Positions 1 through 47,138 of a stretch of 47,138 bases of DNA are shown piece after piece. The notes under the pieces were generated by a model. It worked only from the letters and a program-made list of their open reading frames with translations. It had not been told where the DNA came from and made no database searches. This DNA comes from Bacteroidota bacterium (GTDB taxonomy: Bacteria > Bacteroidota > Bacteroidia > B-17B0 > Aurantibacillaceae): positions 1 to 47,138 of the forward strand of contig CANLAV010000005.1 of assembly GCA_947487905.1 (NCBI GenBank), written 5' to 3'. The position numbers were made by a program, and so were the translations under genes. Each line of letters opens with the position of its first letter. Position 1 is the first letter of the stretch.

Positions 1-24
1 AATGAATTTATTGCGAACAATTTG

Positions 25-108
25 TTATTTATTTGGTCCAGCTAATGCTAACCAAGTAATTAAAATAACGGCAATTAGACCAAGGCCTATAAGTGATTTT
101 TTATCCAT
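25..108 (-). CDS. 27-codon membrane ORF, possibly the interrupted 5' end of yidC
   Basis: Reading the minus strand from the ATG at 108 gives a short ORF starting MDKKSLIGLGLIAVIL, with one transmembrane helix (about residues 6-23), then GPNK and TAA at 25-27. Beyond the stop the same frame stays open to the window edge with QIVRNKFI. Bacteroidota YidC insertases commonly begin with a MDxxxxIGxxLI helix followed by a short E/Q/R/K-rich stretch, so this resembles a yidC start in which one codon after the helix is a stop. A TATATTTG -7 element lies just upstream. It may be a real break, a sequencing error or an unrelated membrane microprotein. The resemblance is by eye and the gene is cut by the window. 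Confidence 0.4.
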   Translation of the reverse strand: MDKKSLIGLGLIAVILITWLALAGPNK

Positions 109-131
109 GATAAGGAAATAATTTTTGGATG

Positions 132-139
132 CAAATATA
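132..139 (-). promoter_or_regulatory. -7 promoter element TATATTTG for the yidC-like ORF
   Basis: The minus strand reads TATATTTGC, a full match to the Bacteroidota -7 consensus TAnnTTTG, 23 bp before the ATG at 108. I see no TTTG -33 box at the usual 19-23 bp spacing. The element supports transcription starting here and the ATG at 108 as the intended start. Confidence 0.5.
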
Positions 140-203
140 TGTTTTTTTAGCTATTATGATAAGCTAAAAATGACAAATAAAAGGATTAAAAATATATGAA
201 TGT

Positions 204-596
204 CTAAAGATTCCGCTTTATGTTTTCAGCACATTCGATAAATTCTTCTTTTGAGTATGTTAATTTATCGTTAGCGAAATTCATGTCATTCATTGTGTTT
301 ATTGGAACAAGATGAATGTGGGCATGCGGAACTTCTAGTCCAATTACAGCCATTCCAATGCGATTGCAAGGATATGTTACTCTTATTGCTTCAGAAATTT
401 TTTTTGTAAATAGCATTAAACCTTGATACGTTTCCGAATCTAAATCAAACATGTAATCAATTTCTTTTTTTGGAACAACGAGTGTATGGCCTTTTTTTAG
501 GGGGAAAATATCTAAAAAGGCTATGTAATTTTCATCCTCCGCAATTTTATAGCATGGAATTTCTCCATTAATTATTTTCGTGAAAATACTTGGCAT
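204..596 (-). CDS. HIT family hydrolase (HIT domain protein)
   Basis: A 130-residue single-domain histidine-triad protein. The catalytic triad motif HAHIHLVP lies at residues 91-98 and fits HxHxHxx. The N-terminal SIFTKIINGEIPCYKI and the GHTLVVPK segment are typical of the Hint/HinT branch. Such enzymes hydrolyse nucleoside phosphoramidates or related nucleotide conjugates in the cytoplasm, but the physiological substrate cannot be read from sequence. It follows greA on the same strand with a 7 bp gap, so the two are almost certainly one operon. Length and motifs are normal for the family. Confidence 0.93.
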   Translation of the reverse strand: MPSIFTKIINGEIPCYKIAEDENYIAFLDIFPLKKGHTLVVPKKEIDYMFDLDSETYQGLMLFTKKISEAIRVTYPCNRIGMAVIGLEVPHAHIHLVPINTMNDMNFANDKLTYSKEEFIECAENIKRNL

Positions 597-603
597 TTTT
601 AGC

Positions 604-1077
604 TTATAAACTAATCTCTAAGATTTGAAATGGAATTACACCAGCAGGAACAGTAACGTCGACATTTTCTCCAACCTTTTTCCCAACCAAAGCTTTTCCT
701 ATAGGAGAATCTATCGAGATTTTTCCTGATTTTAAATCGGCTTCATTTTCTGCAACAATGGTATACTTCATCTCCATGTTGTTTTTCAGATTTTTAATTT
801 TTACGGTTGTTAAAATACTCACTTTATTTACATCTAATTGAGAACTATCAACAATTCGAGCATTAGCCACAATTTCTTCTAACTTTCCAATTTTAATCTC
901 TAACAGTCCTTGATCATTTTTTGCAGCATCATATTCTGCATTCTCGGATAGATCGCCTTTATCGCGAGCGTCAGCAATTGCTTTTATGATTATTTTTCGC
1001 TCCACTGTTTTAAGATGATTTAATTCATCTTTTAGTTTCTTCAATCCTACTTCTGTATAATATGCAATTGTAGCCAT
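604..1077 (-). CDS. greA: transcription elongation factor GreA
   Basis: A 157-residue GreA. The N-terminal coiled coil (about residues 8-75) carries the tip motif ARDKGDLSENAEYDAAK at 37-53, with acidic residues D42 and E45 that reach into the RNA polymerase secondary channel and promote cleavage of backtracked transcripts. The C-terminal FKBP-like domain includes SPIGKALVGKKVGE at about 124-137. Length is normal. It is the first gene of a greA-HIT operon and is separated from the upstream PorV-like gene by a hairpin terminator at 1091-1126. Confidence 0.97.
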   Translation of the reverse strand: MATIAYYTEVGLKKLKDELNHLKTVERKIIIKAIADARDKGDLSENAEYDAAKNDQGLLEIKIGKLEEIVANARIVDSSQLDVNKVSILTTVKIKNLKNNMEMKYTIVAENEADLKSGKISIDSPIGKALVGKKVGENVDVTVPAGVIPFQILEISL

Positions 1078-1090
1078 ATGTTTATATATT

Positions 1091-1126
1091 CTTAAAATAA
1101 AAGAATCCCGAATTTCTTCGGGACTC
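1091..1126 (-). terminator. Rho-independent terminator of the TonB receptor/PorV operon
   Basis: On the minus strand a 10 bp stem (positions 1117-1126 paired with 1103-1112, core CCCGAA/TTCGGG, one G-U pair) closes a GAAA tetraloop and is followed by a TTTTATTTT run. It lies 28 bp past the PorV-like stop codon and before greA, so it ends the three-gene operon that starts at 10279. Confidence 0.85.
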
Positions 1127-1154
1127 TAAACATTGTTTGATTTAGGTTTTGTTT

Positions 1155-2243
1155 TTAAAAGTTAATTCTTGCGCCAAATGAATGAACTCCTCCAAATGGA
1201 TTTGTAAATCGGTAAGAATAGTCAACACCAAAAGTTGACTTTTTTTCACCGATAGGAACTTCAAACGTTATGCCGCAAGAAGGGCCAGTAAAAGCCGTTG
1301 TTCTTTCAGCATCACCCTTAAAAATCCCTTGTTCCATAACCATTCCACCACGAACCATAATAAATTCTTTCCAACCATATTCAACACCAATTAATAAATT
1401 ATCCTTTGTAAATGAATTAGAAGTGAAATTTCCTGCTACAGTTAAACGATGTGTTTTTAAAAGACCAGTTGTATCTTTAGTTAAATAAATATCATAAGCT
1501 GCACCAATATTTAGCAAAGCAGGTAAATCAAATGCTGCAGATTTACTACTTGAAGTCATTTGGTATTGGTTACCGTAAGCATTCGTTACCGTATTTTGAA
1601 TAGATAAACCATCGCCTTTATATTGCATTTTTGGTCCCCAATTTTTCAATGAAACTCCTAAATGAACTTGATCGTATTTTCCTGTGTGATACTGAATACC
1701 TGCATCGATAGAAACTCCTTGCGCTTTCACGTTATCAATTCCTTCTGATAATACACGTAAAGTAATTCCACCATAAATATTATCTGAAAATCCTTTTGCA
1801 TAAGAAAGGGCGATGTTAGTAAAGCGTGGAGTAAACGTTCCTAATCCACCTTCTGGCTGATCCTCCGTTGTTCTCTCAATTTTACCAGCATTAATAGACA
1901 TAATACCAATACCAATCGCGCCCGTTTCTCCAACTCTTTGTGATATACCAAATGTATTTATATTTATACCTGTTCCTACTAACCAAGCAGAACGCATAAA
2001 CATAATCTCCGTTTTACGCGTAAATGCTAACCCAGCAACATTGGTGTATTGCGATTCTAATCCACGAGTACGAGAGGAATTTGCTCCAGCCCAACCTGCA
2101 GAGCGAGCGTAAGGATTAATTAATAATTGGGAAGCTCCAGCTTGACCAGCTCTTTCGGGATTACCGGCAAGAGCATGATTACTTGTGATTAGAATTGAAC
2201 CTGTTAACGTTAAGGTTAATGCTATATGTTTTATTGACTTCAT
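1155..2243 (-). CDS. PorV/PorQ-family outer-membrane beta-barrel protein
   Basis: A 362-residue protein with a signal peptide (about residues 1-26, ending HALA before GNPERAG) and alternating beta-strand sequence to a C-terminal phenylalanine, as in outer-membrane barrels. The mature N-terminus, with AGQAGASQLLINPYARSAG and a following NVAGLAF, matches the PorV/PorQ/FadL-like family pattern (G-A-x-x-LL-x-x-P-x-A-R, then N-x-AGLA). PorV escorts T9SS cargo to the cell-surface attachment complex; PorQ also belongs to that pathway. Here the gene is the last of an operon, 26 bp after a giant protein with a sorting-type C-terminus, so I infer a role in exporting or anchoring that protein. It may be a PorV-like paralogue rather than the genome's main PorV. 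Confidence 0.85.
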   Translation of the reverse strand: MKSIKHIALTLTLTGSILITSNHALAGNPERAGQAGASQLLINPYARSAGWAGANSSRTRGLESQYTNVAGLAFTRKTEIMFMRSAWLVGTGININTFGISQRVGETGAIGIGIMSINAGKIERTTEDQPEGGLGTFTPRFTNIALSYAKGFSDNIYGGITLRVLSEGIDNVKAQGVSIDAGIQYHTGKYDQVHLGVSLKNWGPKMQYKGDGLSIQNTVTNAYGNQYQMTSSSKSAAFDLPALLNIGAAYDIYLTKDTTGLLKTHRLTVAGNFTSNSFTKDNLLIGVEYGWKEFIMVRGGMVMEQGIFKGDAERTTAFTGPSCGITFEVPIGEKKSTFGVDYSYRFTNPFGGVHSFGARINF

Positions 2244-2269
2244 AATTCGTATTTAATTAAAATTAATGC

Positions 2270-5200
2270 TTAATAGCTTTGTAAATCTAATGGACGCATA
2301 ACACCAAACCATTTTAAAATCTTTTCCCCAACGCCTGGTACATCAATGTGAATAATGTATAATCCACTTGCTACTGGAATACCACTTTGGTTTTTAATGT
2401 CCCAATCTTGGAAAGGAGATCGCTTAGAATGAACGTATTCAGATGTAGATACATTAATTTCTTCCTGACCTGAAACATCTCTATCAAAAGTTCTTACTAG
2501 AGTTCCATTCATGGTGAAGATTTTAATTTTACACTTATTGGGCAGATTAGTGATACGTACAACATTCTCTAATCTGCTCTTTTCATAAGTTGAATAAGCA
2601 TAATAAGGATTTGGAACAACATTAATTAAATCTAAAGCAGATTTAGCTTGATTTGAATTATTGATATCTGTAAAAATATCTGCTGTACTAAATCCATATA
2701 AACCAAAATTATTATTCTTAGCTGCTAAAACTGTATCTGTTGATAAGTTTGAATATTGAGCAACCGATGGCATAGTAGGACAAGCTGCCACACCCGATGA
2801 GAATACTGATAAAGCATCAAAATAAGACCCTGATAAACCACGTTTGTAGGATTTTTTGACTCTTAATCTTACTTTAGCATCACAAGGCATATTTGCTGGA
2901 TTTGTAAAAGCAAATCTATTATCAGTTAATAAGGGAATATTAACCCACATGGCATCAGACCAAATGTTTCTCATGTATACATCCGATTGAATTCCAGTAG
3001 AAGGGGCAGCCTTTTTATATTCATTAAATAAATCCCTGTACTTTGAATATGGACCAGCTCCTATTAATTGGCCATTTAAACCTGACGCTGCATTGTATTT
3101 TGAATCACTTCTACTGTGCCCAAATACATAGATGTAATGTCTTCCTCCAAATGCATAACGATAACCCGTTTCAGTTGAAGTTTTAGTTGGATTCCACATC
3201 ATATCACGTCCGTTATTAGCTCCTTGGTAAGAATCTTCTCCAAAAGCAATATTTAAACGCTCACCCGTTTCAATATTAACTGCGTAACCCGGGAACCAAC
3301 CACAGCCGTAATTAAAAGTATCAGAAGGTGCTACAGCCTCTTCTTGATTACAGCCTGGATTTCCCCAAGCAACACCTTGTTTATCAACTGATCTTGCTCT
3401 TCTTAAGTCAAATTTCTTTGCACCTGTAGGATTTGCAGCCACTTCGTCACATTGTTCAATAACCAATGCACGAGTCCATTTACTCTTATCTGAAGTAAAT
3501 ACAATATCTACACTTGATAAATTTCTTAAATCAAATGGTGTATTTAAGGCCCCTGAAGAATACATACTGCCATAACCTGGTGCTCCGCTTGTTGCAGTAT
3601 TTGGAAGTGCAGCCACTTTATAAGGAGCAGATAATGCATAAGGAGACCAAGTTCCTCCTAAAATACCTTCAAATATTTGATTTGGATCTAAAAAATTACC
3701 AGAAGAGAAACTATAATCATTTTGATTTGCGTCAGTAGAACTTGCGTAAGAACCTGAACGAATCCAGTTATTACCATCCGTACCATCTCGATCAGGTACA
3801 CCTGTTAACCATATTTTGGTTGGATCTGAGAAACTAATCGTTCCCTCTAAGAAATCTCCATTTTGAACAATTCTATCTGTTAACGCATTTACTGGTGAAG
3901 AAACGCCGGCAACATCAGTCACTTGACCAATTTTAACAGAAAGTCCAATTTCACTGAAATAAAACTCTTCTCCAACTCTTATAGATTTACAAGGTTTATA
4001 TTCTTTATTATTTGTAACATCTTTTAATATCCATGTTACACTATCGCCTGCTATCGAACCGAACCTAGTGCTTTTTGTAGAAACTTTATCGTTAATATTA
4101 TAAACACAAGCATTTGCTAATGCAGCAGCTTCATCTTTATAATAATTCTTTTTGATAAAACTAACTGTAAATTCAGCGTTAGGCACATTTAAAGGATCTA
4201 CCACTTTAATATTAATTGGGCCTTTGCCATTAGCATACGTTATCACATCAGTTCTTCCACCATTACTAACAACTTGATTCATTGTTTCGTCGGTAAAATC
4301 AACAATGTTTCCACCATTTCCATGACCTTCATACCTTGTAATTTTTGGTCCGTAACCATAATACGAATTTGAAACGGAACCACCTTTTTCAGGGTCTGGT
4401 ATATGAGGTATACCATATGCTTTTTTAGATTTTCTTCCCTCTAAATACGTTTTCTTTTGTCCTAAATAACTAGCTGAATTTAATCCAGACCAAGGCACAT
4501 CCTCTTTATATTGAGCATATTGATTGTAGGCATAAGCAACAGTCAAGAAGTAATATGTTTTGTTATTAATGACTTGTTTATCACTCGTTTGGGAAAACTC
4601 ATCTTTTGTAAAATGAAATGTTGAAGAAAGTCCGTTATCTGTTCCTTCTGCTTTTACTACAGCGCGATCTCCTGCACTTGTTGGATCGTATTCGTAATTA
4701 ATCAATCTTTTAATGCCATTATTTATATCGCAGCTAAAAACCAATTTAGCTTTTGATAAATCCGTTAAGTCTTCTTGAGTCACACCATCGTTACGTAATT
4801 GGTAAACCTTGAATCCTTCAAAACGGTAATACCTATCCACATTTTTAAATAACTGTGTTGGAGCACCACCGCTTGAAATTAGAGTTACCGTATCAACAAT
4901 AATAGAAACATCTAATTCCTTGTATTGATTTAAATAATTATTTGAAGCTGGTTTGTTAGCAAAATACAAAATCAACTCATTATCTAACTCTTGAATAGTC
5001 ATATCAGGAGCCTCTGGTCCACTTAATACTTTGAAACAATTGTCAAATAAAGATTGTGCTTTATCATCTGCTATTTTTAATAATGGAATAGCTGATTTAG
5101 GTGAATTTGGTGCAGTTGCTTTCGCCCATGGCATACCATAAGTCACGTAATTAACAGCTCCAGCTTCTAACTCAAAAGGGCCTGATGATTGCAAGAATCG

Positions 5201-6583
5201 TCTATCTCCAGGCAATGTACTTTCTTCCCATGAAGCAGGCCCACAAGGACTTGCAGAATAAGTGTCTCCAGGGAATAAAAAACCAGTTGGAATAGAGCCG
5301 CCGTAACCACTAGCTGCATCACAGGTAAAAGGTGTTCCATCTTTCCAAAAACCAGACATATACTGATACGTTTGAACAGCATTTTGAGGGTCTGTAGTTT
5401 GAGGGTTAAATCCTGGTAAACTATTATTAAAATAGAAAAACTTACTCATTCCCATTTGTTCACCTGCCTCATCTACAAATCCGTTGGTATTATCATCTAT
5501 TCCATTTGTTGTATTAATTGGTCCTTGAAAAAAGTCGCAACCGAAAGAGGGAATATAATCTAAATAGCCATTTGCACCACTTCCTGTTTCATCATATGAA
5601 TCACCATTATAAATATAACCTAAACCTCTTTTTACATCACAACCAATATAGTCATCTTTGTATTGACCCAAATCGGCGTCAACAAATACGGTCATATAAG
5701 CATCAGTTAATTTAAAAGATGAACGATTAATAATCTGATAACTATAGAATGTCATGTTATTAATATCGTCAGTTGTTTTAAATGCAAACGCTTGTGCTCT
5801 AACTTCTAATCCAATAGCTATACCGCCTGTAGCTTGATGAATATCTCCTTTATCATTATAAACCCACCATAATGTTTCATCTCCAAACACACGCGCTTTA
5901 CAAACTCCTAAATTATCTTTACCAGCGTTATTATAAACGTCGTAATATGGATAATCACCTTGCTCTGGCTCATAAACTCCATCTCCGCCTGCTACACCAA
6001 ATTTATCAACCCAAGGCGCTAAATAAGGATCCTGATTCAAAGATAAATCTCCATTTCCTGGCCAGTTTTTAATATTACTTGTAACAGATCCCCCTGATAG
6101 CACAAATGCATCAACTTCTGAACGAGTTATTCTAAAAATTTTATCATATTTTTGACAAACGTCACTATTTACAGTTGCATCAACAGTACTTAATGGACCA
6201 GTCCAAAAATCAATACCATCTTGTCTGTAAGTTTGAGCTGCTACCTTAAGCTGTCCACCTACATCTAAACCCCCAAACCATACGTTACCAGCAAAAGTTG
6301 ATGAAACCCATTTTGATTTTTCTTCTACCTTTGGTATAACGTAATACGCACTTCCAGTTCCAAATAAATCCCACCACATGTCTGAACCAGAATAAATAAT
6401 CGTTCTCACGTTATTCACGGCTAATTCAGCAGAAGATTGAGGGGCAGAGCAACCTGCCATCACTCGACTCACGTCAGAAGTTCTGAAAACATTTCCTTCT
6501 TTTTGTCTTGCGTTAACAGAAAAAGCGCTTAAAGCTGTAGCTACTATTAATAGGTTTCTGTTTATTTTGTTTATTGTTTGCAT
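2270..6583 (-). CDS. giant exported protein with T9SS/FlgD-like C-terminal sorting domain
   Basis: A 1437-residue protein with an N-terminal signal peptide (about residues 1-25, ending SVNA). The last 119 residues (1319-1437) start with INVVPNPYYAYS and contain IKIFTMNGTLVRTF, WDIKNQSGIPVASGLYIIHI, the pattern of T9SS type A / FlgD-Ig-like sorting domains. Around residues 358-375 is a GIDDNTNGFVDEAGE stretch resembling calcium-binding DxDxNG loops. The long middle is rich in Y, W, N and G and I assign it to no enzyme family. It starts 18 bp after the TonB receptor stop and is followed 26 bp later by a PorV-like gene, so all three are probably co-transcribed. I infer a cell-surface or extracellular protein partnered with the receptor. 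Molecular function is unknown. Confidence 0.9.
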   Translation of the reverse strand: MQTINKINRNLLIVATALSAFSVNARQKEGNVFRTSDVSRVMAGCSAPQSSAELAVNNVRTIIYSGSDMWWDLFGTGSAYYVIPKVEEKSKWVSSTFAGNVWFGGLDVGGQLKVAAQTYRQDGIDFWTGPLSTVDATVNSDVCQKYDKIFRITRSEVDAFVLSGGSVTSNIKNWPGNGDLSLNQDPYLAPWVDKFGVAGGDGVYEPEQGDYPYYDVYNNAGKDNLGVCKARVFGDETLWWVYNDKGDIHQATGGIAIGLEVRAQAFAFKTTDDINNMTFYSYQIINRSSFKLTDAYMTVFVDADLGQYKDDYIGCDVKRGLGYIYNGDSYDETGSGANGYLDYIPSFGCDFFQGPINTTNGIDDNTNGFVDEAGEQMGMSKFFYFNNSLPGFNPQTTDPQNAVQTYQYMSGFWKDGTPFTCDAASGYGGSIPTGFLFPGDTYSASPCGPASWEESTLPGDRRFLQSSGPFELEAGAVNYVTYGMPWAKATAPNSPKSAIPLLKIADDKAQSLFDNCFKVLSGPEAPDMTIQELDNELILYFANKPASNNYLNQYKELDVSIIVDTVTLISSGGAPTQLFKNVDRYYRFEGFKVYQLRNDGVTQEDLTDLSKAKLVFSCDINNGIKRLINYEYDPTSAGDRAVVKAEGTDNGLSSTFHFTKDEFSQTSDKQVINNKTYYFLTVAYAYNQYAQYKEDVPWSGLNSASYLGQKKTYLEGRKSKKAYGIPHIPDPEKGGSVSNSYYGYGPKITRYEGHGNGGNIVDFTDETMNQVVSNGGRTDVITYANGKGPINIKVVDPLNVPNAEFTVSFIKKNYYKDEAAALANACVYNINDKVSTKSTRFGSIAGDSVTWILKDVTNNKEYKPCKSIRVGEEFYFSEIGLSVKIGQVTDVAGVSSPVNALTDRIVQNGDFLEGTISFSDPTKIWLTGVPDRDGTDGNNWIRSGSYASSTDANQNDYSFSSGNFLDPNQIFEGILGGTWSPYALSAPYKVAALPNTATSGAPGYGSMYSSGALNTPFDLRNLSSVDIVFTSDKSKWTRALVIEQCDEVAANPTGAKKFDLRRARSVDKQGVAWGNPGCNQEEAVAPSDTFNYGCGWFPGYAVNIETGERLNIAFGEDSYQGANNGRDMMWNPTKTSTETGYRYAFGGRHYIYVFGHSRSDSKYNAASGLNGQLIGAGPYSKYRDLFNEYKKAAPSTGIQSDVYMRNIWSDAMWVNIPLLTDNRFAFTNPANMPCDAKVRLRVKKSYKRGLSGSYFDALSVFSSGVAACPTMPSVAQYSNLSTDTVLAAKNNNFGLYGFSTADIFTDINNSNQAKSALDLINVVPNPYYAYSTYEKSRLENVVRITNLPNKCKIKIFTMNGTLVRTFDRDVSGQEEINVSTSEYVHSKRSPFQDWDIKNQSGIPVASGLYIIHIDVPGVGEKILKWFGVMRPLDLQSY

Positions 6584-6601
6584 AATAGAATATTTTATTG
6601 A

Positions 6602-9600
6602 TTAGAAATCTAACATTACACCAATTCTGATGGTACGTGGGCGTGAATAATTACCTGGATTATTTAAATAAATAGCATATTGGTCTTGAAAACCTTGCGG
6701 ACTCACGTTACTATTTGCAGCTTGCTGACCTATCCCTGTATTTAAATACCCGTCATCATCAGCATTTCCTGTATAATTGTAAACACTTTGAATATTTCTT
6801 GTGTTTAATAAATTCAATACTTGTAAATAGATATTTAAAGCAGCTGTCTTCTTTTTATCACCTTCTTTCTTGCCCCAAGTTAATTCAACATCCTTATCTA
6901 TACGAAGATTTGCACGGTATTGCCAAGGTTTATTAGACCCATTTAATGACCCTAAAATTGATGTTCTTCCTCCTACAGAAGTTGCAGATTGATAACGCGT
7001 ATAAGGTGTTCCAGAACCAACTAGAAAACTTAAGTTAGCACCCATGTTTTGAAATATTTGTACAGTTTGCTGTGTACCTTTTTTATTTCTATTAAAGTTT
7101 GGTCCCTTATAATCTTTACCTTCTCCAAAACGATAATCCAAGGTAAATACCATATTATGTCTTTGGTCATAATCTAATGGCAACGTGACTCTTAAATTAG
7201 GTTGACCAGAGTTTGCAAGATTTGCACCAGAATTTGGGCCAGAACCAGAACCTTCAGCAAATTGCAATGTATAATTCGCATCAAATTGTAATCCTTTTGT
7301 TCTACGCATTTGAAACTCTAAAGATAAACCTTTAACTGTTCCAAAATCTTGATTCGCATAAGTCGTATATGATTTCGGATAAGCCTGGTTGACGTTTACA
7401 ACTGTAACTTGATTTCTTAATTCGCGATAAAAAGTCGTAATTTTTAATACAGCATTCTTCTTTTCATTTAATACTTGATTATACCCTAATTCATAATCAA
7501 TTGTTCTTTCTGGCAATAAATTAGAGTTAGTTAAAAAAGGTAGACTAGACGTAGACCCAATAAAATAATAGTCTTTTGGATCAAAACGCATATTAATATC
7601 CCCAAATCCTCCATTAGAAGGGCGTTGCGTTAATACATCGTAATGAGCAAAGAAACCTGCTACATCTGATATTGGGAATGAAAAAGCCACGCGAGGCATA
7701 ATATTAATTTGTGGCTTATAATCTGTAAATGAATTAACACTAAATGCATTATTGGTAGCAAAATCTACATCTTTTAACCAAGGCGTTACTTTACCATCAA
7801 CAGCTAAAGCATTTGGATCGGTAATTTCTTTACCTTCCGAATTGTACCAAGTTGTTCCATCTCTATATCCCGTAATTTTTGGTGAAGTACTCTTAATATC
7901 ATCTACGTATACTACAAAATCATCTTTAATATTGTCAGGCTTTCCTTCTGCTTTTTCTCCTGCTGTATACGCTTCATGAAATAAATATCTATCCTTTAAT
8001 ACCTTTTGATTAGCATCGAAACGATCAATACGAACACCTACATTGAACTTAATGTCTTTGTAATCAAATTTATCTTGAATATAACCAGCCACATAAATTG
8101 GTTTAAATCCACCAACGTTTAACGTTTGATTTCCTTTGTCATCTCTTTTATTTAAAAAACGATCAAAAGAAGTGTTGTTATTGTCTTTGTTACCTAAGTA
8201 ATCGTAACCCCAATAGTCTACTAAACTACCAACTCCTTTATTTAATAGATCAGATGCACTAAACATGCTTAATTTTAAATCATCAGGATTTAAGGCATCT
8301 GTATTAATAAATGATTGATTACTTGCCGCTAAGCCCATTTGCTCTCTGATTGATTTATCAAATTGACTTTGAGATTCGGAATTATAAACGTAATTTGAAT
8401 AATAATGATTTTCAGAACCACTTAATTCAGGCACTAAAACACTATTTTTTGTGTCTAAAGTCGTTAAATGTGTATTAGTAATTTGACGCATTCTTTCCCA
8501 TAATCCAATTGGAAACACATCATACCCAGTCATATTTCTTTGGTCGTATTCAACACCAACCATCAAAGCATGGTTCTTAATATCAGCGGAGAAATTAGAA
8601 GCAAAACGAAGTTGAGAGTTATCTCTCATCCCGTAGTTATTGTATTGACGACCTGTAGCGGCAAACAAACCATAAATTCCAGATGGCCTATCTCCGTTAA
8701 TAAATCCGAAATTACTTTGAACATTTTGAATGGTTGGCAAACTTCCATAATAATCAAACACTTGCGATGTATAATTAGCAGCAGTTGCATTTACTTCACT
8801 TCTTTCGAATGTAACTGGACTAAAAGAACGCCCTTGATATTGCCAATAAGAACTATCCGTGCCAGCATAAATATTATCGTAATTAGAAATACCTGTATCA
8901 ACGGTTAAATTAAATTTACCAATATACCCATAATTAAAAATTTTATCTTTGTGAGAATCATCTTGCGTTTTTTGTTTAGATCTTTCGTAAGAAGCTAAGA
9001 ATGTAAAATAGGCATTTGAAATTACAGATTGTGTTTTTTCCTTATTATCTCCTGTTTGAGCTGTGCCAAATTTTTGACGAACATTTCCGTATAAACGATA
9101 AGTCGTTGAAATTATTTGTGGGTTATTTTGTGGGTTATATAAAGAATACCCATATTCAAAACTATGTCTATTTCCATAATCAAAAGCACCACCCAACGTT
9201 AAATTGGTGTTTGGTGTAATTTTAAAATCTAATTTACCATTTAACTGAATGCCCCTTGACGCTACATTTTGACGAGCGCTCACTCTATCAAAGTCCCCAT
9301 TTGTTACATAATATAGGGCAGGATTAAATCCTTGACCAGATGGAGCTACAACTAAAGGTGTTGTTTCAATTTCTTTTAACTTTTCATCTTTTAATTTATA
9401 CACTTTATTATATGAAGGATCAGGGTCTTTTTCATAAGTACCTTGCCCTGAAACTATAAATCCAATGATGGGAGTTTTATTGCCAGCAGAATCTTTCTTT
9501 TGCCAAACTGGCCCACCAATTGAAAAACCTAATGAGTTATAACCATATTTATCAGTTATTTGTGAAGAGATTAATTCTACACCTCCAAAAAATTTACTTT

Positions 9601-10279
9601 GAGGACCACGCGTTGTAACTGAAACAACACCAGAAGTAGCGTCTCCGTATTGAGCAGGCAAACCTCCTAAAATAACATTCACTTGCTCAACGCCTTGCTG
9701 GGGAACACCTAATCCTCCAATTACTTTTACACCATCCACAAAATAAGTCGTGTTATTAGATCGTCCTCCTCTTACATTTAATGCTCCACCTTCATCAGCT
9801 TGGTATACACCAGCTGTGGTTGCAGCAACTGAATTAATATTCTTTGTTGCCATATTTTGATATTCTTCACGAGTAACTGTACCTCCTGATTTTGTATCAG
9901 GATCAATTAAAGGTTCCGTATACCCAACAATTTCTACAACATCCGTTTCTACACCGCCAGATAATGAAATTGTAATATATGTTGTCTTTGATTCTCCAAC
10001 ATTTATATCCTTCATTTCTTGAGGCGCATAACCAACATAAGCTGATTTAACTGAATATTTACCCGGATTTAATGGCTTTATCATGGCATAACCATCCATA
10101 TCTGTGGTTGCAACAGCTATTTGCACTCCACCCATGTAAGCTACTACACTGGCAAACGGAATTGCTTCTCCATTACTTTTATCTTTTAGTAAAACCTTTA
10201 TAGCGCCAGCGTTTTGAGCCACTGCAGCAGCACCAGAAATAAAAAGTATTACGATTGAAAGGTAAATTTTTCTTAACAT
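6602..10279 (-). CDS. TonB-dependent outer-membrane receptor with CarboxypepD_reg domain
   Basis: A 1225-residue receptor. In order: signal peptide (residues 1-21, ending AVAQ); a carboxypeptidase-regulatory-like Ig domain (about 24-106) with IPFASVVAYMGG and GKYSVKSAYVGY; a plug (about 125-230) with VRGGRSNNTTYFVDGVKV and GGLPAQYGDATSGVVSVTTRG; then a 22-strand-type barrel ending in YSRPRTIRIGVMLDF with the C-terminal aromatic residue. The layout is SusC-like, but no SusD-family lipoprotein follows. Instead the next genes are a giant sorting-domain protein and a PorV-like barrel. Import would draw energy from TonB/ExbBD, for which tonB and exbD lie at 44930-47085. The substrate cannot be inferred. 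Confidence 0.95.
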   Translation of the reverse strand: MLRKIYLSIVILFISGAAAVAQNAGAIKVLLKDKSNGEAIPFASVVAYMGGVQIAVATTDMDGYAMIKPLNPGKYSVKSAYVGYAPQEMKDINVGESKTTYITISLSGGVETDVVEIVGYTEPLIDPDTKSGGTVTREEYQNMATKNINSVAATTAGVYQADEGGALNVRGGRSNNTTYFVDGVKVIGGLGVPQQGVEQVNVILGGLPAQYGDATSGVVSVTTRGPQSKFFGGVELISSQITDKYGYNSLGFSIGGPVWQKKDSAGNKTPIIGFIVSGQGTYEKDPDPSYNKVYKLKDEKLKEIETTPLVVAPSGQGFNPALYYVTNGDFDRVSARQNVASRGIQLNGKLDFKITPNTNLTLGGAFDYGNRHSFEYGYSLYNPQNNPQIISTTYRLYGNVRQKFGTAQTGDNKEKTQSVISNAYFTFLASYERSKQKTQDDSHKDKIFNYGYIGKFNLTVDTGISNYDNIYAGTDSSYWQYQGRSFSPVTFERSEVNATAANYTSQVFDYYGSLPTIQNVQSNFGFINGDRPSGIYGLFAATGRQYNNYGMRDNSQLRFASNFSADIKNHALMVGVEYDQRNMTGYDVFPIGLWERMRQITNTHLTTLDTKNSVLVPELSGSENHYYSNYVYNSESQSQFDKSIREQMGLAASNQSFINTDALNPDDLKLSMFSASDLLNKGVGSLVDYWGYDYLGNKDNNNTSFDRFLNKRDDKGNQTLNVGGFKPIYVAGYIQDKFDYKDIKFNVGVRIDRFDANQKVLKDRYLFHEAYTAGEKAEGKPDNIKDDFVVYVDDIKSTSPKITGYRDGTTWYNSEGKEITDPNALAVDGKVTPWLKDVDFATNNAFSVNSFTDYKPQINIMPRVAFSFPISDVAGFFAHYDVLTQRPSNGGFGDINMRFDPKDYYFIGSTSSLPFLTNSNLLPERTIDYELGYNQVLNEKKNAVLKITTFYRELRNQVTVVNVNQAYPKSYTTYANQDFGTVKGLSLEFQMRRTKGLQFDANYTLQFAEGSGSGPNSGANLANSGQPNLRVTLPLDYDQRHNMVFTLDYRFGEGKDYKGPNFNRNKKGTQQTVQIFQNMGANLSFLVGSGTPYTRYQSATSVGGRTSILGSLNGSNKPWQYRANLRIDKDVELTWGKKEGDKKKTAALNIYLQVLNLLNTRNIQSVYNYTGNADDDGYLNTGIGQQAANSNVSPQGFQDQYAIYLNNPGNYSRPRTIRIGVMLDF

Positions 10280-10410
10280 ATAAATAATTTTAAATTAAAG
10301 TTCAATGCATTTTAGCGGATAAATATATAAATCAAAGCTTATTATTGCAAGTTTTTGTGGGTGTTTTTTGTAATAATTTGATACTGTGGGTCTTATTTTC
10401 CAATTTTTTT

Positions 10411-10480
10411 GTGTTAAAGCCTGCTAAAGTTAACACTAATTAACACAAATTTATAAAAAATGGTGTTTTTTGAATCCAAA
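10411..10480 (-). promoter_or_regulatory. possible promoter and operator of the TonB receptor operon
   Basis: On the minus strand a TAAATTTG -7 box (10446-10453) lies 23 bp after a TTTG (10477-10480), matching the Bacteroidota promoter pattern at the long end of accepted spacing. Immediately downstream are three copies of one 7-mer: TTAACAC at 10440-10446 and 10430-10436 and its inverse GTGTTAA at 10411-10417. The repeats overlap the expected transcription start and could bind a regulator. This would give the receptor a leader of about 160 nt. The region is very AT-rich, so chance is a real alternative. Confidence 0.35.
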
Positions 10481-10562
10481 GTTCGTCAATTGGAAGTTTG
10501 TTTTTAATAAGTGGCTATAAAAATACGATAAGTGGTTTTTAAATTAACATTCGATAGAATAC

Positions 10563-10919
10563 TTATGTCGTTCTTTCTTTTGTCATGTGAACGCGCTTTC
10601 GCTTTTGATTATTCTGAAACCACCTTTTATAAAAGGGATCGCGTTTATTTGCACGAATGGAATTTGATTTTGCTCTACTCTGTTTCATCCGTTTATAAAC
10701 CGCTTTAGTTTGAACCCTTTTGTGATGCGCATCTCTATTTTTTTCTTCTGCACGTTGAGCAGCACGTTCTTCCTTCCACTTTTTTTTATCTGCCTTACGA
10801 AGCTTTCGCTTACTTTTCAAAGACTGCTCTTTTTTAGGTGGGGTGGCGCTTTCTTGCGAATAACAATCAATTTGGAGAAAACATAAAATTATAAAACTAA
10901 AAAAGAATCGAATTAACAT
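10563..10919 (-). CDS. small, strongly basic exported protein of unknown function
   Basis: A 118-residue ORF with a signal peptide (about residues 1-21, ending DCYSQ). The mature part is extremely basic: I count 35 Lys or Arg in about 97 residues, with the acidic residues clustered near its start and a KRWFQNNQKRKR patch near the end. No enzymatic motif or transmembrane segment is visible after the signal. It begins 18 bp after the dCMP deaminase gene on the same strand, so the two are likely co-transcribed. The charge suggests binding to nucleic acid, lipid A or another anionic surface polymer, but that is inference. The family is not recognised. Confidence 0.75.
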   Translation of the reverse strand: MLIRFFFSFIILCFLQIDCYSQESATPPKKEQSLKSKRKLRKADKKKWKEERAAQRAEEKNRDAHHKRVQTKAVYKRMKQSRAKSNSIRANKRDPFYKRWFQNNQKRKRVHMTKERTT

Positions 10920-10937
10920 ACAACTAAAATTTTATTG

Positions 10938-11387
10938 TTACTTATAATGAACAACCTCAACACCAAATTTGCGAAGAAATTCTACGCCTTCATCCGTTGG
11001 GATTTTTTTATATTCAGCATAGCTATGTTTGTAATATACTCTTTTAATTCCTGTCGTATAAATAACACGAGCACAGGCAATGCAAGGAGATAGCGTCACA
11101 TATAATGTTGAGCCCTCTATTGCCGTATTATTTTTAACGGCATACAAAATGGCGTTTTGTTCGGCGTGTAAAGCTAAAGAACAACTTCCTTTGCTATCAC
11201 GCGGACAACCCTCTTCAGGAAACTCTATATCGCAATTATGAGTGCCTGCAGGCGGACCATTATAGCCTAAAGATACGATTCGAGTGTCTTTCGTTAATAC
11301 AGCCCCTACTTGTGCTTTTACACAATGCGAACGTAATGCCAATTTTTCGGCAAGCTCCATATATATTTCATCAAATGTTGGTTTCAT
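10938..11387 (-). CDS. dCMP deaminase family protein (ComEB-like)
   Basis: A 149-residue cytidine/deoxycytidylate deaminase. The zinc and catalytic motif HAEQNA is at residues 74-79 (His74, proton-shuttling Glu76) and the second zinc motif PCIAC at 101-105 supplies two cysteines. The extra Cys/His-containing region GTHNCDIEFPEEGCPRD (48-64) is typical of dCMP deaminases rather than cytidine deaminases. The enzyme converts dCMP to dUMP for dTMP synthesis in the cytoplasm. It follows the typA terminator and is likely co-transcribed with the basic exported protein downstream. Length is normal. Confidence 0.93.
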   Translation of the reverse strand: MKPTFDEIYMELAEKLALRSHCVKAQVGAVLTKDTRIVSLGYNGPPAGTHNCDIEFPEEGCPRDSKGSCSLALHAEQNAILYAVKNNTAIEGSTLYVTLSPCIACARVIYTTGIKRVYYKHSYAEYKKIPTDEGVEFLRKFGVEVVHYK

Positions 11388-11435
11388 AATTTATGTTTAA
11401 AGTTATAAATTGAAAATTGAAAAGAAACTATTTTT

Positions 11436-11475
11436 TAATTAAAAAAGGCAAAGAATTCTTTGCCTTTTTTAATTA
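11436..11475 (-). terminator. perfect 40 bp palindrome, terminator of typA
   Basis: Positions 11436-11475 form a 40 bp perfect palindrome with core GGCAAAGAATTCTTTGCC flanked by A6 and T6, the shape of a rho-independent terminator able to work in either direction. It lies 24 bp downstream of the typA stop and before the dCMP deaminase gene, both on the minus strand, so its main job is presumably ending the typA transcript. Confidence 0.85.
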
Positions 11476-11498
11476 TACTTTTGTAATTATAAGATTTT

Positions 11499-13307
11499 TT
11501 ATGAAACTAATTGTTTTCCGAAACGCTTACGCTCGTTTTCATCTAAATAAATTTTACGTAAACGAATAAAAACAGGAGTAATCTCAACATATTCATCACC
11601 TTGAATGTATTCCATTGCTTCTTCTAAACTGAAATTAATTTTTGGAACGATACGCATTTTATCATCTGTACCAGACGCACGCATGTTTGTTAATTGTTTT
11701 TCAGTACAAATATTTACAACTAAATCATCAGGACGAATATGCTCTCCGATAATCATTCCTGGATAAATTTCATCACCAGCACCTACAAAAAACTTACCAC
11801 GATCCTGTAATTTATCAATTGAATATGCCACTGCAGTTCCTTTATCTTTAGAAATTAGCACCCCTGCTATACGACTTGGAATTGGTCCTTTCCATGGTTC
11901 ATAATCTTTAAAACGATGAGCCATAATAGCTTCACCAGCTGTTGCCGTTAAGACATTGTTACGCAAACCAATGATACCACGAGCGGGGATTTCGAACTCA
12001 ATATGAGTTAAGTCGCCTTTTGCTTCCATTAGCATTAAACTACCTTTACGTTGAGTTACTAAATCAATAACTTTTGATGCTGATTCTTGAGGCACATCTA
12101 CTGATAGAACTTCAATTGGCTCACATTTCTTACCATCAATTTCTTTAACAATAACTTGTGGTTGACCTAATTGTAATTCATATCCTTCACGACGCATGGT
12201 TTCAATCAAAACAGATAAATGCAAAATACCACGTCCAAACACTAAATAAGAATCAGGAGATGCCGTTTCTTCAACACGCATTGCCAAGTTTTTTTCTAAT
12301 TCTTTAAATAAACGATCGCGTAAGTGACGAGACGTAACAAACTTACCATCTTTACCAAAGAAAGGAGAGTTATTAATTGTAAATAACATACTCATGGTAG
12401 GCTCATCGATTTTCATCGTTGGCATTGCTTCTGGATTTTCAAAATCTGCAACGGTATCACCAATTTCAAAACCTTCAATTCCGGTAAATGCACAAATATC
12501 TCCAGTTTGAACTTCAGTAACTTTAACTTTTCCTAAGCCTTCGAAAACATATAATTCTTTAATTCGAGATTTTTGAATTCTTCCATCGCGTTTTACAACA
12601 GACACCGGCATGTTTTCTTTGATGATTCCACGAAATACACGACCAACAGCAATACGACCAATAAAAGATGAATAATCTAAAGATGTAATTTGTATTTGTA
12701 AAGATCCAACACGCTCAGGAGCAGTTGGGATATTTTCTAAAATAGTATCTAATAAATAAGTAACATCAGTTGTGGGTGTTTTATAATCAGCTCCCATCCA
12801 TCCGTTTTTACTTGAGCCAAATACAGTTGGAAAATTTAATTGATCTTCAGAAGCATCTAAATTAAAAAATAGATCAAAAACTTGATCATGAACTTCGTCA
12901 GGTCGACAGTTTGGTTTATCAACTTTATTAACTACAACAATAGCTTTTTTACCAGCAGCGATAGCTTTTTGAGTTACAAAACGCGTTTGAGGCATAGGAC
13001 CTTCAAATGCATCAACTAATAAAATTACACCATCCGCCATATTTAAAGTACGCTCAACTTCACCACCAAAATCAGCATGTCCTGGTGTATCAATAATGTT
13101 GATTTTAGTTCCCTTATACATTACAGAAACATTTTTTGCTAAAATGGTAATACCACGTTCGCGCTCTAAGTCGTTGTTATCAAGGATTAATTCTCCAGAA
13201 GCTTGGTTTTCTCTGAATAAATTACATTGGTGTAAAATTTTATCTACTAATGTTGTTTTCCCGTGATCGACATGGGCAATAATGGCAATATTTCTGATTT
13301 CTGACAT
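11499..13307 (-). CDS. typA: translational GTPase TypA/BipA
   Basis: A 602-residue ribosome-binding GTPase. G1 is AHVDHGKTT near the N-terminus, G3 is DTPGHADFGGEV and G4 is NKVDKPN, followed by EF-G-like domains and the BipA C-terminal domain. It acts in 50S assembly and stress adaptation. I start it at the ATG at 13307 (MSEIRNIAIIAHVDHGK) and not the in-frame ATG at 13358: the extra 17 residues are not conserved in the family, and a TAGTTTTG promoter box (13328-13335) lies between the two, so the upstream ATG would fall outside the transcript. It is monocistronic, closed by the palindrome at 11436-11475. Confidence 0.97.
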   Translation of the reverse strand: MSEIRNIAIIAHVDHGKTTLVDKILHQCNLFRENQASGELILDNNDLERERGITILAKNVSVMYKGTKINIIDTPGHADFGGEVERTLNMADGVILLVDAFEGPMPQTRFVTQKAIAAGKKAIVVVNKVDKPNCRPDEVHDQVFDLFFNLDASEDQLNFPTVFGSSKNGWMGADYKTPTTDVTYLLDTILENIPTAPERVGSLQIQITSLDYSSFIGRIAVGRVFRGIIKENMPVSVVKRDGRIQKSRIKELYVFEGLGKVKVTEVQTGDICAFTGIEGFEIGDTVADFENPEAMPTMKIDEPTMSMLFTINNSPFFGKDGKFVTSRHLRDRLFKELEKNLAMRVEETASPDSYLVFGRGILHLSVLIETMRREGYELQLGQPQVIVKEIDGKKCEPIEVLSVDVPQESASKVIDLVTQRKGSLMLMEAKGDLTHIEFEIPARGIIGLRNNVLTATAGEAIMAHRFKDYEPWKGPIPSRIAGVLISKDKGTAVAYSIDKLQDRGKFFVGAGDEIYPGMIIGEHIRPDDLVVNICTEKQLTNMRASGTDDKMRIVPKINFSLEEAMEYIQGDEYVEITPVFIRLRKIYLDENERKRFGKQLVS

Positions 13308-13327
13308 GTTTATTTTTTTTGAGGGTG

Positions 13328-13358
13328 CAAAACTAATGAATTTAATTGCAGAAAGCAA
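13328..13358 (-). promoter_or_regulatory. typA promoter
   Basis: On the minus strand an ATTGC near -33 (TTGC at 13355-13358) is followed after 19 bp by TAGTTTTG at 13328-13335, a full match to TAnnTTTG. The expected start of transcription near 13321 gives a leader of about 14 nt before the ATG at 13307. This decides the typA start codon. Confidence 0.6.
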
Positions 13359-13415
13359 TTTATCTTACTGAAAATGTATACATTGGCATTAAATAATCAT
13401 TAATAAATCTCTTTT

Positions 13416-15611
13416 TTGGATGATTGTCAAGAAATATTTCAATTTAAAATTGTTATAGTACTTTTGAAGAAACTTATTTTTAATCTATTGGATTTACAAA
13501 AACAAATATTTCAATCAATCATTATTTCGTTAGGATTCATTTTGAGTTGTTGTCAACATACTGATGAAAACAAAGTGAGTGACATTTCAAAGAAAGCAGA
13601 TTATTTATATCTGAATCATTCGGATTCTGCAAAATACGTTGGCATTAACACGTGTAAATTATGTCATCAGGATATTTACAACACCTACATTAAAACAGGA
13701 ATGGGAAAAAGCTTTGACAATGCCACAAAAACAAAATCAGCTGGTAACTTTAAACATTCTCAAATTTACGACAAGGTGGGCGATTTTTTTTACAGAGCAT
13801 TTTGGAAAAAAGACAGTTTGTATTTTCTAGAATATCGACTTAAAAATAAAGATACTATTCATAAACGTCTTGAGAAGGTTGATTTTATAGTTGGTTCAGG
13901 ACAACACACTAATTCTCACATTCAATCTGTAAATGGTTATTTAAACCAAATGCCGATGACTTTTTATACTCAAAAACAATTATGGGATTTACCTCCGGGC
14001 TTCGAAAACGGGCACAATACAAGGTTTACCCGCAAAATTGGATTAGAATGCATGAGTTGTCATAATAATTATCCAGATTTTGTATTAGGTTCAGAAAATA
14101 AATTTTCGTCCGTTCCAGAAGGGATTAATTGCGAGCGATGTCATGGACCAGGAAGTATTCATGTGGCTGAAAGACAAACAGGTAAAAATATTGATACGTC
14201 TAAATACATTGATTACAGTATCGTCAATCCTTCTAAATTAAGTATTGATGCCCAGTTTGATATTTGTCAACGATGCCACTTGCAAGGTAATACGGTTTTG
14301 AAAGAAGGAAAATCATTCTATGACTTTAAACCTGGTATGAAATTAAATGATTACATGACTGTATTTCTTCCTAAATACAAAGATGCAGATGATGAATTTA
14401 TTATGGCATCGCACGCAGATAGGTTGAAGCAAAGTGCCTGTTTTATTAAATCTATTGAGAAAATAAAAAAGAATACTGTTGTTTCGAATACCTCAATGGT
14501 TAGTAACAATAACTTAAAACCATATAAAGAAGCAATGACGTGTGTTACTTGTCACAATCCGCATGTGAGCGTTAAAGAAACAAACAAAAATGTTTTTAAT
14601 GATGCCTGTAATAACTGCCATTTTGGAGGGATGGAAAAGACTAAAGAGAAAGAAGAGACTAGAGGGATTAATGATGAAAGATTAAAGATTAAAAATAATT
14701 CAACATTTGGCTCGAAGTTAATTTGTAATAAAAAAGGGGTAAATAAAGCATCTAACTGTGTGAGTTGCCATATGCCAAAATCTGGATCTATCGATATTCC
14801 CCATGTTACAGTGCACGATCATTATATCAGAAAACCAATTACTAAAAAATCCAAACAAGCACTAAAAGAATTTATAGGTTTATATGCTATTAACGAAAAA
14901 TCGCCCACCAATTATATAAAAGCTAAAGCTTACCTCAATCAATACGAAAAATTTGAACCGAAATTATATTATTTAGATAGCGCCGCGCATTATTTAAAAA
15001 ATAAGACAGAAAGTGATATTAAAGCAAACATTCATTTATTAGTACAATTAGAATTTACAAAAATGAATTATTTACAAGTAACGAATTATGTTCAGAAAAT
15101 AACAGATGACTATTTGTTGAAAACCAAATTACTTTCAAAATCATTTTCAAATGAAGATGCTTGGACATGTTACCGAATTGGCGAATCATTTTATAACATA
15201 GGAAACAAAGAGAGGGCTTTAATTTACCTGAAAAAAGCTGTTGAACTAGCTCCTTTAGTATTAGATTTTAGAAATAAATTAGCCTCCGTATATGCATCTA
15301 ACGGTTTGCTTACTGATGCTGAAAAAAACTACCAATTTATATTACAGGAAAACCCAAAACATGTTTCTGCACTCACAAATTTGGGATACATAAAACTAGT
15401 AAACGGTAATTCCGTACTTTGTGAAACTCTTTATTTTAAAGCACTGTCTATTGATCCAGATTATGAACCATTGTTATTAAACTTAGCGGGATTGTATGCT
15501 TACAAAAAAGATTTTAAACAATCGAAAATATATTTATTAAAAATACTTCAAAAAAATCCAAAGCATCAACAAGCGCAACAAGCACTCAAACAAATCAATA
15601 GTTACATTTAA
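13416..15611 (+). CDS. seven-haem c-type cytochrome lipoprotein with TPR domain
   Basis: A 731-residue protein with seven CxxCH haem-attachment motifs at residues 80-84, 212-216, 239-243, 284-288, 376-380, 398-402 and 448-452 (CKLCH, CMSCH, CERCH, CQRCH, CVTCH, CNNCH, CVSCH). About residues 575-730 form tetratricopeptide repeats. Residues 32-46 are hydrophobic and end in FILSCC, a plausible lipobox, so I infer an exported lipoprotein doing electron transfer in the periplasm or at the outer membrane. It resembles cytochrome c554-like multihaem proteins. The start is uncertain: the ATG at 13416 makes an over-long signal region, and TTG codons at 13464 or 13488 fit a lipoprotein signal better. 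A TACTTTTG box sits at 13459-13466. aroB follows after 12 bp. Confidence 0.88.
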   Translation: MDDCQEIFQFKIVIVLLKKLIFNLLDLQKQIFQSIIISLGFILSCCQHTDENKVSDISKKADYLYLNHSDSAKYVGINTCKLCHQDIYNTYIKTGMGKSFDNATKTKSAGNFKHSQIYDKVGDFFYRAFWKKDSLYFLEYRLKNKDTIHKRLEKVDFIVGSGQHTNSHIQSVNGYLNQMPMTFYTQKQLWDLPPGFENGHNTRFTRKIGLECMSCHNNYPDFVLGSENKFSSVPEGINCERCHGPGSIHVAERQTGKNIDTSKYIDYSIVNPSKLSIDAQFDICQRCHLQGNTVLKEGKSFYDFKPGMKLNDYMTVFLPKYKDADDEFIMASHADRLKQSACFIKSIEKIKKNTVVSNTSMVSNNNLKPYKEAMTCVTCHNPHVSVKETNKNVFNDACNNCHFGGMEKTKEKEETRGINDERLKIKNNSTFGSKLICNKKGVNKASNCVSCHMPKSGSIDIPHVTVHDHYIRKPITKKSKQALKEFIGLYAINEKSPTNYIKAKAYLNQYEKFEPKLYYLDSAAHYLKNKTESDIKANIHLLVQLEFTKMNYLQVTNYVQKITDDYLLKTKLLSKSFSNEDAWTCYRIGESFYNIGNKERALIYLKKAVELAPLVLDFRNKLASVYASNGLLTDAEKNYQFILQENPKHVSALTNLGYIKLVNGNSVLCETLYFKALSIDPDYEPLLLNLAGLYAYKKDFKQSKIYLLKILQKNPKHQQAQQALKQINSYI

Positions 15612-15623
15612 TTACCAGTCATT

Positions 15624-16679
15624 ATGTCCATCATAAAATCAACTTCATATAATATTCACATTGAAAAAAATGGGTTTGAAGCTTTAAATACATTTCTTTC
15701 AAAAAAAGAATACAGTAAATACATTATTATTTGTGATGAAAATACAATCGAACAGTGTTTATCACGCTTACTGTTTAATTGCGACATATTAACAACCGCT
15801 GAAATTATTGAACTTGAAAGCGGCGAAAAAAATAAAAACCTTGAAACCTGCATGCAAGTGTGGGGCGCGTTAACTGATATTGGCGCTGATAAAAAAAGTT
15901 TAATTGTAAATTTAGGCGGAGGAGTAATCAGTGATTTAGGTGGTTTTGTGGCTTCAACATTTAAAAGGGGGATTGATTTTATTAATATTCCAACAACGTT
16001 ATTAGCAATGGCTGATGCCAGTGTTGGGGCAAAAACAGGTGTAGATTTTGAAGGCATAAAAAATCATATCGGCACCATTTACCAACCCAAAGGCGTATTT
16101 ATAAATATAGCATTACTAGAAAGCTTATCAGAAAGACATATTATCAATGGATATGCAGAAATTATAAAAATTGCTTTAATAGCAGACGCTGACTTTTGGA
16201 AGAAAATTAAAAAATTAAAAAAACTCGAAACTTTTTATTCGGAAGATATCATTACAAAAGCGATTGAATTAAAAAACAACATCGTGAAAAAAGATTTGTA
16301 TGAAAAAAACATTCGAAAAAGTTTAAACTTCGGGCACAGTATTGGGCATGCCTTTGAAAGCGCAATCTTACAACAGAAAAAAGATATTTTACATGGTGAG
16401 GCAATTGCGATAGGTATGCTAGTTGAATCGGAAATTGCTCATCAACTCCGTTTCATTTCAAAAGCAGAATTAAATTCAATTTCAAGTTACCTCAAAACAG
16501 TTTTTAAAAATAAAAGTCTAACAAACCCTACAAAAAAATTAATTCTGTCATTTTTAAAACATGATAAAAAGAATGAAGGGGCGAGTTTGTGTTTTGCTTT
16601 CCCAAATCCAATTGGAAAATACAAACTTCGATGTGGCGTAACATCAGAAATCATTGAGAATTGTATCTCTAAATTGTAA
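15624..16679 (+). CDS. aroB: 3-dehydroquinate synthase
   Basis: A 351-residue AroB, second enzyme of the shikimate pathway, converting DAHP to 3-dehydroquinate with NAD and a divalent metal. Visible motifs: NAD-binding GGGVISDLGGFVAS (98-111), PTTLLAMADASVGAKTGVD (123-141), and the metal ligands Glu179 (in YAEI), His238 (in NFGHSIGHAFE) and His257 (in LHGEA). It follows the multihaem cytochrome after 12 bp, so it is probably co-transcribed with it despite the unrelated role. No clear terminator separates it from the rpsF promoter region. Confidence 0.97.
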   Translation: MSIIKSTSYNIHIEKNGFEALNTFLSKKEYSKYIIICDENTIEQCLSRLLFNCDILTTAEIIELESGEKNKNLETCMQVWGALTDIGADKKSLIVNLGGGVISDLGGFVASTFKRGIDFINIPTTLLAMADASVGAKTGVDFEGIKNHIGTIYQPKGVFINIALLESLSERHIINGYAEIIKIALIADADFWKKIKKLKKLETFYSEDIITKAIELKNNIVKKDLYEKNIRKSLNFGHSIGHAFESAILQQKKDILHGEAIAIGMLVESEIAHQLRFISKAELNSISSYLKTVFKNKSLTNPTKKLILSFLKHDKKNEGASLCFAFPNPIGKYKLRCGVTSEIIENCISKL

Positions 16680-16814
16680 ACAAAAACACTGTTTTAAATT
16701 ATTTCTGTATTTTCAAAAAACAATAAACGTCTGATAATCAAACGATTAATTGTTTTTGGTTAAAAATAATACTTCAAAAATCGTTTAAAAGGGTTCATTA
16801 TCAAATAAATACCT

Positions 16815-16822
16815 TATATTTG
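16815..16822 (+). promoter_or_regulatory. rpsF operon promoter -7 element TATATTTG
   Basis: TATATTTG is a full match to the Bacteroidota -7 consensus, 27 bp before the rpsF ATG. The implied leader is only about 20 nt, too short for the S6:S18-binding leader RNA motif known upstream of rpsF in many other bacteria. The -33 region (GGTTCA around 16792-16797) is a poor match. Confidence 0.6.
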
Positions 16823-16849
16823 CAACCCTAATTTAAAAAAATAATAACA

Positions 16850-17218
16850 ATGGAAAAACGCTATGAGACGGTCTTCATTTTAACTCCCGTTTTGTCTGAA
16901 GATCAGGCAAAGGAGGCCGCAAAAAAGTTTGAAAAGATCTTAACTGATCAAGGAGCAACAATTTTACACCACGAAAACTGGGGTCTAAAAAAATTGGCTT
17001 ACCAAATTCAAAAAAAATCTACAGGATTTTATCACTTAATTGAATACACAGGAAAAGGCACTGAAATTGCTGAACTTGAGTTACAATTTAAACGTGATGA
17101 AAGAATCTTAAGATTCTTAACTATCGCTTTAGATAAACACGCTGCAGCTTGGGCTGACAAACGTCGTGGAAAAGCTAAAGAAGCAAAAGCTGCTAAAGCA
17201 AAAAAAGTAGAAGCATAA
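16850..17218 (+). CDS. rpsF: 30S ribosomal protein S6
   Basis: A 122-residue S6 beginning [20 protein letters not shown], with the conserved [21 protein letters not shown] (43-63), [16 protein letters not shown] region and a basic Ala/Lys-rich tail. It pairs with S18 on the 30S platform. First gene of the conserved rpsF-rpsR-rplI operon, with 25 bp to rpsR. Confidence 0.97.
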
Positions 17219-17243
17219 TTGGTAATTAAAAAAAATTAGAAAA

Positions 17244-17507
17244 ATGGCTAAAAATGAAGTTCGCTTTTTAAATCCTCCTAAGGTAGAAGCAAAAAAGAAA
17301 AAGTATTGCCGCTTTAAAAAACTAGGCATAAAATATATTGATTATAAAGATCCAGATTTTTTATTGAAGTTTGTAAATGAACAGGGTAAATTGTTACCTC
17401 GTCGTTTAACTGGAACTTCTTTAAAGTTTCAACGTAAGGTATCTCAAGCAGTTAAACGTGCGCGTCACATTGCTATCATGCCTTATTTAGCAGATTGTTT
17501 AAAATAA
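17244..17507 (+). CDS. rpsR: 30S ribosomal protein S18
   Basis: An 87-residue S18 with the conserved core [19 protein letters not shown], then [20 protein letters not shown] and [13 protein letters not shown]. It is the S6 partner in the 30S platform. It lies between rpsF and rplI with 25 and 15 bp gaps, as is usual in Bacteroidota. Confidence 0.97.
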
Positions 17508-17522
17508 TAAAAGAGGAAAGAC

Positions 17523-17969
17523 ATGGAAATTATATTAAAACAAGACCTTAAAGGGTTAGGATTTAAAAATGATATTGTAAAAGTTAAGAACGGATACGGA
17601 CGTAACTTTTTAATTCCTCAACGCATTGCCGTTTTAGCTACTGAAAGTAACAAAAAAATGCAAGCGGAAGAAATTAAACAAAGCTCATTTAAAGAACAAA
17701 AATTAAGAACAGCTGCTACAGAACTTGCTGCTAAATTTGCAGACATCTCTGTTAAAGTAGGCGCAAAAGCTGGAGAATCTGGAAAGATTTTTGGTTCAGT
17801 AACTAACATCCAATTAGCTGAAGCTTTGAAAAAAGCTGGTTATGAAGTTGAACGTAAAAACATTGAAATGAACGAAGATGGTATTAAGGCTTTAGGTACT
17901 TATACGGCTAAAATCCGTTTATTCAAAGAAGTTTCAGCTACGATTAATTTTGAAGTAATAGCTGAATAA
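17523..17969 (+). CDS. rplI: 50S ribosomal protein L9
   Basis: A 148-residue L9. The N-terminal rRNA-binding domain reads MEIILKQDLKGLGFKNDI then VKVKNGYGRNFLIPQ, followed by the long connecting helix (about 45-75) and the C-terminal domain with KVGAKAGESGKIFGSVT. A TAAAAGAGGAAAG stretch before the ATG is one of the few purine-rich ribosome-binding-like leaders in the window. Last gene of the operon, followed by a strong terminator. Confidence 0.97.
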   Translation: MEIILKQDLKGLGFKNDIVKVKNGYGRNFLIPQRIAVLATESNKKMQAEEIKQSSFKEQKLRTAATELAAKFADISVKVGAKAGESGKIFGSVTNIQLAEALKKAGYEVERKNIEMNEDGIKALGTYTAKIRLFKEVSATINFEVIAE

Positions 17970-17986
17970 TTTTTTATTTACACATT

Positions 17987-18022
17987 TAAAAAAACCTATT
18001 ACAATCGTGATAGGTTTTTTTT
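17987..18022 (+). terminator. terminator of rpsF-rpsR-rplI
   Basis: ACCTATTAC (17994-18002), an AATC loop and GTGATAGGT (18007-18015) form a 9 bp stem with one G-U pair. A run of A's precedes it and T8 follows. It lies 24 bp after the rplI stop. Confidence 0.9.
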
Positions 18023-18062
18023 ATGCTTCAGAAAAAAAACATAACTTTAAAAAAAATTATTT

Positions 18063-18374
18063 ATGGAAAATCAAGAAGCCGAAAACCAATTAAATATTGA
18101 ACTTTCTGAAGAAATTGCAGAAGGGATCTATTCTAACCTTGCTATCATTACTCACTCCCCTACTGAATTTGTTGTGGATTTTATAAGGGTGATGCCTGGT
18201 GTGCCAAAAGCAAAAGTAAAATCTCGCATTGTATTAACTCCTCAACATGCTAAACGTTTAATGAAAGCCCTAGCAGATAACGTCAATCGCTTTGAACAGA
18301 TGCACGGAAAAATAAAAGACAGCGAAATGAATGCACTGCCATTAAATTTTGGTGGGCCAACTGCTCAAGCCTAA
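18063..18374 (+). CDS. DUF3467 domain-containing protein
   Basis: A 103-residue protein matching the small DUF3467 family: IAEGIYSNLAIITHSPTEFV, then DFIRVMPGVPKAKVKSRIVL and TPQHAKRLMKALADNVNRFE. It is a conserved cytoplasmic protein without a known role. No signal peptide or catalytic motif is visible. It stands between the rplI terminator and hemH. Confidence 0.88.
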   Translation: MENQEAENQLNIELSEEIAEGIYSNLAIITHSPTEFVVDFIRVMPGVPKAKVKSRIVLTPQHAKRLMKALADNVNRFEQMHGKIKDSEMNALPLNFGGPTAQA

Positions 18375-18434
18375 ACATAGTCTTACTCAAAACTAAAACG
18401 AACTTGTTTTGTTTATGTACTAAACACTTTATTC

Positions 18435-19448
18435 ATGAAACCAACAACCGCTATTTTATTACTCAATTTAGGAACACCTGATAGCCCTAAAAGAAAAGAC
18501 GTAAAAAGTTACCTTACTCAATTTTTAAACGATCCGCGCGTCATTGATATTCCGTGGTTACTTCGAAAAATATTAGTGAATGGAATCATCGTTCCATTTC
18601 GTTCAGGTAATTCGTCTAAATTATACAAAGCCATTTGGGATGAAAAAAATGGTTCGCCTTTATTTATGCATAGTAAAAATTTTGCTGAAAAATTACAATT
18701 AGCAGTTGGCGAAAATTATAAGGTAGAATTGGCCATGCGCTACAAAAATCCAAGCATAGAAAGTGTTTTAGAGCGAATGAAAAAAGAAGGGTATCATAAA
18801 ATAATCATCTTTCCTTTATTTCCACAGTATGCATCAAGCAGCACTGGCAGCGCCTTACAATGCGCTATGGAAATAATTAGTAAATGGTGGGTTATTCCTG
18901 AATTAAAAATTATTTCACAGTATTATACAAACACTAACTATATTAACTGTATTATTAATCGTGCAAAAGAACATGATTTAAATGCCTACGAGCACATTGT
19001 ATTTAGTTATCATGGTTTACCTGAAAGACAAGTAGATAAAGTTTATAATGATGGGTACTTATGTAAGGATCACAACTGTGAAACAGAAAACAGTTATGAA
19101 AATTATTATTGTTACAAAGCAGCTTGTTTTCAAACAACAGAATTGATTGTGAAACAACTAAATATTCCTAAAGATAAATTCACGGTGAGTTTTCAAAGTA
19201 GATTAGACAATAAATGGTTAACCCCGTTTAGTGATAAAATTATTGAAGACCTTGGAAAAAAAGGGATGAAAAATATTTTAGTTTTTTCGCCAGCGTTCAC
19301 AGCTGATTGCTTAGAAACCATTTATGAAATAGGAACCGAGTACCAAGAAATTTTTCACGAACACGGCGGACATAAAGTGCAGCTAGTAGAAAGCCTCAAT
19401 AGTGGAGATGATTGGGTTGAAACAGTGAAAGAAATTTCTCTTGCCTAA
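18435..19448 (+). CDS. hemH: ferrochelatase
   Basis: A 337-residue ferrochelatase that inserts Fe2+ into protoporphyrin IX (or coproporphyrin) in the last steps of haem synthesis. Motifs: NLGTPDSP (11-18), SYHGLPER with catalytic His193 (191-198), SFQSRLDNKWLTP (252-264), and FSPAFTADCLETIYEIG with Glu294. Residues 210-231 hold four cysteines as C-x4-C-x10-C-x4-C, a possible iron-sulfur site like those reported in some bacterial ferrochelatases. An 8 bp inverted repeat TTGCCTAA/TTAGGCAA (19441-19448 and 19464-19471) overlaps the stop codon but lacks a T-tract. The enzyme would also supply haem for c-type cytochromes such as the seven-haem protein at 13416. Confidence 0.96.
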   Translation: MKPTTAILLLNLGTPDSPKRKDVKSYLTQFLNDPRVIDIPWLLRKILVNGIIVPFRSGNSSKLYKAIWDEKNGSPLFMHSKNFAEKLQLAVGENYKVELAMRYKNPSIESVLERMKKEGYHKIIIFPLFPQYASSSTGSALQCAMEIISKWWVIPELKIISQYYTNTNYINCIINRAKEHDLNAYEHIVFSYHGLPERQVDKVYNDGYLCKDHNCETENSYENYYCYKAACFQTTELIVKQLNIPKDKFTVSFQSRLDNKWLTPFSDKIIEDLGKKGMKNILVFSPAFTADCLETIYEIGTEYQEIFHEHGGHKVQLVESLNSGDDWVETVKEISLA

Positions 19449-19526
19449 ATGTAAAATACAACCTTAGGCAAACACAATAAATCATACATCATGTCGTTTT
19501 ACTTTAAAACCATAAATTATTTTACA

Positions 19527-20477
19527 ATGACAAAGTATAAACCAACTTTTGCAATCATACTATTCACATTTCTTTTTTTTTGTAGCACAATACATGGTCA
19601 AGAAGTTATGCAAACTTTCCCAGAAACTATGCAAAGTTTCCCCGTGAAATTAATAAAGTCTCAGAAAAAAATAAAAATCCAAGATGCTCATGCTCAATTG
19701 GGATTTATATTACAACCAAATTCACCAGCTTCACTTACTGATTTTAAAAAACTAGCTCCTAACTCATCGTTACTCAACGAAAACTTTTCAAACTTTAGTC
19801 AAAGAAATACAATGGGAACAGATGGAAACTCGGTGTTTTCAGTTATGCTTGGTTTAAACTTTTTAGATAAAGAGAAACAAACGTATAAATCAAATATGCA
19901 ACTGAGACTTGGTTTTAATTTTTTAGGAAATCAAGGTTTATTAAACTCCTACTACAGCGAAACAAGAAAACCATATGACACGCTTATTTCTCAACAAACT
20001 GGACAGTATTCAACTCTGGATTCTATAACATATCAATTTTATGGAATGAATTACAATTCAAAACAGTTAAGATTAGACGGTTCGTTAATTTTTAAGACAA
20101 ATACTGAAGCGCGTTGGGGTTTATATGGCGGTATCGGCGTTACATTTGGCACATCAATAAATGCAAGCACCAATATTACGTATTCTAAATATACAATTGC
20201 AGAAAAGCAATTTGGAACTACTCCTTATAATTATAATAATTCAAACGATGGAATTGCAAAATCAGAAGTTTATATGCAAAAAAACAATATTGGAGCTTCG
20301 GTGTATTTACCATTAGGTGTTGATTTTAGAATGGGTAAGAAAAAAGAATTTTGGAAACACACGCACCTTCATTATGAATTCCGACCTGGTATTAATTATT
20401 TGTCAGTCCCTGAATTACGTAACTATACTAATACTTGTTTTCAACAAGGGCTTGGCCTAAGATACGTTTGGAATTAG
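19527..20477 (+). CDS. exported outer-membrane beta-barrel protein, unknown role
   Basis: A 316-residue protein from the ATG at 19527. This start gives a clean signal peptide (MTKYKPTFAIILFTFLFFCS, cleaved near IHGQ); the in-frame ATG at 19491 would add 12 residues ahead of it. The mature part has alternating hydrophobic strands with Gly/aromatic residues (for example MQLRLGFNFLGN and WGLYGGIGVTFGTS) and ends GLGLRYVWN, typical of an outer-membrane barrel. The family is not recognised. It precedes a BamA-like gene by 13 bp, so the two are likely co-transcribed and may function together at the outer membrane. Confidence 0.8.
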   Translation: MTKYKPTFAIILFTFLFFCSTIHGQEVMQTFPETMQSFPVKLIKSQKKIKIQDAHAQLGFILQPNSPASLTDFKKLAPNSSLLNENFSNFSQRNTMGTDGNSVFSVMLGLNFLDKEKQTYKSNMQLRLGFNFLGNQGLLNSYYSETRKPYDTLISQQTGQYSTLDSITYQFYGMNYNSKQLRLDGSLIFKTNTEARWGLYGGIGVTFGTSINASTNITYSKYTIAEKQFGTTPYNYNNSNDGIAKSEVYMQKNNIGASVYLPLGVDFRMGKKKEFWKHTHLHYEFRPGINYLSVPELRNYTNTCFQQGLGLRYVWN

Positions 20478-20490
20478 GATTAAAGAAGAT

Positions 20491-22221
20491 GTGAAAAAAA
20501 CCTTTATTTATACTTTCTTTTTTTTATTATCTATTAAAGGTATAGGTCAAAACCCTTATAAACTTACTGTCCTCAATTTGGGAAACGAGCCAAGATTTAA
20601 AAATCTAGCTTTTATTAAAGAATTTCAGGATACGTTAGCATTAAAAAAAGAAATCAATGCTATCCGATTTTCGCTCATTAACGAAGGTTTTATAACGGCG
20701 AGCCTAGATAGCTTACAACACGATTCGTTGAATTATAAAGCATTTATTTCTATTGGAAAAAAAATTACATGGGTTAATTTATCCTACAACAAAAAACATG
20801 AAGACGTTATTACGAAATTAGGATACAATGAACATTTCTTTGCTAAACGTCCGTTTAAATATAATGAACTAGCTCAATTGATGGAAAAACTAATTAGCTA
20901 TTATGAAAATAATGGTTACCCATTTGCACTAGCTAAATTAGATAGCCTTCAGATTGATTCACAAAAAATAAGCGCTCATTTAGTTATTGAAAAAAATATT
21001 TTTATTAAACTAGATAGCCTCATTGTAGAAGGTAACGGGAGTGTTAATGAAAAATTTTTAAATCGTTATTTAAATATAAAAAACGGTATGCCATACAATG
21101 AAGCATCATTTCAATCCATATCCAAAAAAATAAATCAACTCCCGTTTTTATTTGAAACAAAGCCAGCCATTTTAAAGTTGACTAACAAACAAAATAAATT
21201 ATTTTTATTTCTTGATAAAAAAAATGCCTCTCAGTTCGATGGTATTGTTGGTATTCTGCCTGATGAAAAAGGGAAAACAATTTTTACGGGCGATGTCAAA
21301 ATTAAAATAGTAAATGCCATATTAAAAAATGGAGAAACGTTTGATATCAATTGGAGAAGACTACAAACCGAAACACAAGATTTAAAAGCTAGAGTTATTT
21401 ATCCTTATTTATTTGGTCTTCCAATTGGAGTTGATTATAATATAAAACTATACAAAAAAGACACCACCTTTATTGATGTTGGTAACACATTGGCGTTTAA
21501 TTATTATTACAATGGTTTAAATTATATCAAAACATTTTACAAACAGCGCAACGCCAATTTAATTTCAACCAACGGTTTAATTGCACTAACGGTTTTGCCT
21601 GAATACGCTGATATTACAACAAAAAGTTATGGACTCGGTTTTTTTTATGAAAAACTAGATTATAAATTTAATCCTAAAAAAGGAATTAGTATCAACACAC
21701 AAGGTTCTATTGGAAGTAGAATTATTAAAAAAAATCCGAAACTTAATGATGCTGCTTACACAAATATTGCCTTAAATTCTTCTCAATACCAAATAGAAGG
21801 AGATGTGATGGGATTTATAAAATTACATAAAAACAATATCTTAAAACTTGGCGCCCAATATGCCACACTCTTCGGGAATACTATCTATAAAAATGAATTG
21901 TATCGTATTGGTGGATTAAGAACATTGAGAGGATTTGATGAAGAAAGTATTTATGCATCAACCTACTTTATTCCAACAATTGAATACCGTTTTCTTTTTG
22001 AAAAAAATTCTAACTTATTCGTGTTCATCGAAGGTGCTTGGTACGAAAACAAATCCAACAATTTACAAATTAAAGATACGCCTATAAGCCTAGGGGCCGG
22101 AATCAACTTCGATACCAAAGCCGGCATTTTTAATTTAGGCTACGCGCTCGGTAATCAATTTGGAAATGGATTTGATTTACGAACTGGAAAAATTCATGCT
22201 GGTTTAACTGCATTATTTTAA
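20491..22221 (+). CDS. Omp85/BamA-TamA family outer-membrane protein
   Basis: A 576-residue protein starting at GTG (20491), which directly encodes a signal peptide (residues 1-19, MKKTFIYTFFFLLSIKGIG). An N-terminal periplasmic part (about 20-245) contains POTRA-like alternation, for example the SLIVEGNGSVNEKFLNRYL segment. The C-terminal half is a barrel with the Omp85 L6 signature GGLRTLRGFDEES (about 477-489) and a terminal phenylalanine. The length is short for BamA, which usually has five POTRA domains and about 800 residues. It is more likely a specialised Omp85 protein in protein or lipid insertion than the essential BamA. It sits 13 bp after another barrel gene. Confidence 0.85.
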   Translation: MKKTFIYTFFFLLSIKGIGQNPYKLTVLNLGNEPRFKNLAFIKEFQDTLALKKEINAIRFSLINEGFITASLDSLQHDSLNYKAFISIGKKITWVNLSYNKKHEDVITKLGYNEHFFAKRPFKYNELAQLMEKLISYYENNGYPFALAKLDSLQIDSQKISAHLVIEKNIFIKLDSLIVEGNGSVNEKFLNRYLNIKNGMPYNEASFQSISKKINQLPFLFETKPAILKLTNKQNKLFLFLDKKNASQFDGIVGILPDEKGKTIFTGDVKIKIVNAILKNGETFDINWRRLQTETQDLKARVIYPYLFGLPIGVDYNIKLYKKDTTFIDVGNTLAFNYYYNGLNYIKTFYKQRNANLISTNGLIALTVLPEYADITTKSYGLGFFYEKLDYKFNPKKGISINTQGSIGSRIIKKNPKLNDAAYTNIALNSSQYQIEGDVMGFIKLHKNNILKLGAQYATLFGNTIYKNELYRIGGLRTLRGFDEESIYASTYFIPTIEYRFLFEKNSNLFVFIEGAWYENKSNNLQIKDTPISLGAGINFDTKAGIFNLGYALGNQFGNGFDLRTGKIHAGLTALF

Positions 22222-22296
22222 CAAAAAAAATAAGGCTTCCTAAATTAAATTAAGTACTCTTGCATAAAAGCAATACGTATTTTATTTTTTAATGTC

Positions 22297-24357
22297 ATGA
22301 ACCGCTTTAATTCTGTTCCACTTTTAAAAATTATTATTCCATACCTCCTTGGTATTTTTTATGCCCTACGTTTTGATGTTTTACAATACCTTAACATTTG
22401 TTTTCTAGGTTCGATAGCGCTCGTTGTAATAAGCTACTTTATTCAAAGCAGCACGAAAGAATCATCCTTACTTAAAAAAAGCATATACACTATTTCGATG
22501 CAGGTCTTTTTATTTGTATTAGCTAATCTTTCCATAAGTCTTTATGATGCCAAAAATGATCCTAGACATTATTCGCATTCAATGGACTCTGATAAACAAA
22601 TGGTTATTGCTTCCATTGCCGAAGTGCCTGTTTTTACAAATTACGGTTTAAAACTTATTGTCAATCTAACTTGTTTAAAATTCAAGAATGAATGGAAGCC
22701 TGTAACTGGGAAAACAATCATTTATTTAAAGAAAGATTCGCTGCCAACTTTTTATGTTGGAGAATTTATTACCATAGATTCAAAATGGAGTTATATCAAT
22801 GAACCTAAAAATCCGAATGAATTTAATTATAAACAGTATTTAGAGCACAAAAATATATTTCATGTTGTTTACTCAGACTATAAACACACAACCAAAAACA
22901 AAAATTTAGGTAAAGATCATTCCATTGAGCTGATTGGCGAAAAGATTAAAGCTAAACTAGTAAACTCACTTCGACAAAGTGGTTTAACCGAAAACACTTT
23001 TGCTATATGTTCCGCACTTTTAGTTGGCTTTGATGATGAAATAGATAAAGCTGTTTTGACTAGCTTCACTCATTCAGGCACATTACACATCTTATCTGTT
23101 TCTGGTATGCATACAGGAGTTATTTGTTCCATCATTTTATTCTTTTTTTCTCTTATTGATAAAACTGATCGTTTTAAAAAAACAAAATGTGCAGTCATCA
23201 TTATTGTGCTATTATTATTTACAACCATCACCGGATTTTCTCCATCCGTATTAAGAGCAAGCCTTATGCTCAGTTTAATTATATTAGGCAAAACATTTCA
23301 AAAACAAAGTAATAGTTACAATACGTTAGTTTTATCTGCCCTTATTTTATTATTATTTAACCCTTTTCTAATTATTGATGTCGGCTTTTTATTAAGCTAT
23401 TTTGCAGTATTTGGAATTCTATATTTATACCCTATTCTAGAGTCTATTTACTACATTGAACATAAAATTTTAAAATGGTTTTGGAGTAGCTGTTTAATAT
23501 CCATTTCAGCCACACTATTTACTTTACCAATTACCCTATATTTTTTTCATCAATTCCCTATTTGGTTTGTGTTCTCAAATTTAATTATCATTCCGATAAG
23601 CCTACTCGTTATGTTTTTAGCCCTATGTATCGTATTACTGTATCCTTTTGTAGTCATTCAAAACATACTCAGTAAGCTTACAAATCATACGGTTGATTTT
23701 ATGATTCAATCATCTAATCTCAGCAATAGGAAATATTATGGATACATCGATTCTATTTCATTTGATTCTACAGACGCTTTATTTTTAAGTATATGTATCG
23801 CATTATTCTTAATAATTGTAAGAACAAAATCATATAAATTAGCGACGCTAACTTTTATAGTTTGCATAATTTGGGCACTATCAGGCATCGTAAAACAATA
23901 CAGTCAAATCAATGAACAGGAAATCGTGATCTTTCATATTAAAAAGAAATCATTTTTTTTAACACGGATTGGTCACCATATTTATTACGACTTAAATCGC
24001 ATAACAGAAGTCGAATTTGAAAAATACATAAAGCCCTATACAATCAAGTATTCTAACCTCATTCGTCATCATACTTCATACCCAATGCAGCAACTAAATA
24101 AGAAAAGATTCTTGAATGTATCTCAATCTAATCTAAAGTTTAACGGTGATTCGGTGAATTATATTTTAGTAAGCCACAATTCCTTTGTAAATTTAAACAC
24201 TCTTAAAATGAGTAAGCCACTAATTATTGGGGATTGCAGTAATACGAACAAAACATTGCAACGATTAAAAAAAGAATGTGCTAAATATCATTTACAGTTC
24301 TACAATATAAAAGAACAAGGAGCATTGATTTTATCAATAAAAAACGAAGAATTATGA
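22297..24357 (+). CDS. comEC: ComEC/Rec2 family competence membrane protein
   Basis: A 686-residue inner-membrane protein: two N-terminal helices, a DUF4131-like OB-fold region (about 95-200), then the multi-helix Competence domain with HILSVSGMHTG at 264-274. ComEC is the channel that moves single-stranded DNA into the cytoplasm in natural transformation. The C-terminal soluble part (about 540-686) shows no HxHxDH motif of the metallo-beta-lactamase domain found in longer homologues, consistent with the short form I expect in Bacteroidota. The stop overlaps the next gene by ATGA, so the two are translationally coupled. Confidence 0.9.
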   Translation: MNRFNSVPLLKIIIPYLLGIFYALRFDVLQYLNICFLGSIALVVISYFIQSSTKESSLLKKSIYTISMQVFLFVLANLSISLYDAKNDPRHYSHSMDSDKQMVIASIAEVPVFTNYGLKLIVNLTCLKFKNEWKPVTGKTIIYLKKDSLPTFYVGEFITIDSKWSYINEPKNPNEFNYKQYLEHKNIFHVVYSDYKHTTKNKNLGKDHSIELIGEKIKAKLVNSLRQSGLTENTFAICSALLVGFDDEIDKAVLTSFTHSGTLHILSVSGMHTGVICSIILFFFSLIDKTDRFKKTKCAVIIIVLLLFTTITGFSPSVLRASLMLSLIILGKTFQKQSNSYNTLVLSALILLLFNPFLIIDVGFLLSYFAVFGILYLYPILESIYYIEHKILKWFWSSCLISISATLFTLPITLYFFHQFPIWFVFSNLIIIPISLLVMFLALCIVLLYPFVVIQNILSKLTNHTVDFMIQSSNLSNRKYYGYIDSISFDSTDALFLSICIALFLIIVRTKSYKLATLTFIVCIIWALSGIVKQYSQINEQEIVIFHIKKKSFFLTRIGHHIYYDLNRITEVEFEKYIKPYTIKYSNLIRHHTSYPMQQLNKKRFLNVSQSNLKFNGDSVNYILVSHNSFVNLNTLKMSKPLIIGDCSNTNKTLQRLKKECAKYHLQFYNIKEQGALILSIKNEEL

Positions 24358-25343
24358 AATTAAGAATTGGAGATACCGTTAGTTTTTTAAACGAAGTTGG
24401 ACAAGGGATTATCACACGCTTTAAAGACAAAGATACCGTATTTGTAGAGATGCCAGACGGATTTGAAATTCCTTATTTAATTAAAAAATTAGTCCCAATA
24501 CATACTGAACTAATTCTAAATCCAGAAGTTGAGAACTTAGATTTAGTCGTTGAAAATGTATTATCTGATTCTGTCTATTTTGTTATTGAGCCTGATCATG
24601 ATATGCCATTATTAGTAACTGACTATAAATTTTATTTATTCAATTCGTCGTCTTATAACATAGCTTTTACTTATTCGGTTAAAGATGCTGAACACTTTCA
24701 AACGCTTAAGCATGGTGAATTAGGAGCTTATCAAAAAATATATTTACGTCAGGTTAAAAAAAACTTTTTAAAAGAATTTGTGTTTCATAAAATTGATTGC
24801 TTGTTCTTTAAAAACATGCATTACAAAATACAAGCACCTATTTCTGAAATCTTACACATCAACGAAAAAACATTAATACAATCTAATTTATTAAGTCATG
24901 ATGAATTTAATTTTTCGGTATATGCCTTTATTTTAAAAGATGATTTTAGCGAAATAAAAAAAGTAGAACAGAATCTCAATCAAGAAGATATTACACGTTT
25001 AAAATCGATTAAAGAATTTAAACAACCTCAAAAAAAATCAGTAGCCAAGCAGCGCATCAAAGACTTGACAAAAGAAATTGATTTGCATATTGAAGAATTA
25101 ATGGATTCTTATAGCAGTCTTACAAATGGTGAAATCTTGGCCATACAAACAGAACGTTTTGAAAAAGAATTACGCTACGCTATTAATAATGGTATTAAAA
25201 AGCTAATCGTCATTCACGGCGTGGGAAACGGAAAATTAAAAGCAGAAATAGCAGATATCCTCAACTCAATTGAAGACGTTAAATTTTATGATGCCTCCTA
25301 CAAAAACTATGGCTTTGGTGCAACAGAGATTTTAATTCATTGA
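24354..25343 (+). CDS. DUF2027/Smr domain protein
   Basis: A 329-residue cytoplasmic protein. The N-terminus (1-60) is a small beta domain (MKLRIGDTVSFLNEVGQG) found in Bacteroidota DUF2027 proteins. The C-terminus is a Smr domain with EIDLHIEEL (about 241-249), VIHGVGNGKLKAEI (about 287-300) and YGFGATEILIH at the end. Smr domains are nicking endonuclease or RNase domains related to the C-terminus of MutS2, but no MutS core is present. It overlaps comEC by 4 bp (ATGA), which ties it to that transcript. Whether it processes DNA or RNA is not readable from sequence. Confidence 0.9.
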   Translation: MKLRIGDTVSFLNEVGQGIITRFKDKDTVFVEMPDGFEIPYLIKKLVPIHTELILNPEVENLDLVVENVLSDSVYFVIEPDHDMPLLVTDYKFYLFNSSSYNIAFTYSVKDAEHFQTLKHGELGAYQKIYLRQVKKNFLKEFVFHKIDCLFFKNMHYKIQAPISEILHINEKTLIQSNLLSHDEFNFSVYAFILKDDFSEIKKVEQNLNQEDITRLKSIKEFKQPQKKSVAKQRIKDLTKEIDLHIEELMDSYSSLTNGEILAIQTERFEKELRYAINNGIKKLIVIHGVGNGKLKAEIADILNSIEDVKFYDASYKNYGFGATEILIH

Positions 25344-25408
25344 TTTCCTATATTCGTTCAAGATTTATAATTATTAAAAAAATTAATTAATTACTTTAAA
25401 AAATAGAA

Positions 25409-26521
25409 ATGCAAAAAATAGTTGTCATCATTTTGCTTTTAATTTTTAATCTTGGCGTTTACGCCGATATGAAATATCATCCTATTAAGTTTAAACTCAG
25501 CACTGAAAAAGAACTATATGAAGAAGGAGAAAAAATTACATTTTTAATTACCATCACCAATTCGGATAAAGAAAAAAGTTACCCGGTTCTTCTACCACAT
25601 ACTCAAAACACAGGTCAAAAATTATTCTACCTCAACCTTTATGATAAGGCGAATAATACAAGCATCTTAAGGGCAACGGAAAATAAATTGATTCATATGA
25701 TGGTGCATGATACTGGTCAAGTTATGATACGCGTCTTAAAACCATTAGAACAAATTACCATTCCAATTTATTGGAATGATTTTGAAAATTATTATAGCTA
25801 TTTAACACAAACAGCATCCCACCATAGTTTCGGTGTGCCATTATTTGCAGGCGTTTATAAAATAAATGTGTGTTACAATCCTAACGGTATTGCCTTAGGC
25901 GATAGTATTTACAGCTATTACAACGATACAGAACAAGAAATTGCTCCTACTAAATTAGCGATGACAAGTGATGGCGAGGTAAGTAACACTATTTTGGTCA
26001 AAATAAAAAAAAGTGCGAACTCAATATTATTAATTGAAGGAAAAAAATATTGTACCCATTCCAAAGAACGAGACTGGTGTTGGTATTACCTTGATAGTAT
26101 TGGTAACGGTGGCACTAATGAACGCTTGGTGCATATTACAAGCTTAGCAGTAGATAGTTTTACACAAGCAAAAAACGAATATTTTTACAGTCACTTTACC
26201 AATATTTATGCTGAATTCATGACACGCTTTGAAAATGGGGATATTCAAGAATACAGAAAATTTAGAGACAATTGTCCTGATGAATTTCTAACAGAGCGTT
26301 ATAACGAAAATAAGCAAAAATATTATTATGCTATACAGTTGCCGGATGGTAGATTCTATAATGTCACTTATTTACAACCATCTGGAAATAAAAAGCAAGA
26401 AATGTATTATTCAACCGATGGAAAATTATGTACAATTATTGATTACATCTATAATAAACAAGGTGCATTTTTAAAAACAAAAACATCTGAAATCATACCA
26501 TGCATCATGGAAGAATTATAA
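25409..26521 (+). CDS. exported protein of unknown function
   Basis: A 370-residue protein with a signal peptide (about residues 1-19, ending VYAD). The N-terminal 190 residues look like an immunoglobulin-type beta domain (YEEGEKITFLITITNSDKE, a run of short strands, then EVSNTILVKIKK). The C-terminal third is charged and aromatic-rich, with TYLQPSGNKKQEMYYSTDG and YNKQGAFLKTKTSEI, reminiscent of antitoxin-like or Rhs-like YD strands but too short to assign. No catalytic motif is recognised. It ends one base before the convergent queG stop, with no terminator between. Confidence 0.82.
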   Translation: MQKIVVIILLLIFNLGVYADMKYHPIKFKLSTEKELYEEGEKITFLITITNSDKEKSYPVLLPHTQNTGQKLFYLNLYDKANNTSILRATENKLIHMMVHDTGQVMIRVLKPLEQITIPIYWNDFENYYSYLTQTASHHSFGVPLFAGVYKINVCYNPNGIALGDSIYSYYNDTEQEIAPTKLAMTSDGEVSNTILVKIKKSANSILLIEGKKYCTHSKERDWCWYYLDSIGNGGTNERLVHITSLAVDSFTQAKNEYFYSHFTNIYAEFMTRFENGDIQEYRKFRDNCPDEFLTERYNENKQKYYYAIQLPDGRFYNVTYLQPSGNKKQEMYYSTDGKLCTIIDYIYNKQGAFLKTKTSEIIPCIMEEL

Positions 26522-26522
26522 C

Positions 26523-27452
26523 CTAGAGTTTAGGTTTAATAAATTCGATATTCCGCTTCAAACCACTATATTTAGTGCGTTTCACGGCACTGCCTTTAAA
26601 TACAGTTGAAAATACCTCTTCATTTAGTTGATACCAATCTGCCGTATTAAAATTTAAAAATCCAGTGGTATTGTTAAATTTTGGCTCTTGATGAAATTCA
26701 CTAAAACTATTCCAAGGACACACATCTTGACACACATCGCAACCGAACATCCAATTATCCATTTTATCTTTAAAATCATTCGGAATTGCCTCCTTTAATT
26801 CAATCGTAAAATAACTGATGCATTTACTGCCGTCAACTACGTATGGCTCAACGATGGCAGAAGTAGGACAAGCGTCTATGCATTTAGTGCAGGTACCACA
26901 ATAATCCTTAATTGCGCCATCATACTCTAAATCTAAATCGATGATTAGTTCGGCAATAAAAAAAAAGGAACCTTGTTGCTTATTTATCAAATTAGAATTT
27001 TTTCCAATCCAACCTAAGCCACTTTTTTTTGCCCATGCTTTATCGAGCACTGGCGCACTATCTACGAAAGCTCTTCCGTTAATGTCGCCAATCTTTTCTT
27101 TGAGTGTAAATAAAAATTCTTTGAGCTTATCATTAATCACATCATGATAATCTAAACCATAGGCATACTTAGAAATTTTTGGTGAACTTGGATTTTGTTG
27201 CTGCTCCGGAAAATAATTATACAATAATGATACTACTGATTTTGCATCATCAACTAAGAGCGTTGGGTTAAGGCGTTTGTCAAAATGATTTTCCATGTAC
27301 TCCATTTTTCCATGTTTATTTTCACTTAACCATTTCTCTAACCTGGGCGCTTCTTCTTCTAAAAATTCAGCTTTGGAAATTCCACAAAAATCAAAACCCA
27401 AACGCTTAGCTTCTTGTTTAATGATAGAAGAGTATGTCGTTTTGTTATTCAT
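26523..27452 (-). CDS. queG: epoxyqueuosine reductase QueG
   Basis: A 309-residue cobalamin-dependent enzyme for the last step of queuosine synthesis on tRNA, reducing epoxyqueuosine. Motifs (numbered from the ATG at 27452): catalytic Asp131 in [10 protein letters not shown], then [12 protein letters not shown], and two 4Fe-4S sites with [12 protein letters not shown] (185-196) and [11 protein letters not shown] (238-248). I start at 27452 ([10 protein letters not shown]) because it overlaps the ruvB stop in an 8-base ATGAATAA arrangement typical of translational coupling; the in-frame ATG at 27467 adds five residues. The ruvB-queG pair recurs in Bacteroidota. Confidence 0.95.
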
Positions 27453-28473
27453 CAAACAATCCACCATTCCTGGCTCTAAACGATTTTCCTAAATGTTTGT
27501 ATGCTTTTTCTGTTGCCTCTCTACCTCTTGGTGTACGGGATAAATACCCTTCTTGAATCAAAAAAGGTTCATAAACTTCTTCAATCGTTCCAGCTTCTTC
27601 GCCAACAGCTGTGCTTATGGTTGTGATGCCGACTGGCCCACCTTTAAATTTATCAATGATTGCTGATAAAATACGGACGTCCATTTCATCTAATCCATTT
27701 TTGTCAACATTTAATGCTTTTAATCCATACGTTGCAATATTGATATCAATACTCCCATCACCTTTTATTTGGGCAAAATCTCTTACGCGGCGCAATAGTG
27801 CATTTGCTATACGTGGGGTTCCTCTACTTCTTCTTGCAATTTCATACGCAGCTTCGTCTGCTATTTTTACACCTAATATATCCGAACTACGTTGCACAAT
27901 GCTCGTTAAAACTTTACTATCGTAATAATTTAAACGAGATGTAATCCCGAAACGTGCACGCAAAGGCGCAGTTAATAAGCCACTACGAGTTGTTGCACCA
28001 ACTAATGTAAACGGATTTAATTTAATTTGAACGGTGCGGGCATTTGGCCCACTATCAATCATGATATCAATTTTATAATCCTCCATAGCAGAATATAAAT
28101 ACTCTTCAACGATAGGACTTAAGCGATGAATTTCGTCAACGAATAAAACATCAAACGGTTCAAGATTAGTTAATAAACCTGCTAAATCGCCTGGCTTATC
28201 AAGTACTGGGCCACTTGTTACTTTCAAGTTTACACCTAAATCATTAGAAATAATATGTGCTAAGGTTGTTTTTCCTAAACCTGGAGGTCCATGCAATAAT
28301 ACATGGTCAAGTGCTTCCTCACGTTGTTTAGCTGCTAAAACAAATACACGTAAATTATCGACAACAGCCTCTTGCCCACTGAAATCACTGAATTCAATAG
28401 GACGAAGTGCTTTTTCGTAATCCTTGTCGGTATTAGTATGCTTTTCGTTATGAGCGTCTAAATTTTCATTCAT
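27445..28473 (-). CDS. ruvB: Holliday junction branch migration helicase RuvB
   Basis: A 342-residue AAA+ motor that drives branch migration of Holliday junctions with RuvA. Walker A is GPPGLGKT (62-69), Walker B DEIH (113-116), then the sensor segment [20 protein letters not shown] and the C-terminal winged helix with [13 protein letters not shown]. It is the first gene of ruvB-queG. A TACTTTTA box (28479-28486, 7 of 8 matches to TAnnTTTG) lies only five bases from the ATG, so a leaderless transcript is possible. Confidence 0.97.
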
Positions 28474-28580
28474 TCATGTAAAAGTACGCAATAAAAATAA
28501 AGTAGGATGCTACAAATTATAGCATTAGTTTTGCGCCACTCTGAAACTATTTTCAGACAGCTCTAAATTAATGAAGAAAT

Positions 28581-29243
28581 ATGGTAAGCTATTTATATCC
28601 AGTTATTGTTGAAAAAAGAAAAGGAACCGTTACCCCCTATCTAGAAGTTGTAAAATCGAATGGGAAATATGTACTTAATAGTGACAATGCCAATTATTCG
28701 TACGGAGGATTACATGTTTTGTTTAATACTTTTTTTAAGCGTATAGCCATTAAAAAATATGACATCAAAAGTGTTTTATTGCTCGGCATGGGAGCTGGAA
28801 CTGTTGTATCATTGCTTAAACAAAAATATAAAATTGATTGTTCTATTACTGCTCTTGAAAAAGATGAAGTTGTGATTGAATTAGCAAAAAAATATTTTGA
28901 AATTGAAAAATTCAAACAATTGCATATTGTTAACGATGATGCCTTTGAATACGTGAAAACAACTACTAAAAAATTTGATTTAATTATTTCTGATCTTTTT
29001 ATTGATGGAAATGTTCCTGAGCAATTTGCATCACCCGAATACATTACAAATCTGAAGAGAATTTCTAATACTAATAGCTGTTTGATTTATAATAAGATGA
29101 CAGAAGACCGAAAGCATAAGAAAGAAGTAAAGGCATTTGAAAAATTATTTTCTGAAGTGTTTATTGGTGGTCAAACTCACAAGCTCATAGCCAATGATTC
29201 TGAAAATAGTTTGCTTTACTATAACACATTATTGCTTAAATAA
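28581..29243 (+). CDS. spermidine synthase-like methyltransferase-fold protein
   Basis: A 220-residue Rossmann-fold protein of the SpeE-like class. A short N-terminal beta region (1-50, YLEVVKSNGKYVLNS) precedes the nucleotide-binding LLLGMGAGTVVSLL (about 66-79), ALEKDEVVIELAKKYF with the ribose-binding acidic residue, and DLIISDLF, which corresponds to the catalytic Asp region. It is shorter than classical spermidine synthase (about 280), so the amino-acceptor substrate is uncertain. It could transfer aminopropyl or methyl groups. It is a single gene flanked by the divergent ruvB and a bidirectional terminator. Confidence 0.8.
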   Translation: MVSYLYPVIVEKRKGTVTPYLEVVKSNGKYVLNSDNANYSYGGLHVLFNTFFKRIAIKKYDIKSVLLLGMGAGTVVSLLKQKYKIDCSITALEKDEVVIELAKKYFEIEKFKQLHIVNDDAFEYVKTTTKKFDLIISDLFIDGNVPEQFASPEYITNLKRISNTNSCLIYNKMTEDRKHKKEVKAFEKLFSEVFIGGQTHKLIANDSENSLLYYNTLLLK

Positions 29244-29274
29244 AAAAGACGTGTTAAATTAACACGTCTTTTTT
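29242..29274. terminator. bidirectional terminator between convergent genes
   Basis: A nearly perfect 33 bp palindrome: A6, GACGTGTTAA, one central A, TTAACACGTC, T6. It starts inside the stop codon of the spermidine-synthase-like gene and ends 22 bp before the stop of the convergent gene at 29297, so it can end both transcripts. Confidence 0.9.
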
Positions 29275-29296
29275 ATTATTTAAATGCCATTATATT

Positions 29297-32200
29297 TTAT
29301 TCTTTTACAAACTTAAATTTCTTGTCAATGGTGTTTGTTTTTAACTCCAATACATAAATTCCTTTTGCTAAATTTTCAATATTAATTTTTTCTGTCATAG
29401 CATTTAATAAGAGTTGTTTTTCGATCGCCACTTTACCAGAAACATCAACCACTTTTATTTCAGCAATTGCGTTTACTAATTCAGAAGGAATGGTAAGTGT
29501 GATTTGATTTTTAGCAGGATTCGGTCCTAAAATGATGGCATTAAAAATATGCAATTCATTTATTCCGGATAATATAACGGACGACACGGCTGATGAAGAT
29601 TGACACCCAAATGGTGAGGTAATCCATACAGAATAATATCCGGTAGAAGTAACTGTATACGTTTGTCCTGTTGCACCAGCAATAGGTGATCCGTTTAAAT
29701 ACCATTGGTTGCCACTAGCAGAGCTAGAAGTTAATACCGAACCACTTTGAGAAATAGTAGGAACGGCAGGTGTAGATCCAACCGTCACCGTAGTTGTTTT
29801 AACAACTGTACAAGCACCAACATATCCTGTGCAAGTATAAACTGTTGTTACAGTTGGAGAAACACTAATGGATGAAGAGGTTCCTCCTCCATTTGACCAA
29901 GAATAAGTAGTTGCACCAGATGCTGAAATCGTTGTTGGAACTCCACTACAAACGGTAGCAGATGTTAAGGCCATTGTAGGAGTTGTTGATACTACAATGG
30001 TATTTGTAAATACAGTACTCGTTCCATATACATTTGTACTTTTCATCGATACAGTATAAACACCTGCAGAAGTATAAGTAACTGTTGGGTTTTTAACTGT
30101 TGACAAAGCTGGCGTTGCTCCTGTTAATGTCCATGTCCATGCTGTTGGTGTGTTTGACGACTGATCATTAAATACAAAAGGAACATTTACGCAAGCAGAA
30201 GAAAAAACTGTAGAGTAGTTAGGAACTGGCGGTGTTAAAGGATTAGTATATAAATCTGATTGCCAAACACCTCTTCCGTAGGTACCTGCTCTCAACTTAC
30301 TTGTTGCATAATGAATTTCAAAATCAGTAACGATAACATTTGGCAGATTGGTCATAAATGGAATAAAACTCGTCATACTTCCGTCTTTAAAATAAACACC
30401 AACATCTGTTCCTACATAAATAGCATCATTTAAATTTTTAGTATAAATAATGCAATTAACGGGTAAGTTCGGTAATCCAGCAGATATATTTGTCCATGAT
30501 GTTCCACCATTCGTTGTAACGAACACTTTATTACCCGCCGAATATCCAGAAAATGTAACAAATACATTATTTGCATCCAAATTATCAACTGCGATGTTTG
30601 TAATAGCAGCCGATCCAGTTGGCAATCCTGCACTGATATTTGTCCAAGTACCACCGCTATTAATCGTTTTAAATAAACTGGTTGAACGCGCTGCATAAAG
30701 TGCTGCTGCATTTGATGGAGCAGCAGCAATGTTCAATACATCACCAGAACCAGCAATAGTGCCCATTTGAGACCACAAGTTTCCTTTATTTGTAGATTTA
30801 AATACTTGTTGGTATCCACAATAAAAAATATTGGCATTATTTGGATCTTGAATAATTGGAGAAACCCAAGCTCCTGTGCCTGTTAAACCTGTTGTAATGG
30901 CACTCCAATTTACACCACCATCAGTAGATTTATTAAAATCACCGTATACATAAGATTCAATTAGTGTTGCATTGCTACTCCAATCTACAAAACAATCAGC
31001 TCCGTCGCCCCCATATACTTCTGTCCAAGTTGTGCCATTCATCAAATTAGTTCCATTATCTTGATGCCCAGATAAAACATAATTTGGAGTTGCGGCTTGC
31101 GCAGATTGCCCAATTTTATATACTTGAGCAATGTTCATTTGGCCATTAATAGTTGTCCAAGCTGTTCCACTAGTTGTTGTTCTAGAAATTCCACCATCGT
31201 GACCTAAATAACAAGTTGTTCCAGATACGTATTCAACGGCGTGCAAATCAGCATGAACATATGGTTTACCACCCCCACCGTACCAATGGGTATTTAAAGT
31301 CCATGTTGTTCCTCCATTTGTTGACTTCCAGGTGTTAACCCCTCCACAAATAATTTCTTCCTTGTTAGTTGGAGAAACGCCGCAAGCAATGTCGTACCAT
31401 CCTTGTCCGCCAGTATCAGTGCCTCCGGTGCTCCAGCCAAAGATATTTGGTGTTGAAGATCGTAATGTGAACGTAGCTCCTCCATCAACAGAACGATAAA
31501 CACCACCGAAACTATTATCAGCAGATTTACTACATAAAATATAAATATAATCTGGATCTGCTGGTGTTACAGACAAAGCCATTCGGTTTACCCCAGTTGT
31601 TGGAAGTCCAGTTGCGACCGTTGTGAATGTTGTGCCTCCATTAATTGACCGAACAAAAGTGCTTTGAGTAACCGCAAACACATTGGTCGTATCGCCTCCT
31701 GCAGTCGTTTTATACTCCATGTCTTTATAAGTTCCTGTTTTTACTTGATTCCAAGTTATACCAGCATTATTCGTTCTATATATTCCATTACTAGTTGCTG
31801 CCAACAACACATTAGGATTTTTTGAATTAATTAATAATCTACCTATTGTACGACCTAAGTTTACTCCCCAATTCAAGCCAGTTGTAGCCCAAGTTAATCC
31901 TCCATCTGTTGATTTATAAATTCCAACGGATGAATTGTCATTTGCATCAATATCACCTGTTGCTAAATACATAATGTTTGTATTCAAAGGATTAATAGCT
32001 AAATCAGAGCAACCAAGCACAGCTAAGGTATTCGTATTTGTTGACCAATTAACACCATTATCGGTAGACTTCCATAAACCTCCTGCGCCAGTCCCTACGA
32101 AAATGGTTGTTGGAACGCCTGGCATAAAACGAATAAATGTTAAACGACCAGCATCTCCGCCAATTGGTGAACCAAATGGACCAATTGGTGCCCAATTACC

Positions 32201-32524
32201 AGAAGTGCTTGATGGTGAACTAATTTTAGCAGCCGTCGTTGGATTTGCTAATAAGAAACTTTGAAACTCTTCGAAAGCTTTAGAAGGTGAAGCTAACTTT
32301 AAATTGCCACTCGGATAAACTCTTGGTTCTGCCATCCATTCCCAACGCTTAAATTGTTTATACCCTTTTCCTCGCTCATAGCTATGAGTTTGCCAATAGG
32401 TATTAAATTCATTTTGAATGGAATAGAAATTTTCATTACTGTTTTTATACTTATCTACCCAGTTTTGGGAAAATGATGAAATAGAAATTAATGAAAATGA
32501 AATTAATGATAAAAGTTTTTTCAT
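29297..32524 (-). CDS. secreted beta-propeller/PKD protein with T9SS type A sorting domain
   Basis: A 1075-residue exported protein. A signal peptide (1-19, ending SSFS) is followed by about 110-745 of VPS10/sortilin-BNR-type repeats, with recurrent GxxxSTDGGxTW units such as IYKSTDGGLTW and VYRSVDGGATF. Then comes a PKD domain (about 765-850, FNDQSSNTPTAWTWT, TYTSAGVYTVSMK), an Ig/gliding-motility-like stretch with SNGGGTSSSISVSP, and a T9SS type A sorting domain over the last 80 residues (GPNPAKNQITLTIP to VLELKTN). I infer a surface or secreted protein that binds or degrades polymers; no catalytic residues are evident. A TATATTTG box lies at 32550-32557. Confidence 0.92.
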   Translation of the reverse strand: MKKLLSLISFSLISISSFSQNWVDKYKNSNENFYSIQNEFNTYWQTHSYERGKGYKQFKRWEWMAEPRVYPSGNLKLASPSKAFEEFQSFLLANPTTAAKISSPSSTSGNWAPIGPFGSPIGGDAGRLTFIRFMPGVPTTIFVGTGAGGLWKSTDNGVNWSTNTNTLAVLGCSDLAINPLNTNIMYLATGDIDANDNSSVGIYKSTDGGLTWATTGLNWGVNLGRTIGRLLINSKNPNVLLAATSNGIYRTNNAGITWNQVKTGTYKDMEYKTTAGGDTTNVFAVTQSTFVRSINGGTTFTTVATGLPTTGVNRMALSVTPADPDYIYILCSKSADNSFGGVYRSVDGGATFTLRSSTPNIFGWSTGGTDTGGQGWYDIACGVSPTNKEEIICGGVNTWKSTNGGTTWTLNTHWYGGGGKPYVHADLHAVEYVSGTTCYLGHDGGISRTTTSGTAWTTINGQMNIAQVYKIGQSAQAATPNYVLSGHQDNGTNLMNGTTWTEVYGGDGADCFVDWSSNATLIESYVYGDFNKSTDGGVNWSAITTGLTGTGAWVSPIIQDPNNANIFYCGYQQVFKSTNKGNLWSQMGTIAGSGDVLNIAAAPSNAAALYAARSTSLFKTINSGGTWTNISAGLPTGSAAITNIAVDNLDANNVFVTFSGYSAGNKVFVTTNGGTSWTNISAGLPNLPVNCIIYTKNLNDAIYVGTDVGVYFKDGSMTSFIPFMTNLPNVIVTDFEIHYATSKLRAGTYGRGVWQSDLYTNPLTPPVPNYSTVFSSACVNVPFVFNDQSSNTPTAWTWTLTGATPALSTVKNPTVTYTSAGVYTVSMKSTNVYGTSTVFTNTIVVSTTPTMALTSATVCSGVPTTISASGATTYSWSNGGGTSSSISVSPTVTTVYTCTGYVGACTVVKTTTVTVGSTPAVPTISQSGSVLTSSSASGNQWYLNGSPIAGATGQTYTVTSTGYYSVWITSPFGCQSSSAVSSVILSGINELHIFNAIILGPNPAKNQITLTIPSELVNAIAEIKVVDVSGKVAIEKQLLLNAMTEKINIENLAKGIYVLELKTNTIDKKFKFVKE

Positions 32525-32549
32525 GTGTTGTTTTTCGTAGTTATTACTT

Positions 32550-32557
32550 CAAATATA
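32550..32557 (-). promoter_or_regulatory. -7 element of the beta-propeller protein gene
   Basis: On the minus strand TATATTTG matches the Bacteroidota -7 consensus, 25 bp before the ATG at 32524. I see no clear -33 TTTG at normal spacing. Confidence 0.5.
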
Positions 32558-32712
32558 ATTAAAAAAAATTATTTAAAAAAAAGCTATAATGTGTCAACTA
32601 TTTGATTGCTAAAACAATTCTAACTTTTCAATTATTTAAAACAATTGGATGTTATTTTTGTTTAAAATTATAATATATGATAGCTACATGTCGTTATTAT
32701 ATCAAAAAAACA

Positions 32713-32720
32713 TATATTTG
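32713..32720 (+). promoter_or_regulatory. dxs -7 element TATATTTG five bases before the ATG
   Basis: TATATTTG is followed by TTATA and then the dxs ATG at 32726. In Bacteroidota the last G of this box is near position -7, so transcription would begin at or one base into the start codon, implying a leaderless mRNA. No good -33 box is visible, and the next in-frame standard start codon is far inside the gene. Confidence 0.45.
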
Positions 32721-32725
32721 TTATA

Positions 32726-34675
32726 ATGGAAATTGTAAAAGGCTCAGGGGTTGCCCAAGGTGAATTATTAGAAAAAGTAAATTCGCCGGCTGACTTAAAA
32801 AAATTAAATCCAAATCAATTGGAGCAGTTCTGCAAGGAGTTGCGCCAATATATTGTTGATATTGTTTCTACAAAAGGTGGGCACTTTGGTGCTTCCCTTG
32901 GCGTAGTTGAACTTACAACAGCCATCCATTATGTATTTAATACGCCTTACGACCAATTAGTTTGGGATGTAGGACATCAAGCCTATGGCCATAAAATCAT
33001 TACTGGACGAAAAGATATATTTCACACGAACCGTATTTACAAGGGTATAAGTGGATTTCCTAAGCGTTCGGAAAGTGAATACGATACCTTTGGGGTAGGA
33101 CATTCTTCGACTTCAATTGGTGCTGCATTAGGAATGGCGGTTGCGTCTAAATATAATGAGATTAAAGATAAGCAGCATATTGCAGTGATTGGCGATGGTT
33201 CAATGACAGCAGGTATGGCATTCGAAGCATTAAATCATGCAGGTAGTGCTAATGCAAATATATTGGTTATATTGAATGATAATTGTATGAGTATAGATCC
33301 TAACGTTGGGGCGCTGCGCGATTATTTGACAGATATTACAACTTCACATACTTATAATAAAACAAAAGATAAGGTTTGGGAATTGTTGGGTAAAATCAGC
33401 AAATTTGGACCAAATGCTCAAGAAATTGCCAGTAAGCTCGAAAATGCAGTAAAAACAAGCCTTTTAAACCAAAGTAATTTATTTGAATCGCTTAAATTTA
33501 GATACTTTGGGCCAATTGATGGACACGATGTCGGCCGTCTAACAAAAATAATGAGTGATTTAAAAGATATTCCTGGTCCTAAAATTTTACACGTATTAAC
33601 TCAAAAAGGAAAGGGATACCAATTTAGTGAAGAAGGAAACCCAACATTATGGCATGCTCCAGGTTTATTTAATAAAGATACCGGAGAAATCATTAAAGTA
33701 ATTCCTACAAGTCCTCAACCACCAAAATACCAAGATGTATTTGGACATACCATTGTTGAACTCGCCGAATTAAATAAAAAAATAATGGGTATTACCCCAG
33801 CCATGCCAAGTGGAAGTTCATTAAATATTATGATGAAAGCTATGCCAGACAGAGCATTTGATGTTGGTATTGCCGAACAACATGCAGTAACTTTCAGCGC
33901 AGGATTAGCAACACAAGGATTAATTCCATTTTGTAATATTTACTCATCATTTATGCAGCGTGCTTATGACCAAGTGGTGCATGATGTTGCCTTGCAAAAT
34001 TTAAAAGTAGTATTTTGTTTAGACAGAGGAGGATTAGCCGGTGCGGATGGTCCAACACATCATGGTGCATTTGACATTGCTTATTTCCGATGCATTCCAA
34101 ACATGATTGTAAGTGCTCCAATGAACGAAGAAGAGTTACGTAATTTAATGTACACGGCCCAACTTGATGAAACGCCAGGTTGTTTTAGTATTCGTTATCC
34201 AAGAGGAAATGGTGTCATGGTTAATTGGAAAACACCCTTTCAAAAAATAGAAATTGGAAAGGGAAGAAAATTAAAAGATGGCAAAGATATCGCTATTTTA
34301 TCTCTTGGTCATCCAGGAAACTTTGCAGCCAGTGCTATTAAAAAACTTGAAGAAGAAAACATAATGGTTGCGCACTATGACCTACGTTTTGCGAAACCAT
34401 TAGATGAATCTTTATTACATGAAGTTTTTTCTAAATATAAAAAAGTTATTACCATAGAAGATGGTTGTTTAATGGGAGGTGTTGGTTCAGCGATTTTAGA
34501 ATTTATGGCTGATCATAATTATTCCGCCCATGTAAAACGATTAGGAATTCCAGACAGATTTATTGAACATGGTGAACCAATCGAACTGTATGAAGAATGT
34601 GGTTTTTCTGCTGAGCAAATTTATTCTGAATTACGTGACATGCTTGCTGAAAGCAAAACGAAATTAGTTGGATAA
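32726..34675 (+). CDS. dxs: 1-deoxy-D-xylulose-5-phosphate synthase
   Basis: A 649-residue thiamine-diphosphate transketolase-like enzyme, first step of the MEP isoprenoid pathway (pyruvate plus glyceraldehyde 3-phosphate to DXP). The ThDP motif runs from GDGSMTAGMAFEALNHAG (156-173) to NDN (184-186). Other motifs: DVGHQAYGHKI (81-91), VLTQKGKGY, and LDRGGLAGADGPTHHGAFD in the pyrimidine-binding domain, then a transketolase C-terminal domain. The first 10 residues are extra relative to the usual LLEKINSPADLKKL start, but no alternative start codon is available. asnS follows after 80 bp behind its own promoter. Confidence 0.97.
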   Translation: MEIVKGSGVAQGELLEKVNSPADLKKLNPNQLEQFCKELRQYIVDIVSTKGGHFGASLGVVELTTAIHYVFNTPYDQLVWDVGHQAYGHKIITGRKDIFHTNRIYKGISGFPKRSESEYDTFGVGHSSTSIGAALGMAVASKYNEIKDKQHIAVIGDGSMTAGMAFEALNHAGSANANILVILNDNCMSIDPNVGALRDYLTDITTSHTYNKTKDKVWELLGKISKFGPNAQEIASKLENAVKTSLLNQSNLFESLKFRYFGPIDGHDVGRLTKIMSDLKDIPGPKILHVLTQKGKGYQFSEEGNPTLWHAPGLFNKDTGEIIKVIPTSPQPPKYQDVFGHTIVELAELNKKIMGITPAMPSGSSLNIMMKAMPDRAFDVGIAEQHAVTFSAGLATQGLIPFCNIYSSFMQRAYDQVVHDVALQNLKVVFCLDRGGLAGADGPTHHGAFDIAYFRCIPNMIVSAPMNEEELRNLMYTAQLDETPGCFSIRYPRGNGVMVNWKTPFQKIEIGKGRKLKDGKDIAILSLGHPGNFAASAIKKLEEENIMVAHYDLRFAKPLDESLLHEVFSKYKKVITIEDGCLMGGVGSAILEFMADHNYSAHVKRLGIPDRFIEHGEPIELYEECGFSAEQIYSELRDMLAESKTKLVG

Positions 34676-34698
34676 TTTTGCCATAATAATGCCGTGTT

Positions 34699-34733
34699 TT
34701 TGAAGTAAATTATACTTAAAATCATTAACTTCA
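34699..34733 (+). promoter_or_regulatory. possible asnS promoter
   Basis: TTTG (34699-34702) is followed after 23 bp by TAACTTCA (34726-34733), a variant of TAnnTTTG, with an implied leader of about 15 nt before the asnS ATG. The -7 box has two mismatches, so this is a moderate call. Confidence 0.4.
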
Positions 34734-34755
34734 CGCCACATTAGTAATTAGAAAT

Positions 34756-36204
34756 ATGGCACGCACAAAAATTAAAGAAATTTTAAAAGGTAACTTAATC
34801 GATCAAACCGTAAACGTAAAAGGTTGGGTAAGAACATTTCGCAACAACTCTTTTATTGCCTTGAATGATGGTTCAAGTATTCATAATTTACAAGCCGTAG
34901 TAAATTTTGAAACGACAGATGATAACATTTTAAAACGTATTACGCCAGGTGCTTGCATCAGCGTAACTGGTTTATTAATTGCTTCACAAGGAAAAGGTCA
35001 GACTGTTGAAATAAAAGTAACTGATATTGAAATTTATGGAGATAGTGAATCTGACGTGTCTAAATCTCATTCATATCCATTACAACCTAAAGCACATTCA
35101 CTTGAATATTTAAGGGAAATAGCTCACTTACGTTTTCGTACTAACACATTTGGTGCTGTATTTAGAGTGCGTCACACGTTAGCTTATGCTATACATAAAT
35201 TTTTTAACGATAAAGGGTTTGTGTATTTACATACACCGATTATTACAAGCAGTGACGCAGAAGGCGCAGGAGAAATGTTTCGTGTTACCACACTTGATAC
35301 AAAAAACCCACCATTAACAGATGAAAAGGAGGTTGATTATAAACAAGACTTCTTCGGAAAATCAACAAATCTAACGGTTTCAGGACAATTAGAAGGTGAA
35401 TTAGGTGCGATGGCTTTTAGTGATGTTTATACATTTGGGCCAACTTTCAGAGCTGAAAATTCAAACACCACGCGTCACTTAGCCGAGTTTTGGATGATTG
35501 AACCAGAAATGGCATTTTTTGATTTGAAAGATAACATGGCTCTCGCAGAAGAGATGTTGAAATTTGTTATTACTTATGCTTTAGAAAACAATAAAGAAGA
35601 TATTGATTTTTTATCACAACGATTATTTGATGAGGAAAAACAAAAACCACAAGCAGACAGAAGTGAATTAACGTTACTAGAGAAACTTCATTTTTGTTTA
35701 GGTAATGAGTTTGCGAAAATAACTTATACTGAGGCCATAGATATTTTAAGAGAGTCTAATCATAATAAGAAAAAGAAGTTTCAATATATCATAGAAGGTT
35801 GGGGAGCTGATTTACAAAGCGAACACGAACGCTACTTAGTTGAAAAACATTTTAAAAAACCAGTTATTTTAACCGATTACCCAAAAGACATTAAGTCATT
35901 TTACATGCGTCAAAATGAAGATGGAAAAACGGTGGCTGCTATGGATATTTTATTCCCTGGTATTGGCGAAATTATTGGCGGTTCGCAACGTGAAGAGCGT
36001 TTAGAAAAATTAGAAAACCGAATGAATGAAATGAATATTCCAACCCACGACTTACAATGGTATTTAGACACTCGACGTTTTGGAACTTGTCCGCATGCTG
36101 GGTTTGGATTAGGTTTTGAACGTTTGGTTTTATTTGTAACTGGCATGACTAATATTAGAGATGTTATTGCCTTTCCGCGTACACCAAATAATTGTGAGTT
36201 TTAA
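34756..36204 (+). CDS. asnS: asparaginyl-tRNA synthetase
   Basis: A 482-residue class IIb synthetase. An N-terminal OB-fold anticodon-binding domain (about 1-110, [19 protein letters not shown]) precedes the catalytic core with motif 2 [21 protein letters not shown] split over about 231-251 and motif 3 [10 protein letters not shown] (about 455-464). The early [16 protein letters not shown] and the asparagine-specific motif 2 support AsnRS rather than AspRS. It charges tRNA-Asn directly, so this organism need not rely on the amidation route. Length is normal. Confidence 0.97.
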
Positions 36205-36252
36205 AACAAACTGATTTTTAAAAATTCATGGGCTGAATGTTAAGTAAGGATC

Positions 36253-36630
36253 ATGCATGCAAAAATTTTAAATACACTTCTCATATTATCCTCTTTAATT
36301 GGGTATTTAGAGTGGAGTGGCAATAATCACCTTTTTATTTTTGAAGCTGAAAGAGAAATTATTTTGAAATTATTTACAGATACGAACGCTGTTATTCATC
36401 CGCTCATTATTATTCCAATTGGAGGACAAATCCTTTTAGTACTTACACTTTTTCAAAAAAAAGCAAATAAAATTATGACATATCTAAGCATCGCGATGCT
36501 TGGCTGTTTGCTTTACTTTATGCTATTTATAGGGCTAATGAGTTTAAACTATAAAATAATCATTTCAACGCTACCGTTTTTATTTACATCAATTTTAATT
36601 ATTAGACGTTTCTATCAATCTTCATTATAA
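36253..36630 (+). CDS. small integral membrane protein, unknown function
   Basis: A 125-residue protein with about four predicted transmembrane helices (near residues 4-20, 48-66, 73-95 and 98-117), an acidic residue-containing loop (FEAEREI) and a basic C-terminus (RRFYQ). There is no motif I recognise. It lies 48 bp after asnS on the same strand without an obvious terminator between, so read-through expression is possible. Confidence 0.7.
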   Translation: MHAKILNTLLILSSLIGYLEWSGNNHLFIFEAEREIILKLFTDTNAVIHPLIIIPIGGQILLVLTLFQKKANKIMTYLSIAMLGCLLYFMLFIGLMSLNYKIIISTLPFLFTSILIIRRFYQSSL

Positions 36631-36678
36631 TTAGCAAAGCACGAAGCCGTTAGATTACTTGAAATAAAATGAAGTCCA

Positions 36679-36712
36679 TAAAAAAACCCCTTCAGTTTCC
36701 TGAAAAGGTTTT
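36679..36712 (-). terminator. terminator of yceD-rpmF
   Basis: On the minus strand AAAACCTTTTCAG (36700-36712) pairs with CTGAAGGGGTTTT (36683-36695) around a GAAA loop, with two central mismatches, and is followed by a T7 run. It lies 22 bp after the rpmF stop. A G-to-A-type mismatch pair weakens the stem, but the position fits. Confidence 0.7.
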
Positions 36713-36734
36713 ATAATACTATTTGTAGTTAAAA

Positions 36735-36926
36735 TTAAGCTTTAACTGCTTTTTCCATTACAACTTTTCCCTTGTAATACAATTTTCCTTCAAACCAATG
36801 TGCACGGTGAAATAAATGAGCTTCGCCAGTTGTCGTGTCTTTTGCAATCGTCATATGCGGTGCTTTGTATGTAGAACGACGTGAGTCTCTTCTTGATCTG
36901 GATAGTTTTCTTTTTGGATTAGGCAT
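36735..36926 (-). CDS. rpmF: 50S ribosomal protein L32 (cysteine-free form)
   Basis: A 63-residue L32 starting [17 protein letters not shown], with [11 protein letters not shown] in the part that in other bacteria carries zinc-binding cysteines. No cysteine is present, so this is the C-minus paralogue type seen in Flavobacteriia-like lineages. It follows the YceD gene by 11 bp, the conserved yceD-rpmF operon. Confidence 0.96.
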
Positions 36927-36937
36927 GGTATTTAATT

Positions 36938-37465
36938 TTAATTATTGTTAAACTTTATATTTTTTAATTGATCCCATTTAGGATCGGTTTTTTCACTTTC
37001 TTCTTCTACTTTTAATTCATTAAACTTAGCAAGTGTTTCTTTATCGCATTGAACATCGTTATCATCTTCTTCACAGGGCACTCTTCTCGAAGGAATAGCT
37101 AACTCAATGTACTCGTATAAATACTGAGTTATATCAATTTCCTCTAAGCCTTCTTTCAGCACAACGATTTCGTCATTACTTTCATCTGGATTGCCGTGCT
37201 TTACTACTAATTTTTCATGTCCACTTATATGACAATTATAATCAGAAACACAACGATCGCAATTTAATTTTACAACTCCTTCAAAATTAAACAAAACGTG
37301 CATTAAGCTATTTTGCTTGATTAAAGTAGCTCCCACGTTAATGTTAGCTATTGTAATTTCACTCTCACTAAATTGTTCAAAGAACTTATTATTTACCTCA
37401 AATTCAAATTGGTGTTCGCCAAATGATAAACCGCCAAACTGTATTTTGTACTGACTCTTACCCAT
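36938..37465 (-). CDS. yceD: YceD/DUF177 family protein
   Basis: A 175-residue protein of the YceD family, typically encoded just before rpmF and implicated in 23S rRNA metabolism. Visible features: [18 protein letters not shown] with a paired cysteine motif, the [20 protein letters not shown] segment and a [15 protein letters not shown] tail, which are the family hallmarks. I start at the ATG at 37465 ([13 protein letters not shown]). The upstream in-frame TTG at 37489 lies inside the TATATTTG promoter box, so it cannot be the start. Confidence 0.92.
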
Positions 37466-37486
37466 AACTAATTCCAAAATGGACGG

Positions 37487-37494
37487 CAAATATA
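37487..37494 (-). promoter_or_regulatory. yceD-rpmF promoter -7 element TATATTTG
   Basis: On the minus strand TATATTTG matches the consensus exactly, 21 bp before the ATG at 37465. Transcription near 37480 gives a leader of about 15 nt and rules out the TTG at 37489 as the start of yceD. Confidence 0.6.
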
Positions 37495-37534
37495 CACTTA
37501 TTTTTTATTTTTATAACTTTTCAACAAAAATAAT

Positions 37535-38152
37535 TTAAAGATTTGTTGGGATTAAACATTTAGGAATAAACCAGTTATTATTATATAAGCTTAGATTAAT
37601 GGCTTCGTTTTCGCAAGAAACATAGTTTTTTTGTTCGTTTCGCATCAAATACCAAGCCTTTCCAAGATGAATTTGTTTAATAACAATATTTGCTAAAGAA
37701 TCTGGTTCAAAGCAAGTTAAGGCTTTTTTTAGTTCAAATCCCACCTCGTTATTTCTTAAATCCATGATACACGATAAACTATCCGGTCTTTCACTAAATT
37801 CTAACTGATGTTTAATAAACTGATGATAGTTCCCTTTTTCGTGTGCAATGCCTAATTTTCTTAGCTTTTCTTCCTTTACATAGTTGATTAAATAAGCCAT
37901 AAAATAAACATGACGAAAAGCATCCATTTTTCCGCCATTTTCTAGTGTATCTAACACTTTACTCTGTTTAACCAATTCATAGTTTCGCATGACCATAGGC
38001 CATTCTTTTTTAATCTTACACGCTGATATTGGATATTTAAAAGCCCATAAAACCTCGTATTTAGAAATCCTCTTTTGAGAAAAAACAAACGTTTGAAAAA
38101 AAATCATGCTGAATACACAAACAATAGTTTTAATATAAATTGATTTTAACAT
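37535..38152 (-). CDS. exported DUF6973-like protein
   Basis: A 205-residue protein with a signal peptide (about 1-25, ending FVFSQ). The body contains GGKMDAFRHVYFMAYLI, KLGIAHEKGNYHQF and PDSLSCIMDLRNNEVGFEL. I recognise these as the DUF6973 pattern (a DAFRHxYWMA helix, an AHEKGN motif and an MDLxNNxVG motif), found in exported Bacteroidota proteins. The invariant His, Asp and Asn residues hint at a hydrolase-like site, but no activity is established. It is a single gene, divergent from the gene at 38220. Confidence 0.8.
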   Translation of the reverse strand: MLKSIYIKTIVCVFSMIFFQTFVFSQKRISKYEVLWAFKYPISACKIKKEWPMVMRNYELVKQSKVLDTLENGGKMDAFRHVYFMAYLINYVKEEKLRKLGIAHEKGNYHQFIKHQLEFSERPDSLSCIMDLRNNEVGFELKKALTCFEPDSLANIVIKQIHLGKAWYLMRNEQKNYVSCENEAINLSLYNNNWFIPKCLIPTNL

Positions 38153-38205
38153 GATTATGTTAGCAAGACCGTTAATTAATAGGCTAATTTAATCAATACA
38201 ATTGA

Positions 38206-38213
38206 TACATTTG
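38206..38213 (+). promoter_or_regulatory. -7 element TACATTTG six bases before an ATG
   Basis: TACATTTG is a full match to TAnnTTTG. It is followed by AAACAG and the ATG at 38220, so transcription is expected to begin at the A of the start codon, which implies a leaderless mRNA. It also excludes the in-frame TTG at 38202, which lies upstream of the box. Confidence 0.5.
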
Positions 38214-38219
38214 AAACAG

Positions 38220-38492
38220 ATGGCAAATAAAAAAGATATAACAACACGATTTTTCGCAAAGAAAGATATTGGTGGTGCAGAAAGCATTAATGACTTACGC
38301 GACAAAGAATTTAGTGGCGCAAGTCTTTCTGCTGAAGAAAAATTTGCGTTGGCTAACTTTGACAAATACAGATTAAACGTTTTAAACGCTCAAAAAGATG
38401 AAGAGCAATTTCACTTACTATACCGTCAAATTCAAGTGATTTCAAATTTAGGAGATTGGCGCGAGTTTTTAAAAGAAGAATTTTCTAAATAA
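38220..38492 (+). CDS. small conserved-looking cytoplasmic protein, unknown function
   Basis: A 90-residue soluble protein (MANKKDITTRFFAKKDIGG to REFLKEEFSK), mostly helical and charged, without a signal peptide, membrane segment or motif I recognise. The start at 38220 is preferred over the in-frame TTG at 38202 because the promoter box lies between them. A weak stem TATCGC/GCGATA (38500-38517) follows the stop. It stands alone between DUF6973-like and fbp. Confidence 0.75.
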   Translation: MANKKDITTRFFAKKDIGGAESINDLRDKEFSGASLSAEEKFALANFDKYRLNVLNAQKDEEQFHLLYRQIQVISNLGDWREFLKEEFSK

Positions 38493-38568
38493 TCAATCCT
38501 ATCGCTTATACGCGATATTATTGTATCTCAGCATTTACAAATCACTATCAAGATTAGATAAATTTTTG

Positions 38569-38576
38569 TAAGTTTG
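38569..38576 (+). promoter_or_regulatory. fbp promoter -7 element TAAGTTTG
   Basis: TAAGTTTG matches TAnnTTTG, 22 bp before the fbp ATG, giving a leader of about 16 nt. No convincing -33 box is visible at 19-23 bp. Confidence 0.5.
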
Positions 38577-38598
38577 TTCAAATTTAATTTACACATTT

Positions 38599-39606
38599 AT
38601 GTACGCTACCACATTAGGTCAATTTATTATTGAAAAACAGGCTGATTTTCCCTTTGCTAAAGGAGAACTTTCTCGATTATTACGCGATATTGCAATAGCA
38701 GGGAAAATTGTAAACAGAGAAGTTACCAAAGCAGGTTTGGTAGAAATATTAGGAGAAACAGGCGATACAAACGTACAAGGAGAACGAGTAAAAAAACTAG
38801 ATATTTTTGCTAATGATCAATTCATAGCTGCCTTAAAAGCTGGTGGTGAATGTTGTGCCATCGCTAGTGAAGAAAATGAAGAAATCATTCCTATTGATTC
38901 CGAAATTTCAAAAAATGCGCGTTACGTTGTAGCAATGGATCCGTTAGATGGCTCTTCCAATATTGATGTAAATGTTTCTATCGGAACTATTTTTTCTATT
39001 TACCGTCGCACAAGTTTAAACGGCCCAGGAACATACGAAGATTTTATGCAACGTGGAACTGAACAAGTTGCAGCTGGATATATTATTTATGGCTCATCAG
39101 CCATGTTAGTTTACACAACTGGTAAAGGCGTTAATGGTTTTACATTAGATCCAAGTATTGGTGAATTTTGTTTATCTCATCCAAATATGCAAATGCCAAA
39201 AGAAGGAAAAACATACTCCATCAATGAAGGAAATTATTTGCATTTTCCTGATGGCGTAAAAAAATACATTAAGTATTGTCAAGAAGAAGATTTAGCAACT
39301 AATCGTCCTTATTCAAGTCGTTACATTGGTTCGGGCGTTGCAGATATTCACCGTAATTTAATAACTGGCGGTATTTATATTTATCCAAAAACAACGAAAT
39401 CACCAAAAGGAAAATTACGTTTATTATACGAATGTAATCCCCTTGCCTTTATTATTGAACAGGCCGGTGGTGTTGCTAATGATGGTTATCATCGTATTAT
39501 GGAACAAGACATTACTGAATTGCACCAGCGTACCCCTTTGTTTTTAGGCTCAACAAATATGATGAAAACAGCCATGGAGTTTATGGAAAAATATAAAGAA
39601 ATGTAA
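38599..39606 (+). CDS. fbp: class I fructose-1,6-bisphosphatase
   Basis: A 335-residue gluconeogenic enzyme, hydrolysing fructose 1,6-bisphosphate to fructose 6-phosphate with divalent metals. The class I signature [18 protein letters not shown] (113-130) carries metal-binding Asp residues, preceded by ASEENEE (89-95). The C-terminal [21 protein letters not shown] (about 277-297) holds the substrate and catalytic region. Length is normal. It is monocistronic between its own promoter and that of the TM2 gene. Confidence 0.97.
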
Positions 39607-39633
39607 AATTAATTGTTAAAAAAATTCTAAAAA

Positions 39634-39664
39634 TTTGGTCTTGTATTTTTTTTAATTATTTTTG
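39634..39664 (+). promoter_or_regulatory. canonical Bacteroidota promoter of the TM2 gene
   Basis: TTTG at 39634-39637, a 19 bp spacer and TATTTTTG at 39657-39664 match both halves of the Bacteroidota primary-sigma promoter at ideal spacing. The implied leader before the ATG at 39686 is about 15 nt. This is the best two-part promoter in the window. Confidence 0.7.
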
Positions 39665-39685
39665 TTTAAATCAAAATAAATAAAT

Positions 39686-40102
39686 ATGAAAAAAATAATT
39701 TTAGTATTAGGCTTAGCCTTCAGTATCAACTTCAGCGCAAACGCTAGTAAGTACAAATTAACAGATGTTCAATTAGAACAAAATTTTAAAGTTAGTCAAG
39801 AAGTTAGCTTCGAAGAAATGTACAGTGCTGATTTAACAGCATTAAATTTATCTGGAAGCAAAATGTCTGCCTCTAGCAGCCAAACAAGAACTGGATATTT
39901 ATTACGTTCATTTTTCTGTGGTTCGATTGCTTTGCACCGTTATTACATGGGAACTGAAAAGAATTATATGTGGGCGCTTTATTTCTGTGTTCCAGTAGTT
40001 GGTGAAGTTGCTGGTTTTGTAGACTTTTTCTGGGTTTTATTTGATAAAGACGCCATGAGCAAATACTCAAATAATGACAAATACCTTGTTTTTTTAGACT
40101 AA
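39686..40102 (+). CDS. exported TM2 domain protein
   Basis: A 138-residue protein: signal peptide (1-20, ending NASA-like SANAS), a polar linker (21-66), then a TM2 domain (about 67-122) with two helices and the motif IALHRYYMGTEKNY followed by PVVGEVAGFVDFFWVLFD. The GxxGxHRFYxG-type motif is the hallmark of TM2. In Bacteroidota such genes encode small inner-membrane proteins with no established role. Its strong promoter suggests high expression. Confidence 0.88.
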   Translation: MKKIILVLGLAFSINFSANASKYKLTDVQLEQNFKVSQEVSFEEMYSADLTALNLSGSKMSASSSQTRTGYLLRSFFCGSIALHRYYMGTEKNYMWALYFCVPVVGEVAGFVDFFWVLFDKDAMSKYSNNDKYLVFLD

Positions 40103-40120
40103 GTTAAAATTAAAAAAATT

Positions 40121-40149
40121 AAAATACCGACTTTAAGTCGGTTTTTTTT
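40121..40149. terminator. bidirectional terminator between the TM2 gene and the YidD/TPR operon
   Basis: CCGACTTTAAGTCGG (40127-40141) forms a compact GC-containing stem with T8 on the plus side and, on the minus strand, TATTTTAATTTTTTT after the hairpin. It ends the TM2 gene and, on the other strand, follows the last stop codon of the four-gene operon (40148-40150). Confidence 0.85.
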
Positions 40150-41032
40150 ATGGAATAAATTGTTGCTTAATTCTGAGCTTTAAATCTTGATTAAATGATT
40201 TTGCAATCGTGTAATTGTACTTTTCTGCCAAAAACTCTGAACGTTTAATACCTCCTAAATAAAATTTACCTAACAGCATATTGCCCGTTGCAATCCCAGT
40301 AAAATAAAACTGGAACACAATACCAACCGCCATAATACCAACACTTGAAGCGACAGAAATAAAAGAAGCTATCCCTTCCCCATAATTCTTAGTATAACAT
40401 TGGCCTAAACCAGGAATAAGCGATGACATTTTTATTGCTTTACTAGCACTTTTCAATTTTGGTAATTGGTTCATAGCATACATTCCATCAATCTCTTTTC
40501 TAACTCTTTTATATAAAACGGAGTCATTTTTATGCAGTCTAGAATTAAGCATTAAAAGTTTTTCTTTTGCAGCTTGCCATTTATATTGCTCGTTCAAATT
40601 TAATGCTTGAAGTATCCATGATTTACTAGTATAATTAGAATCAGACACTAAATAATTGAGTTGATTTAAATATACCTCAACTTGTAAAAAATCATTTTTT
40701 AAATAATTAAGCAAAGCGCATTGATATTTAACCTCATAAATCAAGGAATCATGAACATCATTTAAACTTATAGCGTTGAGTATATTAATCGCATTATCAT
40801 ATTGCTTTAAAATTTTATTTGCATTAGCGGCCGATAACTTTGCTTTGTTTTTTTCATTTTCTCCAATTAAAAAAAAATCTAATTTTTGATAATAAACAGA
40901 AGCTTCAAAATAGTTGCCCACAATAAATAGGCTGTCAGCAAACTGCTTCAGTTTTAAAGTATCATTGTTTGCGTAAGTAAGTCTACTTAAAAAAACGAAT
41001 AATAGGCACGTGAATACTCGCAAGAATTTCAT
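40148..41032 (-). CDS. exported TPR protein with C-terminal PGLGQxY membrane domain
   Basis: A 294-residue protein: signal peptide (about 1-21, ending LTYA), helical repeat region (about 25-185) resembling tetratricopeptides (NYFEASVYYQKL, QYDNAINILNAI), then LIPGLGQCYTKNYGEGIASF (205-224) and two hydrophobic helices. The P-G-x-G-Q-x-Y plus following helices is a membrane domain recurrent in proteins encoded next to YidD-like genes. The first 50 nt overlap the end of the preceding gene, and the signal peptide is encoded within that overlap, so the start is secure. It is a paralogue in layout of the gene before it. Function unknown. Confidence 0.85.
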   Translation of the reverse strand: MKFLRVFTCLLFVFLSRLTYANNDTLKLKQFADSLFIVGNYFEASVYYQKLDFFLIGENEKNKAKLSAANANKILKQYDNAINILNAISLNDVHDSLIYEVKYQCALLNYLKNDFLQVEVYLNQLNYLVSDSNYTSKSWILQALNLNEQYKWQAAKEKLLMLNSRLHKNDSVLYKRVRKEIDGMYAMNQLPKLKSASKAIKMSSLIPGLGQCYTKNYGEGIASFISVASSVGIMAVGIVFQFYFTGIATGNMLLGKFYLGGIKRSEFLAEKYNYTIAKSFNQDLKLRIKQQFIP

Positions 41033-41840
41033 TATTTATTTTTCCGTTAGATGATTTGATTTGTTGTTGCACACTGAAATAACTACCTAAAATATTACCT
41101 GCATAAAAAAATGTAAATAAAGTTCCAAATGTTATGACTTGAGGACTCTTAATGTTTTTTGTTCTGTAATAAGACTCAACTACCATTAAGCCGAGCGCTG
41201 TAGTAGTTGCAAAACTTGCAATGGCTGCTCCCTTTTTTCCTGCATAAAATTTACCCAAGCCAGGCACAACCGATGATAATAAAGCCGCTTTTATAGGTGA
41301 TTTACTATAATTCTTTCTAGCTCTAATAGACAATTCTTTCAGTCTCATTTGCTCATTTGTTAATCGAAAATCATCGTATCGAAATGTATTGCATAAGCTG
41401 TCAAATTTTTCATATTTCCTTAACAATAAATAATTCCCAGCCTTCATCGTATTAAAAACATGGCGATACATAAATGCCGTATCCATACAAAAGTCATCAA
41501 ACTTACCTAGTGCTATTGAATGTTTCTTAGCATAAAGTAAATTTAAAATTTCAAAACTTTTTGCCTTACTGAACAAATTACTAATTGCACTAACTTTTGA
41601 AAGCATAACGGCAGCAGTATCTACTTTCTTCATTAAATAATAATTATACCCCTTTAAAAAATTAAGCGTATCTGTATTTTTAATTTCATTTGGTTGGTTT
41701 AATAAAAAAAGTGCTTCTCTATTTTTTTCGTTCTGTAATAAATAATTTATAAACACATAATTTTGATTTATCTGCGCTATCATGCTAGTCGCATTAAAAA
41801 AAGCAAATTGAATAGCTGAAAAATAGACTAGTAATTTCAT
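40983..41840 (-). CDS. exported TPR protein with C-terminal PGLGKxY membrane domain
   Basis: A 285-residue protein with the same layout as its downstream neighbour: signal peptide (about 1-22), helical-repeat region (about 25-180) and a C-terminal membrane domain opening with SSVVPGLGKFYAGKKGAAIA (189-208) followed by hydrophobic helices (about 205-225 and 238-255). It overlaps the YidD-like gene by 4 bp (ATGA) and the next gene by 50 bp, so the operon is tightly coupled. The two paralogous proteins probably sit in the same membrane or complex. Function unknown. Confidence 0.85.
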   Translation of the reverse strand: MKLLVYFSAIQFAFFNATSMIAQINQNYVFINYLLQNEKNREALFLLNQPNEIKNTDTLNFLKGYNYYLMKKVDTAAVMLSKVSAISNLFSKAKSFEILNLLYAKKHSIALGKFDDFCMDTAFMYRHVFNTMKAGNYLLLRKYEKFDSLCNTFRYDDFRLTNEQMRLKELSIRARKNYSKSPIKAALLSSVVPGLGKFYAGKKGAAIASFATTTALGLMVVESYYRTKNIKSPQVITFGTLFTFFYAGNILGSYFSVQQQIKSSNGKINNEILASIHVPIIRFFK

Positions 41841-42331
41841 GGCTTTTTATTTTTCTGATAATCAGAAGGTTTATCGTAAATTTTATTCGTTCGCGAATTA
41901 TAGTCAACGCCTTCAACCATGTCAATCCCTGCTAACTTAGTACAACGGGTCAAGCGATCAGCCGTTAATGGTATGCCTTTAAATATGCCGTACTTTTGGA
42001 TGCATTGCTTACTAAACTGACTACAATTGACTTCGTAGGGACAAGCCGCACCTATTTGAACTGAAATTGTTTTTTGATATAAAAACAACAAGCCTCCAAA
42101 AAATAAAGATACTGGATTGTATTTTACGACCGCATGTTTGCCTTCAAATAGATAAGTGACCTTTCGCTTAGATTCGTATTCAGATTTGTAATTAACAGCT
42201 CCGAAAAGTAAATCGTTATCTAATTTCGCTTGCGCTTTTAATTGACTCAAACTTGTGAGGAAAAAAAACGAAATTAAAAACTTATTTAATATTAATAATT
42301 TTTGCATTTTTCGGAATTTTAAAATCGACAA
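41837..42331 (-). CDS. YidD-like protein with signal peptide
   Basis: A 164-residue protein. Residues 72-135 match the YidD family: NPVSLFFGGLLFLYQKTIS, then GAACPYEVNCSQFSKQCIQKYG and GIPLTADRLTRC, with cysteines 97, 103, 110 and 130. Unlike the usual 70-100 residue cytoplasmic YidD, residues 10-34 look like a signal peptide ending LKAQA, so the YidD domain would be exported. The first in-frame ATG is at 42331; an ATG at 42307 gives a shorter n-region and is equally likely. It overlaps the LolA-like gene (26 or 50 bp) and the next gene by 4 bp. I infer a periplasmic role in a four-gene module, not YidC-linked insertion. Confidence 0.82.
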   Translation of the reverse strand: MSILKFRKMQKLLILNKFLISFFFLTSLSQLKAQAKLDNDLLFGAVNYKSEYESKRKVTYLFEGKHAVVKYNPVSLFFGGLLFLYQKTISVQIGAACPYEVNCSQFSKQCIQKYGIFKGIPLTADRLTRCTKLAGIDMVEGVDYNSRTNKIYDKPSDYQKNKKP

Positions 42332-42998
42332 AATTTGACTTTACAGCTTCATTTGTTTTAGGATTACTATACGTTTTTGTAGTGATAATGGAATCTCCTT
42401 TTTCGATATATGCAAACTCATTGATTTGAAGGGGAAGATATAGTTTTCCGATTTTCGTATAATTTGAAAAATAAATTTTTCCTAATTTTTTATTCTTAGC
42501 GCCAATAAATTCAAGGTAAACAGGCAAACTCTTTTCGTGAACTAATTCAATTTTTAAAACAGAAGTTTGAAGTCCGCTCTTTGGAACCCATGTGGTAACA
42601 AAAAAACCTTCATCCGTTTTTGTCTCTTTGATAACATAGCCAATTTTAGGTAAGCCTAAATCGTTATACCTTCCATTTAAGAAAAACCAAAAGTAACTAG
42701 ATTCAGAAGATGAAAGAGCTGAACTTGATTGAGAAAAAGAGTTTTCTTTAAAATCATAATTTGTTACATCTCCATTTGCATCAATCATAGTGACACTTTC
42801 AAAAGGAGCAACTAAATGGGTTGTAAGAACACTTCCTGATTTTTTAAAATAAACTTCGCCCGATATATTGATGTACTTACTTTTTTTTAAAATACGCGAT
42901 TTAAAATCTAAACTTAATTGACTAACATCAGAAACTGCTTGGGAAAAACAAGTATTGACCAAACAAATAAAAAAAAACGTTTTATAAAAACACTGCAT
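42282..42998 (-). CDS. exported LolA-like protein
   Basis: A 238-residue protein with a signal peptide (about 1-19, ending CFSQ). The mature part is a run of beta-strands: INISGEVYFKKSGSVLTTHLV, PFESVTMIDANGDVTNYDF, then KIELVHEKSLPVYLEFIGA and KLGKIYFSNYTKIGKLYLP. This alternation and the APFE-x-x-T segment resemble LolA/LolB lipoprotein carriers and DUF-like periplasmic carriers, but similarity is weak by eye and no lipobox is present. First gene of the overlapping operon. A carrier for a lipid or hydrophobic ligand is my inference. Confidence 0.72.
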   Translation of the reverse strand: MQCFYKTFFFICLVNTCFSQAVSDVSQLSLDFKSRILKKSKYINISGEVYFKKSGSVLTTHLVAPFESVTMIDANGDVTNYDFKENSFSQSSSALSSSESSYFWFFLNGRYNDLGLPKIGYVIKETKTDEGFFVTTWVPKSGLQTSVLKIELVHEKSLPVYLEFIGAKNKKLGKIYFSNYTKIGKLYLPLQINEFAYIEKGDSIITTKTYSNPKTNEAVKSNFVDFKIPKNAKIINIK

Positions 42999-43254
42999 AA
43001 TGAAAAATAAATACTAATCCTCTATAATAAATTCTAAAGTTGAAAATACGAAATAAAAAACGAACTTGTTTTAATTAAAAATTTAATTTTTTAATTTTTT
43101 TCATCTTTAAAAAGATTTATAATGAGGTAGCTTTTATAGATTAAAATAATGCTAAAAAATGGAATAACTTCATTAAAGCCGGCAAGACTTTCCTTTATCA
43201 CTTATTATATTAAATCATCTGCCAATTTTAATTTATTTATTACCTTAGTACTTC

Positions 43255-44634
43255 ATGGCTGAAATTAATATTACCGATATTGAAGTAAAAGATGCCTTTT
43301 ACAAATCAACAGAGCGCTTTCATGTTATTACTTGTTGGGTTGGTATAATACTAAATATTCTTTGGTTTGCCAGCGATTATTTTATTGTTCCTGGTTACAT
43401 GATTCCGTTTTTATTGTTTAGAATTACTGTGTCAGCCGTCACCGTATTAGCTTTAGTGCTTAAGCAAACTTTAAACATCAGTATTTATAGTTGTCTCTTT
43501 ATTTTAGTTTTAGGCATTTCTCTTCAAAACGCATATATGTGGAGCGTAATGGATTTAGCGCATCTTCAAAAACACACCTTTGCTTATATCGCCCTATTCA
43601 TTGGTGTTGGCATGCTTGTGTTGTGGGATACAAAATTGTCTATTATCATTTTATTTGCAACGATATTAAGCAATATTGCGTTCTATGAGATAAATAGTTC
43701 ATTAACCGTTGAAGAATTTCTAATTAGCGGCGGTTTATTAACTCTTTCTGTAGCTGTGTTTTCAGTCTTTTTAATTAGAACACGCTATCGTTTAACTTTA
43801 AATGAAATTCGAATTCGTTTAGAGTTAGAGAAATCAAAACAAATTATTGAAGAAAAACACAAAGAAGTTCTTCATCAAAAAAAAGAGATTACAGACAGTA
43901 TTAATTACGCCAAAAGCATACAGTCGGCCTTTATACCAACAGAAGAACAATTCAATTCGAATTTTAAAGATAGTTTCGTGCTTTTTAAACCGAAAGATAT
44001 TGTCAGCGGAGATTTTTATTGGGTTCGCCAAAAAGATAATTTATTATTTTATGCAACGGCTGATTGCACCGGACATGGAGTTCCGGGTGGTTTTATGACC
44101 ATGTTAGGTTTGTCATTTTTAGATGAAATCATAGAAGGTAAGTCGACAAAAAATCCGGCAGAAGCTTTAAATTTACTTAGAGATAAAATAGTTCATACCT
44201 TGAAGCAAACAGGAAATATTGGGGAAAACAAAGATGGAATGGATATCACCTTATGCTGCATTGATAAAACAAAAAACGAATTGACTTACTCATCCGCAAA
44301 TAATTCTGTTTATTTAATCAGAAATAACGAACTCACCATTTACAAAGGAGACAGGCAGCCCTGTGGTTTTCATCATGAAAACGAACCATTCTCTGCCCAC
44401 ACAATAACAATAAACCCTAACGATTGCATTTATACATTTACAGATGGTTATGCTGATCAGTTTGGCGGACCTAAAGGAAAAAAATTTAGGTACAAACAAT
44501 TTGAAGATACATTATTAAGTAATGTGAATGATTCATTTTCAATACAAAAAATGAAATTGTCTTCAACTTTGGAGACTTGGAAAGGCGATTTAGAACAAGT
44601 TGATGATTTATTAGTAATTGGAATAAAAATTTAA
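43255..44634 (+). CDS. membrane-anchored SpoIIE/PP2C-family serine/threonine phosphatase
   Basis: A 459-residue protein: about six transmembrane helices (22-178), a coiled coil (about 185-222), and a PP2C-type SpoIIE catalytic domain (about 240-459). Metal-binding acidic residues are visible in SGDFYW (Asp253), TADCTGHGVPGG (Asp270), TDGYADQFGG (Asp397) and EQVDDLLVIG (Asp450/451). Such proteins dephosphorylate anti-sigma-factor antagonists or other phosphoproteins, with the membrane half presumably sensing a signal. No anti-sigma kinase or antagonist gene is nearby. A TACCTTAG (43241-43248, 7 of 8 -7 matches) lies six bases before the ATG. Confidence 0.92.
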   Translation: MAEINITDIEVKDAFYKSTERFHVITCWVGIILNILWFASDYFIVPGYMIPFLLFRITVSAVTVLALVLKQTLNISIYSCLFILVLGISLQNAYMWSVMDLAHLQKHTFAYIALFIGVGMLVLWDTKLSIIILFATILSNIAFYEINSSLTVEEFLISGGLLTLSVAVFSVFLIRTRYRLTLNEIRIRLELEKSKQIIEEKHKEVLHQKKEITDSINYAKSIQSAFIPTEEQFNSNFKDSFVLFKPKDIVSGDFYWVRQKDNLLFYATADCTGHGVPGGFMTMLGLSFLDEIIEGKSTKNPAEALNLLRDKIVHTLKQTGNIGENKDGMDITLCCIDKTKNELTYSSANNSVYLIRNNELTIYKGDRQPCGFHHENEPFSAHTITINPNDCIYTFTDGYADQFGGPKGKKFRYKQFEDTLLSNVNDSFSIQKMKLSSTLETWKGDLEQVDDLLVIGIKI

Positions 44635-44852
44635 ATGTCTTTATCCATTTTTGATTTTAAAGCCCTAAATATTCTGTAACTTCTATACATTGCATAAACT
44701 ATAAAAAGAAATGCTAAAACGTAGCGTTTGATTCCAAAAACGCGATCAGACATTAAATCAGTAAAAAGAAAAACGAAAAAACCTGTCACTGTGAGCAAAA
44801 CCATGATGGCGCTAAAACTTAAATTTATTAATTCTATTGGCGATTTTTTCAT
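44631..44852 (-). CDS. small two-helix membrane protein
   Basis: A 73-residue protein from the ATG at 44852 (MKKSPIELINLSF), with two hydrophobic helices (about residues 10-33 and 38-59) and a basic C-terminus with YRSYRIFRALKSKMDKD. An in-frame ATG at 44879 adds nine residues but lies close to the tonB terminator, so I prefer 44852. The stop overlaps the convergent phosphatase gene by four bases. Genes of this kind are seen after tonB/exbD in some Bacteroidota, but no role is known. Confidence 0.7.
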   Translation of the reverse strand: MKKSPIELINLSFSAIMVLLTVTGFFVFLFTDLMSDRVFGIKRYVLAFLFIVYAMYRSYRIFRALKSKMDKDI

Positions 44853-44880
44853 ATGAATTTTTAAGAAAATTTTAAACATA

Positions 44881-44916
44881 AAAAAATCCCTTTTAATAAA
44901 TTAAAAGGGATTTTTT
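44881..44916 (-). terminator. terminator of exbD-exbD-tonB
   Basis: A6TCCCTTTTAA (44881-44896), a TAAA loop and TTAAAAGGGAT6 (44901-44916) form a 16 bp stem with A/T ends, 14 bp past the tonB stop. It separates tonB from the small membrane protein. Confidence 0.9.
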
Positions 44917-44929
44917 TTATTAGTATCAA

Positions 44930-45733
44930 TTATTTTAAGCTAAAGTTAAATGGCACGGTTACTCTAACCGGTACTGCTCTTCCTGTTTGTTTTCCTGGCT
45001 TCCAATTAGGCATGGATTTAATAACCCTTGCAGCTTCTCTATCGCATTCACCACAGCCTGGTACACCTTTGCTTAATCTTACATCTGTAATGTCACCGCT
45101 AGGCGCAACAACAAAGCTGTAAAAACATTTTCCTCCAATTCCAGCTTCACGAGCCATTTGAGGATATTGTGTGTTCTTAGCAAAGTATTTCATCATCTCA
45201 CCTGGACCCCCTGGAAATTCAGGCATTTCCTCAACAATTAAAAAAGGCTCCATTACTTTTTCTTCGATTACTCCATCACCTTTTCCATCACCTGGCACAA
45301 CAACTGCATCACCATCACCTTCTTGTGTAACGGTACTTACATTAGTCTCAACCAATTTATCTTGTGGTGGTGGCGGATCAGTTTCCACTGCATCATCCTT
45401 AATAACCGGTGGCACAAACTTCACCGTCTCCAATACTGGAGGTGGCGGCGGCGGCGGCGGTGGAGGTGGTTCGTTTTTATCTGCTGGAGGAGGTGTTAAA
45501 TCAATTGCCGTCATGTCTAAAACTGCTTCCTTCTCAACTTCAGTACCTTTTAAACCTAAGACAAACTTTAATCCCATTCCAAACACTAACACACCAATCA
45601 TACTAGCAAGTACGATGGTTACAGTCCAATTGTATTTGCGACGAATTTCATACGCGCCATACTCTTGGTTTCTTCCTTCAAAAACAATATCGTTTCTGCT
45701 ATCGGAAGAGACATTATTCCAATTTGCTACCAT
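44930..45733 (-). CDS. tonB: TonB energy-transducing protein
   Basis: A 267-residue TonB: N-terminal cytoplasmic segment (1-35), one transmembrane helix (about 36-60), a proline-rich periplasmic spacer with an 11-proline run (about 89-99), and the C-terminal TonB domain (about 175-267) with EEMPEFPGGPGEMMKYF, then YPQMAREAGIGGKC and VRVTVPFNFSL at the end. It couples the proton-motive force from ExbBD to outer-membrane receptors. The polyproline is encoded by a GGC/GGT-type repeat in the DNA (45432-45470), a likely spot for length variation. It follows exbD by one base. Confidence 0.95.
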   Translation of the reverse strand: MVANWNNVSSDSRNDIVFEGRNQEYGAYEIRRKYNWTVTIVLASMIGVLVFGMGLKFVLGLKGTEVEKEAVLDMTAIDLTPPPADKNEPPPPPPPPPPPVLETVKFVPPVIKDDAVETDPPPPQDKLVETNVSTVTQEGDGDAVVVPGDGKGDGVIEEKVMEPFLIVEEMPEFPGGPGEMMKYFAKNTQYPQMAREAGIGGKCFYSFVVAPSGDITDVRLSKGVPGCGECDREAARVIKSMPNWKPGKQTGRAVPVRVTVPFNFSLK

Positions 45734-45734
45734 A

Positions 45735-46379
45735 TTATTTTGCTATTTTAGTTTTTAAAAGTGCGTACTCTGATGCCATCATTTCAACACCAATAACTCG
45801 TTTACCAACATTACAAATTTTTAATTCATCCAACATGTCAATAGCGTTTCTGTAAGTAGCCTCGTCATCTGTTTTTATTAATGCTGTAATGGCGATTGTA
45901 TTAGCCGTAATATCAACTGCCATTCGCTTGAATGTAGTATCCGCTAATGTCTTTGCTTTGTTTTGAGCTGCTAATTTTTCAATTTCATCATTAGCCCATT
46001 TATTTTGCTCCATTAATAATTTATGCAATCCTTCTGAACTAAAATTAGTTTCTTTTAAATCAGTTGCCGGTTTACCTTTATCATTATCTGCTGCGTAAAA
46101 TTGACCAACGTAATAAAAAATGCGATCATCTTTCGTTAATAAGAATGTGACACCATTTTTCACTTCTGGTGGTGGTGGGCTTCCTATTGGTGGTTCAGCT
46201 GGTAAGCTTAACTCCATACTTTTTGGTTTACTGAAAGTTGATGTTAAAACGAAAAACGTTAGTAACAAAAACGCTAAATCTACCATCGGAGTCATATCTA
46301 CTCGGGTGCTCTGCTTCTTGGCACGCTTTTTACCGCCTTTGCCATGTCCGCCGCCGCCACTTTCTGCTATTTCTGCCAT
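45735..46379 (-). CDS. exbD: biopolymer transport protein ExbD (second copy)
   Basis: A 214-residue ExbD. A basic N-terminus with GGGGHGKGGKKRAKK precedes the transmembrane helix RVDMTPMVDLAFLLLTFFVL, with the conserved proton-path Asp at residue 34. The periplasmic domain is longer than in the 141-residue E. coli protein, with an insert around 70-160. It acts with ExbB and TonB. tonB starts one base after its stop, and the other exbD ends 25 bp upstream. Confidence 0.93.
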   Translation of the reverse strand: MAEIAESGGGGHGKGGKKRAKKQSTRVDMTPMVDLAFLLLTFFVLTSTFSKPKSMELSLPAEPPIGSPPPPEVKNGVTFLLTKDDRIFYYVGQFYAADNDKGKPATDLKETNFSSEGLHKLLMEQNKWANDEIEKLAAQNKAKTLADTTFKRMAVDITANTIAITALIKTDDEATYRNAIDMLDELKICNVGKRVIGVEMMASEYALLKTKIAK

Positions 46380-46404
46380 GTTTTAATTTTTTTATTGTTA
46401 ATAG

Positions 46405-47085
46405 TTAATGTGCTGGAGCTGGAGCAACTGTTGCCCCACCTTCCATTGATGTAATAAGATTGAATGTGTAAATTTTCATATCTGTAAATGTTTTAAAAAC
46501 ATCTTTAATATAAATGTATTTTGCTTTACCATCCGCTTTAATAGCATACCGGGGTTTTTCACCCTTAAACTCTACACCATCATTTAAAGCCTTCTCTTTG
46601 TTGTTAGTGTAAATAACATTTAGCTCTGTTGCAGAATAACGAATCCAATCACCTAATTGATTATTCAAAGAATCCAAAGGAACGCCTTTTTGTGGTTGAA
46701 ATTTTAAACGTTCAGCCTCTGAAGCATCTAGGTAGCGCGGTAAATCTTTCATTTCAACACCAAAACTAGATAAGCCTTCGAACTTTTTCACTTGTTTATC
46801 GTTAAACTTAACCCCGTATTTAGTAGCCATTTGTGATAAAGCATTACGACGTGCTTCTCCATTTCCTACGCCAAAAAAAGCGCGCCCATTATTATCAACT
46901 GTAATCAGTACAGTGTTTTCAGGCAAAGATTTATCTGACACTGATGATGGGGGATCAACGATAACAGGCTCAGCCATGCGAAACGAAGCCGTAAGCATAA
47001 AAAATGTTACCAGTAAGAAAGCTAAATCCACCATTGGCGTCATGTCTATCGACGGTGAGCTTTTTGAGATTTTTATTTTTCCCAT
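46405..47085 (-). CDS. exbD: biopolymer transport protein ExbD (first copy)
   Basis: A 226-residue ExbD with the transmembrane segment SIDMTPMVDLAFLLVTFFML, conserved Asp at residue 20, and a long periplasmic domain ending in a Pro/Ala-rich tail (TVAPAPAH). It is only loosely similar to the second ExbD outside the membrane helix, so the two may form a heteromer or serve different ExbB partners. Tandem exbD genes before tonB are usual in Bacteroidota. The upstream gene is cut by the window. Confidence 0.93.
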   Translation of the reverse strand: MGKIKISKSSPSIDMTPMVDLAFLLVTFFMLTASFRMAEPVIVDPPSSVSDKSLPENTVLITVDNNGRAFFGVGNGEARRNALSQMATKYGVKFNDKQVKKFEGLSSFGVEMKDLPRYLDASEAERLKFQPQKGVPLDSLNNQLGDWIRYSATELNVIYTNNKEKALNDGVEFKGEKPRYAIKADGKAKYIYIKDVFKTFTDMKIYTFNLITSMEGGATVAPAPAH

Positions 47086-47107
47086 TTTTTTAATTTAATT
47101 TAGTAGG

Positions 47108-47138
47108 TTAATTAGCATCAGAAGTCTCGAAAGTAAAT
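47108..47138 (-). CDS. C-terminal codons of an upstream gene, probably exbB/MotA-TolQ family
   Basis: Reading the minus strand from the window edge gives an in-frame FTFETSDAN followed by TAA at 47108-47110, 22 bp before the exbD start codon. Only nine codons are visible. The assignment to exbB rests on position, because an ExbB/TolQ gene normally precedes exbD in this operon. Coding is plausible but unproven from so short a stretch. Confidence 0.35.
   Translation of the reverse strand, partial: FTFETSDAN

Follow-up and report, generated by a model that had tools for sequence, protein, structure and literature searches.

A four-gene operon that encodes an exported member of the YidD family, here called exoYidD, occupies positions 40148–42998 on the minus strand of the 47,138-nucleotide stretch analysed (the window), which corresponds to contig C5 in a fragmented Bacteroidota assembly of 2.4 Mb. 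Together with the two TPR proteins encoded behind it, P1 and P2, exoYidD constitutes a conserved system whose occurrence across Bacteroidota is well supported: in a scan that covered 84,980 species by one genome each and was tuned to close relatives, exoYidD, P1 and P2 were found in the same order and on the same strand, with P1 and P2 overlapping, in 48 of 48 loci, all of them from Bacteroidota. We class the operon as a YidD-type insertion aid within an undescribed system, because a role in membrane protein insertion has been described for YidD and an exported YidD operon was not found in the open-access literature. Tentatively, and with less than even confidence, we propose that this aid acts at the periplasmic face and serves exported proteins bearing hydrophobic hairpins, possibly for the outer membrane.

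The operon and its proteins

ORF calling placed the genes in the order LolA-like, exoYidD, P1 and P2, and the end-to-end overlaps described in an earlier note were found again on the minus strand. The gene of the LolA-like exported protein (238 aa, 42282–42998) overlaps that of exoYidD (156 aa, 41837–42307) by 26 bp if exoYidD is read from the ATG at 42307, and by 50 bp if it is read from an alternative upstream TTG present in the sequence at 42331. ExoYidD and P1 (285 aa, 40983–41840) share 4 bp (ATGA), a junction typical of translational coupling, and P1 overlaps P2 (294 aa, 40148–41032) by 50 bp. A fifth gene, outside the four-gene set first described, lies at 39686–40102 on the plus strand, convergent to the operon. 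It encodes a small exported TM2-type hairpin protein of 138 aa that is likely a partner or client of the operon. Each of the four operon proteins begins with the kind of hydrophobic stretch seen in signal peptides; throughout, hydropathy rather than a trained predictor was the basis for recognising signal peptides and hairpins. Wherever dS could be estimated, which was the case for the LolA-like protein, P1, P2 and the small TM2 protein, dN was lower than dS; for exoYidD dS was saturated. The operon showed no match to anti-phage defence models or to plasmids, and matches in phages were short and corresponded, where annotated, to a canonical yidD beside rnpA. Near the operon the window also encodes an exported DUF6973 protein (37535–38152), for which no recurrence was noted.

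YidD is nearly universal in bacteria. ExoYidD scored above the cut-offs of both family profiles, PF01809 (51.8 bits, cut-off 27) and TIGR00278 (61.2 bits, cut-off 40). In comparison with YidD of E. coli and canonical YidD of Bacteroidota the conserved core of Y, IS, C-x5-C-S, G and R-C is present. Loss of the conserved residues on alignment had been named earlier as a refuting outcome; exoYidD has retained C-x5-C-S as well as Y, S and G. Y77, C89 and C95 are invariant among 74 aligned sequences; the codons of the two cysteines are located at 42041–42043 and 42023–42025. A third cysteine, common to exoYidD and canonical YidD, is missing in an Ignavibacteria-like group of exoYidD. The signal peptide claimed for this homologue agrees with its N-terminal hydrophobic segment, and Q26 is near-invariant in the alignments. 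A peak of hydropathy at residues 59–77 lies just ahead of the YidD core.

The repeats of P1 are TPRs as judged by a profile search against PDB chains (alignment A9, E 6.8e-27), and they appear as helix pairs in a structural model of P1 alone, which is all-helical (pLDDT 95.3). The C-terminal membrane part is marked by PGLG-x-x-Y and F-Y-x-x-N-I-x-G-S; the PGLGKFY motif of P1 is encoded at 41244–41264, and P193, G194 and G196 are invariant in the alignment. P2 clusters with P1 as its paralogue and has the same layout, with the PGLGxxY motif and membrane segments found in both, so that the architecture first attributed to the two downstream proteins (signal-like segment, TPR repeats, PGLG membrane domain) is borne out. 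A Foldseek search with the P1 model returned only weak TPR matches, and the PGLG domain could be assigned to none of the known folds. Both proteins remained below the Pfam cut-offs for DUF5683 (15.2–18 bits, cut-off 26.7) and TM2 (15.5 bits, cut-off 27.9). In a tree, P1 and P2 fall into two cleanly divided clades of 37 and 38 sequences (support 0.96), and their duplication is therefore older than the split of the sampled classes.

The first gene had been taken to encode a periplasmic carrier, which is consistent with the signal-like N-terminus and the predicted structure of its product. Of the two profile searches proposed beforehand, the one for YidD gave a match above cut-off, whereas the LolA-like protein of the window stayed below the PF17131 cut-off (13.6 bits, cut-off 30, E 0.05) although its fold is clear. 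PF17131 was matched by 23 of 36 relatives with E values of up to 0.1 (best 1.1e-6). The AlphaFold2 model (pLDDT 93.5) resembles P. gingivalis LolB (Z 16.2, rmsd 3.5 over 199 residues), P. gingivalis LolA3 (Z 15.0, rmsd 3.4 over 190 residues) and LolA 2w7q (E 1.6e-11), and according to this model the protein is of the LolA half-barrel fold. LolA and LolB variants have been described for Bacteroidota, some of them in flexirubin loci and with no mention of YidD (PMC11885536, PMC13103446). In F. johnsoniae LolA2 and LolB2 belong to a flexirubin operon and are suspected of a role in transport of a lipid or pigment type; the bacterium is viable without its LolA and LolB proteins, and another lipoprotein route is therefore expected (PMC11885536).

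The genome of the window contains three YidD genes: a canonical one of 75 aa (contig C20), exoYidD of the window and a second exported copy (contig C31). The latter has a P1 and a P2 of its own behind it, and the module is thus duplicated within the genome. This second cassette (L052:2300-8714, G000:C31) also holds divergent genes for a trypsin-like peptidase protein, an outer-membrane-protein-like protein and a hairpin protein of about 575 aa. A separate LolA_2 protein is encoded on contig C13; the LolA-like gene of the operon is therefore not the sole carrier of the LolA fold.

Recurrence across Bacteroidota

The earlier note had named recurrence of the neighbourhood beyond close relatives as the test on which an undescribed envelope system would stand or fall. 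The trio of exoYidD, P1 and P2 recurs across classes of Bacteroidota, and the operon was not found in the literature covered; the proposal is thereby supported. A search for exoYidD detected a long exported YidD, distinct from canonical YidD, in about 30 of 100 relatives. Clustering of the neighbouring genes showed P1 and P2 right after exoYidD in 19 of 21 loci (20 fetched loci and that of the window). The scan of 84,980 species used a profile of the closer exoYidD subset (A7); a 22-sequence alignment across classes offered no sufficiently conserved stretch. With a P1 profile run over 296 Bacteroidota genomes, strong matches came mostly from other classes, and the loci fetched keep the order exoYidD-P1-P2. 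About 40 further loci, other classes of Bacteroidota included, carry the trio in this order. Most of the genomes compared are MAGs.

The arrangement varies in some loci. At L097:5599-6801 exoYidD and a PGLG protein are fused in one ORF of 400 aa with a GTG start, and L099, L102 and L103 have a single PGLG gene. Two exoYidD genes (L044:7939-8364 and L049:7899-8339) were seen without a clear adjoining P1/P2 pair. In another class (L084-L094) the trio is situated between acyl-CoA dehydrogenase-like or RlmN-like genes and DUF59-, LemA- and TPM-like genes, all named by reading their sequences; LemA and TPM could be functionally linked to the trio.

The LolA-like gene is the less constant member. 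It lies directly upstream of exoYidD in 34 of the 48 loci of the scan (one genome per species) and is absent from many exoYidD operons. Among the 100 relatives it occurs in 12, each time beside an exoYidD gene.

Partner genes and proposed function

The neighbours of the operon vary, and most of them encode exported proteins with a hydrophobic hairpin. Small proteins of 130–180 aa with a signal peptide and a hairpin were found beside 32 of the 39 operons that have the LolA-like gene and beside none of the 40 that lack it, counts that depend on flank length and on our own tabulation. They belong to two families, each following one exoYidD subtype. The first is of TM2 type (alignment A12), flanks LolA-bearing operons, includes the product of 39686–40102 and often comprises several divergent paralogues. 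The second (PPLGIPSFLWGC...) is found with a second exoYidD subtype (SSQD...C); in L229, L232, L233 and L234 its gene lies immediately upstream of the operon and is read in the same direction. Paralogue expansions of hairpin genes amount to 2–6 copies per locus. Divergent exported TM2-type expansions, with up to about six genes per locus, surround the operon in L115, L120, L121, L122, L129 and L139. The window protein lies below the TM2 cut-off of Pfam (20.3, cut-off 27.9), and its homologue in L100 above it (40.2). In the 100 relatives strong TM2-family matches were confined to six operon genomes, two of them with unlinked genes (G087 and G089), and to G030, which has no operon. No hairpin gene was found near seven LolA-bearing loci, of which G087 and G089 have one elsewhere in the genome, and no obvious hairpin client was seen in the Ignavibacteria-like operons. 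Ordinary TM2 proteins are present in most genomes without exoYidD, and hairpins as such therefore do not need the machine. The small hairpin proteins could also be subunits rather than clients. Crude predictors gave a general excess of exported hairpin-like ORFs in the flanks of about two-fold only, on which we did not rely.

LolA-less operons of one subtype, including the cassette on C31, adjoin an outer-membrane-protein-like gene and a gene for an exported protein of about 570 aa (A14). Full-length A14 matches occurred in 13 of 100 genomes, all 13 of them with exoYidD. A C-terminal hydrophobic hairpin, scored where the last 90 residues included 19 or more in succession without a charge, was present in 11 of 49 A14 homologues, and all 11 came from genomes that have exoYidD; 31 of the 38 hairpin-less homologues came from genomes lacking it. 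Fisher's test of this association gave about 1e-6 (computed on 37 rather than 38 hairpin-less homologues), a value to be read with the caution that related genomes are not independent. Ten of the 11 hairpin-bearing proteins are close relatives of one another and share a hydrophobic insert, usually with two cysteines, ahead of a conserved G-x-G-x-G-x-I-like end, where the other homologues have a short polar strand. Since the partner with the hairpin is largely one orthologous, co-located cassette, few independent events are represented, and the cassette may have been inherited or transferred as a block.

Other neighbours were found with single subtypes or loci. PEGA lipoproteins with a hydrophobic hairpin adjoin the operons in L095, L097, L102 and L234. 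Probable lipoproteins whose C-terminal region is long and hydrophobic are encoded near operons at L039:12721-13374, L040:2854-3522, L042:3326-3976 and L115:2993-3631. One subtype has a DedA/VTT-family gene directly or closely upstream of exoYidD (L034, L039, L040, L041, L126, L132, L137 and L138), the VTT domain being confirmed by Pfam in L039 only. The DedA/VTT family includes lipid flippases or scramblases.

Judged by the partner genes that vary between operons, the hydrophobic cargo would be exported proteins that carry a hydrophobic hairpin. From gene order, co-occurrence, domain content, conserved residues and predicted folds we infer a complex, client insertion and a role for the LolA-like protein, in which the four genes would make up one envelope machine built on the exported YidD domain. 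ExoYidD, P1 and P2 would form one complex, the TPR/PGLG pair holding exoYidD at the periplasmic membrane face and the TPRs of P1 and P2 recruiting clients. Hairpin-bearing exported proteins, in the window the putative TM2-type client encoded at 39686–40102, would be helped to enter or stay in a membrane after crossing the inner membrane. Where present, the LolA-like protein might shield the hairpin, or carry the client or a lipid across the periplasm. The conserved cysteines of exoYidD and of many client hairpins may indicate a disulfide step, which is a guess only. Because LolA-bearing operons encode a protein with a predicted LolA fold, delivery to the outer membrane is suggested, and the outer membrane is a plausible target.

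We consider it unlikely that the system instead moves a lipid, a pigment or another small hydrophobic compound, with the LolA-like protein acting as carrier and the hairpin proteins serving as the parts in the membrane. The LolA fold would suit such a task, as would the DedA/VTT gene adjoining several operons and the precedent of LolA2/LolB2 in the flexirubin operon of F. johnsoniae (PMC11885536), but the LolA-like gene is dispensable, being missing from many operons, and no recurring lipid or pigment biosynthetic enzymes were seen beside the operon. Somewhat more doubtful is a general insertion helper without dedicated clients at the periplasmic side of the inner-membrane Sec/YidC site. Its patchy distribution, in about 30 of 100 relatives, and the exchange of partner genes between operon subtypes point to dedicated clients, even though the hydrophobic segment at residues 59–77 just before the YidD core and the role reported for E. 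coli YidD (PMC8082313, PMC3573977) would both be in keeping with it. We give still less credence to a specialised lipoprotein sorting in which certain lipoproteins would reach the outer membrane or the cell surface by way of the LolA-like protein and the exoYidD complex: most LolA-associated partners resemble proteins with a type I signal peptide and have no lipobox, against which stand the LolA fold, the additional route implied by survival of F. johnsoniae without LolA and LolB (PMC11885536) and the lipoproteins adjoining several operons, which have a PEGA domain or end in a hydrophobic segment. A structural or sensing complex, with hairpin proteins as permanent subunits and exoYidD as a disulfide-stabilised scaffold, is the least probable reading, as core subunits are not usually replaced by unrelated families or multiplied into paralogues in the way the partners are, the tight operon with a co-directional small protein and the invariant cysteine pair of exoYidD notwithstanding.

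Relation to known systems

The favoured reading, a YidD-type insertion aid for hairpin-bearing exported proteins, would extend a function reported from the other side of the inner membrane. To our knowledge there is no known machine for placing hairpin-shaped exported proteins into a membrane, and no paper on an exported YidD or the exoYidD operon was found in the open-access literature searched. A YidD version across the inner membrane that keeps its cysteine pair and comes with partners and candidate clients offers a tractable route to the function of the YidD domain. If the clients are indeed helical hairpins for the outer membrane, the operon would represent a pathway by which outer-membrane proteins are made independently of BAM and Lol. 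Such a dedicated post-translocational route, placing alpha-helical hairpin proteins in the outer membrane of Bacteroidota by an exoYidD and TPR/PGLG insertion complex with a LolA-fold chaperone, is in its full form improbable at present.

E. coli YidD has been reported to aid membrane protein insertion together with Sec/YidC (Yu et al. 2011, as cited in PMC8082313 and PMC3573977). The core of exoYidD is homologous to YidD (PF01809, TIGR00278) and has the same C-x5-C-S motif, Y, S, G and R-C pair, but the C-terminal GG-x-DPVP tail is replaced in the alignment. Canonical YidD is a protein of about 70–85 aa on the cytoplasmic side (about 70–95 aa in the search of the 100 relatives) and lacks a signal peptide, whereas exoYidD is exported and, with its N-terminal extension, measures 156 aa. 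Unlike in the rnpA-yidD-yidC arrangement of E. coli, its gene is not located beside rnpA or yidC and is instead surrounded by those of the LolA-like protein, P1 and P2; a canonical YidD is retained separately in the genome. The LolA-like protein shares the fold of the LolA/LolB superfamily, as predicted, and a type I signal peptide with LolA, but differs in its identity of 10–14%, in the score of the window copy below the Pfam cut-off and in its tie to the exoYidD operon. P1 and P2 carry a PGLGxxYxG-type motif and two hydrophobic segments like TM2 and DUF5683, for which no described bacterial function was found in the open-access literature, yet they score under the respective Pfam cut-offs. 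Like CpoB/YbgF and BamD they are exported envelope proteins with TPR repeats, but here the TPRs are joined in one protein with a PGLG membrane domain at the C-terminus, and each protein is paired with a paralogue.
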